The notes under the pieces: generated by a model
The model's database searches: none
What the model was told of the DNA's origin: nothing
The model's input: the letters and a program-made list of their open reading frames with translations, nothing else
Source: Bacteroidota bacterium
GTDB taxonomy: Bacteria > Bacteroidota > Bacteroidia > SXHM01
DNA length: 64,000 bases
Direction of reading: 5' to 3'
Assembly (NCBI GenBank): GCA_947479755.1
Contig: CANKAM010000003.1
Coordinates: 32,001 to 96,000 of the forward strand
Shown here: positions 1-64,000 of the stretch, piece after piece
Layout of the letters: each line of letters starts with the position of its first letter
Numbering within the stretch: the first letter of the stretch is position 1
Made by a program: the position numbers and the translations under genes

Positions 1-1270
1 AAATAGTAACTGCAGAATCAGGGCTGGCAAGGGCGGAGTTCAAAAGTGTTTCATAAGGAAATGCCCAGGTTCCCCAGCCTATGCCCCATTGAAAATTTGT
101 CATCGCCAAAAATCCTTTGCTGTTTTCTGATTGATGTACATAATTAATTAACCGGTCAAAATACTGAACTCTTTCTCTGTAGATATAGCCGCTTTTATAA
201 ATACCAACCAGATTAATCGCAAAGAGTACCACCAATAAAGGAACATAAATTTTAGCTTTAATTTTTTCGAAAAAAATATCTGTAAACGGCAGCGCAATAA
301 AAATACCAAACAACGTATAATAATATTCAGTCATATTGGGCGAGTTTCCGTTTCTGTCTATGACCAATATTAATGCAAGCCAGCCAAATACTGTCGCTAA
401 CATTACAACTATCGGCAGAAATTTTTTTGCACGTATTCCTAAATAAATGGTAAGGATTGCTACTATTCCGCTTGTCCAGAAATTAGGAACAAAATGCATG
501 AAATAATTTGTGCTTTTGAAGTCTTTGAGTTCTGGTAAATACTTAATGATGTCGGCAATGGAAGGCATTTTATCTGCCTCGTATCCTGACAATGGAAACA
601 GTTTTGTTCTTGCAATATTCCAGGCTAGGCCTAAAATCAATAAAGCCCACAGGTGAATATTCGTCAGGTTGTCTTTAGACAATTCAAACAACACCAGGAA
701 AACAATAACTACAATAAACGCAGGGTGGAAAAGGGTAAGAAAAACAAATAATAAAAGAATGACTGCAACAAGCATGTTTTTTAAAAACATCCTTTCTTCA
801 GCTATCATTTTCTTAATCACAGCCCAACACAAAATTGCTGCGCCAAAACCCATAAAAAGTTCTGTAATAGAAAAATAAAATACACCTCGAAATGTTAGAC
901 ACAATGAAAGTAACAATGCAAAGCCGGCTCTGTAATCTTTCAGGATAAAAACAATTATTGCGAAAAAGAAATACTGGAACACTATGATTGATGCAGAATA
1001 TATTTTCAAAACAGCAGCAAGGGACAACGACATTTTTACCGCCAGCAGCGGGAGTAATTGCACAAAATAGGATGACCATCTGTTGTGAACAATCACCGGC
1101 TTTCCGCTTTCAATCAACAGAAAATTATAATAAGCCGCGTCTGAGGTAGTCATTCTTTCTCTGAAAAATTTCAGAGAAAACCATGTCAATACAATAAAGA
1201 AAAGATGCCCTAAGAGTAATGCCGCTTTTTTCTCATCAAGGTAAAATGCTTTGGTTTTATCTGAAAGCAT
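1..1270 (-). CDS. Polytopic membrane protein, partial (3' end outside window)
   Basis: An open frame runs from an ATG at 1268-1270 to the window edge, at least 423 residues with no stop. The protein starts MLSDKTKAFYLDEKK and then alternates long hydrophobic stretches with short charged loops, so it is an integral inner-membrane protein with roughly ten spans. An acidic residue follows the first span (TTSDAAYYN), a layout seen in GT-C type glycosyltransferases, but I see no diagnostic motif and the family is not recognised. Its start lies one base beyond the lptB stop codon, so the two are probably cotranscribed. A role in envelope glycan or lipid assembly would fit that neighbour but is inference. 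Confidence 0.7.
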   Translation of the reverse strand, partial: MLSDKTKAFYLDEKKAALLLGHLFFIVLTWFSLKFFRERMTTSDAAYYNFLLIESGKPVIVHNRWSSYFVQLLPLLAVKMSLSLAAVLKIYSASIIVFQYFFFAIIVFILKDYRAGFALLLSLCLTFRGVFYFSITELFMGFGAAILCWAVIKKMIAEERMFLKNMLVAVILLLFVFLTLFHPAFIVVIVFLVLFELSKDNLTNIHLWALLILGLAWNIARTKLFPLSGYEADKMPSIADIIKYLPELKDFKSTNYFMHFVPNFWTSGIVAILTIYLGIRAKKFLPIVVMLATVFGWLALILVIDRNGNSPNMTEYYYTLFGIFIALPFTDIFFEKIKAKIYVPLLVVLFAINLVGIYKSGYIYRERVQYFDRLINYVHQSENSKGFLAMTNFQWGIGWGTWAFPYETLLNSALASPDSAVTI

Positions 1271-1271
1271 T

Positions 1272-1997
1272 TTATCTATTCAAATCAAAATTCTGACCGA
1301 GGTAAACTCTGCGCACCTGCTCATCATTGGCAAGTTCCTCGGCAGTTCCGGCTTTCATAATTGAGCCTTCAAAAAGCAAATAAGTGTGGTCGGTTATGTT
1401 CAATGTTTCATGTACATTGTGATCAGTAATCAGGATGCCGATATTTTTTTTCTTCAGCGCTCTTACAATGTTTTGGATGTCTTCAACCGCAATGGGATCA
1501 ACACCTGCAAAGGGTTCGTCCAATAAAATAAAACTTGGACTTACAGAAAGTGCGCGTGCAATTTCTGTTCTTCTTCTCTCGCCTCCTGAAAGTAATTCGC
1601 CTTGATTTTTACGCACATGCTGCAAACCAAATTCATCGAGCATAGTTTCCAGCCGGTACTTTTGTTCTGCACGGGTTAGTGATGTCATTTCCAGGACAGC
1701 ACGAATATTATCTTCAACGCTTAGTTTGCGAAAAACCGATGCTTCCTGCGCCAGATAACCGATGCCAAGCTTCGCTCTTTTGTACATGGGCATTTTAGTT
1801 ATCTCCGTTTCTCCCAGAAATATTTTGCCGTCATCAGGTTTTACCAAACCAACAATCATATAAAAGGTAGTTGTTTTTCCCGCTCCGTTGGGGCCAAGCA
1901 AACCTACAATCTCACCACGCTTTACCTCCACCGAAACATTATTTACAACGTAACGACCTTTGTATTGCTTGACTAATTTTTCGGCTCTTAGAATCAT
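1272..1997 (-). CDS. lptB: LPS export ABC transporter ATP-binding protein LptB
   Basis: This 241-residue protein is the cytoplasmic ATPase of the LptB2FGC complex, which extracts lipopolysaccharide from the inner membrane and drives it to the outer membrane. All nucleotide-binding motifs are present in order: Walker A GPNGAGKT at 35-42, Q-loop Gln84, signature LSGGE at 136-140, Walker B ILLDE at 157-161 and switch His193. The length and the LSGGERRR sequence match LptB rather than other ABC ATPases. The start is supported by a -7 box at 2003-2010 only five bases upstream. The downstream membrane-protein gene begins one base after its stop. Confidence 0.95.
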
Positions 1998-2002
1998 GAA
2001 TG

Positions 2003-2010
2003 CAAAAGTA
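2003..2010 (-). promoter_or_regulatory. -7 box TACTTTTG before lptB
   Basis: On the minus strand this reads TACTTTTG, matching the Bacteroidota -7 consensus TAnnTTTG. It lies five bases before the lptB ATG, inside the 18-base gap after the DUF5686 gene. Confidence 0.6.
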
Positions 2011-2015
2011 TCATT

Positions 2016-4493
2016 CTAAAAATTAAAACTAAAACTCCCCAGCACACCTATTTTGCGGATGTTGGGATTATCAAGCTGGGTAAGGCGCCACATGACATCA
2101 ACTCTGAAGATTTTAAAAATGTTTTCGATACCAACTCCGGTTTCGGCATAAATTCCATTGAGTGCAAAAAGGTCAGCAGGAAATATCATCATGTTCATAT
2201 TTGCCTGCGAGATGCGACCTGCAACAGCTTTTGCTGAAACTACTTCGCGCCATTTGAGTCTGCGCATCAACGGAATTTTACTGAGGAAGTATCCGTTGAA
2301 GTGATGGGTGGCAAAGACGGCAACGTATTCATCGGCTACAAATTCAATCAGGTTCATCATGTTGAAAGAGTAGTTGTCGGTTGCGTAGGTTTCATTACCT
2401 GGCTGGATGTAGAGCATAGGATAAGGCAAGTTTCCCCACGTTTTTCCGGCCTGAATATAATATTCAAACCAGCCGATGGGGTTTGTTTGAATCCAATCGT
2501 CAATGGTAAATACTACGCGGTGATAGTTAAACTGTCCGTTCCACAATCCTTTTATTCCGTAAGCATATTCGAGGGAAAGCTTGGGATATTTTGTGCCAAG
2601 ACTGAGACGGTTGAGCTCGCCTTCAATAAACTTTTCCTGATAGGAAAAGTGCGTGAAGAAGCGAACTTCGGAAGAAACAATGCGATGATCAGGATAAGCA
2701 TCCGAAGCAAAATTGTAAACCACTTTATCGGTTGCGGATTGCAACTCACGATGCACAAAACTGATACGGTTGCTGAAGCCGTGAAACCACTCGACATCGT
2801 AACTAGCGCGCACATCCTGCACATAGCTGAGTTTGTAAAAAGGGCGCCTGCGATAGAACGAACCGAGGATGTTATCTTCTTTGAATGCATCTGCGCTAAG
2901 GCCGAGTTGCTCCACATCGTATTCGTATTGCGAACTGAATATCTGTCGCGGCTTTTTGGAAACAAAGACGCGGAAGCCTCCTCCATATTTCCATTTTTGG
3001 TCGAGCAGACCATAGGCAACATGTGCGTTGAATTTTAATTTTTTGCTGAATTTATTATTGGTTTTAAAACCCAGTCCAAAACGCCAGCCCTCAACACGGT
3101 TGAAACTTAAAAGGCTTAAGTAAGGACCAAGGTCAAGCGGACCAAGTTTTTTGTAGCCGGTAACAATGGTTGTAAAAACACTAAGCCATGATTTAAAGGC
3201 GGGAAGATTTTTAACTGTGTCGGCAATGGCGTAAATTGTTTTTTCTTTTTGAGAAAGTGAGTCGTGGCGGTTTTGTTTCCAGTATTCATTACTTTTTTGA
3301 TTGGCATCTTTTTCAACGGTTATATTTTCGGGATTGGAATAATATTTATCGCTGCGCGGTTCATTGATTTTAAAATTTCGGTAGCCGGTGGTCTTGGTTC
3401 CAAACAAACCCATGGCGCGGTCGCTGATGATGAAATCAACAAAGAGGCGATCGTGGGTAAGCATCCAGGTGGTGTCGTGAACGATGTCAAATTCCTGATT
3501 GATGTAGAGTTCGTTGATGTAGTTTACATTTGCTTTTTCTGAAACATTCATGTCCACTTTCAACAAGGCAAAAGTGCTGTCGTGCACAACCAGTTCGCCT
3601 TTGAAAGTAAGCTCGTATTTTCTTCTGGGCGTGAACTGCATTTTGTAAGCCCACTTGTTGCCGACAAAAAAACTATCCACCAAATAGTAGCGGTAATACT
3701 GCAAACCAAAATCGGATATCGGACTTATAAATCCTTTGCCGAAAACGGACACAAAATTGTCGTACACATTTATGTTCTGATACATTTCGCCCATGAACTG
3801 CGAGATGCTCTGGTCTTCGATTCCCGATACTTTTGTGGCGCGAATATTCTCTTTGGTTGTTTTAGGATTTTTTCGGAAGGTATAATCCGAAACGGACTCG
3901 GTGATGAAGATGGGGAGGAAAACTTTTCCGTTTATATCAGAGGTATCGACATTGTCGAAGATGAAGTCGAATGTTTTGAAGAGCTTGCGCTCTTTAAACT
4001 TTTCGTCAAAGTTGTTGATGTCGAACTGGGCTTTGTTATAGACTTCGTATTCGTAATAATCCAGGCGGTCTTTGTTGTGGTATTTTTTGCGGGCTATTAT
4101 TTTGCGCAGCAATATCTCAGCAGGATTTTCACCAGGTAAAATCACCGCTTCTTCGAGGCTTATGATATCCTTCATGATGAGGAAATTTATCTCCTGCCTT
4201 TCCTGTTTTATCACCGCTTCATAATCGGTTTGAAAACCAACAAAAGAAGCCTGCAAGGTATCAGTTGGGAAAGCCGTTTCAAGCGAATACATTCCGTCAA
4301 TATCGGTAACGGTTCCTATGGTGGTGCCCTTAAAACTGATGTTTACAAAGGGCAGGGCTTCACCCGTTTCAAAATCTTTAACAGTACCTTCTATTTTGGT
4401 TATTTGTGCAGAAAGCGAAAACGCAAACAGCAGAACAGCAAGGAGCACAGCAACCGGTTTTTGCAGTAAGAGGTTGTGCTGTGCTGTTTTCAC
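2016..4493 (-). CDS. DUF5686 / carboxypeptidase-like regulatory domain outer-membrane protein
   Basis: The 825-residue product has a signal peptide (cleavage after about residue 29, FSLSAQ), then a CarboxypepD_reg-like beta-sandwich at about 34-108 (IEGTVKDFETGEALPFVNI), then a long region of amphipathic strands typical of DUF5686 and ending in aromatic SFSFNF, as outer-membrane barrels do. It resembles the carrier-less relatives of SusC/TonB-dependent proteins found throughout Bacteroidota. The function of the family is not established. The start codon is GTG (4491-4493). It is followed after 18 bases by lptB, which has its own promoter box. Confidence 0.8.
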   Translation of the reverse strand: MKTAQHNLLLQKPVAVLLAVLLFAFSLSAQITKIEGTVKDFETGEALPFVNISFKGTTIGTVTDIDGMYSLETAFPTDTLQASFVGFQTDYEAVIKQERQEINFLIMKDIISLEEAVILPGENPAEILLRKIIARKKYHNKDRLDYYEYEVYNKAQFDINNFDEKFKERKLFKTFDFIFDNVDTSDINGKVFLPIFITESVSDYTFRKNPKTTKENIRATKVSGIEDQSISQFMGEMYQNINVYDNFVSVFGKGFISPISDFGLQYYRYYLVDSFFVGNKWAYKMQFTPRRKYELTFKGELVVHDSTFALLKVDMNVSEKANVNYINELYINQEFDIVHDTTWMLTHDRLFVDFIISDRAMGLFGTKTTGYRNFKINEPRSDKYYSNPENITVEKDANQKSNEYWKQNRHDSLSQKEKTIYAIADTVKNLPAFKSWLSVFTTIVTGYKKLGPLDLGPYLSLLSFNRVEGWRFGLGFKTNNKFSKKLKFNAHVAYGLLDQKWKYGGGFRVFVSKKPRQIFSSQYEYDVEQLGLSADAFKEDNILGSFYRRRPFYKLSYVQDVRASYDVEWFHGFSNRISFVHRELQSATDKVVYNFASDAYPDHRIVSSEVRFFTHFSYQEKFIEGELNRLSLGTKYPKLSLEYAYGIKGLWNGQFNYHRVVFTIDDWIQTNPIGWFEYYIQAGKTWGNLPYPMLYIQPGNETYATDNYSFNMMNLIEFVADEYVAVFATHHFNGYFLSKIPLMRRLKWREVVSAKAVAGRISQANMNMMIFPADLFALNGIYAETGVGIENIFKIFRVDVMWRLTQLDNPNIRKIGVLGSFSFNF

Positions 4494-4575
4494 AATCGGG
4501 GGAGCGCGGTAAAAATTGAGGATGCTAAAGTTATGTTTTTATACGGAGGATGAGGAAGAAAGATATAGAGAAATG

Positions 4576-4650
4576 CTATTTATCTACATTTGCAGCATGA
4601 GCATAAAAAAATACATAGAAAAGAAAATTGTCAAACACCTGCCTGCACTG
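4576..4650. repeat. Left copy of 75-bp direct repeat (copy of promoter and 5' end of the 5383 gene)
   Basis: This stretch matches 5362-5436 in 74 of 75 positions; the only difference is A at 4582 against C at 5368. The copy carries the -7 box TACATTTG, the short spacer, the ATG at 4597 and the first 18 codons of the downstream lyase gene. Between the copies lie the mntA-hepT genes. The layout looks like a large target duplication or the footprint of an integration that regenerated the disrupted gene. Confidence 0.9.
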
Positions 4651-4668
4651 TTCATAAAAGGTGCTTAG
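4597..4668 (+). pseudogene. Truncated 5' fragment of the S1P-lyase-like gene
   Basis: A 23-codon frame starts with the same 18 codons as the lyase at 5383 and then diverges at 4651, ending in Phe-Ile-Lys-Gly-Ala and a TAG at 4666-4668. It retains the -7 box (4585-4592) four bases before its ATG, so it may still be transcribed. It is the decapitated original end or a duplicated end of the lyase gene left by the arrival of the toxin-antitoxin pair. A functional peptide is unlikely. Confidence 0.75.
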
Positions 4669-4680
4669 TGTAAATAATTC

Positions 4681-4688
4681 TAACTTTG
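4681..4688 (+). promoter_or_regulatory. -7 box TAACTTTG before mntA
   Basis: A perfect TAnnTTTG box lies four bases before the mntA ATG at 4693, so the transcript would start at or next to the start codon. Confidence 0.65.
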
Positions 4689-4692
4689 CACT

Positions 4693-5001
4693 ATGTATAA
4701 CCCGCAGCTACAGGCACTAATGCCACAGGTAATAAAAGTGCTGAAAGAGCACCAAGTAAAAAGTGCTTATCTGTTTGGTTCTTCGTGCACGGACAAATTC
4801 AAGCCTGACAGCGATGTTGATTTACTGATTTCGTTCTCTGAAGATTTAGACCCTTTACAAAAAGGACAAAGCATCTGGGATTTGGAAGATGAGTTGACAA
4901 AAATACTTGAGCATGAAGTTGATATTGTAACCGAATCTTCGTTGAAAAACCCGTATTTCATTAAAGAACTTAATGAAACCAAGGTTCGCATTTATGAATA
5001 A
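4693..5001 (+). CDS. mntA: Minimal nucleotidyltransferase antitoxin MntA
   Basis: A 102-residue minimal nucleotidyltransferase (MNT) domain. It has the family motif Gly29-Ser30 followed by the acidic pair Asp41 and Asp43 (LFGSS...SDVDLLI), which binds metal and nucleotide. Characterised MntA antitoxins neutralise the partner HEPN toxin by adding AMP to a tyrosine near its active site, using ATP. The gene overlaps hepT by eight bases (ATGAATAA), the usual arrangement for this type VII-like pair. The module sits between two copies of a 75-bp repeat. Confidence 0.88.
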   Translation: MYNPQLQALMPQVIKVLKEHQVKSAYLFGSSCTDKFKPDSDVDLLISFSEDLDPLQKGQSIWDLEDELTKILEHEVDIVTESSLKNPYFIKELNETKVRIYE

Positions 5002-5329
5002 CAAGTATTACAAGTTTTTATACGATATACGGGAGAGCATCAGCAACATTGAAAAATATGTACCCGAGCCCCGTGTATTTGAAAACTATAATTCCAACAA
5101 TCTGCTGCAACATGCTGTTGAAAGAAACCTTGAAATAATAGGGGAAGCCGTAAAAAATTTACTGGAAATACAGCCCGACATAAAAATTTCTCATGCCCGT
5201 AAAATTGTAAACACACGCAATAAAATTTCGCACGGATATGATGAAATTGAAAATGCCGAAATCTGGAATATTATTATCAATTATCTGCCTTTACTGAAAA
5301 ACGAAGTAGAGGTTTTGCTTAATCCATAA
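4994..5329 (+). CDS. hepT: HepT-like RNase toxin (HEPN, DUF86 family)
   Basis: I start the gene at ATG 4994 (111 residues), overlapping the mntA stop; an upstream in-frame ATG at 4973 would only add residues translated from inside mntA. The protein is all-helical and carries the HEPN RNase motif RX4HXY: Arg75, His80, Tyr82 (RNKISHGY). The Tyr is the residue AMPylated by MntA in studied pairs. It cleaves RNA when free of its antitoxin, by analogy with the family. The stop lies 33 bases before the right copy of the direct repeat. Confidence 0.87.
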   Translation: MNNKYYKFLYDIRESISNIEKYVPEPRVFENYNSNNLLQHAVERNLEIIGEAVKNLLEIQPDIKISHARKIVNTRNKISHGYDEIENAEIWNIIINYLPLLKNEVEVLLNP

Positions 5330-5361
5330 CTTGCGCTGCAAAGGATGTTTTCAAAACAATC

Positions 5362-5436
5362 CTATTTCTCTACATTTGCAGCATGAGCATAAAAAAATAC
5401 ATAGAAAAGAAAATTGTCAAACACCTGCCTGCACTG
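5362..5436. repeat. Right copy of 75-bp direct repeat
   Basis: This copy is continuous with the intact lyase gene and spans its -7 box through codon 18. The copies are offset by 786 bp; recombination between them would remove exactly that length with the mntA-hepT pair and leave an intact lyase gene. Confidence 0.9.
5371..5378 (+). promoter_or_regulatory. -7 box TACATTTG before the lyase gene
   Basis: A perfect TAnnTTTG lies four bases before the ATG at 5383. It is duplicated at 4585-4592. Confidence 0.65.
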
Positions 5437-6909
5437 GCAAGGGCTGTGCAGCGCAGCATGAATGACGAGAAAAAAATAAAACTGATATTAGGCGAAATGC
5501 GCAACGACCCGGCAATGGTTGATTCGCTGTTTCCTTACCGTGATAAATACACGGTGCATACTAAGATGCCTGAGAAATCATCCTCCAAAGAAGAGGTGAT
5601 GAAACAGATACGCGAGATGCACGCGATAGAAAGTGCCCCGTGGAAAAGCGGGAAGATATCCGGTTCGTTTTATCATGGCGACCAGGACCATTATGATTTT
5701 CTGAACGAGGCATTCTCCTACTACTCGCAGGTGAATTCTATACAGCGCGATGTGTGTCCTTCGCTTACCAAATACGAAGGCGAGATTATTGCCATGACGC
5801 TGGATATTTTTAACGGTGCTGCGGTAAACAAACGCAACCCTGCACAAAAGGCAAGCGGCTCATTAACGACAGGAGGAACGGATAGTATTTATCAATCGGT
5901 TTACTCGCACCGCGAGTGGGGCGTTGATAAAAAAGGAATTACACAGCCGGAGATTGTTATCCCGATTTCGGCACACCCTGCGTTTTTTAAATCGGCACAT
6001 TACCTGAACCTGAAAGTTGTTACTGCTAAGATTGACGCGAATTATCAGGCAGATGTAAACGATATGGAGAGCAAGATAACTGCTAACACCGTGATGATTG
6101 TTGGCTCGGCAGGCAACTACGGTCACGGAATTATTGACCCGATTGAAAAGCTTTCGGACATTGCGGTGAAACAAAATGTTGGCTTGCATGTGGATGGATG
6201 TTTAGGTGGATTTATTCTTGCATGGGCCGAGCCGCTGGGCATCAAATGCCCGGTGTTTGATTTCCGTTTGCCGGGGGTTACTGCTATTTCTGCCGACACG
6301 CATAAATACGGTTACTCGCTGAAAGGAACTTCTACATTGTTATTCAGCAGCGAAGAATTGAGACGTTATCAGTACTACGGACAAACCGACTGGCCGGGTG
6401 GCGTATATGTTTCCACTGGATTTAACGGAAGTAAATCAGGCGGATTATTTGCCGCAACATGGGCTGCCATGGTGCATTACGGCAAAGAAGGTTACATGAA
6501 ACGTGCGAAAAAAATCTTCGAAATAAATGCACAAATGAAAGCTGTGGTGCGTTCTATTCCTGAATTAAAACTGTTTGGAGATTCATTGTTTATTACTGCT
6601 GTCGGTTCAGATAATTTAAAGATTTACCATGTAAACGATTACCTGAAAACCAAGGGCTGGAGAATGAACGGACAACAAAATCCGGATGGTTTTCATTTTT
6701 GCATTACGGGGCCTCAGGTTACTAATCCAACTATAGTGGAAGACTTTGAGAAGGATATAAAAGCGGCTGTGGAATATGCGAAGGTTCAGAAAGGCGACCC
6801 TAAATCAGCAGCGATGTATGGCGGTGCGGGCAGGGAAATTGACCCATCGATGTATCTGCCGATGCTGACTGCTTATACCGATGTAACCCAAAGCACTTAC
6901 CCGTTTTAA
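5383..6909 (+). CDS. Sphingosine-1-phosphate lyase-like PLP enzyme
   Basis: A 508-residue pyridoxal-phosphate enzyme of fold type I. The active-site segment DTHKYGYSLKG (PLP lysine about Lys308) and the following DWPGGVY, GSKSGG and HFCIT segments match eukaryotic and bacterial sphingosine-1-phosphate lyases closely, more so than glutamate or aromatic decarboxylases. Such enzymes cleave phosphorylated sphingoid bases to a fatty aldehyde and phosphoethanolamine. Unlike the animal enzyme it shows no N-terminal membrane anchor. It is followed after six bases by an FGGY kinase. Bacteroidota make sphingolipids, so a sphingoid substrate is plausible, but another amino-phosphate substrate is possible. 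Confidence 0.82.
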   Translation: MSIKKYIEKKIVKHLPALARAVQRSMNDEKKIKLILGEMRNDPAMVDSLFPYRDKYTVHTKMPEKSSSKEEVMKQIREMHAIESAPWKSGKISGSFYHGDQDHYDFLNEAFSYYSQVNSIQRDVCPSLTKYEGEIIAMTLDIFNGAAVNKRNPAQKASGSLTTGGTDSIYQSVYSHREWGVDKKGITQPEIVIPISAHPAFFKSAHYLNLKVVTAKIDANYQADVNDMESKITANTVMIVGSAGNYGHGIIDPIEKLSDIAVKQNVGLHVDGCLGGFILAWAEPLGIKCPVFDFRLPGVTAISADTHKYGYSLKGTSTLLFSSEELRRYQYYGQTDWPGGVYVSTGFNGSKSGGLFAATWAAMVHYGKEGYMKRAKKIFEINAQMKAVVRSIPELKLFGDSLFITAVGSDNLKIYHVNDYLKTKGWRMNGQQNPDGFHFCITGPQVTNPTIVEDFEKDIKAAVEYAKVQKGDPKSAAMYGGAGREIDPSMYLPMLTAYTDVTQSTYPF

Positions 6910-6915
6910 TTTGAA

Positions 6916-8502
6916 ATGGCAGACACAAATCTGAAATGCGTTTTATCCATTGACCTGGGTTCAAGCGGACCAAAGGTTTCGGTAGTGAGCCAGAACGGTG
7001 AAATTCTAGCGAGCCGTTCAGGACATTTTGATAGCGAGTATTCTCAAAACGGAAAAGCCGTAGAGCAGGATGCAGAAGGCTGGTGGAAACAGATATTACA
7101 ACTGTCGAAAGAAGTTATTGATGAATCGAAAACGGCAAGCAACATTGTTGCGATAGGTACCTGCTCACAGTATTTTACTTCGGTGCCGGTAGATGAGCAG
7201 GGGAATGCTGTTCACAACGCCATTATGTGGGAAGATGCGCGGGCGAGCAAACACATCAAAAAAATCATGGGCGGTTTCCCGTCCATTTTGGATTACAATA
7301 TTTTCAAGCTGCTGAAATGGTTGTATTCGGTGGGCATCCCTCCTATTCTTTCGGGTGTGGATGGAGGTAGTCACATGCTGCTTTTGAAAAATGAATTGCC
7401 GGAGGTTTGGAAAAAAACGTACAAGGTGTTAGAGCCTTCGGATTTTCTGAGTCTGAAGTTGACGGGGAAATTTCAAACCAACGAAAACACAGGCTTTGCT
7501 TATACGCTAATAAAAAAAGCTGCCTGGAGCAAAGGAAATTACGATAAGAGTTTGGTGGAATATCTTGGATTAGACATTAACCGTTTCCCGGATGTTGTTC
7601 CCGTTGGCGAAAACCTTGGCAAGCCCACGGATGCGGTTATTAACTACCTCGGCCTTTCGGAAAATGTAAAAGTATTTTCGGGTATGCAGGACACTACTGC
7701 GTGTATTCTTGGCGGTGGCGCTTTCAGCGATTTTGACACGGTGATAGAGATAGGAACTACGCTGAACACGGGTGTAGTTATCAATAAGCGCATCATTGAT
7801 ATTCTGAACGGAATTTATTCGGTAAGCAGTCCTGTTCCGAACAAATATATTTTAGTGGGTGAGGCAGGTGCAGGCGCCAAAGCGCTGAACTATTTAATGC
7901 ATAGTTTTTTACGGGTGGAGGATGACCTTTCACGCATCAATGCAGAAACGGATTCGCACTACGGCAAGATTGCCGATGATATGGCGGCAGCATCACCGGT
8001 GGGAAGTAACGGGGTGGTATTTCTGCCTTGGATATTTGGTTCTACTTTTCCGGAACAAGACCTGAATATGAAGGGAGGATTTATCAATCTTGGTCCTTCC
8101 ACAAAACGCAACGATATGATACGCGCGGTGTTTGAATCATACGCTATGAATTTTAAATGGGTGCTGGAGATAAAGGAGAAAATATTGAAGCGGAAAATTG
8201 AGAAAGTGCATTTCACAGGTGGCGGTGCGTTGTGGGAAACAGCTGTACAGATTTGTGCAGATGCATTGAAAGTGCCTGTTTACCTGATGGACGAGCCGCG
8301 ACAAGCAAACACCAAAGGCATTGCTTTTATGTGTTTCAATAATTTGGGAGTTGTGAGTTATGATGAAATGAGAACGAAACTGAAAGTGAAGAAAGTGTAT
8401 CAGCCCAACCCGGATAACTTTGCGTTTTACGATAAGCGTATGGCCTTTTTCAAGAAGATGTATAAGACCGTAAGGCCCTTATATGCGGATTTGAATAAGT
8501 AG
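6916..8502 (+). CDS. FGGY family carbohydrate kinase (xylulokinase-like)
   Basis: A 528-residue two-domain kinase of the FGGY family. The N-terminal phosphate motif is SIDLGSSGPKVSVV at about 10-23 and the second nucleotide-binding domain carries FTGGGALWETAVQICAD at about 434-450. Members phosphorylate sugars or polyols with ATP, most often xylulose, ribulose or glycerol. The sequence is nearest in feel to xylulokinase-type proteins, but the specificity cannot be read. It is cotranscribed with the upstream S1P-lyase-like gene (six-base gap), which is an unusual pairing for a sugar kinase. Its stop is only three bases from the end of the convergent amidase gene. Confidence 0.82.
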   Translation: MADTNLKCVLSIDLGSSGPKVSVVSQNGEILASRSGHFDSEYSQNGKAVEQDAEGWWKQILQLSKEVIDESKTASNIVAIGTCSQYFTSVPVDEQGNAVHNAIMWEDARASKHIKKIMGGFPSILDYNIFKLLKWLYSVGIPPILSGVDGGSHMLLLKNELPEVWKKTYKVLEPSDFLSLKLTGKFQTNENTGFAYTLIKKAAWSKGNYDKSLVEYLGLDINRFPDVVPVGENLGKPTDAVINYLGLSENVKVFSGMQDTTACILGGGAFSDFDTVIEIGTTLNTGVVINKRIIDILNGIYSVSSPVPNKYILVGEAGAGAKALNYLMHSFLRVEDDLSRINAETDSHYGKIADDMAAASPVGSNGVVFLPWIFGSTFPEQDLNMKGGFINLGPSTKRNDMIRAVFESYAMNFKWVLEIKEKILKRKIEKVHFTGGGALWETAVQICADALKVPVYLMDEPRQANTKGIAFMCFNNLGVVSYDEMRTKLKVKKVYQPNPDNFAFYDKRMAFFKKMYKTVRPLYADLNK

Positions 8503-8505
8503 AAA

Positions 8506-9924
8506 TCAAGCGTTGTAAATAAACCTCCACGGTTTAGCTGCTTCCAGTTCGTAGGCCAGTTCAATCAATCGTTTATCAAAACCGTAAGGCGCTGAAAAGT
8601 TCACACCCAGAGGCATTCCGTCAGTATCAAGACCTAATGGAAGTGATATAGCCGGTGCGCCTGTAACATTGTTCAATCCGGTGTAGGATGCAAAATCAAC
8701 TGCACGTTTTGAAACCTCTTCGTAAGAAAGTTGAGGAGAGAAATAACCAATCTTAGGCGTCTTGTGTGAAAGTACAGGAGACATCAACACATCGTATTTG
8801 TGGAAGAGTTTTTCCGACTCCAATCCTGTTTTTTTCATCGCACGAATACTTGCAGGAAGCTTCATCATATTTGTTCTGAAGCGCTCGGCAAGCCCTGTAG
8901 TAAAGGGTTCTAATAAGCTGCGGTCAACTTTAGTTTTCAATGTTAAACGCGACCAGTGCGACATCATGTAAGAGAAGAAACCATAATAATTAAGGAAATT
9001 ATTTACCATTTTATCCACGTCCAGCGGAAAAGGAATTTGTTCCACATGATGACCAAGTGATTGCAATAACTCCGCTGTTTCTTTTTGTGTTCTGTAAGTA
9101 TCTGCGTCCTGACTTGCTGTTTTGCCAGCAGGAAGATTTTCAAAAAAAGCAATGCGCAGACGTTGCTTTGAACCTTCTTTAACATGCCCCAGTTTTGGGA
9201 TGCGTGCATAGCTGTAATATTTTTCTGCTTCGGCATAAAACAAAGCAGTGTCTCGCACGGTGCGGGTAAGCACACCCTGGTGAACCAACTGCACCGGCAT
9301 TGCTTCCCCTCCGTCAAGACCATATATGCGGTGACGTGATGGTTTCAATCCCACCAAGCCACAAATAGCAGCCGGTATGCGGATAGAGCCTGCACCGTCA
9401 TTTGCAGAAGCAATAGCAACTACACCACTTGCCACCATAGCTGCAGAACCAGATGATGAGCCGCCTGTGGTATAATCGGTGTTCCAGGGATTGCGGGTTA
9501 TTCCCCAACGTTCGTTCTCGGTGCTGCAGATTAAACCGAATTCAGGGAGGGTTGTTTTTCCAAGATTACGCACACCTGTAGAAAGAAATTGGTTTACAAA
9601 TTTGCTGTTGCTCTTTGCAGGTTTTGCTTTTAAAGCTCCTGTTCCTAATTGGGTTGGATACCCCGTAATGTTATCACTGTCTTTTATAAAAGTGGGAACA
9701 CCGTACAATCCACCACCTGCTTTTTGCTGAGAACCTTTGCGTGCATCATCGTACATTTTTATTACAATGGCGTTGAGTTCTCCGTTTACTTTTTCTGCAC
9801 GGGCAATAGCGGCTTCAACTGCTTCTTCAACAGAAATAGTTTTTGTGGCTATTGCTTCTGCTATTGCAGTAGCATCCATGTTGCCGAGTGCATCGTCTGT
9901 AAATGCGTTAACTCTTTTCCCCAT
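8506..9924 (-). CDS. Amidase signature family protein
   Basis: A 472-residue amidase with the Ser-cisSer-Lys triad visible: Lys81 in GVPTFIKDS, Ser156 in TTGGSSSGSAA and the nucleophile Ser180 in GAGSIRIPA. The 24-residue spacing between the two serines is the same as in fatty acid amide hydrolase. It shows no signal peptide, and it lacks the gatB partner expected for a glutamyl-tRNA amidotransferase subunit, so a small-molecule amide is the likely substrate. The gene follows tatC after 23 bases on the same strand and converges on the kinase gene. Confidence 0.85.
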   Translation of the reverse strand: MGKRVNAFTDDALGNMDATAIAEAIATKTISVEEAVEAAIARAEKVNGELNAIVIKMYDDARKGSQQKAGGGLYGVPTFIKDSDNITGYPTQLGTGALKAKPAKSNSKFVNQFLSTGVRNLGKTTLPEFGLICSTENERWGITRNPWNTDYTTGGSSSGSAAMVASGVVAIASANDGAGSIRIPAAICGLVGLKPSRHRIYGLDGGEAMPVQLVHQGVLTRTVRDTALFYAEAEKYYSYARIPKLGHVKEGSKQRLRIAFFENLPAGKTASQDADTYRTQKETAELLQSLGHHVEQIPFPLDVDKMVNNFLNYYGFFSYMMSHWSRLTLKTKVDRSLLEPFTTGLAERFRTNMMKLPASIRAMKKTGLESEKLFHKYDVLMSPVLSHKTPKIGYFSPQLSYEEVSKRAVDFASYTGLNNVTGAPAISLPLGLDTDGMPLGVNFSAPYGFDKRLIELAYELEAAKPWRFIYNA

Positions 9925-9947
9925 TGTAGTAAGTATTGAAAATGTGA

Positions 9948-10760
9948 TTAAGCCTCCGGTTGTTTTAACACATAAGCCGAAACAAAAATGCTGACTTCAT
10001 ACAGCACCATCAGCGGTATCATTACCAAAATCTGACTGGTAACATCAGGCGGAGTAATGATGGCAGCAATAATCAGCAGCACAACAATAGCGTGTCTGCG
10101 GTAGTGACGCATAAAATCAGGAGTAAGCACACCAATTTTAGTGAGGAAATAAACAAGAATGGGAAGCTCAAAAACAACTCCGGTCATTAAAGTAAGCGTA
10201 GTTACCGTACTGATAAAAGAACCTAAACTGATCTGATTTGCAACCAATGTGCTGACCTGGTATGTGCCGAGAAAATTTACCGACATTGGGGTTATCACAT
10301 AATAGCCGAACAATACTCCAAGAAAGAAAAGAAGTGAAGTGAAAAAGACAATACCATTGGCGTATTTGCGCTCGTGGTTGTGTAACCCGGGCTTGATAAA
10401 ACGCCATAGCTCCCAGATTACATAAGGAAAAGCAAGAACAATTCCTGCATAAAGCGAAACTGACATGTGGGTGCTGAACTGCCCCGACATATCTATATTA
10501 ATAAGGGTGAACGAAAGCTCTTTGATGCAAATGGATTCATCGAGGTGGAGTTTCTGTCCCAACATGCAAAGAAATCGGTAGGTGGGAAAGTCTGCATTTT
10601 TAGGCGCAAGAATAAGTTTGTCGAATAAAAACTCTTTATTGAAAAAGGCAATAAGCGCAAAGATGAAAATGGCAGCCGAACTGCGCACCAGATGCCAGCG
10701 CAATTCTTCAAGATGCTGAAGAAAAGACATTTCTGCTTTAGGTTCTTTTTCGGTTTTCAA
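9948..10760 (-). CDS. tatC: Twin-arginine translocase subunit TatC
   Basis: TatC is the polytopic receptor of the Tat system, which exports folded proteins with an RR signal. The protein has the conserved start EMSFLQHLEELRWHL and six hydrophobic spans. I prefer a TTG start at 10758-10760 (270 residues; MKTEKEPKAEMSF) because a near-perfect -7 box lies five bases upstream; ATG 10730 is the alternative. A longer frame to 10868 runs through the divergent atp promoter and is unlikely. A Tat substrate is seen in this window: the RRGFIKK-type signal of the DUF1501 protein at 48150. Confidence 0.92.
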   Translation of the reverse strand: MKTEKEPKAEMSFLQHLEELRWHLVRSSAAIFIFALIAFFNKEFLFDKLILAPKNADFPTYRFLCMLGQKLHLDESICIKELSFTLINIDMSGQFSTHMSVSLYAGIVLAFPYVIWELWRFIKPGLHNHERKYANGIVFFTSLLFFLGVLFGYYVITPMSVNFLGTYQVSTLVANQISLGSFISTVTTLTLMTGVVFELPILVYFLTKIGVLTPDFMRHYRRHAIVVLLIIAAIITPPDVTSQILVMIPLMVLYEVSIFVSAYVLKQPEA

Positions 10761-10765
10761 GGCTG

Positions 10766-10773
10766 CAAAGTTG
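10766..10773 (-). promoter_or_regulatory. Near-consensus -7 box CAACTTTG before tatC
   Basis: One mismatch from TAnnTTTG, five bases before the proposed TTG start at 10760. Confidence 0.45.
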
Positions 10774-10847
10774 GCAGAATCATCGGAAGTAAAAACGCCA
10801 AGCGATAAATAAATTTCCACATCACTTTTCCGTTTGAATATTTTATC

Positions 10848-10855
10848 TATTTTCG
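10848..10855 (+). promoter_or_regulatory. -7 box TATTTTCG for the atp operon
   Basis: A TAnnTTCG variant lies 40 bases before the atpB ATG in the region divergent from tatC. The same TTCG variant precedes purB and ompH. Confidence 0.45.
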
Positions 10856-10895
10856 CAGCCGAATTCAAGGATTTTTAGCAAGGAAAACGCGCGCA

Positions 10896-12083
10896 ATGCT
10901 CAATAATATCAAAGGTTTCAGAAATTTTTACACCAAAGCAACAGCTTTCTCGCTCGCATTCATTTTTTCAGCATTTTTATCATTTGCTCACGAACACGGA
11001 CACAAAAGTGAGGAGGCAAATGCAAAAGACACTGCTCATGCGGTAGCAGAAGCTGATACTAATCATGCAACACATGCTGCCGAAGAAGCACACCACGGAG
11101 CAGAACATGGAACAGAAAAGTTTGATGCCGGCAAAATGATCATGGAGCACGTTGCCGATGCACACGACTGGCACTTGTGGGGACACACTTCTATTCCGCT
11201 TCCTATTATCATCTATTCAAGCGAAAAAGGTCTGGATATTTTCTCTTCTTCAAAATTCAACCACGGTCATGATAATTACAATGGCTACCGTTTAGAGCAC
11301 AACACGGTTGTTGCTGTAAATGAAGATGGCACTGTTAACGAAGAATTATCGGCTAATCTGTGGGATATTTCTATCACTAAAAACACTGCTTCTCTTTTCA
11401 TCAGCCTTATATTAATGCTGTTTATCTTTATTTCGGCTGCAAAGGCATACACACGTAACCCGAACACAGCGCCTAAAGGAATTCAGGCTATTATAGAGCC
11501 TATCATTATTTTTGTTCGTGATGATATTGCAAAGGCAAGCATTGGCCCGAAATACAAAAAGTTCATGCCTTTCCTTTTGACTGTATTCTTCTTCATCTGG
11601 ATCAATAACCTGTTGGGGCTTATTCCAATTTTTCCGGGAGGTGCTAACCTTACGGGAAACATAGCAGTTGCTTTATCGCTTGCGGTTTTCACATTCGTCA
11701 TTATTCTTATTAACGCTAACAAGAACTACTGGATGCACGTTTTCGCCATGCCGGGCGTTCCGGTTTGGGTTCTTTTTCTTTTAACACCTATTGAGATATT
11801 GGGCGTGTTCCTTCGTCCGTTTGTATTGATGGTCCGACTTTTTGCAAACATGACCGCAGGTCACATTATTGCACTTTCATTCTTCAGTCTTATCTTCATT
11901 TTTGGTGAAATGAATGCTGCTGCCGGTTACGGAGTATCAGTATTTTCACTTGCGTTTACCGTATTTATGACTTGCCTTGAATTGCTGGTAGCTTTTCTGC
12001 AGGCTTACGTTTTTACTCTTCTTTCTGCTATTTACTTCGGCTCAGCTATAGAAGAGCATCACCATGCCGAAGAACATCACTAA
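10896..12083 (+). CDS. atpB: F0F1 ATP synthase subunit a
   Basis: Subunit a forms the proton half-channels beside the c-ring. The catalytic arginine segment is present (RPFVLMVRLFANMTAGH) and is followed by the last two spans. The protein is long, 395 residues, because a signal-like N-terminus (about 1-31) is followed by a His/Ala/Glu-rich stretch (about 32-93) and an extra extracytoplasmic segment before the first conserved span. The C-terminus is again His-rich (EEHHHAEEHH). Long subunit a proteins are usual in Bacteroidota, though the His content is striking. It is the first gene of atpBEFHAG. Confidence 0.96.
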   Translation: MLNNIKGFRNFYTKATAFSLAFIFSAFLSFAHEHGHKSEEANAKDTAHAVAEADTNHATHAAEEAHHGAEHGTEKFDAGKMIMEHVADAHDWHLWGHTSIPLPIIIYSSEKGLDIFSSSKFNHGHDNYNGYRLEHNTVVAVNEDGTVNEELSANLWDISITKNTASLFISLILMLFIFISAAKAYTRNPNTAPKGIQAIIEPIIIFVRDDIAKASIGPKYKKFMPFLLTVFFFIWINNLLGLIPIFPGGANLTGNIAVALSLAVFTFVIILINANKNYWMHVFAMPGVPVWVLFLLTPIEILGVFLRPFVLMVRLFANMTAGHIIALSFFSLIFIFGEMNAAAGYGVSVFSLAFTVFMTCLELLVAFLQAYVFTLLSAIYFGSAIEEHHHAEEHH

Positions 12084-12107
12084 GAATTTTTTTTGTTTAA
12101 TCCTTAA

Positions 12108-12398
<291 letters not shown>

Positions 12399-12409
12399 GC
12401 ATGAAGAAT

Positions 12410-12444
12410 AAAACAAGAACCAACGGTTGGTTGGTTCTTGTTTT
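12410..12444 (+). terminator. Hairpin after atpE, inside the atp operon
   Basis: A perfect 14-bp stem (AAAACAAGAACCAA, 12410-12423, with 12431-12444) with a seven-base loop, ending in a short T run. It lies 11 bases after the atpE stop and before atpF. It could act as a partial terminator or protect the 3' end of the atpBE message. Confidence 0.75.
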
Positions 12445-12447
12445 TAA

Positions 12448-12471
12448 CCCTTCGACTACGCTCAGGGTGAC
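12448..12471. repeat. REP-like short palindrome CCCTTCGAC...AGGGTGAC
   Basis: A 24-base element reading CCCTTCGACTACGCTCAGGG plus TGAC. A close copy is at 50932-50955 and related arms occur at 19543-19594. Translated in reverse it gives the HPERSRR-type peptide well known from such repeats. Confidence 0.75.
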
Positions 12472-12507
12472 AATGATTAAACAATTGAAACAAAAAATTA
12501 AAACAAA

Positions 12508-13002
12508 ATGGAATTAGTAAAACCGGCATTCGGACTTATCTTTTGGATGTTCGTTTCATTTGCGCTCATCCTTTTCCTGCTGAAGAAATTTGCATGGAAA
12601 CCCATTCTTGAAATGCTGGATGAACGCGAAAAAACAATTTCTGATTCGCTGAACTCAGCACAAAAAGCAAAAGAAGAAATGACTGCACTGAGAGCAGGCA
12701 ACGAAAAATTGTTGCAGGAAGCACGCAACGAAAGAGATAACCTTTTGAAAGAAGCACGTGAAGCAAAAGAGATGATCATAAACGAAGCCAGAGCAAAAGC
12801 AACGGAGGCATCGGATAAAATACTTGCTTCGGCACGTGAGAATATCAGCAACGAGAAAATGGCAGCTATTACGGAGTTGAAAAACTACGTAGCTACTTTG
12901 AGTATTGAGATCGCTGAAAAAGTATTGAAACAGGAACTTGCTGACCCTAACAAACAGAAAGAGCTTGTTCAGACTTTATTGAAAGATACCAAACTGAACT
13001 AA
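12508..13002 (+). CDS. atpF: F0F1 ATP synthase subunit b
   Basis: A 164-residue stator subunit. One N-terminal span (FGLIFWMFVSFALILFLL, about 8-25) is followed by a long charged helix, and the C-terminal half (VATLSIEIAEKVLKQEL) matches the delta-binding region. Bacteroidota have a single b that dimerises. It lies 110 bases behind atpE, separated by a hairpin and a REP-like palindrome, and four bases before atpH. Confidence 0.95.
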   Translation: MELVKPAFGLIFWMFVSFALILFLLKKFAWKPILEMLDEREKTISDSLNSAQKAKEEMTALRAGNEKLLQEARNERDNLLKEAREAKEMIINEARAKATEASDKILASARENISNEKMAAITELKNYVATLSIEIAEKVLKQELADPNKQKELVQTLLKDTKLN

Positions 13003-13006
13003 GAAA

Positions 13007-13564
13007 ATGGCAGAGCCAAGAATAGCCCACCGATACGCCAAATCATTAATTGACCTTGCCCGCGAGCAAAAGTCGCTTGATGCCGTTTTTGCGGATATGG
13101 AGCTTGTTCTTAAAGCAATTAATGAAAGCAGAGATTTCAGCGTTTTGCTGAAAAGCCCTGTTATCAGCACCGATAAGAAATTAGCAATTCTGAAAGAGAT
13201 ATTTTCAGCGAAAATAAATACTATCAGTCTGAGCTTTTTGGTATTGCTTACCAACAAAAAACGCGAGAAATATATTCATGAAATTGCATCTTCGTTTGTT
13301 GCTCAATACAAATCCGACAAAGGAATTAAGATTGCGGAAGTAAGCACTCCTGTTGCACTTTCGGAAGAAGCTAAAAAGAAAATTTTGGAAATTGTTATCG
13401 GAAAAACAGGATTAAAAGTAGAACTGGTTGAGAAAATTAAACCTGAACTTATCGGTGGTTTTATTTTGCGTGTTGACGATAATCAAATAGATACAAGTAT
13501 TTCAACTCAGATCAATTTACTGAAACGCGATTTCAGTAAGAATTTATACGTTAAAGATTTTTAA
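13007..13564 (+). CDS. atpH: F0F1 ATP synthase subunit delta
   Basis: A 185-residue delta (OSCP) subunit that ties the b stalk to the top of the alpha/beta hexamer. The helical N-terminal domain starts RIAHRYAKSLIDLA and the C-terminal part has the family motif LIGGFILRVDDNQIDTSI. It lies between atpF and atpA with gaps of four and twelve bases. Confidence 0.95.
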   Translation: MAEPRIAHRYAKSLIDLAREQKSLDAVFADMELVLKAINESRDFSVLLKSPVISTDKKLAILKEIFSAKINTISLSFLVLLTNKKREKYIHEIASSFVAQYKSDKGIKIAEVSTPVALSEEAKKKILEIVIGKTGLKVELVEKIKPELIGGFILRVDDNQIDTSISTQINLLKRDFSKNLYVKDF

Positions 13565-13576
13565 ATAAAAAATAAA

Positions 13577-15154
13577 ATGGCAGAAATTAAACCAGCAGAG
13601 ATTTCGGGAATACTCAGGCAGCAACTTGCCGGGTTCAAAAACGAAACCGAATTACAGGAAGTAGGAAGCGTATTACAGGTAGGTGACGGTATCGCCCGTA
13701 TCTACGGACTTTCAAACGTGCAGTCGGGTGAGTTGATTGAATTTGAAAACGGATTACGCGCAATTGTACTTAACTTAGAGGAAGATAACGTTGGAGCAGT
13801 ATTGCTTGGTTCTTCAGCAGGTATCCGTGAGGGTTCTGTTGCAAAACGTACCGGCAAAATTGCTTCTATCAATGTAGGTGAAGGAATGTTGGGCCGTGTG
13901 GTTGATACCTTAGGTCTTCCTATTGATGGTAAAGGACCTATCAAAGGTGTTACTTACGAAATGCCTTTGGAAAGAAAAGCTCCGGGAGTTATCTTCCGTC
14001 AGCCGGTAAATGAGCCTTTACAAACAGGTATCAAAGCGATTGATGCGATGATCCCTATCGGGCGCGGACAACGTGAGTTGATCATCGGTGACCGTCAGAC
14101 AGGTAAAACTGCTGTGGCGATTGACACCATCATCAACCAAAAAGAGTTTTACGAAAAAGGTGAGCCTGTATTTTGCATCTATGTTGCAATCGGACAAAAA
14201 GGTTCTACTGTTGCGAACATTGCAAAAACATTAGAAGAGAACGGAGCAATGCCTTATACAGTAATTGTATCGGCAACTGCTTCTGACCCTGCACCACTTC
14301 AGTTCTATGCACCATTCGCAGGAGCTGCTATCGGTGAGTTTTTCCGTGATACCGGAAAACCTGCTCTGATCGTTTATGATGATTTATCAAAACAAGCTGT
14401 TGCTTACCGTGAGGTATCATTGCTGTTGCGCAGACCACCAGGGCGTGAGGCTTATCCGGGTGACGTATTCTATCTGCACAGCCGTTTGCTGGAGCGTGCC
14501 GCTAAGGTGAATGCTTCTGACGAGATCGCTAAGAACATGAACGACCTTCCTGATTCAATCAAAGGATTGGTAAAAGGTGGCGGTTCTTTAACTGCTCTTC
14601 CTATTATTGAAACACAAGCGGGTGACGTATCTGCATATATTCCGACCAACGTAATTTCTATTACTGACGGACAGATTTTCCTTGAGTCGAACTTGTTCAA
14701 TGCCGGTGTTCGTCCTGCGATTAACGTAGGTATTTCGGTATCGCGTGTGGGTGGTAACGCTCAGATTAAATCCATGAAGAAAGTTGCGGGAACGTTGAAA
14801 CTTGACCAGGCACAGTATCGTGAGCTGGAAGCGTTCTCAAAATTTGGTTCTGACCTGGATGCTGCTACCAAAGCGGTTCTTGACAAAGGTTCACGTAACG
14901 TGGAGATTTTGAAACAAGGACAGTTCTCACCACTTCGCGTGGAGCAACAGGTTGCTATTCTGTATATCGGAACAAAAGGATTATTGAGAAACGTTCCTGT
15001 GAATAAAGTAAGAGATTTTGAAAAAGATTTCCTGAACCTGATGGACGTTCAACACAAAGATGTTCTTAACGATTTGAAAGCAGGAAAACTGACTGACGAA
15101 ATCACCAACACAATTGAGAAAGTAGCTGCTGACCTTACAGGGAAGTATAAATAG
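13577..15154 (+). CDS. atpA: F0F1 ATP synthase subunit alpha
   Basis: A 525-residue alpha subunit with the regulatory nucleotide site. Walker A is [11 protein letters not shown] (about 172-182) and the signature [14 protein letters not shown] is near 376-389. The length is normal. The beta and epsilon genes do not follow, in keeping with the split ATP synthase operons common in Bacteroidota. Confidence 0.97.
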
Positions 15155-15163
15155 TAGTTCAGA

Positions 15164-16045
15164 ATGGCGAATTTAAAGGAGGTCCGTAATCGTATAACAT
15201 CTGTTAGCAGCACGCAGCAGATTACCAGCGCGATGAAAATGGTGAGCGCATCTAAATTGCGCAGGGCGCAGGATGCCATCCAGCGCATGAGACCTTATGC
15301 TTCCAAACTGAAAGAGATTCTGCAGAACCTGAGTGCATCACTTGACAGTTCTTCGGGCGGTGGTTTTTCAAAAGAGCGCGAGGTAAAGAATGTATTGTTT
15401 GTGGTTATTAACTCGAACCGCGGATTATGCGGAGCTTTTAACAGTAACGCCATTAAGTTGACCAATAACCTCATCAACGAAAAATATCCAAGCCAAAAAG
15501 CTACAGGAGGAATTCATATTCTTACCATCGGGAAAAAGGCGACTGATTATTTTAAGAAAACATACACATTGGCTTCATCGCATAATGAGGTGTATGACAA
15601 TTTAAAGTTTGATACCGTTGCTCCTATTGCCGTACAAATAATGGCTGACTTTGCAGCCGGTAAATACGACCGCGTAGAATTAGTTTACAGTCAGTTTAAA
15701 AACGCAGCGGTGCAAACCGTTACTTCAGAACAATTTCTTCCTGTAAAATCAGAAACGGTTGCAGGAAACTTAAAAGCAAAAAGCGTTGACTACATTTTTG
15801 AGCCGAACAAAGAAGATATTGTAAAAGACCTTATTCCTAAGTCGCTGAAAATTCAGCTTTATAAAGCAGTGCTGGATTCAAATGCATCTGAACACGGTGC
15901 GCGTATGACTTCGATGCACAAAGCAACCGACAACGCCAAAGAATTGTTGAAAGCTCTTAAACTGAGCTACAATAAAGCGCGTCAGGCAGCTATCACCAAT
16001 GAGATATTGGAGATAGGTGGTGGTGCGGCAGCGCTGGAAGGGTAG
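15164..16045 (+). CDS. atpG: F0F1 ATP synthase subunit gamma
   Basis: The 293-residue rotor shaft. The N-terminal coiled-coil helix (KEVRNRITSVSSTQQITSAM) and the C-terminal helix (NKARQAAITNEILEIGGGA) are both present with the Rossmann-like middle (NSNRGLCGAFN). It is the last gene of the operon; a 90-base palindromic element follows the stop. Confidence 0.96.
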   Translation: MANLKEVRNRITSVSSTQQITSAMKMVSASKLRRAQDAIQRMRPYASKLKEILQNLSASLDSSSGGGFSKEREVKNVLFVVINSNRGLCGAFNSNAIKLTNNLINEKYPSQKATGGIHILTIGKKATDYFKKTYTLASSHNEVYDNLKFDTVAPIAVQIMADFAAGKYDRVELVYSQFKNAAVQTVTSEQFLPVKSETVAGNLKAKSVDYIFEPNKEDIVKDLIPKSLKIQLYKAVLDSNASEHGARMTSMHKATDNAKELLKALKLSYNKARQAAITNEILEIGGGAAALEG

Positions 16046-16050
16046 TCGCT

Positions 16051-16139
16051 CGTCATTGCGAGCATAGCGAAGCAATCTCATATTAAATGAAGTAGCTCCA
16101 TCAGGAGATTGCTTCGGTCGTTCCTCCTTCGCAATGACG
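16051..16139. repeat. Long palindromic intergenic element after atpG
   Basis: Outer arms CGTCATTGCG (16051-16060) and CGCAATGACG (16130-16139) are perfect inverted copies, and inner arms AGCAATCTC (16071-16079) and GAGATTGCT (16105-16113) pair as well. It can fold into a long hairpin and may end the atp message. Its core resembles the dispersed TCATTGCGAGC...GAAGCAATCTC repeats seen in many bacteria. Confidence 0.8.
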
Positions 16140-16176
16140 GAAGTTTTCTTAAGTTTGTTTTTCATTTCATTCTTTC

Positions 16177-17073
16177 ATGGAAGAAAAACTCCAGCGCATT
16201 TATGATTTTGTTGGCCCGGGATTGTATGTGATAGCCATCACGAGCATGATAGCGGAAGGTATTCTGCTGCGCTGGATGAAAGAGAAAGCCGATGTGAAGC
16301 ACGGAGTAGTGAGCATGGTCTCCGGTCTTTTTGCATTCGGCAGCATTGCCGTGGCGCAAGTGCTTTACAACTTTGCTATTATCAGTCTGTGTTGGCAATA
16401 CCGTTTTTTTACGCTCGGCTTTGAGTGGTATGTATGGGTAGCCTGTTTCCTGTTGTATGATTTTTCGTTTTACTGGCTGCATCGCTGGTCGCACGAGGTG
16501 CGGTTGCTCTGGTGCATACACAGCGTGCATCATACCAGTGAGGAGATGCGCCTGACCTCCGGTATCCGCGGCAGCATGTTTGACTTTGTGCTTTCGCCTG
16601 TGTTTTTTGTGTGGCTTCCGTTACTAGGTTTTCATCCTATGCTGTTCCTCATTACCGAAACCATTTCAAAATTGTGGGGCTTGTTTGAGCATGTGAATAT
16701 CCGATTTGTAAACCGTTTGTCGGTGTTGGATAAAATTCTGATTACACCTTCCGTGCATCGCGTGCATCATGGAAAAGAAATAAAATACTTAGACACCAAT
16801 TACTCCGAGATATTTCTCTTTTGGGATCATTTATTTGGCTCTTACACTCCCGAAGAAGAGTTGCCCACATATGGTGTTTTAAAAGGCACAGACCCGCGAA
16901 ACTTCAGCGAGAGCCAGTTCGGGTCGTTCCGCGACCTTTGGTATGATTTAAAACGCTCACCTTCGTTTAGCTCTAAGCTGAAGTATCTGTTTTATCCTCC
17001 GGGCTGGAGCCATGATGGGGAGGACAGAAGGACGAAGACCTTGAAGAAGCATTATCAGCTTAATAACACATAG
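16177..17073 (+). CDS. Sterol desaturase / fatty acid hydroxylase superfamily membrane protein
   Basis: A 298-residue polytopic protein with the histidine clusters that bind a di-iron centre: HRWSHE (about 109-114), HSVHHTSEE (about 121-129) and HRVHHG further on. The superfamily hydroxylates or desaturates lipids in the membrane using O2. Related Bacteroidota proteins act on carotenoids, sterol-like lipids or ether lipids; the substrate cannot be told here. The start at ATG 16177 lies 37 bases after the palindromic element. Confidence 0.85.
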   Translation: MEEKLQRIYDFVGPGLYVIAITSMIAEGILLRWMKEKADVKHGVVSMVSGLFAFGSIAVAQVLYNFAIISLCWQYRFFTLGFEWYVWVACFLLYDFSFYWLHRWSHEVRLLWCIHSVHHTSEEMRLTSGIRGSMFDFVLSPVFFVWLPLLGFHPMLFLITETISKLWGLFEHVNIRFVNRLSVLDKILITPSVHRVHHGKEIKYLDTNYSEIFLFWDHLFGSYTPEEELPTYGVLKGTDPRNFSESQFGSFRDLWYDLKRSPSFSSKLKYLFYPPGWSHDGEDRRTKTLKKHYQLNNT

Positions 17074-17075
17074 CT

Positions 17076-17400
17076 CCGTACATGTATTGCAGCGTGTAAC
17101 CCTAACCTCACAACGTTCCGTACATATTTTTATCCCTGTCAGCTTACTGTCAAGCATTGTAGTCTTAACATCAGAGTTCTCCGTACATATTTTATAATGT
17201 ATGACGGACATGTTATACCATTCCGTACATATTTTACAGTCTGTCACGATTACATTGTACAACTGCGTACATAATTTATAATATTATAACACCTGTTTCA
17301 AGGATTGCAACCTAACAACAAAGTAATTCCGTACATATATTTTACGTTGTAACGCAACTATTGTGTAGTTCCGTACATATTTTTTATACCTTCGCAACTG
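17076..17400. repeat. 21-bp-phased repeat array 1 (seven copies of CCGTACATATTTT)
   Basis: Copies begin at 17076, 17118, 17181, 17223, 17265, 17329 and 17371. The intervals are 42, 63, 42, 42, 64 and 42, that is two or three times 21 bp. The conserved core is CCGTACATATTTT; first bases vary only in the fifth copy and the first copy has GTATTG at the end. Between cores are unlike 21-base blocks, many beginning TnAC. The last copy runs into the -7 box of the 17420 gene. This fills the whole gene-free stretch 17074-17419. No cas genes and no integrase are near. Confidence 0.85.
17387..17394 (+). promoter_or_regulatory. -7 box TACCTTCG at the end of array 1
   Basis: A TAnnTTCG variant 25 bases before the ATG at 17420, starting just 16 bases after the last CCGTACAT copy begins. 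Confidence 0.5.
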
Positions 17401-17419
17401 CATTTTATATATAAATCCC

Positions 17420-18103
17420 ATGATCAGACGTAACCGCATACCTGAAAAGGACACAGATTTCAGTAATTACATCTACCGCACCACTGCGGCATTGCTCAAC
17501 GGCACACCACCAACCTGGCAGCGACTTCGCCTGCTTGAATCTGACAAAAACAAGTGGATTGAGTTCATGCACCAGTGGGATGATATGTATCCAAAATATA
17601 CTGACCTGAGTAAGCGAACAATGGGGGTAACTGCCGAAAAAAACAGAATAAAAAAAGAGTTTACCCGGTTTGCACAACCTGTTCTTAACCAAATGAGCGG
17701 CAGTTATGCCACTTCAGGCGACCGCCTTACCTTTAACCTCCGCAAAAAAGAACGCCCCTACAGCAAACGCGGTAAAATTGAAGAATCGCCTGATGCCCAT
17801 GTGCAATCCATTAGCGGTGGTCAACTGAAAATACGTGTGCGCAGAGCAAATCAGGAAGGCAGACGCGGTAAACATCCGCTTGCCGATGTAGTGGAGGTGC
17901 GCTACTGGTATGGGCATCGTGTGCTTACAATGCCCATTGAACAATGTGTAAATTCCTTTACCACCGGCAAAACTTATTTTATTATGAAAATGCCGGAAGA
18001 TGCTATTGGCAAGTGGGCGTATTTTTATTTCCGCTGGGCCATTGCAGGAAATGCAGAAAACAGCGGACCATACAGTGCAATGCAGATAGCGGTGGTGGGG
18101 TAG
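17420..18103 (+). CDS. Unknown protein behind repeat array 1
   Basis: The 227-residue product is not recognised. Residues about 1-95 are rich in aromatic and charged residues and look helical (DFSNYIYRTTAALL, WQRLRLLESDKNKW). About 110-227 looks like beta-strands ending in KWAYFYFRWAIAG and SGPYS, like an immunoglobulin or fibronectin-type domain. There is no signal peptide, membrane span or enzyme motif. The gene stands alone between array 1 and purB. The two-part plan, helical then beta, is shared in outline with the 39468 protein, which also lies beside a 21-bp array. Confidence 0.75.
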   Translation: MIRRNRIPEKDTDFSNYIYRTTAALLNGTPPTWQRLRLLESDKNKWIEFMHQWDDMYPKYTDLSKRTMGVTAEKNRIKKEFTRFAQPVLNQMSGSYATSGDRLTFNLRKKERPYSKRGKIEESPDAHVQSISGGQLKIRVRRANQEGRRGKHPLADVVEVRYWYGHRVLTMPIEQCVNSFTTGKTYFIMKMPEDAIGKWAYFYFRWAIAGNAENSGPYSAMQIAVVG

Positions 18104-18107
18104 CTAT

Positions 18108-18143
18108 CTCCTCCTTGTTTTAAGGGGAAGACCAAGAGGGGGT
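18108..18143. repeat. Degenerate CTCCTTG...GGGGG palindromic element
   Basis: CTCCTCCTTGTTTTAAGGGG followed by AGACCAAGAGGGGGT resembles the three better kept elements at 36528, 41190 and 41433 but has decayed. Confidence 0.4.
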
Positions 18144-18151
18144 ATTTTTTT

Positions 18152-18159
18152 TACCTTCG
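18152..18159 (+). promoter_or_regulatory. -7 box TACCTTCG before purB
   Basis: A TAnnTTCG variant 16 bases before the purB ATG. Confidence 0.5.
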
Positions 18160-18175
18160 CGTTTTCTTTTTCTCT

Positions 18176-19519
18176 ATGACAAAAAATCTTTCTCCGCTTA
18201 CTGCTATTTCGCCTGTTGACGGGCGTTATCATAAACAGACTGCCGAACTTTCTCAATACTTCTCTGAATACGCGCTGATGCAATACCGCGTAAAAGTGGA
18301 AGTGGAATATTTTATAGCTCTTTGCAAACTTCCTCTGCCGCAACTGAAAAGCGTGAATAAAAAACTGTTTCCTAAGCTGCAGGATGTTTATAAAAACTTT
18401 ACCGAAAAAGACGCACAAATAATAAAGGACACCGAGAAAACCACCAACCACGATGTAAAAGCGGTGGAATATTTTGTGAAAGCAAAATTTGAAAAGCTCG
18501 GGTTGAAGAACGAGAAAGAATTTGTGCATTTCGGGCTTACTTCGCAGGATATTAATAATACCGCAACTCCAGCCATGATGCGTGATGCAACCCTGCAAGT
18601 ATGGTTGCCCGCCCTGCTGGATATTATTGAAACTCTTGAACGCTTTTCTAACACATGGGAAAATATTCCCATGCTGGCACATACACATGGACAGCCTGCA
18701 TCGCCCACCCGACTTGGAAAAGAATTGAATGTATTTACCGAACGCCTGATGGTGCAGCTGGAACAACCAGGCTTTACTTATGCTGCAAAATTCGGTGGCG
18801 CCACCGGAAATCTGAACGCACATTATGTTGCGTACCCAAAAACAGACTGGACAAAATTTGCCAACAAGTTTATCACTGAATTAGGTTTGGTGCGTTCGCA
18901 AACCACCACCCAGATTGAACATTACGACAACATTGCTGCCTGGTGCGATTCGCACAAGCGCATCAACACCATATTGATTGACCTCTGCCGCGATATGTGG
19001 GCCTATATCTCCATGGATTATTTCAAGCAGAAAATAAAAGCAGGTGAAATTGGCTCATCAGCCATGCCCCACAAAGTAAACCCTATTGACTTTGAAAACG
19101 CAGAGGGAAATCTTGGTTTTGCCAATGCCATGTTTGAGCATTTTGCAGCCAAACTTCCCATCTCCCGTTTGCAGCGCGACTTAACAGACAGCACGGTGTT
19201 ACGCAACATCGGTATGCCCTTGGCCCATACCTTAATTGCTTATAAATCCATTCAAAAAGGCCTGGATAAATTAGTGCTGAACAAAGAAGCCATTGACCGC
19301 GACTTAGAAAATAACTGGGCTGTTGTTGCCGAGGCTTTGCAAACTATTCTGCGCAGAGAAGGCTACAAAAATCCATACGAAACTCTGAAAGACCTTACCC
19401 GCAAAAACGAAAAAATAAGCAAGGAAAGCATTGCAGCTTTTATCAAATCACTCAACGTTTCTGATAAAGTGAAAAAGGAAATGCTGGCGATTACGCCTTA
19501 TAATTATACGGGGAAATAA
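18176..19519 (+). CDS. purB: Adenylosuccinate lyase
   Basis: A 447-residue enzyme of the fumarase/aspartase superfamily that acts twice in purine synthesis, splitting fumarate from SAICAR and from adenylosuccinate. The signature loop SSAMPHKVNPIDFENAEGN is present with the catalytic serine, and HTHGQPASPT supplies the substrate-binding histidine. Sequence and length match the E. coli-type PurB class. It is preceded by a promoter box and followed by a palindromic element at 19543. Confidence 0.95.
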   Translation: MTKNLSPLTAISPVDGRYHKQTAELSQYFSEYALMQYRVKVEVEYFIALCKLPLPQLKSVNKKLFPKLQDVYKNFTEKDAQIIKDTEKTTNHDVKAVEYFVKAKFEKLGLKNEKEFVHFGLTSQDINNTATPAMMRDATLQVWLPALLDIIETLERFSNTWENIPMLAHTHGQPASPTRLGKELNVFTERLMVQLEQPGFTYAAKFGGATGNLNAHYVAYPKTDWTKFANKFITELGLVRSQTTTQIEHYDNIAAWCDSHKRINTILIDLCRDMWAYISMDYFKQKIKAGEIGSSAMPHKVNPIDFENAEGNLGFANAMFEHFAAKLPISRLQRDLTDSTVLRNIGMPLAHTLIAYKSIQKGLDKLVLNKEAIDRDLENNWAVVAEALQTILRREGYKNPYETLKDLTRKNEKISKESIAAFIKSLNVSDKVKKEMLAITPYNYTGK

Positions 19520-19534
19520 TATCGGTTTCGTTTA

Positions 19535-21739
19535 ATGAAACACTTCGACAAGCTCAGTGTGACCCTAACCTATGTCAGGCTGAGCCTGTCGAAGCCTTTT
19601 TTGTTTTTTTTATTTTCTCTTTCTGCATCCGCGCAGCAAAACATTTCCATCATTACCCCGCAACAGAATTTAGAAAACTCTGTCAGCAAATTAGCCATTG
19701 AAGATGTGCAGTACTTGTTGCAGCAGGCCTGCAATTGTACAGTGGACTTAAATAACACTGCAAGTGAAATTCAAATCCTTCTTCCCGAAATTGATACTGC
19801 AAAAGCTGCCGATAAAAGTACGTTTGAAGAGACCGCAAATTATCCCTACCTCAACGTTCCGCTTCACCATTACAACTGGAGTTCTAAAAAAGAAAGCGGC
19901 AAAATAACATTGCGTTTAGAAACGCCCACTTACTTTGGAATCAGTTGTGCCCTCTATGGGTTATTGCAGGAAAAATTAGGCTTCAAATTTTACCATGCCC
20001 GCGAACAAATTATTCCTCAATGGACAACATGGCCTTTGCCCGAAACCTTTTTCTGGAGCGCCAAACCCCGCTTTGACAAAAAAGGATTTCACCTCCACAC
20101 GCAGCATCCGCTGGAGTTAACAGAACCTTTGCTCGACCACAACTATCCCGGAGGAATTGAGCAGGTAAAGGAATACATCAACTGGCTGGCGCGCAACGGA
20201 CAGAATTATTTTGAGTTCAATCTGCTTGAAAGCATTGACCTGAAGGAATGGCCTGCTTTCTCCAAACAAATAACAGACTACTGTCATGAGCGTGGAATAA
20301 TTGCAGGCGTGGATGTATCGCTGCACATGTTGCAGCAAAAGGCTTTTCAGTTGTACCGCAATTTTCCTGCATCATGGCGCAACAAAGAAAAGCAGATGGA
20401 TATTCGCCTCGCCAAACTGTTTGCAGCCGACTGGGATGTACTCAACGTTGAATTTTCATCCACCGAATTCAGCAGCGGCAACGTGAAGAAAAAGAAAAAA
20501 CTGCAACTGCATCTCGGTAAAGAATTGAAAGAAAAGTACAACTCCAAACTGATGGGCCGAAAGCACGTAGTGCAGGAAACAGCAGAAATAGGCGGCAAGA
20601 AAAAGAAGAAAGATTACAGAATGAATGCAGAAGAAACTGAACTGGATAAAAACCGCGGTGTGCTGATACACACTGTTATGTTCTACACCATTTCAGAAGA
20701 AAGCGCACCTGTTTATCGCAACAAAAACCTGCGCCACATGCTTGACTTATTGCTGAAAGAAAAAGAAACACGCGAAACCTGGTACTATCCCGAATCGGCT
20801 TACTGGATTACGTTTGACAATTCCATTCCCATGTTTCTGATGCCCTACCTCAGCGCACGGTTAGATGATATTCTGCTCATGGATTCGCTGCAAATACCGG
20901 GACACGTTACTTTCTCTTCGGGCTGGGAATGGGGCTACTGGCTGTTCGACTGGAGCATTGCTCGCTGGAGTTGGAAATATGAAACAAATAAAATTGCGGA
21001 GCAACCGACAGCAACACAATACATCAACGAAATCTTTAACAACGAACACATTGCCAACTACTTCGCAGAGAATCTAAATCTGCAGAGCGATTTTCTGAAA
21101 AAGAAAGAAATGATGCGCTACATGACTGCCTCCACCGCCACTGATGAATTGCCGGGAGCCCTAAATATTGAGTTTCACCCACGCCCCGAGTGGCATTACA
21201 AATGGCTTGCAAAAAAATCAGATTTGGAAACCTTGCAAAAAATTCGCACCGAAAAACTCCCACTACTTGATAATTTTTCGTCCACCACCAAAGGCTACTC
21301 GCAAATTCTGGAGAGCAATCTTAAAAACACAACACTCACAATACAACAACAGCAAATTCTGGATGAACTGAAACAGGGAATTGACATTACCGGTCTGCGT
21401 GCAGAACACCGCAAACACACGCTGGAATACCTCATCACCAAACGTGAATACAACATCAAAAAAGAAAAATCAGATGCAAGCCTGCTGCTTGAAAATGCCG
21501 TTATCACGCGCAAAGCCGCACAAAAAATTGTGGATATGCGCGAACCCAATTACCGTTACAATTTAGCATTGCTCAGCACCAAGCATTACGAACACAGTTG
21601 CTATCATTTCGGATATCTGTATCCCGTTCACAACCTCCATTTCTGGAAACGCGAAGAAGAACAATTCCGCAAAAACAAATTCAGCCCGTTTTTCATGAAT
21701 ATCATGAATTTGTGGCGGATTATTGGTATTGTGAATTAA
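19535..21739 (+). CDS. Secreted protein of unknown function (possible glycosidase relative)
   Basis: The 734-residue protein has a signal peptide ending LFSLSASAQ (about residue 34). Its first 20 residues are encoded by a REP-like inverted repeat (19543-19594), so the n-region is repeat-derived. Residues about 35-170 recall the N-terminal domains of GH20/GH67-type hydrolases (YFGISCALYGLLQEKLGFKF), followed by a segment that could be a TIM barrel (NYPGGIEQVKEYINWLARNG) and a helical C-terminal third. Two lysine runs (KKKKK) occur near 313 and 350. I do not see a certain catalytic pair, so the enzyme class is open. Confidence 0.6.
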   Translation: MKHFDKLSVTLTYVRLSLSKPFLFFLFSLSASAQQNISIITPQQNLENSVSKLAIEDVQYLLQQACNCTVDLNNTASEIQILLPEIDTAKAADKSTFEETANYPYLNVPLHHYNWSSKKESGKITLRLETPTYFGISCALYGLLQEKLGFKFYHAREQIIPQWTTWPLPETFFWSAKPRFDKKGFHLHTQHPLELTEPLLDHNYPGGIEQVKEYINWLARNGQNYFEFNLLESIDLKEWPAFSKQITDYCHERGIIAGVDVSLHMLQQKAFQLYRNFPASWRNKEKQMDIRLAKLFAADWDVLNVEFSSTEFSSGNVKKKKKLQLHLGKELKEKYNSKLMGRKHVVQETAEIGGKKKKKDYRMNAEETELDKNRGVLIHTVMFYTISEESAPVYRNKNLRHMLDLLLKEKETRETWYYPESAYWITFDNSIPMFLMPYLSARLDDILLMDSLQIPGHVTFSSGWEWGYWLFDWSIARWSWKYETNKIAEQPTATQYINEIFNNEHIANYFAENLNLQSDFLKKKEMMRYMTASTATDELPGALNIEFHPRPEWHYKWLAKKSDLETLQKIRTEKLPLLDNFSSTTKGYSQILESNLKNTTLTIQQQQILDELKQGIDITGLRAEHRKHTLEYLITKREYNIKKEKSDASLLLENAVITRKAAQKIVDMREPNYRYNLALLSTKHYEHSCYHFGYLYPVHNLHFWKREEEQFRKNKFSPFFMNIMNLWRIIGIVN
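19543..19594. repeat. REP-like inverted repeat overlapping a signal peptide
   Basis: Arms CTTCGACAAGCTCAG plus TGTGAC (19543-19563) and GTCAGGC plus TGAGCCTGTCGAAG (19574-19594) pair in 18 of 21 positions around a ten-base loop. The element starts nine bases after the ATG at 19535-19537 and is translated. It may also end the purB transcript, since a T-rich run follows. Confidence 0.8.
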
Positions 21740-21745
21740 AGCGCG

Positions 21746-22774
21746 TTAAACCGCAGCTTCTGCGTATTTCTGCATAAATCCTTCGGCCTGTTCTACCATA
21801 TCAGGTGAGCCGATGAATAAAGGAGTGCGTTGATGCAACGATGTAGGTTTAATATCCAGAATGCGGTTAAAACCATCTGAAGCTTTTCCTCCGGCCTGCT
21901 CCACTAAAAATGCAAGCGGGTTGCATTCATAAAGCAACCGCAACTTTCCTTTGGGCGCATTAGATGTAGAAGGATAAATAAAAATTCCGCCCTTCAGCAT
22001 GTTGCGGTGAAAATCAGCGACCGCTGAACCAATATATCGTGAAGAATAAGGGCGTGATGTAGCCTTGTCTTCCACCTGACAATACTTGATATAATCTTTT
22101 ACACCTTGAGGAAAATGCACATAGTTTCCCTCGTTGATGGAATAAATTTTTCCCGTTTTAGGAATTTGCATATTCGGATGCGAAAGGAAAAATGCACCGA
22201 TAGACGGGTCAAGTGTAAAACCGTTTACTCCGTTTCCTGTTGAATAAACCAGCATCGTAGAAGAACCGTAAATCACATATCCTGCAGCCACCTGCTCAAC
22301 ACCGGCTTGCATAAAATCATCCAGTGTTGCACAATCACCTTCTGTTGTTTTTCTGTAAATAGAAAAGATGGAGCCAACCGAAACATTGACATCGATGTTT
22401 GATGAACCATCTAATGGATCAAAAGCAACAATGTATTTCCCTGTTTTAGAAAACTCACCGTTGAATTCTATCATCCCTTCATTTTCTTCCGATGCAATGG
22501 CACAAACTTCACCACGTTCTTTCAACGCATGAATAAATTGCTCATTGGAAAAAACATCTAACTTTTTTACCTCTTCACCTTGTACATTGATTGAACCAAA
22601 ATCGCCTAGGATATTATTCAATCCTGCGCGTTTTACTTCGCGGTTGATTATTCTGGCTGCAAGACTTATTGCACTGAAAAGGCGCGATAATTCACCTTTG
22701 GCATATTTAAAATCTGATTGGCGCTCAATTATAAATTCGCCAAGCGAAATGTAGCTTCTCTTGAATGATTCCAT
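21746..22774 (-). CDS. fbp: Fructose-1,6-bisphosphatase, class I
   Basis: A 342-residue gluconeogenic phosphatase that removes the 1-phosphate of fructose-1,6-bisphosphate. Metal-binding residues are in EENEG (about 97-101) and [13 protein letters not shown] (about 117-129), the class I signature. The C-terminal half keeps the substrate loop YEAN-like region [17 protein letters not shown]. It converges on the 19535 gene with a six-base gap. Confidence 0.95.
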
Positions 22775-22810
22775 GTGTATTGTAAAAGTTGTTTCCTGCT
22801 TTGAGGGAAA

Positions 22811-23587
22811 TTACAACTTCATGATAAATGCTAATTTATAGAAAGCAGGTCTGTTATCGAAAGTGGTTCCTGAGCCTGTTAATCCGCTATTTCCTGTAGC
22901 CTGATTTATTGTTATTCCTGTAACTTCAGTAGCAGAACTGCCAGAACCAACTACTGGACCAGTACCTATTGAAGTGCTCAGTATTCCCGGAACACCTGAA
23001 CCTGCGTTTACTACGGGAAAGTCATGTGCATGTCCTGCGTCTGCTATAGTATGCGTGTGGCTAATGCTGTGATCATGGGGAGGAAGATTTGCAATCGTCA
23101 ATGATTGGTCGTGTGTTCCGCCTGTTGCTCCCGGGTTTTCTACTGAACTTTGAACAGAAAGAATAAAACGGTTTCTTAAATCAGGTGTTCCATTTGCTCC
23201 CTCGCACAGTGCCCAACCTCCGGGAATAGTATTGATTGGTCCTGACCACATGCTGATCAATCCGGAAGGTGTGTTTCCTGTATTTTGGTTTAATGGCAAC
23301 CAATCAGCAAGACTTGCGCTCCAGTAATAGAATCCTTTAGGCTCACCAGTTGTTCCATCCGTCTGGTAAATCAGTAATCCTTCTGAAGATGATGTGGTAG
23401 GAATAATTAAATCTCTCTGAAGAATAGTCATTCTGGGAACCAGCAATCCTTTTGAAGTAGATGAAATATCCAGCATTGCAGAAGGCTCTGGCGTTGTTGT
23501 TCCTATACCAACATTGTTGGATTGAGCATTAACAAGTGTGGGAATTGAAACTGTAATAACAGCAAAAAAGAGTATTTTTCTTAGCAT
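22811..23587 (-). CDS. Secreted phage tail collar domain protein
   Basis: The 258-residue protein begins with a signal peptide (LVNAQ, about 21) and the short Bacteroidota motif NVGIGTTTPEPSAMLDIS followed by SKGLLVPRMT. The C-terminal half is a tail collar domain: LISMWSG, GGWALCEGANGTPDLRNRFI, a histidine-rich PPHDHSISHTHTI segment and NRPAFYKLAFIMKL. In phages this domain joins tail fibre parts; secreted chromosomal relatives (microcystin-dependent protein group) have unclear roles, possibly in adhesion. No other phage genes are near, so it is not a prophage remnant. Confidence 0.8.
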   Translation of the reverse strand: MLRKILFFAVITVSIPTLVNAQSNNVGIGTTTPEPSAMLDISSTSKGLLVPRMTILQRDLIIPTTSSSEGLLIYQTDGTTGEPKGFYYWSASLADWLPLNQNTGNTPSGLISMWSGPINTIPGGWALCEGANGTPDLRNRFILSVQSSVENPGATGGTHDQSLTIANLPPHDHSISHTHTIADAGHAHDFPVVNAGSGVPGILSTSIGTGPVVGSGSSATEVTGITINQATGNSGLTGSGTTFDNRPAFYKLAFIMKL

Positions 23588-23679
23588 GGGTTTGGTTTTA
23601 TAGCTCGAATGGACTGCAATAATAGTAATTCTCCTCTAAATATTACTAATCACAGATTTTTTTACCCTGTTCGACCTGA

Positions 23680-24504
23680 TTAAAAACTCAGATGTTTTGA
23701 TTTTACTTCCTTACCGAAAAAGACTGAAGCCGCTTCATTAAAATTTTCTTCTGAGTCGGATGTATAAAAATCAATGCTGCTACCTTTACTGCATCTGGTT
23801 TCCGTTTCAGGGTGGCGTTTCAAATAATCAGCAAGGCTTTCAGCAACAATTTCTCCCTGCGAAAGCAGTGTGAGGTTTTCAGGAATATATTTCTTTATCT
23901 TTTCGGCAAGCAAAGGATAATGTGTGCACCCGAGAATTATTGTGTCAATCTTATCGCTCTTCGCGAAAAGATTATCTAAATTTTGTTTCACAAAATAATC
24001 AGCGGCAATACTGTTGATTTCATTATTCTCCACCAGCGGAACCCACATGGGACAAGCCTCTTGGTAAACGTTCAGGTCGGGAAAAAATTTTTCAATCTCA
24101 ATCGGATATGAATTTGACGCTATTGTTCCTTTTGTTCCCAATACCCCAACATGACCTGTTTTGCTGTATTTTCCTACAATTTCAGTTGTGGGTCTTATTA
24201 CTCCCAATACTCTTTTATCAGGATGTTTTTTTGGTAAATCAACCTGTTGAATATTCCTCAATGCTTTTGCTGAAGCTGTATTGCATGCGATAATCACCAG
24301 ACTGCAATTCATAGCAAATAGTTTTTCAACGCATTGTAGTGTGTATTGGTAAACTGTTTCAAAAGAGCGGTTTCCATAAGGCGCACGGGCGTTATCCCCT
24401 AAATACAGGTAATCGTATTCCGGCATTTTTTTTACAATTTCTTTCAAAACAGTAAGTCCTCCGTAACCGGAATCAAAAACTCCTATGGGTTGTTTCTGCA
24501 ACAT
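23680..24504 (-). CDS. murI: Glutamate racemase
   Basis: A 274-residue racemase that makes D-glutamate for peptidoglycan. Both catalytic cysteines are visible: ACNTASAKAL near 74 and GCTHYPLL near 185. The N-terminal motif IGVFDSGYGGLTVL is intact. It lies downstream of the ompH genes on the same strand but behind a strong hairpin at 24526-24560, so it probably has its own promoter. Confidence 0.95.
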   Translation of the reverse strand: MLQKQPIGVFDSGYGGLTVLKEIVKKMPEYDYLYLGDNARAPYGNRSFETVYQYTLQCVEKLFAMNCSLVIIACNTASAKALRNIQQVDLPKKHPDKRVLGVIRPTTEIVGKYSKTGHVGVLGTKGTIASNSYPIEIEKFFPDLNVYQEACPMWVPLVENNEINSIAADYFVKQNLDNLFAKSDKIDTIILGCTHYPLLAEKIKKYIPENLTLLSQGEIVAESLADYLKRHPETETRCSKGSSIDFYTSDSEENFNEAASVFFGKEVKSKHLSF

Positions 24505-24525
24505 TGCGTGGCTATATTACAAATA

Positions 24526-24560
24526 AAAAATCCACCCTGTTTTGCACAAGGTGGATTTTT
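24526..24560 (-). terminator. Terminator behind the ompH gene
   Basis: AAAAATCCACC (24526-24536) and GGTGGATTTTT (24550-24560) form an 11-bp perfect stem with a 13-base loop and T runs on both strands. It ends the envelope cluster transcript before murI. Confidence 0.85.
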
Positions 24561-24580
24561 GTAATTTTTCTGGAGTACTT

Positions 24581-25087
24581 TTATTTAAGTCCCAGTTTAG
24601 TTTTAACGAATGGTAATACATCATCCGTTTCACCTGCATAAAGCAAACCTCCACGTGCTTTGTCAAAAACATACTGGTACCCTTTTTCTTTTGCTACATC
24701 TTCAATAGCCTTTAAAGCTCTATCAGAAATAGGTTTAAAAAGTTCTTGTTCCTTTTTAGATACTTCCTGATTGCCAAGTTTTTCAAATTCATTTAAACGT
24801 CCTTGTTTGTCATTTAATTCATTGATTTTGCTTTGACGGATGATTTCGCTCATTCCTCCTTTGTTAGCTTCAAAATCTTCAGCAAGTTTTTTTAATTCTC
24901 CAGCCATTCTTTCGTATTCGCCCTGAACTGCTCCGGCAAATTTCTGAAGGCTGTCCTGAGCGGCTTTTGCCTCAGGCATGAGGTTTACTAATTCCTGAGA
25001 ATTAATGTGTCCTAATTTCTTTGATTGTGCATTTGCGTTGCATGCAGCAAAAATTCCAACCATTGTAATAAACAGTATTTTTTTCAT
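24581..25087 (-). CDS. Periplasmic chaperone, OmpH/Skp family (first copy)
   Basis: A 168-residue protein with a lipoprotein-like or Sec signal (GIFAACNANAQ) and a long coiled coil between about 50 and 125, as in Skp, the trimeric holdase for outer-membrane proteins. The first strand KKLGHINSQELVNLMPEA and the last segment KEKGYQYVFDKARGGLLY match the family. It follows a second copy at 25162 and bamA, the common Bacteroidota order. Confidence 0.88.
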   Translation of the reverse strand: MKKILFITMVGIFAACNANAQSKKLGHINSQELVNLMPEAKAAQDSLQKFAGAVQGEYERMAGELKKLAEDFEANKGGMSEIIRQSKINELNDKQGRLNEFEKLGNQEVSKKEQELFKPISDRALKAIEDVAKEKGYQYVFDKARGGLLYAGETDDVLPFVKTKLGLK

Positions 25088-25118
25088 GGTTTCTTTTTAA
25101 GTTTTAATGTTAGGGCTG

Positions 25119-25126
25119 CGAAAGTA
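25119..25126 (-). promoter_or_regulatory. -7 box TACTTTCG before the 24581 gene
   Basis: Minus-strand TACTTTCG lies 31 bases before the ATG at 25087, between the two ompH copies. Confidence 0.45.
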
Positions 25127-25161
25127 AAAATAATTTTCTAAGTAGATTTACAAAGATTCGA

Positions 25162-25704
25162 TTATTCTTTAGTTTCCTTTGCCGTAGTTATGCCCATTGC
25201 TCCCAACACATCATCGCTCAGGTCATACTTCTCATTTGTATACAGCATCGAGGCCCCAGATGATTTATCGAAGATAATCATATAGGTTCTTGCGTCTGCA
25301 ATTTTTTTAATTTCCGTGTATATTTTATCCTGTATAGGTTTTATCATTTCCTGGCGCTTTTTAAACAGGTCGCCTTCAAAGCCAAAGCGTTGTTTTTGAA
25401 GGTCTTTAGCTTTCTTTTCTTTCTCAATTATCTCTGCTTCGCGTTTTTTGCGGGCCGCTTCTGGTAAAAGTATTTCCTCCGCCTGATAATCTGAATACAT
25501 TTTATCTATGTCTTTATACATCGTCTCAATTTCACTTTGCCATTGAACCGACATGTCATCCAGTTGCTTTTGTTTGGATGTGTAATCAGGTAAATTACTG
25601 AGAATGTATTCGGTATCAACAAATGCGAATTTTTGAGCCGAAGCAGCAAATACGCTGAATAAAAGAACTACCAGTGTTCCAAGGATTTTTGAAGTGTTTT
25701 TCAT
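25162..25704 (-). CDS. Periplasmic chaperone, OmpH/Skp family (second copy)
   Basis: A 180-residue Skp-like protein with a signal peptide (FAASAQ) and a central coiled coil (about 45-130) rich in lysine and glutamate. I start it at ATG 25704 rather than the upstream in-frame codon at 25725 because a -7 box lies 18 bases before 25704 and the signal peptide then begins MKNTSK. It differs enough from the 24581 copy to suggest an old duplication. Confidence 0.87.
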   Translation of the reverse strand: MKNTSKILGTLVVLLFSVFAASAQKFAFVDTEYILSNLPDYTSKQKQLDDMSVQWQSEIETMYKDIDKMYSDYQAEEILLPEAARKKREAEIIEKEKKAKDLQKQRFGFEGDLFKKRQEMIKPIQDKIYTEIKKIADARTYMIIFDKSSGASMLYTNEKYDLSDDVLGAMGITTAKETKE

Positions 25705-25722
25705 AGCTGTAAATTTTGTTTG

Positions 25723-25730
25723 CAAAAATA
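25723..25730 (-). promoter_or_regulatory. -7 box TATTTTTG before the 25162 gene
   Basis: Minus-strand TATTTTTG in the gap right behind the bamA stop codon. Confidence 0.45.
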
Positions 25731-25731
25731 A

Positions 25732-28329
25732 TTATTCGATTGTTTGCCCGATTGAGAAGTGGAAATTACTTCCGTTAGAACCCGGTCTGCCGGGTATCTG
25801 GTCAAATCCGTAACCCCAGTCAAGGCCAAGCAAACCAAACATTGGCAAGAAAATACGAACGCCAAAGCCTGCTGATTTTTTCACGCCAAAAGGATTAAAA
25901 TTATCAAACTTGTCGTATGCATCTCCTGCTTCTAAAAAGGCAAGTCCAAAAATAGTTGCCGAAGGGTTTAATGAAACGGGATAACGCAATTCTAATGAGT
26001 ATTTATTATAAATAGTTCCACCTGTATAGTTACCTTGGTTGTTGGTTGGTGTTAAGGTATTATCTCCGTAACCGCGCAATGCAACAATTTCTCTACCGTC
26101 AAGCGAGAAGCCGGATAATCCGCTTCCTCCTAAATAAAACCGCTCAAACGGTGTGATGCCAAGTTGCCTGTTATACAAACCAAGAAAACCAAACTGGGTG
26201 CGCACGTTCATTACCAACTTTCCTGCCAAGTTCTGGAACCATGAATAGTTGAATTTGATTTTATTAAACTCTAACCACTTGTATTTTGAAACAGGGTCGG
26301 CATAATCAATGTTCCTTCCAAATGATGACCATGGAGGAGTCATTTGCAAGCTTGCTGTAATTTTTGAGCCGCGTTGCGGATAAATAGGGTCGCTGATGGA
26401 ATTACGCGAAATGGTTGCTTTAAAACTGAGATTATTATACTGACCATTAATAAGGGCTCCAAGTGGATAGTTCTTTAAATTATAGGACTGATAAATCCCC
26501 TCAATGTAAGCGGTAAAAAAGTCATCCGGCCATTTTAAACGGGTTCCAAAACCAACACTTCCTCCGGTAATTAAAATTGCCTGACGGGTTATATCACTTT
26601 TTGGTTTTCCATTGCTCTGCACTGAATGGAAAACAGAGAAGCTAAGTGAGTTTGGTTTTTTACCACCTAACCAAGGTTCGGTAAAGGAAGCGTTGTATGA
26701 CTGAAAAAACAAACCATTACTCTGTACGCGCAAACTTAGCTTTTGTCCGTCACCTGCAGGAAGCGGCTGCCATGCGCCTTTCTTAAAAATATTGCGCATA
26801 GAGAAGTTGTTGAACGTAACTCCCAATGTTCCAACAATTCTCCCTGCTCCCCAACCGCCTGAAAGCTCAATCTGGTCTGACGGCTTTTCTTCCACTTTAT
26901 ATTCAATATCTACTGTTCCATCAACAGGATTAGGTTTTGGATTTACACCCAATGTTTCGGAATTGAAATATCCAAGATTTGCTAACTCACGCTGAGAGCG
27001 GATAATATCACTGCGGCTAAACAACATTCCCGGCTTGGTTCGGATTTCACGCAAAATAACGTGGTCGTTGGTTTTTGTATTTCCTACAACTGTTACTTTG
27101 TTAATCCTTGCTTGCTTGCCTTCACGCATGCGCATTTCAATGTCAATCGAGTCGTTTTCAGCAAGAATTTCAACGGGCTTCACATCAAAAAATAAATACC
27201 CGTCATCTAAGTAAAGTGAGCTCACATCCGTGCTTGCTTGGTTCATAAGCAGATTAGCCTCTAATGCTGCCTGATTATAAACATCACCTTTTTTAATGCC
27301 TAAAACTTTGCCTAAATATTCGGAAGTATATTTGGTGTTACCTGTCCAGGTAATATTGCGGAAATAATATTTCGGTCCTTCTTCTACCCAAAGCTCAACG
27401 TTAATTTCTTTGTTATTCACTTTGTAAACCGAATCGCGAACGATTGTTGCATCGCGAAAACCTTGTTCATTGTATTTTGCGATCAGAGCTGTTTTGTCAT
27501 CCCGATATTTTGAATCAAGAAATTTTGAGGTTTTAAAAATATTAAGTTTTACATTTTCGTTCAAATGAGATTCAAGAGCATCAATAGCTCCATTCATGTC
27601 GCTTTTTACAATGGCAGAAATAATTTTTTGGGCTGCAACATCCGGATTTCTGAAAGGTGCAAAGATGTTTTTCTCTTTGGTTTCCTTCATGGTGCGTTTC
27701 AGTTTCCCGCTCTGAATTTTTTCATTTCCATGAACAATAACCTGATTTATTTTTACTTTCTTTTTACGGTTAACACCAATCGTTAACACCACATTGTTAG
27801 GTAGCGTGGCATCCGGAGCTTCATTAATGTTTACTTCGGTATTGAGGAAGCCTTTTTCAATATAGTAATCGCCTACAATGTTTTTGGTGGTGAGCAAAAG
27901 ATCTTCAGTCACAACTTTTCCTTTGATGAGTTTTATCTTTTCACGAATATCATCTTCTTCTGATTTACGTGTTCCGGTGAAACGAAAAGCAGAAAGGCGA
28001 GGACGCTCCTGCAAAACAAATTCAAGGAAGATTTTGTCGCCAACAACTTTCTGAGCGTTAATACCGATATCGGAAAAAAGGCCTTGTTTCCAAAGGTTTT
28101 CAATGGCTTTCGAAACCTGATCGCCCGGAACCATAATGCGATCACCAACGGTTAAACCGGAAAGTAATTTCAGAACGCTTTTATCTAAATATTTTGTTCC
28201 GGTAACTTCAATGCCCCCTATTTCATATTCTTTAGGACTGGCATAATTCATCTCTACCTGCGCGAAGGCGAAAACGGTAATCAGTAAACAGAAAGCAGTA
28301 ATCAGTAAACTCTTTTCTTTAAATCTCAT
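25732..28329 (-). CDS. bamA: Outer membrane protein assembly factor BamA
   Basis: An 865-residue Omp85 protein that inserts barrel proteins into the outer membrane. A signal peptide (VFAFAQ) is followed by repeated POTRA domains to about residue 460, the last with the pattern [19 protein letters not shown], and then a 16-strand barrel. The barrel carries the lid-lock type motif ([24 protein letters not shown]). Its ATG overlaps the uppS stop in ATGA. Two Skp-like genes follow, fitting a shared job in outer-membrane assembly. Confidence 0.95.
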
Positions 28330-29072
28330 TTCGCTTTTATCTGTTCACTTGTTTTTCCAAACCTACGTTCGCGTTGCTGGTAATTGACAATGGCTTCATA
28401 AAAATCTTCTTTTCGGAATTCGGGCCAGAGTTTGTCGGTAAAATACAACTCGGAATACGCTATCTGCCACAACAAAAAATTACTGATTCTGTATTCACCG
28501 CTAGTGCGGATAAGTAATTCGGGGTCTGGCATTTTTGCGGTGCAAAGATGTGATTTAATCGTTTCCTCGTTAATGTCTTCTTCCTTCAGTTTGCCCGATT
28601 TAACATTTTTTACCAAATCTTTTACCGCTTGTGTTATCTCCCACTTAGAGCTGTAGCTAAGCGCAAGCACCAAAGTCATGCGTGTATTTTTTTCAGTGTT
28701 TTTTATGGCTTCTTGCAACTCTTTGTAGCAATCCTTAGGCAGACTGTTTAAATCGCCTATAGCCTGCAAACGGATATTATTCTTGTTTAGAGTTTTGGTT
28801 TCTTTATTGATGGTTTTTACCAAAAGTGTCATCAGCGCATCCACTTCATACTTGGGGCGGTTCCAGTTCTCTGTTGAAAAAGCATAAAGTGTCAGATATT
28901 CTACTCCTAATTCTGCCGCTGCTTCAGTGGTTTCACGAACAGAATCCACTCCGTTATGATGCCCGAATGTGCGAAGTTTTCCCTGCTTTTTTGCCCATCT
29001 TCCGTTGCCATCCATAATGATGGCAATGTGTTTAGGAAGTTTGGATTTATCTATTTGGTCTTTGAAGGTCAT
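28326..29072 (-). CDS. uppS: Isoprenyl transferase (undecaprenyl diphosphate synthase)
   Basis: A 248-residue cis-prenyltransferase that builds the C55 carrier lipid for peptidoglycan and other glycans. The catalytic motif is [16 protein letters not shown] with Asp21, and the C-terminal [15 protein letters not shown]-type motif with the Arg/Ser pair for diphosphate binding is present. It precedes bamA with a 4-base overlap, the usual Bacteroidota pair. Confidence 0.95.
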
Positions 29073-29080
29073 CTTTAAAA

Positions 29081-29114
29081 AAAGACCGTCCTCGTTTTTT
29101 GCGGGGACGGCTTT
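29081..29114 (-). terminator. Hairpin between the PorG-like gene and uppS
   Basis: AAAGACCGTCCTCG and CGGGGACGGCTTT form a near-perfect stem around a loop of Ts, downstream of the 29141 gene on the minus strand. It would end that transcript before uppS. Confidence 0.75.
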
Positions 29115-29140
29115 GAATTTATCCTATTTGTATTTTCAAC

Positions 29141-30010
29141 TTACTGGTATGCTGCGCACTTAGGTTGTTTGGTTTTTATTGTGTATGAAAGTGTTGCCAC
29201 CGCAAATGAATACCAGTCTTTATTAGTAGAATTTCCGCGCTGTCTGCCAACATTAGGTTCTGTGCTTCCGCTAGTCGAGCGGTCAGAGAGGACTGCCGCA
29301 ACATCGGTATATTCTGAACGCAAATTTAGTGGATTTGCATAAGTTGCGCTTACATCATCCAGATAGTCAGTAAAAGTTGGCCTCATCCCCCATTCTAGTC
29401 CAAAACCAAGACCGTTAGCAATGTTGAATTTAAAACCAATACCAAACGGAATAGAAAAACTTGTGAGTGAATATTTTTTTCTGTCGGGATAAGCTGTAGT
29501 GCCTTGTCCTTCTGTTCCAAGTGGCATTAGGGCATACCAGCCACCATTATCAACTGTATATGTTGTATTATCAATTACATAGTCACCTGCATCTACATAA
29601 GCCTTAGGGTTGAATTTGAAAATTCCGAATCCACCAAAAATGTAGGGGGTGAAACGCGTTTTTGTATCACCCGCCACAAAAGGCAGAAAATTAATTTCTA
29701 TTTGACCCGAAAATTCTGCAACTACAGATTTAAAACTGAGGTTTCGTTGAATCTGTTCTGCATTTGCAGACAAGGCATCATTGCCTTCAACATTACCATA
29801 CAGGAAACATAATTTAGCCGAAAAGTGGTCGTTGAAATTATGGCGGTAAAAACCTCCAAAAGCAAATTTAGGAAGGAAAAATAATTTCTTTCGGTTCAAC
29901 TCTCCGTTATAAAACGAGGTTCCCACCATTACTCCAAACTCTGATTTCTGGGCAAGAACAGGAGCACATAGTATCAGCGCGAAAAATGATGCTGAAAAAT
30001 AGTTTTTCAT
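29141..30010 (-). CDS. DUF6089 / PorG-type outer-membrane beta-barrel protein (first copy)
   Basis: A 289-residue barrel. I begin it at ATG 30010 (MKNYFSASFFALILC) because that gives a clean signal peptide and a -7 box 15 bases upstream. The mature part has alternating strands and the motif SFSIPFGIGFKFNIANGLGFGLEWG with the later DYLDDVS, shared with its neighbour. DUF6089 proteins include a component (PorG) of the type IX secretion trans-envelope ring in Porphyromonas; whether this copy serves that role is not known. Confidence 0.78.
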   Translation of the reverse strand: MKNYFSASFFALILCAPVLAQKSEFGVMVGTSFYNGELNRKKLFFLPKFAFGGFYRHNFNDHFSAKLCFLYGNVEGNDALSANAEQIQRNLSFKSVVAEFSGQIEINFLPFVAGDTKTRFTPYIFGGFGIFKFNPKAYVDAGDYVIDNTTYTVDNGGWYALMPLGTEGQGTTAYPDRKKYSLTSFSIPFGIGFKFNIANGLGFGLEWGMRPTFTDYLDDVSATYANPLNLRSEYTDVAAVLSDRSTSGSTEPNVGRQRGNSTNKDWYSFAVATLSYTIKTKQPKCAAYQ

Positions 30011-30025
30011 TGGTGATTTATGCGG

Positions 30026-30033
30026 CAAAAATA
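30026..30033 (-). promoter_or_regulatory. -7 box TATTTTTG before the 29141 gene
   Basis: Minus-strand TATTTTTG, 15 bases before ATG 30010, which supports that start. Confidence 0.5.
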
Positions 30034-30044
30034 AAGCCAGACCA

Positions 30045-30956
30045 TTAGAATTTAGGCAACCCTTTTCTGGTGGTTTTCAACTTGTAGTTGTAGGTAATCA
30101 GGAAAAACATGTAGTGATCCAAATCACGTGGGTCGCCACGTTGCTGGCCCTCACAAGTCTGACAACCCGAAAAAGGTCCCGGACCTCCAGTTAAAGATGG
30201 ATCAGATAATTGAGCTGACGCATCACCAAAATTCTGAGCTAGTTCATTCTTGTCATAATAGGTTGTACTTACATCATCAATATAATCAGTGAAAACCTTA
30301 CGAATTCCATACTCAATGCCAATGCTGGAGGTTTTATTCAGACTGTATTTTAAGCCAACGCCTAAAGGTATAGCAAACTGAAAGCGTGAATAATCTTTAC
30401 GTGTTGAAACCAGAGTTTGCCCTTCAGTATTCAAAGGCGCAAGGGCTGTCCATGTGCCATTGTATTGGGCTTTTGGGTTAAAATAATATCCTGCAATACC
30501 AAAAAATCCATATACATAAAGATCGCTTCCTTTTTTGCCACGACCGCGTACACGTCTTACTTTGTAGCGACTTCCGATGGTTTCTTTCATCCACGAAAAT
30601 TCATATTGTGCCGATAATTCAACAATAGGAGATTTAAAATTCAGGTTGCGATTGTTTCTGTATGGTTCTTGCGTCCACTTATCATCCCCTCTTAGTCTTC
30701 CGTAAGAAAAACCAACTTTAACAGCTGTAGATTGTGACAACTTATAACGCATTCCCAAATTCAAAACATAACGCGTTGCTGCCATCTCCAAATCTTTGTA
30801 GTAATTGGTTCCTATCTGGTTGGCTCCACCTAATTCTCCGAGGAAGTTAGTGGTGCCTGCAGCGGCCACAATTTCGTAACGCATCCGTTTCCAACGCTGC
30901 GCTTGGGAAAACATTGGTAAAAGAATGATAAGCAGAAGAATGTATCTTTTTATCAT
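30045..30956 (-). CDS. DUF6089 / PorG-type outer-membrane beta-barrel protein (second copy)
   Basis: A 303-residue paralogue of the 29141 protein. It has a signal peptide (MFSQAQ, about residue 20), and the shared motifs QFAIPLGVGLKYSLNKTSSIGIEYG and DYIDDVSTTYYDKNELAQNF. A basic stretch RVRGRGKKG lies near 145. A CQTCEG pair of cysteines near 276 is unusual in a barrel. Genes for two such proteins followed by uppS and bamA are common in Bacteroidota. Confidence 0.8.
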   Translation of the reverse strand: MIKRYILLLIILLPMFSQAQRWKRMRYEIVAAAGTTNFLGELGGANQIGTNYYKDLEMAATRYVLNLGMRYKLSQSTAVKVGFSYGRLRGDDKWTQEPYRNNRNLNFKSPIVELSAQYEFSWMKETIGSRYKVRRVRGRGKKGSDLYVYGFFGIAGYYFNPKAQYNGTWTALAPLNTEGQTLVSTRKDYSRFQFAIPLGVGLKYSLNKTSSIGIEYGIRKVFTDYIDDVSTTYYDKNELAQNFGDASAQLSDPSLTGGPGPFSGCQTCEGQQRGDPRDLDHYMFFLITYNYKLKTTRKGLPKF

Positions 30957-30990
30957 GGTGGTTTTCAGGCTGTTTTAATTTTTAATAAGG

Positions 30991-30998
30991 CAAATATA
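30991..30998 (-). promoter_or_regulatory. -7 box TATATTTG before the 30045 gene
   Basis: Minus-strand TATATTTG, a perfect TAnnTTTG, 34 bases before the ATG. Confidence 0.55.
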
Positions 30999-31032
30999 AA
31001 CATATTATAAACAAACAAGCAAGTTTTTAACA

Positions 31033-31668
31033 CTACAAAAACGGATTATTTGCTTTTTCAAAGCCAATGGTTGTTTCTTGGCCGTGACCGGGATAAACGG
31101 CAACATCATCACCAAGTGAAAATAATTTCTCTTTAATGCTGCTAATAAGCGTGTCAAAATTACCTCCTGGAAGGTCTGTTCTTCCGATGCTTCCGTGAAA
31201 TAAAACATCTCCTCCGATTACAAATTTCTGCTCGTTGTTATAAAAACATAAACTGCCGGGCGAATGACCGGGCGTGAAAAGAATTTCAAGCGAACTGTTC
31301 CCGAATTTAATCACATCATTTTCATCAATAAATTTTCCGGGAGCGGGTGGCTTTTCCAAACGAATTCCAAAAATTGCGGCAGCTCTTTCTGCGCTTTCAA
31401 AAACAGGTAGTTCAATTTTATTGGTTTCAGAAATAAGATCATAGCGTTCACAAACGTATTTACAACCGAGAATATGATCGATATGACAATGCGTAAGGAT
31501 TAACCTGACGGGTTTAAGGTTTTCGTTTTCAATAAAAGTTGAAAACTCTGCCTGCTCAAGAGGGCTGTAACATCCTGGATCGATGATGATGCACTCCTTT
31601 GTTTCGTCATGCAAAACATAGGTGTTTTCCTGAAAAGGATTAAATGCAAAAGATGAAATTTGAATCAT
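31033..31668 (-). CDS. MBL fold metallo-hydrolase (glyoxalase II-like)
   Basis: A 211-residue metallo-beta-lactamase fold protein with the zinc motif THCHIDH near 57-63, GHSPGS near 127-132 and a last histidine in YPGHGQET. The family includes hydroxyacylglutathione hydrolases and persulfide-related enzymes; substrate unknown. I use ATG 31668 instead of an upstream codon at 31758 because TAAATTTG lies six bases before it. It diverges from deoC and the two promoters sit back to back. Confidence 0.88.
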   Translation of the reverse strand: MIQISSFAFNPFQENTYVLHDETKECIIIDPGCYSPLEQAEFSTFIENENLKPVRLILTHCHIDHILGCKYVCERYDLISETNKIELPVFESAERAAAIFGIRLEKPPAPGKFIDENDVIKFGNSSLEILFTPGHSPGSLCFYNNEQKFVIGGDVLFHGSIGRTDLPGGNFDTLISSIKEKLFSLGDDVAVYPGHGQETTIGFEKANNPFL

Positions 31669-31674
31669 GGGGCA

Positions 31675-31682
31675 CAAATTTA
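31675..31682 (-). promoter_or_regulatory. -7 box TAAATTTG before the MBL hydrolase gene
   Basis: Perfect box on the minus strand, six bases before ATG 31668. Confidence 0.65.
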
Positions 31683-31721
31683 GGTTTTGCAGATGATATG
31701 CGTCAATTCTTTCGCTCTTTA

Positions 31722-31729
31722 TATCTTTG
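31722..31729 (+). promoter_or_regulatory. -7 box TATCTTTG before deoC
   Basis: Perfect box seven bases before the ATG at 31737; it fixes that start over the upstream in-frame codon. Confidence 0.65.
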
Positions 31730-31736
31730 GCTGCAA

Positions 31737-32660
31737 ATGCGAAAACAATCAACAACAATTTTAACGCTTCCTGATTTCAGCAAAACACCAACCATTGATC
31801 AGGTTGGAGTGGAGGAACGCGTTGCACGGTTTCAAACGCGCAGCATAAAAAAAGAAAGCAAAGTGCAGGGTTTGAAGCTTGGGTTGAGCATGATTGACCT
31901 AACCACCCTGGAAGGAAAAGACACCGAGGGCAAAGTAAAACAACTGTGTTATAAAGCAGCACACCTGCACGATGTTATGCAGGGATTACCGACTGTTGCG
32001 GCAGTTTGTGTTTACCCCACTTTTGTGAAGCTTGCCAAAAAGCAATTGGAAGGAACGGGAATAAAAGTAGCTTCCGTTGCAACAGCTTTTCCAAGCGGAC
32101 AATCAACACGAAAAGTAAAAATATCAGACACACATTTTGCAGTTGATAGTGGAGCAGATGAAGTGGATATGGTGATTTCGCGCGGTGAATTTCTGGAAGG
32201 AAATTACAGTTATGTATTTGACGAAATTGCTGCGGTGAAACAAGCCTGCGGTACTGCGCGACTGAAAGTAATTCTGGAAACCGGAGAACTATCAACGCTG
32301 GATAATGTCCGCAGGGCAAGTGAAATAGCTATATATGCCGGAGCGGATTTTATAAAAACCTCTACCGGAAAAATTTCTCCGGCTGCCACACAACCCGTTA
32401 CGTTGGTGATGTTGGAAACCATTCGCGACTACTATTACAAAACAGGAAAAATGGTGGGAATGAAACCCGCAGGTGGAATTTCAACTGCAAAAATTGCATT
32501 GCAATATCTGGTGATGTTGCGCGAAACATTGGGCGATAAATGGCTTACCAACGAGTGGTATCGTTTTGGAGCGAGTAGTTTAGCAAACGATATTTTAATG
32601 CAATTGCAAAAAGAACAGGACGGGGTTTACCAGAGCGGAGATTATTTTTCAAAAGATTAA
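31737..32660 (+). CDS. deoC: Deoxyribose-phosphate aldolase
   Basis: A 307-residue class I aldolase that splits 2-deoxyribose-5-phosphate into acetaldehyde and glyceraldehyde-3-phosphate. The Schiff-base lysine is in ADFIKTSTGK and a second lysine is in MVGMKPAGGIS. The N-terminal extension to about residue 50 is longer than in the E. coli enzyme but common in the longer DeoC branch. It is followed three bases later by an aldehyde dehydrogenase that could remove the acetaldehyde. Confidence 0.94.
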   Translation: MRKQSTTILTLPDFSKTPTIDQVGVEERVARFQTRSIKKESKVQGLKLGLSMIDLTTLEGKDTEGKVKQLCYKAAHLHDVMQGLPTVAAVCVYPTFVKLAKKQLEGTGIKVASVATAFPSGQSTRKVKISDTHFAVDSGADEVDMVISRGEFLEGNYSYVFDEIAAVKQACGTARLKVILETGELSTLDNVRRASEIAIYAGADFIKTSTGKISPAATQPVTLVMLETIRDYYYKTGKMVGMKPAGGISTAKIALQYLVMLRETLGDKWLTNEWYRFGASSLANDILMQLQKEQDGVYQSGDYFSKD

Positions 32661-32663
32661 ACG

Positions 32664-34148
32664 ATGGCAACAACAGCAGAAAAGAAAAAACAAAATTCGC
32701 TCGGGTTGGGCGATTCTAAATGGGCTTACGCAGCTTCACCCGAAAGCACTTCGCACATTAATCTTAAACCGCAATACGAACTTTTTATTGATGGCAAGTT
32801 TGTAAAACCTTCATCAGGAAAATACTTTGACACCATTAATCCTGCAACAGAAGAAAAGCTTTCTTCCATTGCTGAGGCAGATGAAAAAGATGTGGACAAA
32901 GCAGTGAAAGCTGCTCGTAAAGCCTACAATAATGTGTGGAGCAAGATGCCTGCAAAAGAGCGCGGAAAATACATTTACCGCATTGCACGTTTGCTGCAAG
33001 AGCGTGCCCGTGAGTTCAGTGTTATAGAAACGCTGGATGGCGGAAAACCAATTCGCGAATCTCGTGATATTGATATTCCGTTGGCTGCAAATCATTTCTT
33101 TTATTATGCGGGTTGGTCCGATAAATTAGAGTATGCTTTTCCGAATCGCAAGCCGCAATCGCTGGGTGTTGCCGGACAAATTATTCCATGGAATTTTCCG
33201 TTGCTGATGGCGGCATGGAAAATTGCTCCTGCCCTTGCAACAGGAAATACCGTGGTTTTAAAACCTGCCGAAACTACTTCGCTTACTGCTTTAAAACTTG
33301 CTGAATTGATTGCCGACAGCGGTTTGCCCGAGGGTGTAGTGAACATTGTTACTGGTGCAGGGCGAACCGGAGCGGCAATTGTGAATCATCCCGATATTGA
33401 TAAAATTGCTTTCACTGGCAGCACCGATGTGGGTAAACTCATTCAGAAAGCAATTGCAGGAACAGGGAAAAAAGCAACGTTAGAATTAGGTGGGAAAGCC
33501 GCCAATATTATTTTTGAAGATGCCCCGATTGACCAAGCCGTAGAAGGAATTGTGAACGGAATATTTTTTAATCAGGGACATGTTTGCTGTGCGGGTTCTC
33601 GATTGTTTGTGCAGGAGGGCGTTGCTGATATTGTGATCCGCAAACTGAAAGACAGATTGGAAACATTAATAGTTGGCGACCCGCTTGACAAGAACACCGA
33701 CATAGGTGCAATTAATTCAAAACAACAATTAGCTACCATCAATAAATACATTGAGATTGGTAAAAAAGAAGGAGCAGATTTTTACCAGAGCAAGTGCAGC
33801 ATTCCGAGTAAAGGATATTTCTGTAGACCAACTTTATTTCTGAACGCATCACAAAGTCATCGTGTGGTGCAGGAAGAAATTTTTGGTCCTGTCTTGACTA
33901 TTCAGACTTTCCGCACAGTGGAAGAAGTGATTGAAAAAGCAAACAACATTCCTTATGGTTTATCTGCGGGTGTGTGGACAGATAAAGGTTCGAAGATTTT
34001 TAACATGACCAATAAACTTCGTGCAGGGGTTATTTGGGCAAATACCTATAATAAGTTTGACCCTACATCACCTTTCGGGGGATATAAAGAAAGCGGGTTT
34101 GGAAGAGAGGGTGGGTTGCACGGGTTGATGCCGTATCTGAAGTTTTAG
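32664..34148 (+). CDS. Aldehyde dehydrogenase family protein
   Basis: A 494-residue NAD(P)-dependent dehydrogenase. The catalytic cysteine is in NQGHVCCAGSR (about Cys308), the general base glutamate in LELGGKAANII, and the cofactor region is IPWNFPLL with FTGSTDVGK. The three-base gap behind deoC points to a shared operon for deoxynucleoside catabolism in which it oxidises acetaldehyde to acetate or acetyl-level products; specificity is inferred from context. Confidence 0.92.
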   Translation: MATTAEKKKQNSLGLGDSKWAYAASPESTSHINLKPQYELFIDGKFVKPSSGKYFDTINPATEEKLSSIAEADEKDVDKAVKAARKAYNNVWSKMPAKERGKYIYRIARLLQERAREFSVIETLDGGKPIRESRDIDIPLAANHFFYYAGWSDKLEYAFPNRKPQSLGVAGQIIPWNFPLLMAAWKIAPALATGNTVVLKPAETTSLTALKLAELIADSGLPEGVVNIVTGAGRTGAAIVNHPDIDKIAFTGSTDVGKLIQKAIAGTGKKATLELGGKAANIIFEDAPIDQAVEGIVNGIFFNQGHVCCAGSRLFVQEGVADIVIRKLKDRLETLIVGDPLDKNTDIGAINSKQQLATINKYIEIGKKEGADFYQSKCSIPSKGYFCRPTLFLNASQSHRVVQEEIFGPVLTIQTFRTVEEVIEKANNIPYGLSAGVWTDKGSKIFNMTNKLRAGVIWANTYNKFDPTSPFGGYKESGFGREGGLHGLMPYLKF

Positions 34149-34152
34149 ATTC

Positions 34153-34181
34153 TTTACCGCTAAGGCGCAAAGACGCTAAGG
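34153..34181. repeat. Interspersed repeat (CCGCTAAGGCGCAAAGACGC type), left of GxxExxY
   Basis: The core is CCGCTAAGGCGCAAAGACGC. The same family occurs at 34651 (inverted), 37268 and 38365. Read as protein it gives the FTAKAQRR peptide often seen in Bacteroidota shadow ORFs. Confidence 0.75.
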
Positions 34182-34212
34182 AATTTATTAAAACCTTTTT
34201 TTAGGTAGAAAA

Positions 34213-34599
34213 ATGACAAAAGAGGAATACGAAAAATTGGCTACGGAAATTGTTGATGTTAGTGTAACAGTTCATAGGATTATGGGGGCGGGATTATTGG
34301 AATCTGTTTATGAGCTTTGCATGATGAAAGAATTTGAGTTAAGAAATATAAAAGCACAAAGCCAAGTTACTCTTCCTCTTCTTTACAAAAATTTTGAATT
34401 GTCTAAAGATTTTAAGATTGATATTTTGGTTGAAGACGAAATTTTACTGGAACTAAAATCAGTAGAAGCAATCATTCCCGTTTATGAAGCACAGATTATT
34501 TCTTATTTAAAATTGTCGGGTATAACACTTGGTTTTCTAATCAATTTTAATGTGCCATTGATGAAACAAGGAATTAAGCGGTTTGTAAACCAATACTAA
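34213..34599 (+). CDS. GxxExxY family protein
   Basis: A 128-residue protein with the family-defining motif GAGLLESVY (Gly-x-x-Glu-x-x-Tyr) near residues 29-35 and the sequence DILVEDEILLELKSVEAI, which resembles the D...ExK core of PD-(D/E)XK nucleases. Family members are common in Bacteroidota and cyanobacteria and have no proven function; a nuclease-like fold is likely. The gene lies between two inverted copies of a short interspersed repeat, which suggests that it moves as a unit or sits in a repeat hot spot. Confidence 0.85.
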   Translation: MTKEEYEKLATEIVDVSVTVHRIMGAGLLESVYELCMMKEFELRNIKAQSQVTLPLLYKNFELSKDFKIDILVEDEILLELKSVEAIIPVYEAQIISYLKLSGITLGFLINFNVPLMKQGIKRFVNQY

Positions 34600-34650
34600 T
34601 CTTCGCGCTTTCGCACCTTTCCGCTAAATCTTTAGCTGTCTTACAATAAA

Positions 34651-34678
34651 CTTCGCGTCTTTGCGCCTTCGCGGTAAA
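34651..34678. repeat. Interspersed repeat, inverted copy right of GxxExxY
   Basis: CTTCGCGTCTTTGCGCC plus TTCGCGG is the reverse complement type of the 34153 repeat. A less similar piece at 34602-34625 precedes it. Confidence 0.7.
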
Positions 34679-34703
34679 AACGGTAAAAACTCGCCTAATT
34701 GAA

Positions 34704-34711
34704 TATCTTTG
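34704..34711 (+). promoter_or_regulatory. -7 box TATCTTTG before lepA
   Basis: Perfect TAnnTTTG ten bases before the ATG at 34722. Confidence 0.6.
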
Positions 34712-34721
34712 CGCCCCGAAA

Positions 34722-36527
<1,806 letters not shown>

Positions 36528-36573
36528 ACCACCCCACCACCCCCTAACCCCCTCCTTGAAAAAAGGAGGGGGA
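36528..36573. repeat. Palindromic element CCCCCTCCTT...AAGGAGGGGG, inverted copy
   Basis: CCCCTCCTTG and AAGGAGGGG form the hairpin, with a CCACCCCCTAAC flank. Read on the minus strand it matches the elements at 41190-41231 (inside ybeY) and 41433-41471. Confidence 0.75.
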
Positions 36574-36607
36574 ACAAAAACCCTTGCAGAAGTGCCGGGG
36601 TTTTTGT
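36574..36607 (+). terminator. Terminator behind lepA
   Basis: ACAAAAACCC (36574-36583) pairs with GGGTTTTTGT (36598-36607), then a T run follows. The same loop text (TTGCAG.AGTGC) recurs in the terminator at 38397. Confidence 0.75.
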
Positions 36608-36615
36608 TTTTTTAG

Positions 36616-36623
36616 TAGCTTTG
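36616..36623 (+). promoter_or_regulatory. -7 box TAGCTTTG before vapB
   Basis: Perfect TAnnTTTG 24 bases before ATG 36648. Confidence 0.55.
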
Positions 36624-36647
36624 TGTTCATCATTTATCACACAACAA

Positions 36648-36869
36648 ATGTTTCGCGAAATAATTACACCTTCTGAAAAAAATCACAGCATTGAGTTGCC
36701 CGAAAAGTTTTTTGGAAAAAAAATAGAAGTGTTTGCAATTGAAGTTGGCGCAAAAAACAAACGCAGAAAAAAATCTTCTAAAGATGCGTTAAGCCTGTTA
36801 GTGGGCGCTTTCCCCAATTTTCCTTCGGTTGAAAAAATTCGCAGCAAAGCCTGGCCTGCGAAATGGTAA
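36648..36869 (+). CDS. VapB-type antitoxin
   Basis: A 73-residue protein starting MFREIITPSEKNHSIELPEKFFG. The N-terminal segment resembles an AbrB/MraZ-like swapped-hairpin (SIELPEKFFGKKIEVFAIEV) and the tail KIRSKAWPAKW would bind the toxin groove. I use ATG 36648, not a non-standard codon at 36621. It overlaps the toxin gene by seven bases (ATGGTAA), typical of a toxin-antitoxin pair that represses its own promoter. Confidence 0.72.
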   Translation: MFREIITPSEKNHSIELPEKFFGKKIEVFAIEVGAKNKRRKKSSKDALSLLVGAFPNFPSVEKIRSKAWPAKW

Positions 36870-37231
36870 TTATTGACACCAACATTTTGATTGAAATAAG
36901 CCGCAATAACAAGGCTGTAATCAAAAAGTGTGAGGAAATAAAATCTGAAAATATTTGCATAACCCCTGTTTCGGTTGCCGAATTTATTAACGGAACGGGT
37001 AACAAAGCAACCTACAAAAAAGCCGAAAAACTGCTTGCCGGATTTCTGGTTTTAGAATTTGACAAAGGTGTTTCGGAACTGTTTCTTGCTAACTATAAAA
37101 AGTATTGGCTTTCACATCATCCCTCTATTCCTGATATGCTGATTGCTGCAATGGCGTTGCACTATAAGCTGCCTCTTTATACGCTTAACACTAAAGATTT
37201 TAGGTATATTAAAGGGTTGAAGTTGGTGTAG
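36863..37231 (+). CDS. VapC-type PIN domain RNase toxin
   Basis: A 122-residue PIN domain with the acidic active site visible: Asp5 (IIDTN), Glu in VAEF (about 39), Asp in PDMLIA (about 91) and Asp in NTKDFRY (about 111). Members cut tRNA or rRNA when not held by the antitoxin. Target unknown. It is the second gene of a two-gene unit bounded on both sides by short repeats. Confidence 0.85.
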   Translation: MVIIDTNILIEISRNNKAVIKKCEEIKSENICITPVSVAEFINGTGNKATYKKAEKLLAGFLVLEFDKGVSELFLANYKKYWLSHHPSIPDMLIAAMALHYKLPLYTLNTKDFRYIKGLKLV

Positions 37232-37328
37232 TTTTTTCACCACTAAGGGCACAAGGGCACTAAGGTATTTTACCGCTAAGGCGCAAAGACGCGAAGGTTT
37301 TTTCACCACAGATTACACAGATTTTTTT
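37232..37328. repeat. Cluster of three interspersed repeat types behind vapC
   Basis: Three units lie in a row, each led by a T run: CACCACTAAGGGCACAAGGG type (37232-37265), ACCGCTAAGGCGCAAAGACG type (37268-37297) and CACCACAGATTACACAGA type (37298-37328). The first recurs at 38331 and, inverted, at 57877; the second at 34153, 34651 and 38365. Confidence 0.75.
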
Positions 37329-37364
37329 ATGATTTATGTCATTCTAGCTATGGCATAGCGCTTG

Positions 37365-37372
37365 TAGCTTTG
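37365..37372 (+). promoter_or_regulatory. -7 box TAGCTTTG before the 37398 gene
   Basis: Perfect TAnnTTTG 25 bases before the ATG. Confidence 0.55.
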
Positions 37373-37397
37373 CTGTGTTTTAAATAGTGAAAACACC

Positions 37398-38321
37398 ATG
37401 AAAAAAATAATTACATTTTTTATTCTGGTAGCCCTGCTGCCGGGTTGCAAAAAGGACGAAGGCGGAAACATGAACTTTTCCATGCGCTACACCACCTCGT
37501 CTGATGTATTTAAAACCGATGCGGTGCCCGATAGTTTATACACCGGTTTTGGTGATTACATAACTAGTGTAACGCCCTCCCATTTTTCGGGAAAATTCAG
37601 GATGCTGGGCTTTCAGGATGCTGTTAGTCCGATAGACCAAAACACGAATATGCTGCAGTTTATTGATGGCAGTATGTCGAATGATGACCCAAGGCGTATT
37701 GCCGATTTTTCAAACAACGCGGTGGTTAGTTATTCACCGAATATACAGGGCCTTCAGGATAATGATGGCTTGTTTACGGCTGAGCAGATAAACTTTATTT
37801 ATTTTTATTTTGATGCCTATTATTTTTATCAGGAGGTTGCCCTGCCTGCGCAATATGATACCGTAACCATTGCTATGTTTAATCGCAGTTATGGCAATGG
37901 CAATTTTGATTACCGAAGTGATTCGGTTAAGGTAAACAACATACTTAAAGTAGATTATTACCCACTTATCAGCAATGTTTTTAATGACGAAAACTACTGG
38001 CCTCAGTCTTATGTTTTTGGTAATTGCGATTCAACTTTTCTTTTTAATACCGAGCACAATGTTGTGCCTAACTCGGCTAACTGGCCCTTTGGAGGCTCTA
38101 CACACGAATCAATAATCCGAAGCAATAAGTATAACATGGCAACGGTTAACACTCCAACCGAAGGCGAAACGGTTAACATGACTTCAACCGTTGGTTTTGA
38201 TACCCAAAACCTGATTCAGATTTATGCCGGGGCCGATAACATCCCTTATAACGGTGATGATGTGTTTGTTTATGCGCCCAATTTTTGGGAGCGTATACAG
38301 GCTAATCTGGTGGTGGAATAG
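37398..38321 (+). CDS. Lipoprotein of unknown function
   Basis: The 307-residue protein starts with a lipoprotein signal (MKKIITFFILVALLPGCKK, lipidated cysteine about 17), with the CKKDEGG sequence after the cysteine typical of Bacteroidota lipoproteins sent to the outer membrane. The rest is rich in aromatic residues and strands, with a late GADNIPYNGDDVF. No domain is recognised. It stands alone between repeat clusters. Confidence 0.75.
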   Translation: MKKIITFFILVALLPGCKKDEGGNMNFSMRYTTSSDVFKTDAVPDSLYTGFGDYITSVTPSHFSGKFRMLGFQDAVSPIDQNTNMLQFIDGSMSNDDPRRIADFSNNAVVSYSPNIQGLQDNDGLFTAEQINFIYFYFDAYYFYQEVALPAQYDTVTIAMFNRSYGNGNFDYRSDSVKVNNILKVDYYPLISNVFNDENYWPQSYVFGNCDSTFLFNTEHNVVPNSANWPFGGSTHESIIRSNKYNMATVNTPTEGETVNMTSTVGFDTQNLIQIYAGADNIPYNGDDVFVYAPNFWERIQANLVVE

Positions 38322-38330
38322 GGTTTTTAT

Positions 38331-38391
38331 TTCACCACTAAGGGCACAAGAACACTACGGTTTTTTACCGCAAAGACGCTAAGGCGCAAAG
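38331..38391. repeat. Two interspersed repeats behind the lipoprotein gene
   Basis: A CACCACTAAGGGCACAAG unit (38331-38360) and an ACCGCAAAGACGCTAAGG unit (38367-38391), the same families as at 37232-37297. Confidence 0.7.
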
Positions 38392-38396
38392 TTTTT

Positions 38397-38424
38397 AAAA
38401 CCCTTGCAGGAGTGCAGGGGTTTT
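38397..38424 (+). terminator. Terminator behind the 37398 gene
   Basis: AAAACCCTTGCA and TGCAGGGGTTTT pair around a GGAG loop, followed by TT. Confidence 0.75.
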
Positions 38425-38441
38425 TTAGTTATGATTTATTT

Positions 38442-38449
38442 TACTTTTG
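38442..38449 (+). promoter_or_regulatory. -7 box TACTTTTG before the 38483 gene
   Basis: Perfect TAnnTTTG 33 bases before the ATG. Confidence 0.5.
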
Positions 38450-38482
38450 GAATGCTTAATCTCAAATAATTAGTAGAAGCAA

Positions 38483-38866
38483 ATGAACATAGTTAAGGAT
38501 AATATTAAGTGGGCATCTAACCTGACTTTTATATTATTAGGATTATTCTTTTTGGATTTCTTATTTGAACACATTTTTATTACTAAAAGGTTTTCGGTTA
38601 ATGCAATTACCGATTTTTTACCACTTGTATTAATGTTAAGTGCATTGGCAGTTGTAATTCGTGAAGGATATACTATAGTTAAATATATATTTCTCTTTAT
38701 CTTTTGTAGTTCGATATATTGGGATTATATTGATACTACCAGTATTGTTAAAACTCAAGGATATGAGGCGATTGGAGTAGAGCTTTATCGGTCAACTTTA
38801 TCAGTAATATCTAACCTTTTACTATTGGCAATAATAGTTCTATTGTTTTTAGGTAAACGAAATTGA
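38483..38866 (+). CDS. Small membrane protein with four spans
   Basis: A 127-residue hydrophobic protein with spans near 14-33, 43-60, 66-82 and 105-123, ending GKRN. No family is recognised. Its codons are clearly richer in A and T than those of the neighbours (ATA, TTA, AGG), which hints at a recent arrival. It lies between repeat clusters and the second 21-bp array locus. Confidence 0.65.
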   Translation: MNIVKDNIKWASNLTFILLGLFFLDFLFEHIFITKRFSVNAITDFLPLVLMLSALAVVIREGYTIVKYIFLFIFCSSIYWDYIDTTSIVKTQGYEAIGVELYRSTLSVISNLLLLAIIVLLFLGKRN

Positions 38867-38887
38867 TTTTTCTGGCAAAACGTAAAC

Positions 38888-39235
38888 CTATTTTTTACTC
38901 ACCACCTCCCAATACCTGTCCCGCTCCTCTCCTACCCTTTTCAGTTCATTTTCAAGTTCGGTTATTTTTTCTTTCATCATTTTTTCGCGTTGGGTAATGC
39001 GCTTGTGTTCGGGCAGCAGGTCAAGGTAATACTCAAACAGGTTTACGTGCAGTATATCGGTTAGGGTGAGCAGCAGCGAGGCTTTCGGGTCACCATTTTT
39101 CAGTATCTTATTATAATAGGTTTGGCTTTTACCGGTTTTAAGTGCCAGTTTGCGTAGTGAGGTACCTTTAACTTTTGCCCATCCTTTTATAATGGTAAGC
39201 ATATCGGGCAGTTGGGGGTGTTTAGTGGTGGTCAT
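38888..39235 (-). CDS. Short HTH (XRE-like) protein with C-terminal coiled coil, beside array 2
   Basis: I start this 115-residue protein at ATG 39235. Residues about 24-62 fit a Cro/C1-type helix-turn-helix (SLRKLALKTGKSQTYYNKILKNG), and the last 40 residues form a heptad-patterned helix (MMKEKITELENELKRVGEERD) for dimerisation. It is likely a DNA-binding regulator. Its coding strand begins some 30 bases from array 2, which is the whole of its upstream region, so it may bind the array and control itself; that is inference. Confidence 0.78.
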   Translation of the reverse strand: MTTTKHPQLPDMLTIIKGWAKVKGTSLRKLALKTGKSQTYYNKILKNGDPKASLLLTLTDILHVNLFEYYLDLLPEHKRITQREKMMKEKITELENELKRVGEERDRYWEVVSKK

Positions 39236-39263
39236 GGTTGGGTGATGTGGTATTTGGGTGTTA

Positions 39264-39410
39264 TTATTTTCAGCAGGTATTTCCAAATCGTCAGCACATG
39301 ATTACAAATCCTCAGCACGTGATTACAAAACGTCAGCGCGTGTTTCCAAAACGTCAGCAGATTATTCCAAAATGGCAGCATTTTATTCCAAATGGTATAG
39401 ATAGGTTGAC
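39264..39410. repeat. 21-bp tandem repeat array 2 (seven units)
   Basis: Contiguous 21-base units start at 39264, 39285, 39306, 39327, 39348, 39369 and 39390. In units 2-5 positions 1-3 are AAA, 8-11 are CAGC and 18-21 are TTAC or TTCC; positions 4-7 and 12-17 vary. The outer units are decayed. Both strands happen to be open, giving seven-residue peptide repeats, but neither reading looks like a gene. The array separates two minus-strand genes and lies behind a strong terminator. Confidence 0.9.
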
Positions 39411-39431
39411 TAATCGTATACATGGCAAAGA

Positions 39432-39460
39432 AAAACCCCTCGCCTGTGGCGAGGGGTTTT
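39432..39460 (-). terminator. Strong terminator between the 39468 gene and array 2
   Basis: AAAACCCCTCGCC (39432-39444) and GGCGAGGGGTTTT (39448-39460) form a 13-bp perfect stem with a three-base loop; on the minus strand TTTTTCTTTG follows. It lies eight bases behind the stop of the 39468 gene and insulates array 2 from it. Confidence 0.9.
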
Positions 39461-39467
39461 AGGGGTA

Positions 39468-40418
39468 TTAGCCTATTGTAATTTTGTAGGTGCCCGCTAC
39501 AGGGGTATTGTTGAACACGCGTATTTCGTTGCCATTGGCTGCCCAATCGCCCATCAGAAAGGTGTCGCTTCCTGCGGGGTTAATCAGTTTTTGCATGCCG
39601 TTGCTCAGTCCGTTAAAATACAACTGATAAAAGAGGGTTGTTGGTCCCGGATTTTCGAGTAATACAGGGGTTGCCGCGTTGTAGGTAACTGGCACGCCTG
39701 CAAAGCTCATGGCGTTTACAGCTCCGGTTAATACGGTGCCGGTGCCACCACCACCTCCTCCTCCTCCGGGTCCTGCGGCATCATCAATTTTGCGGGCCAG
39801 CTGATATTCAAAATACAGCAGCACGGTGGTGCCGGTGTTAAAGTTTTTCATCAGCACATCTAAGGTGCTTAGTTCGCGGTCGCCTTTTTCAAACAGCAGG
39901 TCAACAGCGCGACCGGCAACCATTTTGTCTTCAATTTTTTCTTTGGGTTTGGTAACCACTGCGCGATAGGCATTGCGGGCTGTATCAAAGTTAGCAAGGT
40001 CAACAGCGTTGTATCCGTATGCGGCAAGTGAGGCCATCAGTGGCAAGGCAGTTTCATACGTTAAATCGGCAGGAGCAAGCAGGTACATGTCGCGCATGGC
40101 ACCCAGCTCGCTGCGGGTAAAGTTTATACGTTTGGCAAGGGGATAATCGCCCGTAATGGTGGCATGCGATTCAACGGCTGAGGCGGCACGCAGTATGGCT
40201 GCTATAAGGGTTTCTTGTTTCTGGGCTTTGTCAAGGGCATAGCCGGTGGTATCTTCGCTGGCTTCCTCTTCGCTGTCAACTATGTCGAGGCGGGTTTGGT
40301 CAAACAATAGTTCAACGGTTGCAATGGCAGGTATCGTGGCAAGCTGGGCAACATGGTCGTCTAAAAAGCTGCCTACTTTATTATACATGCTTAGCTTGTT
40401 TTCCTGTGTGTCATTCAT
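39468..40418 (-). CDS. Unknown two-part protein with glycine linker, array 2 locus
   Basis: The 316-residue product is not recognised. Residues about 1-215 look all-helical, with many alanines and charged residues (AVESHATITGDYPLAKR, DTARNAYRAVVTKPKEK). A run of glycines (GPGGGGGGGGTG, about 220-231) links this to about 85 residues that look like a beta-sandwich ending NTPVAGTYKITIG. There is no signal peptide or span. It follows a small HTH gene by 38 bases and is closed by a strong terminator, so the pair is probably one transcript. Confidence 0.78.
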   Translation of the reverse strand: MNDTQENKLSMYNKVGSFLDDHVAQLATIPAIATVELLFDQTRLDIVDSEEEASEDTTGYALDKAQKQETLIAAILRAASAVESHATITGDYPLAKRINFTRSELGAMRDMYLLAPADLTYETALPLMASLAAYGYNAVDLANFDTARNAYRAVVTKPKEKIEDKMVAGRAVDLLFEKGDRELSTLDVLMKNFNTGTTVLLYFEYQLARKIDDAAGPGGGGGGGGTGTVLTGAVNAMSFAGVPVTYNAATPVLLENPGPTTLFYQLYFNGLSNGMQKLINPAGSDTFLMGDWAANGNEIRVFNNTPVAGTYKITIG

Positions 40419-40456
40419 AAGATGAGGGGTTTTTGATGGTTTTGTAACTGAGTTGT

Positions 40457-40837
40457 TTATTTATTGGGGTTGGATGCTATTAGTTTTTCAAGCAAGGCAA
40501 TAATTTTTTTATTGTCTTTTTTAAGTTCAGCAACTGCCTGTATCAAAGCTTCATTAGACTCAGAGGTGCCGGCTTTGTATGCTTCCACCGGCTCACTTAC
40601 AATAAGAGCATTCATTTTTTTGTTGTAAGTCAGGAATTTTAAATCAGGAATTTCTTCCGAAAAATCATGAAGCACAATTGGTGAGGCCATTAGTAGTTTT
40701 TCGAAACCCAGTTCAGGAGTATTGCACCAACTGGTAAGAGTATTATCAGAAATATCCATCGAGTTGCAAAACACAACGCGCGAAAGCCCTGATTTATCAA
40801 AGTATTTTTTTAATAATTCACCCCGGTGTATATTCAT
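40457..40837 (-). CDS. Short HTH protein with C-terminal coiled coil, upstream in the array 2 locus
   Basis: I use ATG 40837 (126 residues) since TAATTTTG lies six bases before it. The N-terminal half looks like a Cro-type helix-turn-helix (HRGELLKKYFDKSGLSRVVF, then DISDNTLTSWCNTPELGFEK). The last 40 residues form a lysine-rich amphipathic helix (AVAELKKDNKKIIALLEKL). Its plan, HTH plus coiled coil, matches the 38888 protein at the other end of the locus, but the sequences are not close. It leads the transcript of the 39468 gene. Confidence 0.72.
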   Translation of the reverse strand: MNIHRGELLKKYFDKSGLSRVVFCNSMDISDNTLTSWCNTPELGFEKLLMASPIVLHDFSEEIPDLKFLTYNKKMNALIVSEPVEAYKAGTSESNEALIQAVAELKKDNKKIIALLEKLIASNPNK

Positions 40838-40843
40838 GGAAGG

Positions 40844-40851
40844 CAAAATTA
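40844..40851 (-). promoter_or_regulatory. -7 box TAATTTTG before the 40457 gene
   Basis: Perfect TAnnTTTG on the minus strand, six bases before ATG 40837. Confidence 0.6.
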
Positions 40852-40914
40852 TTTTTGCCAACACTCAGTTGTATGCGTGAATTTTGAGGTTTTTTTGAGG
40901 GGTGGGAAATACTT

Positions 40915-40950
40915 GCTCTGCGCAACCCTCTGCGTCCTCTGCGGTAAAAA
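40915..40950. repeat. Interspersed repeat CTCTGCG...CTCTGCGGTAAAA before ybeY
   Basis: CTCTGCGCAACC then CTCTGCGTCCTCTGCGG and AAAAA; this type reads RRGRRG in a reverse shadow frame and is a common Bacteroidota intergenic repeat. It directly abuts the ybeY promoter. Confidence 0.6.
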
Positions 40951-40954
40951 TTTC

Positions 40955-40962
40955 GATATTTG
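40955..40962 (+). promoter_or_regulatory. Near-consensus -7 box GATATTTG before ybeY
   Basis: One mismatch from TAnnTTTG and six bases before ATG 40969. Confidence 0.45.
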
Positions 40963-40968
40963 CCCCCA

Positions 40969-41415
40969 ATGAGCAGCATCAATTTCTTCAACCACGAACT
41001 GAGTTTTACTCTAAAGAACAAAACAAAAGTTCGTCAGTGGTTAACCTCCGTTGCCAAAAAAGAAGGCGCAGAAATCGTAGAGCTCAACTACATTTTTTGC
41101 AGTGATGATTACCTGCTGGAGCTGAATAAAAAACACCTGAACCATAACACACTTACGGATATAATTACGTTTGATAATTCGGCATCACGTTCCCCCTCCT
41201 TATTTCAAGGAGGGGGCCAGGGGGTGGTCGGAGACATTTTTATTAGCATTGAAAGAATAACCGAAAACGCAGAAAAATTCAATGTTTCACGTGAGCACGA
41301 ACTCCACCGCGTAATGGTACATGGCCTGCTTCACCTCCTCGGCTACAAAGACAAAAAACCCGCTGACAAAGCCCAAATGACGGGCAAAGAAGATTTTTAT
41401 TTGAAGCGGTTTTAG
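40969..41415 (+). CDS. ybeY: Endoribonuclease / rRNA maturation factor YbeY
   Basis: A 148-residue metalloprotein that trims 16S rRNA ends and takes part in ribosome quality control. The zinc motif HGLLHLLGY is intact, as is NHNTLTDIITFD. Between that strand and GDIFISIERITENA lies an extra segment of about 15 residues (SRSPSLFQGGGQGVV) encoded by a palindromic repeat at 41190-41231; the insertion keeps the frame. I use ATG 40969, with a -7-like box six bases before it. The segment VSREH at about 106-110 is encoded by a partial parS-like sequence. Confidence 0.93.
   Translation: MSSINFFNHELSFTLKNKTKVRQWLTSVAKKEGAEIVELNYIFCSDDYLLELNKKHLNHNTLTDIITFDNSASRSPSLFQGGGQGVVGDIFISIERITENAEKFNVSREHELHRVMVHGLLHLLGYKDKKPADKAQMTGKEDFYLKRF
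41190..41231. repeat. Palindromic element inserted in frame within ybeY
   Basis: CCCCCTCCTT, a short loop, then AAGGAGGGGG and CCAGGGGGTGG. It matches the intergenic elements at 41433-41471 and, inverted, 36528-36573 over nearly its whole length. Confidence 0.85.
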
Positions 41416-41432
41416 GCTGTTTTTTCTCTCTG

Positions 41433-41471
41433 CTCCCCCTCCTTGTTTAAGGAGGGGGTTGGGGGGTGGTA
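41433..41471. repeat. Palindromic element between ybeY and mnmG
   Basis: CCCCCTCCTTG, loop, AAGGAGGGGGTT and GGGGGGTGG. Its tail lies 11 bases before the mnmG -7 box, and a TTG at 41459-41461 could serve as a -33 element. Confidence 0.8.
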
Positions 41472-41481
41472 ACTTTTGCAT

Positions 41482-41489
41482 TATCTTTG
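41482..41489 (+). promoter_or_regulatory. -7 box TATCTTTG before mnmG
   Basis: Perfect TAnnTTTG seven bases before ATG 41497; it decides that start over the in-frame codon at 41476. Confidence 0.65.
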
Positions 41490-41496
41490 CGCCCCC

Positions 41497-43395
41497 ATGT
41501 TCGAAAAATACGATGTAATTGTAGTAGGTGCCGGCCACGCAGGATGCGAGGCTGCTGCTGCTGCTGCCAATCTGGGCAGCAAAACATTGCTCATTACCAT
41601 GAATATGGCAACCATTGCACAAATGAGTTGCAACCCCGCCATGGGTGGCATTGCCAAAGGACAAATAGTGCGCGAAATTGATGCACTTGGTGGATACTCA
41701 GGAGTTGTAAGTGATAAATCGGCCATTCAGTTTAAAATGCTGAATAAATCAAAAGGTCCCGCAATGTGGAGCCCACGCACGCAGAACGACCGCATGCTAT
41801 TTGCCGCAGAATGGCGCAACATGTTGGAACAAACCAAAAACCTTGACTTTTGGCAAGACATGGTAAGCTCGCTAATCATCGAAAACGGAAAATTGTGCGG
41901 AGTGCGCACCTCTATGGGAATTGAATTCCGTTGCAAGGCAGTAGTGCTCACCAACGGCACTTTTTTGAATGGAGTAATACATATTGGCGAGAAAAATTTT
42001 GGTGGTGGAAGATCTGCTGAAAAAGCCTCAACCGGCATAACCGAACAATTGGTTCAGCTTGGTTTTGAAAGTGGCAGAATGAAAACCGGAACCCCTCCCC
42101 GCCTGGATGGTCGCTCGTTGGATTATTCTAAAATGACTGAACAACCCGGTGACGAAAACCCAAGTAAATTTTCATTTTCAGAGGGTACAAGCCCTTTTAT
42201 TACTCAAAACGGACAAGAACCTAAGAAACAAATTTCATGTCATTTAACATACACAAATGAAGAGGTTCACGACCTGTTGAGAACCGGCTTTGATAAATCG
42301 CCCATGTTCTCAGGACGCATTCAAGGCATTGGACCACGCTACTGCCCCTCAATTGAGGATAAAATAGACCGCTTTGCAGATAAAGAACGCCATCAGCTTT
42401 TCGTAGAACCCGAAGGATGGAATACGGTGGAGGTTTATATCAATGGATTCTCCACTTCATTGCCTGAAGATGTTCAGTATAAGGCACTTAAGAAGGTAAC
42501 AGGCTTCGAAAACGTGAAGATGTTCCGTCCGGGCTATGCAATAGAGTACGATTACTTCCCGCCTCAGCAATTGCACCTTACTTTAGAGACAAAGCTGGTA
42601 GAAAACCTCTACTTCGCAGGACAAATAAACGGCACCACCGGCTACGAAGAAGCAGCTTGTCAAGGTATGATGGCAGGTATAAACGCACATCGAAAAATCA
42701 ATGAGCAAACAGCGTTTATTTTAAAACGCTCCGAAGCATATATAGGCGTCTTAATTGATGACCTTGTAACCAAGGGAACCGATGAGCCTTATCGCATGTT
42801 TACCTCACGTGCTGAGTATCGAATCCTTCTTCGCCAGGATAATGCTGATATGCGCCTCACTCCTCTTGCCTATGAATTAGGTCTGGTTGATAAAGAGCAC
42901 TTAGATAAAGTAAGCGATAAATACGAAAAAGCTCAACAGGTAATTAACTACTTCAAAAAAGAAAGTGTAAGCCCTGATGTTATAAATCCTGTTCTGGAAA
43001 ACATTGGATCAAACCCCATCGACCAGAAAGTAAAACTATTTGGCATCATGGCTCGTCCCGGAATTAATTTTCCTGATCTCTATAAAGGAATTCCTGATCT
43101 TAAGGAATATATGGATATCACCTTTAACAACAATCAGGAGATTTCTGAGCAGGCTGAAATATTGATGAAGTATGAAGGATATATAGAAAAAGAACAGGAA
43201 ATGGCCAACAAGCTAAACCGCCTTGAGGATACAATCCTCCATGATGATTTTAACTTCGGCGTGCTTAAATCTCTATCTATTGAGGCCCGTCAAAAGCTAA
43301 CCAAAATTAAACCCAGAACACTAGGTCAGGCATCTCGTATAAGTGGAGTATCCCCTTCCGACATCTCTGTTCTGATGATCCACCTTGGCAGATAA
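41497..43395 (+). CDS. mnmG: tRNA uridine-5-carboxymethylaminomethyl modification enzyme MnmG (GidA)
   Basis: A 632-residue FAD protein that with MnmE modifies U34 of tRNAs reading NNA/NNG codons. The FAD motif GAGHAGCEAA is near residue 11-20, MGGIAKGQIVREIDALGG follows, and the C-terminal helical domain with LGQASRISGVSPSDISVLMIHL is complete. In many bacteria this gene (gidA) lies close to oriC. Here a perfect parS site begins nine bases behind its stop. Confidence 0.96.
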   Translation: MFEKYDVIVVGAGHAGCEAAAAAANLGSKTLLITMNMATIAQMSCNPAMGGIAKGQIVREIDALGGYSGVVSDKSAIQFKMLNKSKGPAMWSPRTQNDRMLFAAEWRNMLEQTKNLDFWQDMVSSLIIENGKLCGVRTSMGIEFRCKAVVLTNGTFLNGVIHIGEKNFGGGRSAEKASTGITEQLVQLGFESGRMKTGTPPRLDGRSLDYSKMTEQPGDENPSKFSFSEGTSPFITQNGQEPKKQISCHLTYTNEEVHDLLRTGFDKSPMFSGRIQGIGPRYCPSIEDKIDRFADKERHQLFVEPEGWNTVEVYINGFSTSLPEDVQYKALKKVTGFENVKMFRPGYAIEYDYFPPQQLHLTLETKLVENLYFAGQINGTTGYEEAACQGMMAGINAHRKINEQTAFILKRSEAYIGVLIDDLVTKGTDEPYRMFTSRAEYRILLRQDNADMRLTPLAYELGLVDKEHLDKVSDKYEKAQQVINYFKKESVSPDVINPVLENIGSNPIDQKVKLFGIMARPGINFPDLYKGIPDLKEYMDITFNNNQEISEQAEILMKYEGYIEKEQEMANKLNRLEDTILHDDFNFGVLKSLSIEARQKLTKIKPRTLGQASRISGVSPSDISVLMIHLGR

Positions 43396-43403
43396 ATCCC
43401 ATT

Positions 43404-43419
43404 TGTTTCACGTGAAACA
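43404..43419. other. parS site 1 (ParB binding site)
   Basis: TGTTTCACGTGAAACA matches the near-universal 16-bp parS palindrome in all positions. It lies in the 36-base gap between mnmG and the methyltransferase gene. Confidence 0.9.
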
Positions 43420-43431
43420 TTCTCACATTTT

Positions 43432-44340
43432 ATGGAAAATTTAACCCAATGCCCTGTCTGTAAAGAGACAAATTTTAGCCCATTTTTAGACTGTAAAGAC
43501 TACACTGTTTCACGTGAAACATTCACAATCGTTCAATGTAATTCATGTGAATTTAAGTTCACTAACCCCAGACCAGAGCCAAAGCATTTGGGCAAATATT
43601 ACGAGAGCACTGACTATGTTTCTCACTCAAAAAGCAATAAAGGTTTCATCAACTCACTATATCATATTGCAAAACATTACAGCCTTTTAAAGAAGATACA
43701 GCTCATAAATAGACTATGTAAAAAAGGGAAACTATTAGATTATGGTTGTGGTACCGGTGATTTTTTAAACACCTGTAAAGTATCAGGCTGGGAGGTATCA
43801 GGAATTGAACCGAACGATTTGGCAAGAAATACTGCAAAAGAATTATTAAAATCAGGAATTAATTCTGAATTATCTGAAAACAGTTTTGAGAAAGATAGTT
43901 TTAACATTATAACTCTTTGGCATGTTTTGGAACACATTTCAGAACTGGATAAAACCGTTGAAACCCTTTTAACCTTTCTAAAACCCAATGGTATTTTATT
44001 GATAGCCGTCCCCAACTGCAACTCATATGATGCTCAGATTTACGGAAAATACTGGGCAGCTTATGATGTTCCCAGACATTTATACCATTTTGTGCCCAAA
44101 ACCACCGAAAAATACTTCAAAAACAAGGGTTTAAGCCTTGAAAAAATACTTCCAATGCCTCTGGACTCATTCTATGTCAGCATGTTAAGTGAAAAATACA
44201 TGGCTCAGGAAACAGAAAAATCTACTGGACTATGTATGATTCGAGCTGTGTGGAGAGGCTATATTTCTAACATCAAAGCTATTTCAAAGCAAGGAACCTC
44301 ATCAAGTCAGGTCTATATCTTCAAAAAAGGTGCTTTCTAA
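43432..44340 (+). CDS. Class I SAM-dependent methyltransferase with N-terminal zinc ribbon
   Basis: The 302-residue protein starts with a CPVC...CNSC zinc-binding ribbon (about residues 8-11 and 37-40), then a Rossmann methyltransferase domain with LLDYGCGTGDFL (about 102-113) and ITLWHVLEHISE, the Methyltransf_23 pattern. The C-terminal part is specific to this family. Substrate unknown; relatives occur in polysaccharide and secondary gene sets. A perfect parS site lies in codons 25-30 (VSRET). Confidence 0.82.
   Translation: MENLTQCPVCKETNFSPFLDCKDYTVSRETFTIVQCNSCEFKFTNPRPEPKHLGKYYESTDYVSHSKSNKGFINSLYHIAKHYSLLKKIQLINRLCKKGKLLDYGCGTGDFLNTCKVSGWEVSGIEPNDLARNTAKELLKSGINSELSENSFEKDSFNIITLWHVLEHISELDKTVETLLTFLKPNGILLIAVPNCNSYDAQIYGKYWAAYDVPRHLYHFVPKTTEKYFKNKGLSLEKILPMPLDSFYVSMLSEKYMAQETEKSTGLCMIRAVWRGYISNIKAISKQGTSSSQVYIFKKGAF
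43506..43521. other. parS site 2 (ParB binding site), inside coding sequence
   Basis: A second perfect TGTTTCACGTGAAACA, 102 bp from the first, encoded as Val-Ser-Arg-Glu-Thr in the methyltransferase. Confidence 0.9.
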
Positions 44341-44541
44341 GCGTTTTTAGCGCATTTCTCTCTTCTACGGTATTCTGACCTTCTTTTTCAGCAAAAATTC
44401 GTCTGCTGCTCTTAAAAACAGCCGCTTCTGAAACCCTTATCCTGCAAGGCTTTCAGAGCCTTGTTTTCAGCATTTTCCGTTAAATTATGTTAAGATTTAA
44501 CCAAAACGGGCAAATTTCAAATCCACAGGTTGAAAAAGGTC

Positions 44542-44549
44542 TAACTTCG
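44542..44549 (+). promoter_or_regulatory. -7 box TAACTTCG before the S46 peptidase gene
   Basis: TAnnTTCG variant 42 bases before ATG 44592. The rest of the gap 44341-44591 shows nothing I can name. Confidence 0.4.
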
Positions 44550-44591
44550 CCACCCGAAAATTTTAAGCATTATAAAATAAAAAATCTCAAA

Positions 44592-46721
44592 ATGTTAAAA
44601 AACTTTATTCTTAAATCTGTTTTAGTTTCTCTTCTTTTCATTCGTTCCGTTTTCAGTTTTGCTGACGAAGGAATGTGGCTTCCCATTTATGCAGATGTCA
44701 TCAGCGGAAACATGCAAAAATTGGGATGCAAACTAAAACCTGAAGATATTTATAACATCAATCACTCAAGTCTAAAAGACGCCATTGTTCAGGTAGGCGA
44801 TTTTTGCTCGGGCGAAATTGTTTCAGACAAGGGTTTATTATTCACTAATCACCACTGCGGTTTTGATGCCATTGCTGGATTAAGCACACCTGAAAAAAAT
44901 CACTTGGTTGATGGCTTTTGGGCAACAACATTGAATGATGAATTGCCTGCACAAGGCTTAACGGTTTCTATTCTTGTTCATATGCAGGATGTAACTAAAC
45001 GAGTAAATGAAGCCGAAGATCAGGAGCTTGAAAAAGCTGTAATAGCTGGAGAAGCCGAAGAAGATGGTAAATTCACAGCAGGTGTATTTTCTATGTTTGA
45101 AGGCGCAGAACATTACCTTATGGTTTATCGCGTTTTCCGTGATATTCGTTTGGTTGGAACGCCTCCTGAAGTAGTGGGAAAATTTGGTGGCGATACCGAC
45201 AACTGGATGTGGCCTCGCCACACCTGCGATTTTTCTGTATTCCGCATTTATGCCGGAAAAGATAACGAACCAGCCGATTATTCGTCCGAAAATGTCCCTT
45301 ATAAACCCGCGCATTTTTTACCTGTTTCATTGAAAGGAATGAAAGAAGGTGATTTCACCATGACCTTTGGTTATCCCGGGCAAACAGACCGCTTTCTTGC
45401 TTCGCCAGCGATTGAACAACACATAAACAGCAACTACCCTTCGTATGTGAAAATTCTGGAGGCTCGTCTTGCGGTGATGAAAACAGAAATGGATGCAGAT
45501 CAAAAAACGAATCTTGCTATGGCGGCAGATTATGCATCATTAGCAAACTCTTGGAAATACTTTAAAGGTGTTGTTGAAGGGGCAGGTTCAACCGGTTTCA
45601 TAAATACAAAGCAAGAGCAGGAAAAAGCATTTACACAATGGGTAGAGCAGGATGAAACACGCAAAAAAGAATACGGCAATATTCTGACAGAATTTGATGC
45701 GCTCTATGAAAGCACAACAGAAATAAAAAAATTAGAGAAGTATATAAACGTTGCAGCCTTTGCCCCCGCATTTACGGGCTATGGATTTCAGTTTTACAGC
45801 CTGAGAGAATTACTTTCAAAAAAAGAAGATACCGCTCCTTTGGTTGAGCAAATTCAAGCTGCAACAGGAGAACAATTCAAAGAATATCTTGCTGCAACCG
45901 ATAAAAAAATGCTGGCGATGGCATTAAAATTAATGCACGATGATTTACCTGCAACTCAACAATTAAACATCTTCAATTCTAAAACATTTTTGAAGCTGAA
46001 AGATAAACCCGGCAAAAATGTTTACGATCAATATGCTGAGCTTATCGGGACAAAATCAATTTTTTTCAGCGATAAAAAAGCAAGGGCCTTTTTAAGTAAA
46101 CCATCATTGAAAAAACTTGATGCTGATGAAGGAATGAAATATATCCTGAGTGTTGTTGAACTCTATCAAATGAGCAATATGGAACTTTACCTTTTTGAGA
46201 TGCAAAACGAATCATTACAGAAAAATTATATCAAAGCACAACGCGAAATGTATCCCGAAAAATTCTTTTACCCTGATGCAAATTCATGTATGCGTTTGAG
46301 TTACGGACAAGTGAAACCATATACAACCCGCGATAAAGAATTCAAAACTTTTTACACACATCATTACCAAATCCTGGAAAAAGAAAAACCCGGAGATCCG
46401 GAGTTTGATGTACCAAAAAAATTGCACGATTTACTGGTTGGTAAAGATTTCGGGCAGTATTCTAAAAACGATACGCTGAATATCTGCCTCATCAGCGGCA
46501 ACGATATAACAGGAGGAAACAGCGGAAGCCCGCTAATTGACGGAGAAGGCAACCTTGTAGGAATTGCTTTTGACGGCAATTGGGAGTCGATGATCTCTGA
46601 CTTGTATTATGACCCGAATTATGCACGCACCATTAGCGTTGATATACGCTATGTGCTGTTTATGATTGATAAGTTCGGTGGCTGTAAACGCCTAATAGAC
46701 GAACTTGTAATAAAAAGCTAA
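44592..46721 (+). CDS. S46 family dipeptidyl-peptidase (DPP7-like)
   Basis: I start this 709-residue protein at ATG 44592, giving a signal peptide ending SVFSFA and the family start DEGMWLP. The catalytic triad is visible: His in FTNHHCGFDAI, Asp in GGDTDNWMWPRHTCDFSVFR, Ser in GGNSGSPLID. S46 enzymes remove dipeptides in the periplasm and feed amino-acid uptake. The substrate-pocket residue after GIAFD is Gly (FDGNWES), as in DPP7 with hydrophobic P1, whereas DPP11 has Arg. The gene converges on the lipoprotein operon with a three-base gap. Confidence 0.92.
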   Translation: MLKNFILKSVLVSLLFIRSVFSFADEGMWLPIYADVISGNMQKLGCKLKPEDIYNINHSSLKDAIVQVGDFCSGEIVSDKGLLFTNHHCGFDAIAGLSTPEKNHLVDGFWATTLNDELPAQGLTVSILVHMQDVTKRVNEAEDQELEKAVIAGEAEEDGKFTAGVFSMFEGAEHYLMVYRVFRDIRLVGTPPEVVGKFGGDTDNWMWPRHTCDFSVFRIYAGKDNEPADYSSENVPYKPAHFLPVSLKGMKEGDFTMTFGYPGQTDRFLASPAIEQHINSNYPSYVKILEARLAVMKTEMDADQKTNLAMAADYASLANSWKYFKGVVEGAGSTGFINTKQEQEKAFTQWVEQDETRKKEYGNILTEFDALYESTTEIKKLEKYINVAAFAPAFTGYGFQFYSLRELLSKKEDTAPLVEQIQAATGEQFKEYLAATDKKMLAMALKLMHDDLPATQQLNIFNSKTFLKLKDKPGKNVYDQYAELIGTKSIFFSDKKARAFLSKPSLKKLDADEGMKYILSVVELYQMSNMELYLFEMQNESLQKNYIKAQREMYPEKFFYPDANSCMRLSYGQVKPYTTRDKEFKTFYTHHYQILEKEKPGDPEFDVPKKLHDLLVGKDFGQYSKNDTLNICLISGNDITGGNSGSPLIDGEGNLVGIAFDGNWESMISDLYYDPNYARTISVDIRYVLFMIDKFGGCKRLIDELVIKS

Positions 46722-46724
46722 ACG

Positions 46725-47171
46725 TTACTGGGTAACCGTTACGGGAGAAGTAACAACAGTATTGCTCTGATTTCCTGCGCGGTCTTTTACGTAAATACTA
46801 TAGGAAAAAGTCTGCGAAGCTGATCCATCAATAATTGCTGTATTTGCAAGTGTAACATTCAGATTGCCTTCAATGATTATGCTTGAATTATCAGGCGCTA
46901 ATTGCGGAATACGGAATTTGTAAATGACATTATTACGACTGTCTGCAAGAAAGAAATTATCGGCACCGGAAGTATTTTCTCCTAAGTCACCATCCCCATC
47001 ACGGTATTTAATGGTGAACACCAGCGAATCGGCATATTCCTGAACGTTACCAGGAGTAACACTAATAAATTCAATCTCCGGAATTGGCCCGATTTCTTCT
47101 GCCTTTTTGCAGGACACAATTGCAAGAGAAACAAAAAACAGAGCGCTTAAACTTTTCATTATCATCATCAA
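46725..47171 (-). CDS. Lipoprotein, last gene of the DUF1501 operon
   Basis: A 148-residue lipoprotein; the true start may be the fifth Met (MKSLSALFF). The lipobox is AIVSCKK, and a single beta-sandwich follows (VFTIKYRDGDGDLGENT), with a closing SYSIYVKDRAGNQSNTV. The Asp-Gly-Asp-Gly-Asp stretch looks like a Ca2+ site. Function not known. It is six bases behind the cytochrome-like gene. Confidence 0.75.
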   Translation of the reverse strand: MMMIMKSLSALFFVSLAIVSCKKAEEIGPIPEIEFISVTPGNVQEYADSLVFTIKYRDGDGDLGENTSGADNFFLADSRNNVIYKFRIPQLAPDNSSIIIEGNLNVTLANTAIIDGSASQTFSYSIYVKDRAGNQSNTVVTSPVTVTQ

Positions 47172-47177
47172 AAAACT

Positions 47178-48146
47178 TTATTGAGTTACATAAAACGAGA
47201 AAAATGTTTTATACTGAATAATTGATTCGTTACGTGGGAATTGTGTATTTTGCTGATGATCACCGTCATTTACAAAATACCTAAAAAACACAGTAGTGTC
47301 CGTGACAAAATCGGCTGAATTTATTAATGCTATATAGAAATCATCTCCATCGTTGTTGATGTAAGTTGCAGTGTATTCGCGGTATCCGGGAGCAGAGGGC
47401 GAAAAGTTATCAGGCTCATAGCTCATTTTAAACTTATTGTATTGCAGATTTGGTCCGGCTGTACTGTCGTCAGAAACCTGAATGGCTAAATAAAATGATG
47501 TGTTATCACTAATAATAAACGGGTTGTAATACACGCCATCAATTCTGTTGTTTGAATAAATGGAGTCGTATGTGGTATTAATCGCAATGTAGAGACCAAT
47601 GGAAGGTTCCTGGTTAGGGAAGGAGGGAAGTTGTCCGAAAATATCCCGGGCTCCATTGTCAATCCATGCGGCGATGCTACTGATGTGGTTACTTTGCAGC
47701 GGTATACCAATATTATCCTGAGGCATACGGTCGTCCTGATTTACAAAACAGCAGTTTGTTAAACGTTCGTACAAAACAGATTCGTCTTTGTTAAACGGAA
47801 CCACGCGAAACTGGAATGTACTATCAGCATTGTTCTTAATAATCGGATGGTAAACCAATGTTGAGTATGAACTCTGCAAGGTGCGGAAATCTGGTTCAAA
47901 ATGACCGTCATGGCAACCGGGAACAGCACAACGTGTCGCAAAAATATTGCGATGCAGTGCTACAAATGATGTGGGATCAACGGTATCTACAGGCGCTGGA
48001 ATAGTTGGATAATCAATATCATTATATGGGTTTGGGGGCTCTGGTGTATCTTTGTAACAACCCGTTATTGCAATGGCAATCATAAACAAGGGGAAGATTG
48101 CCGGTAATACGTTTTTTATCAATTTCATAAGGACTGTATTATTCAT
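47178..48146 (-). CDS. Lipoprotein with c-type-cytochrome-like CX4CH motif
   Basis: The 322-residue protein (likely start MKLIKNVLPA, lipobox ITGCYK) carries a heme-c-like motif CAVPGCHDG near 73-81 with four residues between the cysteines instead of two. About 60 residues later comes RMPQDN and then SSIAAWIDNGA, the closing pattern of planctomycete-type cytochromes, with Met as possible sixth ligand. The C-terminal half is beta-rich. It lies between the DUF1501 gene and a small lipoprotein gene. Confidence 0.75.
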   Translation of the reverse strand: MNNTVLMKLIKNVLPAIFPLFMIAIAITGCYKDTPEPPNPYNDIDYPTIPAPVDTVDPTSFVALHRNIFATRCAVPGCHDGHFEPDFRTLQSSYSTLVYHPIIKNNADSTFQFRVVPFNKDESVLYERLTNCCFVNQDDRMPQDNIGIPLQSNHISSIAAWIDNGARDIFGQLPSFPNQEPSIGLYIAINTTYDSIYSNNRIDGVYYNPFIISDNTSFYLAIQVSDDSTAGPNLQYNKFKMSYEPDNFSPSAPGYREYTATYINNDGDDFYIALINSADFVTDTTVFFRYFVNDGDHQQNTQFPRNESIIQYKTFFSFYVTQ

Positions 48147-48149
48147 TGA

Positions 48150-49454
48150 TTATACAAATGCCTGATCAAGAGGTGTTCCGGAAAGCATTCCGCCCGGAAT
48201 GTCGTTATAGAAACCAAGGATTTTTGCAATGGTTGGAACGGTATCAATACTTTCTCCGGTAACGGTTGAAACAACCTGATTCTGTATTACTTTATCAGGC
48301 GGACCAACAACAAGGCAGAAAATCTGTCTTGAAACTTCATCGCTAGTATGGTCGAGTGCATATTTTCCATACATATCAACAATGGTGTTGGGGTTTTCAT
48401 TTCTTCCGTGTTCGGGAACTGCAATCAGAATGGTATCGTTAGCCATGCCAGGGGTTGCCTGAATGGTCTGCCACAAGTGCCAAAGCGCATAATCTGCCTT
48501 GCGGATGTTGTTGCAATAACTTGTGAAATTTGCGTGGCAAACATCAATATCCTGCATATTAACAACGGTTAACTCGGGTTTGAACTGTTTAATAATTTCT
48601 TCTGCAAAAAATACGTTATACATATCGCTATTCATGCTTGCGCCCACACCCCAAGGATTGTCGTATTGTCCGGCAACAGCTTCGTCAAATGAGTTGTTGA
48701 TATAGGTTTCTATCAGCGCGGCTTCTTCTTCTGTATTGGTAACACCTGCATCACCCGAAGTGGTGTTGCGCGAAAAATTATCGTCCATAAACTGTCGCAA
48801 GCCTTTCACTTTTTCGTTTTCAAGTGTTGTGAAACCTTTCGGGTCGCCCAGCGCATTGTATCCTGGAATAGAAATAATAGAACCGGGCTGTATAAAGTTT
48901 GCGCCATACTGGGCACCATAGCCCGGGTAGTTACTGAAATTCAATGCAGGATATGGTCCCAGCGCGTTTGAAATCCACCAGGCGTTTAAGGCACTCATGG
49001 AGGGTGAATTGTGTTTGCGGTAATATTCGAACAGGGTAGGAGTAGCAGGACGTTGTTTTAAATTGATATCTGCTAAATTATATTGCCCTGTAATTGCTGT
49101 GGAATGTCCGCTGAAGTGACCGGTTGGGCCTTGTGCAAAACGAAACTCTTTAAACAAGGTGCCTTGTTGTTGTAGTCTTTGTCCTGTGGGAGTTGGCAGT
49201 GCATCCATACCACCGATGATTTGCGGATTGATACCTTCATTACCCGTTAAGGTAAAGGGCATCAGGTTGCCTTCAGCTTTGTGCATTGATTCGAAATTGC
49301 GCACACCGCCTGCAAACAGGCAAAGCACAACGTGATTGGCAATTCGGTTTCCTGAAGCGGCAAACAATCTGCCGGAGGGCAGGATATAGGGTGCAGCAAA
49401 TGCACCTGCTGTTGCCAGTGCTGCTTTTTTAATAAATCCTCTGCGTTGCATCAT
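48150..49454 (-). CDS. DUF1501 family protein, Tat-exported
   Basis: A 434-residue member of the sulfatase-like DUF1501 family. The start MMQRRGFIKKAALATAG is a twin-arginine signal, and the tatC gene is in this window. The protein keeps AVPEHGRNENPNT and FCLVVGP but I cannot assign a substrate. In planctomycetes DUF1501 genes travel with DUF1549/DUF1553 and cytochrome-like domains; here they travel with lipoproteins. Gaps to neighbours are one and three bases. Confidence 0.88.
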   Translation of the reverse strand: MMQRRGFIKKAALATAGAFAAPYILPSGRLFAASGNRIANHVVLCLFAGGVRNFESMHKAEGNLMPFTLTGNEGINPQIIGGMDALPTPTGQRLQQQGTLFKEFRFAQGPTGHFSGHSTAITGQYNLADINLKQRPATPTLFEYYRKHNSPSMSALNAWWISNALGPYPALNFSNYPGYGAQYGANFIQPGSIISIPGYNALGDPKGFTTLENEKVKGLRQFMDDNFSRNTTSGDAGVTNTEEEAALIETYINNSFDEAVAGQYDNPWGVGASMNSDMYNVFFAEEIIKQFKPELTVVNMQDIDVCHANFTSYCNNIRKADYALWHLWQTIQATPGMANDTILIAVPEHGRNENPNTIVDMYGKYALDHTSDEVSRQIFCLVVGPPDKVIQNQVVSTVTGESIDTVPTIAKILGFYNDIPGGMLSGTPLDQAFV

Positions 49455-49455
49455 G

Positions 49456-49959
49456 TTAGTAATATCTGTATTCGTTTGAAGTCATCATGGCGAAGTAAAT
49501 AAGCTCGGGCGTGATGCTGTTGTCTCCTGCAGTTTCGTTTTCAATGTGCCAGAGCTCAAACTCGTTGGGCAGGCGATTAAAAAATTTCACGTAGCTGTCT
49601 TTGATGAATTGTTCCACATCTGCATTCATTTCTGATTGCGAAGGAATATCAACTCCGCCATCGTTCAGGAAGTTTTTGATGATCATTTGCTCCACCATAC
49701 GCTGGTCGCCAAAAGCTGCATAAGCGGTTTGTAATTCTACCAATTGGGTTTGCGAAATATTGGCTCCGAACAAATCGCTGTAGGCAATGGAAATAAAGGT
49801 AAACGTTGATTTTACGTTGGGTTTGTTGGCATCCGGCTTTTGAATGTCAACATCTGTAACACCGTAAATAAAATCGGTGTCTTTTTTACACGATGACAAT
49901 ACTGAAACCAACAGTAACGGAAGTATCCAACAGTTTTTATAATTTATTTTCATTGTCAA
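49456..49959 (-). CDS. Lipoprotein of the DUF1501 operon
   Basis: A 167-residue lipoprotein (lipobox VLSSCKK). The remainder is helical with FFNRLPNEFELWHIENE, which resembles the repeated LGRKPSDSE-type helix pair of its neighbour and of DUF1549-like proteins. Role unknown; it probably complexes with the neighbouring products outside the inner membrane. Confidence 0.72.
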   Translation of the reverse strand: MTMKINYKNCWILPLLLVSVLSSCKKDTDFIYGVTDVDIQKPDANKPNVKSTFTFISIAYSDLFGANISQTQLVELQTAYAAFGDQRMVEQMIIKNFLNDGGVDIPSQSEMNADVEQFIKDSYVKFFNRLPNEFELWHIENETAGDNSITPELIYFAMMTSNEYRYY

Positions 49960-49962
49960 TTT

Positions 49963-50844
49963 TTAATTGATTCCAACGTATTCATCTGTGGTTAATACTT
50001 TTTTAAGCAAGCCTTTATAGTCATCTGTGTTTTTATAATAGGTGCTATAAAGTGCTGACTCTTCTGAGGTGGGCTGACGGAAAAGATAAGCGTTGTAAAC
50101 TATTTTCACCTGTCCTCCATAATAGTCTTCAGAACCAAAAAGGATGTCCAGGAAATCATCTTTGCTGGTTCCAATCTGGAAAAATAAAACTCCACTTAAA
50201 CCATCCACAATATTATTGGCTTCTGCAAGTTCAGCATCGGTGGGGTAGCGAGAAAAAAAGTGCTCAAACGATGAGATAACAAAATTTTCGGTGCCCATAT
50301 TCAGTTCGTCATAGAATGAATTATCAATCATTATGCGGTGCATCTGGGCAACAGTAATATTGCCGGCAACAAGATTAGGGTATACACCTCTTAATGTCTC
50401 AAGCCTTGCTATTTCGTAATTAAGCCGATCAATGTATTGGGAGTATTGAGGCTGTGTAAGAAAGTATTGATACAGCATAATATCCTGCGTTATTTGTGCT
50501 GTATCAAAATTAACCAGCAGGTAGGTGTAATAATTTTTATACAGATTTTCGTAATACTCCGGCTTGTCTAAAACTGTTTGAATAAATGATTCGCGACTTG
50601 CTTGCGACAGCGCTGAACTTTCGAGCAAGGTAACTCCTTCTGCCTTTTCGCTGTCGCTGGGTTTGCGACCGAGCACACTGATGTAGGCTTTGTTTACATA
50701 GGTTTCAATGACTATGCTTGACAGTGTGCTGTCGGGAGGGGGAACATTTCCGGGAATTAAAACTTCTTCGTGTTTGGTGCACGAAGAAAGTATTGCCAAT
50801 ATTAAAACAAGCGGCAACCAAAGGGCTTTATTGAGCATGTTCAA
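49963..50844 (-). CDS. Lipoprotein, first gene of the DUF1501 operon (DUF1549-like)
   Basis: A 293-residue lipoprotein (lipobox AILSSCTK) made of helices. YVNKAYISVLGRKPSDSEK recalls the start of planctomycete DUF1549 domains, and the later ASREIF-type pattern HFFSRYPTDAELAEANNIV repeats it. It leads a run of five genes with gaps of 1-6 bases. Precise function unknown. Confidence 0.74.
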   Translation of the reverse strand: MNMLNKALWLPLVLILAILSSCTKHEEVLIPGNVPPPDSTLSSIVIETYVNKAYISVLGRKPSDSEKAEGVTLLESSALSQASRESFIQTVLDKPEYYENLYKNYYTYLLVNFDTAQITQDIMLYQYFLTQPQYSQYIDRLNYEIARLETLRGVYPNLVAGNITVAQMHRIMIDNSFYDELNMGTENFVISSFEHFFSRYPTDAELAEANNIVDGLSGVLFFQIGTSKDDFLDILFGSEDYYGGQVKIVYNAYLFRQPTSEESALYSTYYKNTDDYKGLLKKVLTTDEYVGIN

Positions 50845-50931
50845 TTTTTTTATTGCGTAAAAATAAAAGAATTTTCTATAAATAAAATGTTCGCCCTGCT
50901 AATTTAAAGAAGGTTTAATATCTTATTAAGA

Positions 50932-50955
50932 CCCTTCGACTTCGCTCAGGATGAC
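50932..50955. repeat. REP-like element CCCTTCGACTTCGCTCAGG
   Basis: The same family as 12448-12471; lies between the divergent ends of two minus-strand genes. Confidence 0.7.
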
Positions 50956-50961
50956 GAAAGC

Positions 50962-52329
50962 CTACTTGCTCATCTCCGCAAAGTTTTTGAAAAAATGCGG
51001 AATGGTTTCAATGCCTTTGAGGTAGTTGAAAATGCCGTAGTGTTCGTTGGGCGAGTGGATGGCATCTGAATCTAAACCGAAACCAAACAACACCGTTTTC
51101 AGGCCCAACTCTTTTTCAAACAGGGCAACAATAGGAATGCTGCCGCCCGAACGCTGCGGAATTGGTTTTTTGCCGAAGGTGGTTTGCATGGCTTTGTCTG
51201 CAGCTTTGTAGGCGATTGAATCGGTGGGCGTAACCGCAGCTTCACCACCGTGGTGCGCGATAACTTTTACCTTCACCGACTTGGGTGCAATGGAAATAAA
51301 ATGTTTGGTAAACAACGCTGTTATTTCATCTGGTGTTTGGTTGGGCACCAAACGCATGGAGATTTTTGCTGATGCTTTTGATGCAATAACTGTTTTCGCG
51401 CCTTCCCCTTGGTAGCCGCCCCAGATACCGTTTACATCCAATGTAGGACGGATGGAAACCCGCTCGTTGGTGCTGTAATCCGTTTCACCATGTATGTCTG
51501 AAAGGTCGAGGTGTTTTTTGTATTCATCCAGGCTGAAGGGCGCTTTCGCCATTTCGGCACGTTCTTCGGTGCTTAGTATTTCAACGTTGTCGTAAAATCC
51601 GGGGAGGGTAATTTTATTGTCTTTATCGTGCAGAGATGCGATCATTTCGCAGAGGATATTGATAGGGTTTGCTACCGCACCGCCATAAATTCCTGAGTGC
51701 AAATCGCGGTTTGGACCTGTAATTTCCACTTCCATGTAACTCAACCCGCGCAGGCCAACGGTGATGGAAGGAATATCATTGGCGATCATTCCCGTGTCGG
51801 AAATCAAGACCACATCGGCCTTCAGACGCTCTTTGTTGGCTTTTACAAATGTTCCCAGGTTATCGCTGCCTACTTCTTCCTCACCTTCAATCATGAACTT
51901 AATGTTACAGGGCAGGGTGTTGGTTTTCATCATCAGCTCAAATGCTTTCACGTGCATGTACATTTGTCCTTTGTCATCGCAGGCGCCACGGGCATAAATT
52001 TTTTCGTCTTTAATAACGGGCTCAAACGGTGGTGAGGCCCACAAATCCAACGGATCGGGAGGCTGCACATCGTAGTGGCCATAAACCAACACAGTAGGGG
52101 AGGAGGGAGAGATTATTTTTTCGCCATATACCACGGGATAGCCCTTGGTCTGACAGATTTCTACGTTATCGGCACCGGCTTCAGCAAGGCGCTTTTTTAC
52201 CTCATCGGCAGTTTTGAAAACGCTTTGTTTATAGTTGGGGTCGGCACTGATGGAGGGGATTCTTAATAGTTCAATCAGTTCGTTGATGAAACGGTCTTTG
52301 TTTTCGGTGATGTAGTTTTGGATGGTCAT
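50962..52329 (-). CDS. M20 family metallopeptidase (dipeptidase)
   Basis: A 455-residue zinc peptidase. The metal residues are in VYGHYDVQPPDP, the catalytic base and metal Glu are in EGEEEVGSDN, and ligands follow in SDTGM and near the C-terminus (DSDAIHSPNEH). A dimerisation (lid) domain sits between. It resembles cytosolic dipeptidases of the M20A/F group. Its product may handle dipeptides supplied by the S46 enzyme, which is inference. Confidence 0.92.
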   Translation of the reverse strand: MTIQNYITENKDRFINELIELLRIPSISADPNYKQSVFKTADEVKKRLAEAGADNVEICQTKGYPVVYGEKIISPSSPTVLVYGHYDVQPPDPLDLWASPPFEPVIKDEKIYARGACDDKGQMYMHVKAFELMMKTNTLPCNIKFMIEGEEEVGSDNLGTFVKANKERLKADVVLISDTGMIANDIPSITVGLRGLSYMEVEITGPNRDLHSGIYGGAVANPINILCEMIASLHDKDNKITLPGFYDNVEILSTEERAEMAKAPFSLDEYKKHLDLSDIHGETDYSTNERVSIRPTLDVNGIWGGYQGEGAKTVIASKASAKISMRLVPNQTPDEITALFTKHFISIAPKSVKVKVIAHHGGEAAVTPTDSIAYKAADKAMQTTFGKKPIPQRSGGSIPIVALFEKELGLKTVLFGFGLDSDAIHSPNEHYGIFNYLKGIETIPHFFKNFAEMSK

Positions 52330-52350
52330 GTTTTGGGGTTCTTGAGGGGG

Positions 52351-52358
52351 CGAAAGTA
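52351..52358 (-). promoter_or_regulatory. -7 box TACTTTCG before the M20 gene
   Basis: TAnnTTCG variant on the minus strand, 21 bases before the ATG. Confidence 0.45.
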
Positions 52359-52463
52359 GGGGAATTTACAACTAAAAACAGCATAGTGAAGTCTTGTTTT
52401 ATTCTCAAAACAGATTTATATCATCTAATCCTTAATCTTTTTAGGAAATGCAGCGGATTTTAC

Positions 52464-52471
52464 TACTTTCG
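52464..52471 (+). promoter_or_regulatory. -7 box TACTTTCG before the caspase-like gene
   Basis: TAnnTTCG variant 20 bases before the ATG at 52492. Confidence 0.45.
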
Positions 52472-52491
52472 CAATCTGTTTTTTTGCACCC

Positions 52492-53073
52492 ATGGCAAAC
52501 GTAATTACCAAAAGCTACAAGAAGGATATTTTTTGCATTGAAGGGCATTGGGAAAAAGACATGCGCAAAACCGACAGCATTCAGCCCGCACTGAAATTGC
52601 TGAACCTGAACATGGACGTAAAATTTTATTACCAGCGCAGCGCAACGCTGGAAGAAATTGCACACGTAAGTTTAGAATACAGCAAAAAAAAATACAACAA
52701 ATACATCATTTACTACTACGCTTTTCACGGACTGCCCAACAGCATTCAGGTAGGAAATAAACACATCAATCTAGAAGAGCTCGCAGAAAGATTAGAGGGA
52801 AAATTAGCAGGAAAAATAATTCACTTCGGTTGCTGCCAAACGTTGGGAATTAACAAACGCAGACTCAACAATTTTTTAAATAAAACAGGAGCACTTGCTA
52901 TTTCGGGCTACACCAAAGACATCGATTTCCTAAGAAGCACTACGCTGGATATTCTCTATTTCCACACCTGCCAGTTCTGGCAAGACATCCGCAAAATAGA
53001 AAGCGAAATGAACAAACTCTATCGACAGATGTCGAAAGATTTAGGTTTCAGGATTGTTTACCGCACGCAGTAA
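52492..53073 (+). CDS. Small caspase/CHAT-like protein (proposed)
   Basis: A 193-residue cytoplasmic protein. A strand ending in HG (KYIIYYYAFHGL, His about 79) is followed some 35 residues later by a strand ending in Cys (KIIHFGCCQTLG, Cys about 115/116), then by ALAISGYTKDIDF. This strand-His...strand-Cys...Gly-Tyr order is the pattern of caspase-like peptidases, including CHAT domains. The family is not characterised as far as I know. The gene stands alone; no effector such as a gasdermin is seen nearby. Confidence 0.6.
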   Translation: MANVITKSYKKDIFCIEGHWEKDMRKTDSIQPALKLLNLNMDVKFYYQRSATLEEIAHVSLEYSKKKYNKYIIYYYAFHGLPNSIQVGNKHINLEELAERLEGKLAGKIIHFGCCQTLGINKRRLNNFLNKTGALAISGYTKDIDFLRSTTLDILYFHTCQFWQDIRKIESEMNKLYRQMSKDLGFRIVYRTQ

Positions 53074-53089
53074 TTTATTCGTCATGCTG

Positions 53090-53141
53090 AACTTGTTTCA
53101 GCATCTCTGTATCAAGACCCTGAAATAAATTCAGGGTGACG
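53090..53141. repeat. Palindromic intergenic element CGTCATGCTGAA...TTCAGGGTGACG
   Basis: Outer arms CGTCATGCTGAA and TTCAGGGTGACG are inverted copies with two mismatches; a TTTCAGCATCTC stretch in between pairs with the left arm. It separates two convergent genes and may end both messages. Confidence 0.75.
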
Positions 53142-53152
53142 TATTACCTCAA

Positions 53153-53701
53153 CTATTCCCTGTAATATTCTGTCAATATTTTTTCCAATTCATCACTCTC
53201 AACATCCACCGCAATTATTTTTCCGGTGTGGTCAACCAGATAGTTTGATGGTATTGCATGCACGCTGAAAGGCTTTAGCTGTGCCGACTCCCAGCCCTTC
53301 GCATCGGTGATGTGATTTTTCCAAATCAGATTTTGTTGTACAATTCTGCGCTTCCAAAGTCCCGTATCCTGATCAAGCGAAATGCTCACCATTTCAAAAT
53401 CGTGTCCGCCAAATTTTTTGCCGCTATATGTTTTATTCAGCTCCACTAATTCAGGATTGTGTTTCAAACAATCACCACACCATGCCGCCCAAAAATTTAC
53501 GAGCAAAACTTTTTCTTCTTTAGTAAAAGTTGAAAGCGTAAGCGTATCGCCTGTTGGTGCAAATCCGGTGTAATCAGGAAGCATCGTTCCTTCTTCCAAC
53601 AAACCTTTTGGGTTACCGCACGAAGCAAAAAACAGTAAGCAGCAGACAACAACAAAACTTTGCGCCTTTGCGCCTTTGCGAGAAAAATTTTTAGCCTTCA
53701 C
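53153..53701 (-). CDS. TlpA family thioredoxin-like lipoprotein
   Basis: A 182-residue thiol-disulfide protein with a lipobox (FFASCGN) and the redox motif WCGDC in NFWAAWCGDCLKH, where most relatives have WCxxC with Pro or Val; here Gly-Asp. A cis-proline region follows in HAIPSNYLVD. The start is GTG 53701, and the n-region RKGAKAQ of the signal is encoded by an interspersed repeat (53657-53690). It may keep secreted or heme proteins reduced. Confidence 0.85.
   Translation of the reverse strand: MKAKNFSRKGAKAQSFVVVCCLLFFASCGNPKGLLEEGTMLPDYTGFAPTGDTLTLSTFTKEEKVLLVNFWAAWCGDCLKHNPELVELNKTYSGKKFGGHDFEMVSISLDQDTGLWKRRIVQQNLIWKNHITDAKGWESAQLKPFSVHAIPSNYLVDHTGKIIAVDVESDELEKILTEYYRE
53657..53690. 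repeat. Interspersed repeat (TTTGCGCCTTTGCG) in a signal-peptide coding stretch
   Basis: Two TTTGCGCC units and TTTGCGAG, the same class as the CGCAAAG repeats elsewhere; it codes Arg-Lys-Gly-Ala-Lys-Ala-Gln on the minus strand. Confidence 0.65.
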
Positions 53702-53757
53702 AATAATAATTTAAAAACACCGTTTAGAGGGCAGCGAATATACTTAAACTAAAATCC

Positions 53758-53765
53758 TAAATTTG
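53758..53765 (+). promoter_or_regulatory. -7 box TAAATTTG before porZ
   Basis: Perfect TAnnTTTG six bases before ATG 53772. Confidence 0.65.
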
Positions 53766-53771
53766 CCGCTC

Positions 53772-56111
53772 ATGCACTACAACAAACTCTTTATCACATT
53801 GTTTTTTTCGCTTATCAACTCACTTGTGTTTGCGCAAGGCGTTGGCGTTGGACAATGGCGCGACCACTTACCTTACACCAACGCAAAAACCTTAACCGAA
53901 GCAGGCGACCGCATTTACTGCGCATCAGAAGAAGGTTTGTTTTACTACAGCAAATCAGAAACAACTGTTGATAAGCTCAGCAAAATCACCGGCCTCAGCG
54001 ACATCGGTTTCAGCACCATTAATTACGACAGCCTTACCAACACACTGGTAATTGCCTACACCAATGCCAACATAGATTTAATTCAGGACAACCGCATCAT
54101 CAACATTCCCGATATCAAACGAAAAATTATTCCGGGAAATAAAATCATCAACAAAATATTTTTCAAAGACAGCTACGCATATTTAGCCTGCGGTTTTGGA
54201 ATTGTAGTGGTGGATTTAATCAAGAAAGAAATTAAAGACACCTATTACATCGGACCAAATGGCGACAATATAAATGTAACCGACATCACCAGCGATGGAA
54301 ACGAATTTTATGCATCAACAACAGGCGGGATTTATCATGCCGATGTAAACGCATCCAACCTTGCGAATTATAATTTCTGGTCAAAATATAACAACCTGCC
54401 TCCAACAGTTCAGGATGTATCTCTTTACAGTGCAATAGAATTTCATGCCGGTAAAATTTACACCAATATTCAGGTAACCGGAAACGATAACGACACCCTG
54501 TATGTTTACGATGGCATCAACTGGAACTACTTTGATACCGTTGGCCATCCCGATATAAAAAGCATAACCTCGCGTTATAACAACATGACCGTTTGCCGCA
54601 ATTATAACCTCACCGTGTATGATGCCAGCGGCACCAATGTGCTTGTTATTTATCAATACTTCGGACTGGCCGATCAGGGCCCTCGTCCGTCCGAAGCATT
54701 TGCCAGAAGCATAAACGATGTATGGATTGCAGATGGTAATCAAGGGCTGGTTCACAACACCGATATCTGGAATTTTTCAAACACGCACCCCAACGGTCCG
54801 CGCTTTGCAACAGCCTTTGATATGTCGGTTGAAAACAGTAATCTCTGGGTAGCTTCGGGCGGAGTAAATATATCCTGGGGTCCGTTATTTAAATCAGAGG
54901 GTGTTGCTTCTTACATCAATAACAACTGGAACACTATTTACCCGAAAGACGATAACGGAAACAATGTGGTTGACATTATCCGCGTTGCAGTTGACCCGAT
55001 AAACCCTTCACGTGTATTTGCAGGTTCCTGGCTCAATGGCGTTGTTGAAATAAACAACAACACACAAACCGCCATGCACGACACCACCGGAAATTCTTCG
55101 CTGCTGCCTCTTTCCGGTATTAACTGGATAAGAATTGGGGGGCTTGATTTTGATCTGGACGGAAATCTTTGGGTAGGAAATTCAAATGTTACCAAACCAA
55201 TTTCAGTTTTTAAAACAGACGGAAACTGGCAAAACTATAATCCAGGAAACGCTTTTAATCAAAACCTTGTGGGCGACCTCATCATCGACTCATACAACCA
55301 GAAATGGCTTATGCTGCCTTATGGAAACGGGCTGTTAGTTTTTAACGATAACTACACTATCGGCACCACCTCAGACGATAACTACAAACGCATGAACACC
55401 GCAGCCAACAATGGCGGACTACCCAGCAATTATATCTACAGCATTGCCGAAGATTTAGATGGCGAAGTATGGGTAGGAACCGATAAAGGAATTGCAGTTT
55501 TTTATTCGCCCGGTGAAATTTTTTCCGGCAACGGAAACTTTGATGCACAACAGATTTTAATTGAGCAGGACGGCTATGCACAATACCTTTTTGAAACCGA
55601 AATTGTTAGTGCCATAGCAGTAGATGGCGGCAACCGCAAATGGATTGGAACTCAAAATGCCGGAGTGTTTCTCATGTCGCCTGACGGCACTCAGGAACTG
55701 CTTCACTTCACGGAAGAAAATAGTCCGCTTTTTTCAAATAACATCATTAGTCTTGCTATTGATGATGTAACAGGCGAAGTATTTATCGGCACACAAAAAG
55801 GAATTGTTTCTTACAAAGGAACAGCCACCGAAGGCGGTGAAATTTTTAACGATGTATATGCGTATCCAAATCCGGTGCACCATGATTATGATGGACCGAT
55901 TGCTATAAAAGGCCTGGTAAAAGATGCAGATATAAAAATCACCGACATCAGCGGAAAACTGATGTATGCTACAAAAGCACAAGGCGGACAAGCCGTATGG
56001 AACGGGAAAAGTTTTGACGGTGAAAAAGCGGCAACCGGTGTTTATCTGGTGTTTGCATCCAACGAAGATGGTTCGCAAACACACGTAACCAAAATACTCA
56101 TCGTAAACTGA
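53772..56111 (+). CDS. porZ: Type IX secretion PorZ-like protein (beta-propeller with C-terminal sorting domain)
   Basis: A 779-residue protein with a signal peptide (SLVFAQ), then two-component-regulator type propeller blades from about 25 to 690 (QWRDHLPYTNAKTLTEAG; SIAEDLDGEVWVGTDKGIAVF). The end holds a T9SS type A sorting domain (YPNPV...GVYLVFAS...THVTKILIVN). In Porphyromonas PorZ helps the attachment complex that removes the domain and anchors cargo to A-LPS. The start ATG 53772 is set by the promoter box. Its stop overlaps recO by one base. Confidence 0.88.
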   Translation: MHYNKLFITLFFSLINSLVFAQGVGVGQWRDHLPYTNAKTLTEAGDRIYCASEEGLFYYSKSETTVDKLSKITGLSDIGFSTINYDSLTNTLVIAYTNANIDLIQDNRIINIPDIKRKIIPGNKIINKIFFKDSYAYLACGFGIVVVDLIKKEIKDTYYIGPNGDNINVTDITSDGNEFYASTTGGIYHADVNASNLANYNFWSKYNNLPPTVQDVSLYSAIEFHAGKIYTNIQVTGNDNDTLYVYDGINWNYFDTVGHPDIKSITSRYNNMTVCRNYNLTVYDASGTNVLVIYQYFGLADQGPRPSEAFARSINDVWIADGNQGLVHNTDIWNFSNTHPNGPRFATAFDMSVENSNLWVASGGVNISWGPLFKSEGVASYINNNWNTIYPKDDNGNNVVDIIRVAVDPINPSRVFAGSWLNGVVEINNNTQTAMHDTTGNSSLLPLSGINWIRIGGLDFDLDGNLWVGNSNVTKPISVFKTDGNWQNYNPGNAFNQNLVGDLIIDSYNQKWLMLPYGNGLLVFNDNYTIGTTSDDNYKRMNTAANNGGLPSNYIYSIAEDLDGEVWVGTDKGIAVFYSPGEIFSGNGNFDAQQILIEQDGYAQYLFETEIVSAIAVDGGNRKWIGTQNAGVFLMSPDGTQELLHFTEENSPLFSNNIISLAIDDVTGEVFIGTQKGIVSYKGTATEGGEIFNDVYAYPNPVHHDYDGPIAIKGLVKDADIKITDISGKLMYATKAQGGQAVWNGKSFDGEKAATGVYLVFASNEDGSQTHVTKILIVN

Positions 56112-56824
56112 TGTTGCACACAACACGGGGCATCGTGTTACGCACCATCCGCTACAACGACAAAGCGGTAATCGCCAACATTTACACTGAGTTGTTTGGG
56201 TTACAGGGCTATCTCATACACACCGGGAAAAACAAAAAGAGCGCGCTGTTGCAACCGCTTACTTGTTTGGCAATAACAATTGAACACAAAGCCAACAAAA
56301 GCCTGCAACGCATAAAAGAAGCGCAGTGCTCTCCACCGTTTTCTGACATTCCTTATAACACATCCAAATGTTCGCTCGCAATGTTTATGGCAGAGGTGCT
56401 TTATCGCTCGGTAAAAGAAGAAGAAAGCAATCCTCCACTGTTTGAATTTCTACACTCAAGCATTTTAATGTTAGACGAAGAACAAAATAATTGTTCCAAT
56501 TTTCATCTCGTTTTTTTGGTGCAACTATCCCGGTATCTCGGTATTTTTCCGGGAAACTATTATTCAGAAACCGAAAATATTTTTGACTTGGAAGAAGGAA
56601 TTTTTTTCAGTGGAAAACCTATCCATGCTAATTTTATTGCAGGGGAAACGGCCCGATGTTTCTCGCTGTTGATGAACAATGACATTCACGAACAAGCAAC
56701 GCTTAACATCAACAAAACACAGCGCAAAGAACTGCTTTCTGCTTTGATGAACTATTACCGCATGCACCTGCAAGGCATGAGCGAAGTGCGCTCGCACAAG
56801 GTGCTGGAAGAAGTAATGGGTTAA
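56111..56824 (+). CDS. recO: DNA repair protein RecO
   Basis: A 237-residue protein that loads RecA onto SSB-coated DNA with RecR. The N-terminal OB fold starts TTRGIVLRTIRYNDKAVIANIYTE, and the helical C-terminal part follows. The zinc cysteines seen in some species are absent, as usual here. The start overlaps the porZ stop (TGATG), so the genes are translationally coupled. Confidence 0.93.
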   Translation: MLHTTRGIVLRTIRYNDKAVIANIYTELFGLQGYLIHTGKNKKSALLQPLTCLAITIEHKANKSLQRIKEAQCSPPFSDIPYNTSKCSLAMFMAEVLYRSVKEEESNPPLFEFLHSSILMLDEEQNNCSNFHLVFLVQLSRYLGIFPGNYYSETENIFDLEEGIFFSGKPIHANFIAGETARCFSLLMNNDIHEQATLNINKTQRKELLSALMNYYRMHLQGMSEVRSHKVLEEVMG

Positions 56825-56840
56825 ATTCCACATTAATTTC

Positions 56841-56848
56841 TATTTTTG
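56841..56848 (+). promoter_or_regulatory. -7 box TATTTTTG before the 56870 gene
   Basis: Perfect TAnnTTTG 21 bases before the ATG. Confidence 0.5.
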
Positions 56849-56869
56849 TTTCCCTTTTAAAAAAATCGC

Positions 56870-57853
56870 ATGGAACAACTGATAGCTAATTTTCCTAAAC
56901 AACTTGAAGAAGCCATTGAAATTGGCCGAGCAACTAAACTAAATTTCAACGGCAAAATTTTCAGCAATGTTGTTGTTTCCGGTTTGGGCGGCTCTGGTAT
57001 TGGCGGAACCATTGTTTCAGAAATTGTAAGTGAAGAAGCCACCACGCCAATCATTGTAAACAAAGATTATTTTCTTCCGGCATTTGTAAATGAAAACACA
57101 CTGGTGATTATTTCTTCTTACTCAGGAAACACCGAAGAAACAGTGAATGCCATGCAACAAGCATTAGAGAAAAATGCAACCGTTGCCTGTATTTCTTCCG
57201 GTGGAAAAGTGATTGAAATTGCAAAGGAAAATAAGCTGCAATACATTGTTGTTCCGGGAGGAATGCCACCGCGCTCTTGTCTTGGCTACTCGCTTACACA
57301 GCTTTTATTTGTATTGAATTATGCAGGAATTATCTCCAACCGTTTTGAAAAAGAATTGGAAAAATCTATTGCATTGCTTAATAAAGAAGAAACAAGAATT
57401 CGAAAACTTGCGCTCAGGGTTGCTAAAAAGCTCTACAAAAAAACGCCTGTTATTTACAGTGCAACAGGGTTTGAAGGAGTTTCAATTCGCTTCCGTCAGC
57501 AGGTGAACGAAAATTCAAAAATGCTTTGCTGGCACAACGTTATTCCCGAAATGAATCACAATGAGTTGGTTGGCTGGGTTGACAAAAACAAAAAACTAGG
57601 TGTGGTTATTTTCCGCAACAGCAGTGATTATTCACGCACACAAAGCCGCATCGAAAACAACAAAGAGGTAATTGCCGGCTGTACTTCAACCATCATTGAA
57701 TTATTTTCAAAAGGCAAATCAAAATTGGAGAATTCCATTTATCTCATTCATCTTGGCGATTGGATTTCACTTTACATGGCGCAATTACGCAAAGTAGATG
57801 CAACCGAAGTAAATGTGATTGACAGACTAAAGGGGGCGTTGTCTAAGATTTAA
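56870..57853 (+). CDS. Bifunctional phosphoglucose/phosphomannose isomerase
   Basis: A 327-residue SIS-domain isomerase that converts glucose-6-phosphate or mannose-6-phosphate to fructose-6-phosphate. Its first SIS motif is SGLGGSGIGG and the phosphate-binding motif SSYSGNTEET lies near 83-92; the second SIS domain has YSATGFEGVSIRF. It is the short archaeal/bacterial type, not the long PGI. With fbp in this window it supports gluconeogenesis and sugar nucleotide supply. Confidence 0.9.
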   Translation: MEQLIANFPKQLEEAIEIGRATKLNFNGKIFSNVVVSGLGGSGIGGTIVSEIVSEEATTPIIVNKDYFLPAFVNENTLVIISSYSGNTEETVNAMQQALEKNATVACISSGGKVIEIAKENKLQYIVVPGGMPPRSCLGYSLTQLLFVLNYAGIISNRFEKELEKSIALLNKEETRIRKLALRVAKKLYKKTPVIYSATGFEGVSIRFRQQVNENSKMLCWHNVIPEMNHNELVGWVDKNKKLGVVIFRNSSDYSRTQSRIENNKEVIAGCTSTIIELFSKGKSKLENSIYLIHLGDWISLYMAQLRKVDATEVNVIDRLKGALSKI

Positions 57854-57876
57854 TAAATAAATATTTCTTTTAATTT

Positions 57877-57900
57877 TTCTTAGTGCCCTTAGTGGTAAAA
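57877..57900. repeat. Interspersed repeat CTTAGTGCCCTTAGTGG before lipB
   Basis: The reverse complement of the CACCACTAAGGGCAC type at 37232 and 38331. It ends two bases before the lipB ATG, so it makes up the 5' leader. Confidence 0.7.
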
Positions 57901-57902
57901 AA

Positions 57903-58631
57903 ATGCAAAACAAAAAAGTTTTCTTCCACGATCTTGGCTTGATTGATTACCAGGAATGCTGGGATATTCAGAAAGCTCTTTTTAACGATACCATTGCTCG
58001 CAAGCTTAAGAACCGCGACTTACCACCCGAAGAACAAGTTCCTACCGTAAATCATTTAATCTTCTGTGAGCATCCACATGTTTATACACTGGGAAAAAGC
58101 GGTGACGAAACCAACCTGCTTTTAAACGATGAGGAACTGGAAGAAAAACAAGCAGAATTTTATCACGTAAACCGCGGTGGTGATATTACTTACCACGGGC
58201 CCGGACAATTAGTTGGCTATCCTATTTTTGATTTAGACAATTTTACTTCCGATATCCATCTTTTTCTGCGACTGATTGAAAAAGCTGCCATAAAAACTTT
58301 GCACGAATACGGTATTCACAATGCCGCTCCCGGTGATGAAGGACAAACCGGTGTATGGCTTGATTATTACAAAAAAGGCAAGGCACGAAAAATTCTTGCT
58401 ATTGGTGTGCATACAAGCCGCTGGGTTACCATGCACGGTTTTGCACTGAATGTAAATACTGATTTAAGTTATTTCAGCAATATAGTTCCCTGCGCTATAC
58501 CAGATAAAAGCGTTACCTCTTTACAAAAAGAATTGGGAAGAAAAATAGATATGGAAGAAGCCAAAGAAAGGATGAAGAAAAATCTGGCGGAGGTTTTTTC
58601 TTTTGATTTTATTCAGCGTGTAAAGGCTTAA
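57903..58631 (+). CDS. lipB: Lipoyl(octanoyl) transferase
   Basis: A 242-residue enzyme that moves octanoate from acyl-carrier protein to lipoyl domains of the 2-oxoacid dehydrogenases and glycine cleavage system. The signature RGGDITYHGPGQLVGYPI is complete; the catalytic cysteine is in VPCAIPDKSVTSL and the lysine in ARKILAIGV. Its end overlaps the convergent rpiB gene by four bases. Confidence 0.94.
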   Translation: MQNKKVFFHDLGLIDYQECWDIQKALFNDTIARKLKNRDLPPEEQVPTVNHLIFCEHPHVYTLGKSGDETNLLLNDEELEEKQAEFYHVNRGGDITYHGPGQLVGYPIFDLDNFTSDIHLFLRLIEKAAIKTLHEYGIHNAAPGDEGQTGVWLDYYKKGKARKILAIGVHTSRWVTMHGFALNVNTDLSYFSNIVPCAIPDKSVTSLQKELGRKIDMEEAKERMKKNLAEVFSFDFIQRVKA

Positions 58632-59050
58632 ATTTTCTCCACTCTCTTCTGATGCCTTCCACCTTCAAAAGCAGTTTCTAAAAAAACATCAACCGCTTTC
58701 AGTGCTTCTGCTTCTTCAATAAATCTACCTGGCAGGGTAAGTATGTTGGCATCGTTATGTTGGCGTGCAAGTTTGGCTATTTCAGCATTCCAGCTTAAAG
58801 CAGCTCTGATGCCTTTATGTTTATTGGCAGCCATATTTATTCCGTTGCCGCTGCCACACATAATAATTCCAAAATCAACTTCTTTATTTTCAACTGCATT
58901 GGCCACAGGGTGCGCAAAATCCGGGTAATCAACACTATCTTCATTGTAAGTTCCAAAGTCTTTTACTTCAATACCTTTTTCCAAAAGATACTTTCTAACT
59001 TTTTCTTTCAGTTTAAATCCTGCGTGGTCACTTCCTGTTGCTATTTTCAT
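58628..59050 (-). CDS. rpiB: Ribose-5-phosphate isomerase B
   Basis: A 140-residue isomerase interconverting ribose-5-phosphate and ribulose-5-phosphate. The start KIATGSDHAGFKLKEKV and the site MCGSGNGINMAANKHKGIRAAL (catalytic Cys about 66) match the RpiB/LacAB family. The length is normal. It is transcribed away from the AT-rich gap to its right. Confidence 0.94.
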   Translation of the reverse strand: MKIATGSDHAGFKLKEKVRKYLLEKGIEVKDFGTYNEDSVDYPDFAHPVANAVENKEVDFGIIMCGSGNGINMAANKHKGIRAALSWNAEIAKLARQHNDANILTLPGRFIEEAEALKAVDVFLETAFEGGRHQKRVEKI

Positions 59051-59536
59051 GGTTGTTTGGTGTAAATCAGTTAGTTAAATTTTATTCACAAGTTACCTGT
59101 TAAAATCCTTTTTTTATGTTGAAAACTTCCTGCTAATTTATTTTGGTAATTACTTTAAAAATGTGCCTTATAAATCCTTATCAATTTTCAATGAATTATT
59201 TTTCAAAATAACTCAAATTATTTAAACAAAGTAATTAACAGGTAAAACAATTTTTTGGTTAATTATTTATCAATACCTATCTTTATCAACAGTATGTTCA
59301 TTACTTCATAATTTTCTGATTTTAAAACAACTGTATAATTTATAACTGTTAATAGAATGTTTATTGTTTTTTAATAACTACATTAACAATAAAAACTCAA
59401 ATTATTTATTGACAGTATTAACATGCTAATAATAACAGTAAGATTCTTTTTTATAAAAGTATTTATTATTAATTGAATTGTGAATTGTGGTTTTGGTGCT
59501 GTTTGTGTTTGCCTAACTTTGTCAAAAATTATTGAA
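59051..59536. other. AT-rich gap, candidate replication origin (oriC)
   Basis: This divergent gap is far richer in A and T than any other stretch here. It holds one full DnaA-box-type nonamer TTATTCACA (59082-59090) and near matches TTATCAATA (59267), TTATCAACA (59283) and TTATTGACA (59406). A perfect 11-bp inverted repeat TTACCTGTTAA / TTAACAGGTAA lies at 59093-59103 and 59235-59245. Two parS sites lie 15.6 kb away. An ordinary promoter region is the alternative. Confidence 0.4.
59514..59521 (+). promoter_or_regulatory. -7 box TAACTTTG before the 59537 gene
   Basis: Perfect TAnnTTTG 15 bases before ATG 59537. Confidence 0.55.
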
Positions 59537-61084
59537 ATGAGGTTTCTGTTGGTTCTTGGTTCTTGGTTCTTGCTCTTTGCTTCTGCGTTTGCTCAGTCCG
59601 CAGATGGCGATGGCTACAAAAAATTATACTATCCAGATGGAACCATTCAAAGCGAAGGAACAATTAAAAAAGGAAAACCTGAAGGGTATTGGAAAACTTA
59701 TTATAAAAATGGAAAAATTAAATCAGAAGGAAACCGGTTGGATTATGAATTAGATAGCCTCTGGAAATTTTATAATGAAGCAGGAAAAACTACTTTGGAA
59801 ATAAATTACAAAGCCGAAAAAAAACAAGGTGAAAGAAAAACTTACACTGTTTTAGGTTCGCTCGAGAAAAAAGAATTATTCAGTAACGATACGCTGCAAG
59901 GTAATTCAGAGTATTATTTTGAAAACGGTAAGTTATGGAAAACAATTCCGTTTGTAAAAGGAAAAACTGTTGGGTTTGTATATGAATATGCAACAGATGA
60001 TGGAAGAATAATAGCTATTAAAGAGTTTAAAAACGGGTATCAGACAAAACTGGAAAAGATAAATGAGAAAGATAAATTCAATCAGAAACAAGGTATATGG
60101 AAAGAATTTTATCCCGATACATTCTCAGTTGATAAAGGAAAGCGACTTCATGTTGAAGGTAAATTCCTGAATGATAAGAAAAACGGCTATTTTAAAGAAT
60201 ACGACACTGAAGGCAACCTAATTATAACTACCAAGTATAAAGACGGCATTTTAGAACCGGAACCTGCAGAATTAGCTAAATTAGATATTAAAAGGGATTT
60301 TTATCCCGATGCAACTGAGAAATTCAGGGGGAGTTATAATAAAGGAATTCCTGAAGGTGTGCATCGTTTTTATAATGAAAAAGGGGAGGTAGATAACTCT
60401 AAAATTTTCAGAAAAGGAATTTTGATTGGGGAAGGTGTTTATGATGAAAAGGGAATAAAGCAAGGATTGTGGAAAGAGTATTATGATAGTGGTGAACTGA
60501 GGTCAGAAGGAAAATATGAAGCAGGAGTTAGAATAGGAGACTGGAAGTTTTATTATAAAAATGGAAAACTTGATCAGAAAGGCAAATACATAAAAGGAAA
60601 ACCGGAAGGAGATTGGCGTTGGTTTTATGAAAATGGGAATCCCTGGAGAGAAGAAATTTATTCAAAAGGAAAAGAAGACGGTCCTGCAGTTGAATATAAT
60701 GATACAGGACTTGTAGTAGCAAAAGGTGAATTTATAGAAGGAGAAAAAGAAGGATTGTGGAATTATCAATATGGTGATTTCAGGGAAGAAGGAAGTTACA
60801 AAGATGGACAGCAGGATGGAGAATGGAAGAGTTGGTATAAAAACGGTGAGTTGAGTTTTGAAGGAAAATATTCAAATGGTCTGGAAGATGGTAAACACGT
60901 TTGCTATTACGACAACGGAAAAGTAAGAGAAGAAGGAAAATATATTTTAGGAAGTCGTGAAGGATTTTGGAAAAAATACGACAACGAAGGCTTAGAAGCG
61001 ATTGAAATAACCTACGAGAATAACAAAGAAATAAAGGTTGACGGTATAAAAGTTAAGCCGTCAGATGAAGAAGAGGAACAATAA
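59537..61084 (+). CDS. Secreted MORN/YwqK-type repeat protein
   Basis: I use ATG 59537 (515 residues), which yields a signal peptide ending ASAFAQ. The rest is a long chain of about twenty repeats of the YwqK/MORN_2 type (pattern GxWxxYxxNGxLxxEGxYxxG), forming an extended beta-hairpin solenoid. Such proteins occur in tandem with sensors in Bacteroidota and their role is unknown; some YwqK members are described as antitoxin-like, but no toxin is near. The kinase gene follows after one base. Confidence 0.82.
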   Translation: MRFLLVLGSWFLLFASAFAQSADGDGYKKLYYPDGTIQSEGTIKKGKPEGYWKTYYKNGKIKSEGNRLDYELDSLWKFYNEAGKTTLEINYKAEKKQGERKTYTVLGSLEKKELFSNDTLQGNSEYYFENGKLWKTIPFVKGKTVGFVYEYATDDGRIIAIKEFKNGYQTKLEKINEKDKFNQKQGIWKEFYPDTFSVDKGKRLHVEGKFLNDKKNGYFKEYDTEGNLIITTKYKDGILEPEPAELAKLDIKRDFYPDATEKFRGSYNKGIPEGVHRFYNEKGEVDNSKIFRKGILIGEGVYDEKGIKQGLWKEYYDSGELRSEGKYEAGVRIGDWKFYYKNGKLDQKGKYIKGKPEGDWRWFYENGNPWREEIYSKGKEDGPAVEYNDTGLVVAKGEFIEGEKEGLWNYQYGDFREEGSYKDGQQDGEWKSWYKNGELSFEGKYSNGLEDGKHVCYYDNGKVREEGKYILGSREGFWKKYDNEGLEAIEITYENNKEIKVDGIKVKPSDEEEEQ

Positions 61085-61085
61085 A

Positions 61086-64000
61086 ATGATTAAGAGATTA
61101 GAAAAGAAAATCTACGACTGGTTTAAAGACAGGCTCTTAATAAAAGATAACATAGCAGTAAACCGATTTTACCTCGCTGCGGTATTTATACTTGTTCCAA
61201 TTTTCACAATTTCTCTTTATGATGGCAATGTTATGCCGATATATGGCAATGCTTTTGCAACAATAGTTTCAGGATTATTACTTTTTCTCAGTTATCGTTC
61301 AGAATTAATAAGAAAAAACCTGCGCGATATTGTTCATGTTCTTTTTTATGGTTTGGTAGTTTTTGTTTCAACTTTAGCTTACTACACTCATTACACACTT
61401 GAATTTTCTTTCGGTTTATTAGCAATGCTGCTTTTCAGCGAAATGCTGATTGACACAACCAAAAGACTTTTCTGGTTTACTGTTCCTGTTATTGCCTACA
61501 ACTCAATTTTGTTGAGTATTTCTGACACAACACACATCCGCACACCCTACATAATTTTTGCGTTGATTGTTTTTTCGTTGTTTGTGTATTTTGTTTTACT
61601 CACCAAACTTAAATTACAAAAAGAGTTGGAAGAAAGTGAAAAAAAATTAAGAACAGTAATTGATATAAGTCCTGTAATAATATGGGGAATAGACAAAAAC
61701 GGAATAATCACTATTTCAGAAGGAAGGGGTTTAACATCATTGGGTTTAAAGCCGGGACAAATTGTAGGGTTGTCGGTTTTAGAATTATACAAAGACTTGC
61801 CTGAAGTTATTGGGTTTATAAAAAGAGCGCTTTCAGGCGAATCGTTTACGGCAGCCTCATGGATCAATAATGCGTATGTTGAAACATGGCACAGCCCCAT
61901 AATAGGCGAAGAAGGCGAAGTAAAAGGAGTTTTAGGGGTTACAACCGACATTACCGAAAGGAAACTTTATGAAGAAAGCATTCAACAAAACGAAGAAAAA
62001 TTTCGTTTGCTTTTCTCAAAAGCCAACGATGCAATTTTAATAATGAGCGGAATGGTTTTTATTGATTGCAATGATAAAACCAGTGAAATGTTCGGTTGTT
62101 TGCCAGAAGAAATTAAAGAAAAAACACCCTTTTATTTCTCACCTGAGAAACAGCCTGACGGAAGGAATTCGGTTGAAAAAGGAATGGAGAAAATAAAAGC
62201 CTCACTGGAAGGAAAATCTCAATTTTTTTATTGGAAACATAAAACCAAAAATGGAACATTGTTTGATGCTGAAGTAAGCTTAAACGCTTTTATTGTTGGC
62301 ACACAAACATTTCTACAAGCTATAGTCCGCGATATCAGCGATCGCAAAGAGTCAGAACGATTAATAAAAGAAAGCGAAGAGCGCTTCCGTCTGCTTTCTG
62401 AGGCTACCATGGAAGGAATTGTGATGAGTGAAAACGGAGAAATAATTGATGCAAATGATCAGTATGCGCGCCTCCACGGCTTTATAAACAAAGAAGAAAT
62501 AATCGGCAAAAAAACCGAAGAGTTTATTGCGCCCGACTTTATTGACATTGCCCAACATAATTTAGAAAGCGGATATCACCGACCTTTTATTATTAAAGCG
62601 CTTAAACGCGATGGTTCCACATTTACGGTTGAGGTGCGCGGACAAAGCATTCCATGGTATGGAAAGAGAATAAAAATTGCAACATTTACAGATATTACTG
62701 AGCGCATATCCTATGAAAATGAGTTGCGCGAAAGCCAGGAGCGTTACCGTAATCACATCGAATCTCTGCCCGATGGAATATTGATTATTGAAAATAACAA
62801 AGCGGTATTTGCCAATGCCAGCGCGTTAAAAATTCTGGGAACAACAAGCGCAAAAATTAAAAGTTCGCCTCTTAACGAATTTGTTTTGCCGGAATATAAA
62901 AATGAATACGAGAAACTTTTTTCAAGCGTGCGCGATGATAAAGCAACCGACTTTATTGAAATAAAAATTAAGCGTCACCTCGATAATAAAATAGCCGATA
63001 TACAAGCCAACGGACGACTTGTTAAATTCAAAGGAGAAGAGTCTATACAACTGGTTATAAGTGATATTTCAACACGCAAAGCGTTGGCGCGCGAACAAAT
63101 GCGCGCGCAGATTGCAGAAGAAACAAACTTGCAATTACAGCGCGAAATTGTTGAGCGTAAGAAAACACAAACAAAACTTGCAACCACACAAAAATTCAAT
63201 AAGAGTATCATTGAGAGTTCGCTGGATATGATTGTGGCAACCGATATTGACAGTCGCATCAACGAGTTTAACCTTGCCGCACAAAAAACTTTTGGCTACA
63301 ATCGTGATGAGGTAATAGGAAAACCGGTTTCTATAATTTATGCAGATGAAGAAGAATACAAACAGGTGCAGGATGTTTTACATAAAGAAGGTGTTTGTGC
63401 TCAGGAGATAGTTAACAAGCGCAAAGATGGCTCGTTGTTCATTTCATTCTTGTCCGCATCAACACTTAAAGACGAAGAAGGAAAAGTGTTTGGAGCCATG
63501 GGTGTTTCACGCGATATTACTGCAGCTAAAAAAGCAGAAGAAGAATTGCGACTGAGTGAAGAACGCCACCGCGCAGTTTATGACCAGGCATATATCGGTA
63601 TTGCGCGTATTGGTAGAGTAGGTCGATTCTTATTGGTAAACCAACGCCTGTGTGATATGTTTGGCTATGCTTCAGAGGAACTTTACAAAAAAGCGTTCTT
63701 TGAATTAACACATCCATCGGAAGTAGGTGAGAGTTTGAAAAAATGGGATGCTTTGCTAAGTGGCGAAATAAAAAATTTCACATCAGAACAAATTTACTTG
63801 CACAAAAATGGTTCGCAGATTTATGCCAACCTTACAGTTTCGTTGGTGCGCGATACAACCGGTTCCCCAAATTATTATGTTGCTGTATTTGAAGATATAA
63901 CCGTGCGTAAACAACAGGAAAAAGAACTACAAGAATCGTTGAAGGAAAAAGAAGTGTTATTGAAAGAAGTGCACCATCGCGTGAAAAATAATATGCAGGT
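61086..64000 (+). CDS. Multi-PAS sensor histidine kinase, partial (3' end outside window)
   Basis: The frame is open from ATG 61086 to the window end, at least 971 residues. About five N-terminal spans (30-180) are followed by six PAS domains beginning near 193, 301, 431, 547, 703 and 826, several ending in the DITERK/DISDRK-type linker. The last visible residues LLKEVHHRVKNNMQ are the phospho-acceptor box of HisKA_2 (HWE-like) kinases. Signal and partner response regulator are unknown; the gene follows the MORN-type gene by one base. Confidence 0.9.
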   Translation, partial: MIKRLEKKIYDWFKDRLLIKDNIAVNRFYLAAVFILVPIFTISLYDGNVMPIYGNAFATIVSGLLLFLSYRSELIRKNLRDIVHVLFYGLVVFVSTLAYYTHYTLEFSFGLLAMLLFSEMLIDTTKRLFWFTVPVIAYNSILLSISDTTHIRTPYIIFALIVFSLFVYFVLLTKLKLQKELEESEKKLRTVIDISPVIIWGIDKNGIITISEGRGLTSLGLKPGQIVGLSVLELYKDLPEVIGFIKRALSGESFTAASWINNAYVETWHSPIIGEEGEVKGVLGVTTDITERKLYEESIQQNEEKFRLLFSKANDAILIMSGMVFIDCNDKTSEMFGCLPEEIKEKTPFYFSPEKQPDGRNSVEKGMEKIKASLEGKSQFFYWKHKTKNGTLFDAEVSLNAFIVGTQTFLQAIVRDISDRKESERLIKESEERFRLLSEATMEGIVMSENGEIIDANDQYARLHGFINKEEIIGKKTEEFIAPDFIDIAQHNLESGYHRPFIIKALKRDGSTFTVEVRGQSIPWYGKRIKIATFTDITERISYENELRESQERYRNHIESLPDGILIIENNKAVFANASALKILGTTSAKIKSSPLNEFVLPEYKNEYEKLFSSVRDDKATDFIEIKIKRHLDNKIADIQANGRLVKFKGEESIQLVISDISTRKALAREQMRAQIAEETNLQLQREIVERKKTQTKLATTQKFNKSIIESSLDMIVATDIDSRINEFNLAAQKTFGYNRDEVIGKPVSIIYADEEEYKQVQDVLHKEGVCAQEIVNKRKDGSLFISFLSASTLKDEEGKVFGAMGVSRDITAAKKAEEELRLSEERHRAVYDQAYIGIARIGRVGRFLLVNQRLCDMFGYASEELYKKAFFELTHPSEVGESLKKWDALLSGEIKNFTSEQIYLHKNGSQIYANLTVSLVRDTTGSPNYYVAVFEDITVRKQQEKELQESLKEKEVLLKEVHHRVKNNMQ

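Follow-up and report, generated by a model that had tools for sequence, protein, structure and literature searches.

Units consisting of an HTH gene and a tandem array of short sites recur by the dozen over the phylum Bacteroidota, often in company with proteins of unknown function; they are found throughout the genome studied as well as across the phylum, far beyond one cassette. In the 64-kb stretch of Bacteroidota DNA analysed here (the window), one such cassette occupies 38888–40837 on the minus strand of a 158-kb contig, amid housekeeping genes, in the order HTH2, family A gene, terminator, array and HTH1. The features of this cassette, together with the founder of a second orphan family, are as follows.

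38888–39235, minus strand: HTH1, a 115-residue XRE-type HTH protein with a C-terminal coiled coil (supported by Pfam HTH_3, an AF2 model and array-bearing homologues)
39270–39395, minus strand: array of six full 21-bp units (TRF, column-information scan, same array in a second strain)
39432–39460, minus strand: intrinsic-terminator-like perfect 13-bp inverted repeat that ends the family A gene and is followed by a T-run
39468–40418, minus strand: family A protein, 316 residues, an orphan with no database match
40457–40837, minus strand: HTH2, a 126-residue small HTH-like protein with a predicted C-terminal coiled coil (supported by distant counterparts)
17420–18103, plus strand: founder of family B, a 227-residue orphan with a C-terminal Fn3-like domain, directly 3' of array 1

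The 21-bp array is observed by two measures. TRF reported a period of 21 at 39270–39392 with a score of 113, the top array of the window, and a column-information scan gave z = 12.3 at period 21, with 5.9 at the next best place. A preliminary description had counted seven units; we found six full units with a half unit at either end, reaching ~39249 and ~39416. Its account of fixed and variable positions held: CAGC and TT(C/A)CAAA are constant, the middle varies, and mismatches are unevenly distributed across columns (p = 0.014). The 13-bp perfect terminator that it reported was likewise recovered, and the positions bear out its claim that the array, lying between the 316-residue gene and HTH1, fills the whole region upstream of the latter and nearly abuts its start codon. 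In another MAG of this species (CAMBRL010000053.1, deposited as 'Chitinophaga pinensis'), which matches at 99.94% over 8.2 kb, the same six units are present with one SNP. Of 18 genomic occurrences of the motif CAGCNNNTNNTTNCAAA (reversed-pattern control, 3), six lie in the array and 12 are single, scattered copies; there is therefore no second cluster outside the array, and a regulon hypothesis for this motif was rejected. Other repeats in the window include a REP-like palindrome (CCCCCTCCTT..AAGGAGGGGG) at 36548, 41192 and 41435, the copy at 41192 lying in frame within a ybeY-like ORF (40960–41415), dispersed GCAAAGACGC elements at 34167, 37283 and 38370, and a tandem run of CTTTGCGC at 53658.

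HTH1 matches Pfam HTH_3 with E = 8.6e-6 and 26.1 bits against a gathering cutoff of 23, which meets the criterion for an XRE (HTH_3) domain. Judged from its homologues, its start is better taken as the ATG at 39235 than as TTG at 39286. A single-sequence AF2 model predicts helices at residues 12–23, 27–33, 38–47 (recognition) and 50–73 and a long helix at 75–114, with pLDDT ~90 in the outer part of the long helix and low confidence in the N-terminal part. Residues 38–47, the predicted third helix, served as the recognition-helix segment in the substitution tests below and fall in the low-confidence region. HTH similarity is weak for HTH2, which has distant counterparts 5' of the family A gene in two paralogous cassettes; the counterpart in one of them (L015) shows 23% identity and E = 1e-7 in pairwise comparison and itself has a weak HTH_26 match.

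The 316-residue family A protein combines a helical N-terminal domain of ~210 residues, a Gly-rich linker and a beta-type C-terminal domain; the family is acidic to neutral (median pI 6.2). Searches of Pfam, NCBIfam, PHROGs and PADLOC returned nothing for the 316-residue protein, no signal peptide is apparent in it, and its single-sequence AF2 model reached a pLDDT of only 36, giving no usable structure; matches to PDB sequences were confined to a CarboxypepD_reg insert of some paralogues. Ten further matches lie in the same genome, where contig C56 carries a complete second cassette whose HTH1 homologue is 48% identical, and 17 of 395 genomes sampled from the phylum contain the family. The founder of family B follows array 1 (17053–17400, plus strand), in which a second unit type (TGTAAC..AAC) lies between TCCGTACATATTTT sites at spacings of 42, 63 and 64. 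Its paralogues likewise have arrays, some of them without a 21-bp signal and built of composite 42-bp units. Family B, a basic family with a median pI of 9.3, occurs in 3 of the 395 genomes, all of which also have A; the N-terminal domains of the two families show no clear homology (hhalign probability 23%). A third orphan family, C, has its C-terminal domain in common with A. Its arrays (L070–L074 and L023, in the same genome) have a period of 41 and mostly one 13–17-bp palindrome per unit, such as CCGTAACCGTTACGG, and no DNA-binding neighbour was seen among the loci read. All three families have many paralogues within this genome. A mobile or viral origin was rejected, family A having no relatives among viral contigs, phages or plasmids and family B none among viral contigs, as was a defence system, PADLOC giving no significant match.

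Recurrence was assessed at 72 A and B genes from the same genome and its relatives, an array being defined as a stretch of at least 55% identity at lag 21 within 700 bp upstream of the gene. Such an array lay upstream of 50 of the 72 and just downstream, as in the window, of five more; other lags from 15 to 30 gave 0–3 loci each, and the controls gave 3/66 (distal region) and 0/18 (unrelated loci). An independent phylum-wide set reproduced the period (lag 21 in 25 of 35 loci, no other lag above 3). One family A locus (L140) carries a 22-bp array in place of a 21-bp one. Arrays hold 6–22 units (median 13), and the motif differs from array to array at nearly every locus, with mismatches limited to certain columns in 30 of 56 arrays (p < 0.01). 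The placement of the promoter motif TAnnTTTG relative to the arrays was not clear. Of 198 relatives, 10 have HTH1 homologues. Nine of these 10 had A or B matches; in the tenth (G503), which lay outside the A and B searches, a family A gene adjoins the HTH1 gene. The genome survey thus found that the gene order does recur: the array sits at or just before the start in 15 of the 16 HTH1-homologue loci, and a family A gene lies just upstream in eight.

Small, stand-alone DNA-binding genes often lie beside the arrays. Among the 51 nearest genes, some picked by hand where the automatic ORF call was spurious, were LytTR (9), HTH_26 (7), HTH_3 (5), GerE (4) and AraC (2) members, the HTH_26 and HTH_3 sets possibly overlapping; none of these families was among the top 25 (down to two members) listed for 79 next-neighbour control genes. 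The period therefore stays constant although binders of different classes (XRE, LytTR, LuxR, AraC) can take each other's place. Direct repeats 18–21 bp apart, a distance of two helical turns, are a known target of LytTR proteins (PMC11347149). Four arrays (L020, L084, L085 and L127) have no recognisable DNA-binding neighbour. At three further loci (L018, L021 and L081) the gene beside the array, where a DNA-binding gene would otherwise stand, encodes a protein of 115–121 residues that lacks a convincing Pfam match and could represent a new DNA-binding family. At L024 a tyrosine recombinase gene (7637–8701 of that locus) lies near an array cassette.

Comparative evidence bears on which protein reads the array. 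In a pair of HTH1 proteins whose motifs differ, substitutions concentrate in the recognition helix (5/10 against 13/104 elsewhere, p = 0.009), as they do in a second close pair with differing motifs (7/10 against 29/113, p = 0.007), whereas a pair sharing its motif shows no such concentration (2/10 against 24/102, p = 0.73). Across 13 HTH1 homologues, motif similarity tracks identity in the recognition helix even once the remainder of the protein is taken into account (permutation p = 0.013), and the motif is conserved in three orthologues (L192, L193 and L195). A second HTH family, HTH_26, was followed at 30 loci in 13 genomes: every locus had 21 as its best lag and an array upstream of the HTH gene, and at 21 of them no A or B gene lay within ~1.5 kb. 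HTH_26 genes with AATTAA-type arrays and neither A nor B within 1.5 kb were noted at L203, L204, L207, L213, L214, L220 and L223; L213 and L220 are payload-free paralogues of one genome. Motif similarity follows HTH similarity in this set (r = 0.65–0.72, permutation p = 0.0003), far above a reverse-complement control. Outside the recognition helix, the rest of the protein tracks the motif no less closely than the helix does, and shared descent is therefore part of the signal. These arrays, mostly without A or B and always 5' of the HTH gene, lead us to assign the array to the HTH gene and to see payloads as additions to it. The earlier proposal of a self-contained cassette read by one or both HTH proteins is thus supported, with corrections. 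Its gene order recurs, with the array tied to the HTH gene and not to the payload; HTH1, on the recurring order and the recognition-helix covariation and in the absence of binding data, is the likely reader, and there is no evidence that HTH2 reads the array.

Closely related loci reveal how arrays change. Two near-identical loci from two genomes (L036 and L110) differ by exactly three units, 63 bp. In orthologous, flank-matched LytTR/B cassettes (L035 and L112), flanking proteins are 88% identical and yet the palindromic array motif is wholly different (TTCTGTC..GACAGAA versus TTCCGCC..GGCNGAA). It follows that whole units are added to and lost from arrays, and that arrays undergo homogenisation in the manner of satellites. 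The second comparison also calls for caution, since the LytTR protein remains 88% identical despite the replaced motif, without visible change in step. Arrays of B genes are frequently palindromic, unlike those of A genes, and the symmetry of an array thus goes with the payload family as well.

In the reading that we think probable, with no binding or expression data behind it, the HTH protein reads its own array, which would serve as a helically phased, fast-evolving, private autoregulatory operator, and family A rides along. At its smallest, the unit would comprise one small HTH gene preceded by an array of its own. HTH1 would occupy one site per 21 bp; this distance being two helical turns, all sites would lie on one face of the helix. 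Binding itself is inferred, as is cooperativity, which might arise through the coiled coil. HTH1 would regulate its own gene. Steep autorepression is the most likely mode, the sign of regulation being a default inference, and HTH1 might build a nucleoprotein filament on the array. As a private operator the array would gain and lose whole units, have its motif homogenised and be quickly replaced; the recognition helix changing along with the motif, many modules could coexist in one genome. The A and B genes would be payloads beside the module, with the array often at their promoter too. For family A, that of an accompanying payload is the best explanation; any role is inferred and its function is unknown.

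A bolder proposal, which we consider unlikely but keep in view, makes the modules phylum-wide, self-addressed, mutually orthogonal, motorless chromosomal nucleoprotein landmarks: the HTH protein would coat its own satellite-like array and recruit an A- or B-type payload, array and recognition helix being locked in fast coevolution. In that last respect they would resemble centromeric satellites and their proteins. Filament or scaffold roles can still be entertained, since the closest parallels in mechanism are the ParR–parC and TubR–tubC centromeres, in which a small DNA-binding protein binds tandem direct repeats before its own gene, represses itself and forms filaments (PMC5016525). A centromere-like scaffold, with an HTH filament that positions DNA or docks family A and autoregulation as a by-product, nevertheless seems to us a weak candidate. 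Small HTH proteins on direct repeats before their own operon that are also repressors are a hallmark of type II/III partition (PMC5016525); the array abutting HTH1 meets the criterion of a direct-repeat centromere 5' of the operon, and array sizes are similar to those of partition centromeres. The ParM/TubZ motor NTPase is, however, missing from the cassette (ORFs, Pfam and NCBIfam scans). Unlike partition systems, moreover, the modules, apparently chromosomal, are numerous and private within each genome with differing motifs, built on a strict 21-bp unit and accompanied by an unknown payload or, in many units, by no payload gene.

That the payload, A or B, reads the array instead of the HTH protein is improbable. 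Arrays do occur at A and B genes even without a visible DNA-binding neighbour, their symmetry follows the payload family, family C has its 41-bp arrays and family B is basic; against this, the 21 HTH_26 arrays without A or B, the constant position 5' of the HTH gene, the covariation of recognition helix and motif and the acidic to neutral pI of family A all favour the HTH protein. More doubtful still is a sequence-neutral array, whether satellite or intrinsically curved DNA, in which helical period alone counts. In-phase repeats do bend DNA, and the motifs differ at almost all loci and turn over fast, but column-wise constraint, the motif kept in the three orthologues and its covariation with the HTH protein speak against neutrality. 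A heptad-repeat peptide (21 bp being seven codons) or a guide-RNA-like transcript can practically be dismissed: 21 is a multiple of three and open frames cross some arrays, but 36 of 56 keep no ORF, with stops in all six frames, so that arrays are not coding, and a CRISPR-like array fails on the strict spacing of 21, on the absence of effector, nuclease and spacer-acquisition genes beside it and on the lack of any Rfam match at gathering score in the window.

The components and the mode of array reading are of known type, namely operator or centromere arrays, and the whole system fails a defining test of each known system considered. AraC operators are direct repeats two turns apart, bound on one helix face. 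LytTR operators, at 18–21 bp centre to centre with binders likewise on one face (PMC11347149), resemble the 21-bp arrays. Both, however, have 2–3 sites against 6–22 in the arrays, and HTH1 is an XRE protein. Plasmid iterons are direct repeats of ~20 bp bound by a cognate, often autoregulatory protein; the window cassette is apparently chromosomal, with no origin and no Rep family match in Pfam or NCBIfam. XRE autorepressors, including HTH antitoxins, are like HTH1 small proteins with an upstream operator, but the putative operator of HTH1 is a long array and family A matches no toxin family. A toxin–antitoxin system accordingly fails its defining test, as neither Pfam, NCBIfam, PHROGs nor PADLOC places A in a known toxin family, and a new toxin cannot be excluded. 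No published description was found in the full-text literature searched; preprints and subscription papers were outside this scope, so a prior description cannot be ruled out. The system is apparently undescribed in its combination of an exchangeable small binder, a private two-turn array and an orphan payload, many per genome and phylum-wide.

What emerges is a recurrent layout of a stand-alone DNA-binding gene, a private two-turn array and an orphan payload. Because every module supplies both a reader and the sites that belong to it, the modules would offer a ready set of orthogonal DNA-binding pairs. They constitute a natural experiment in the coevolution of reader and site, and give a starting point for work on three large orphan protein families.
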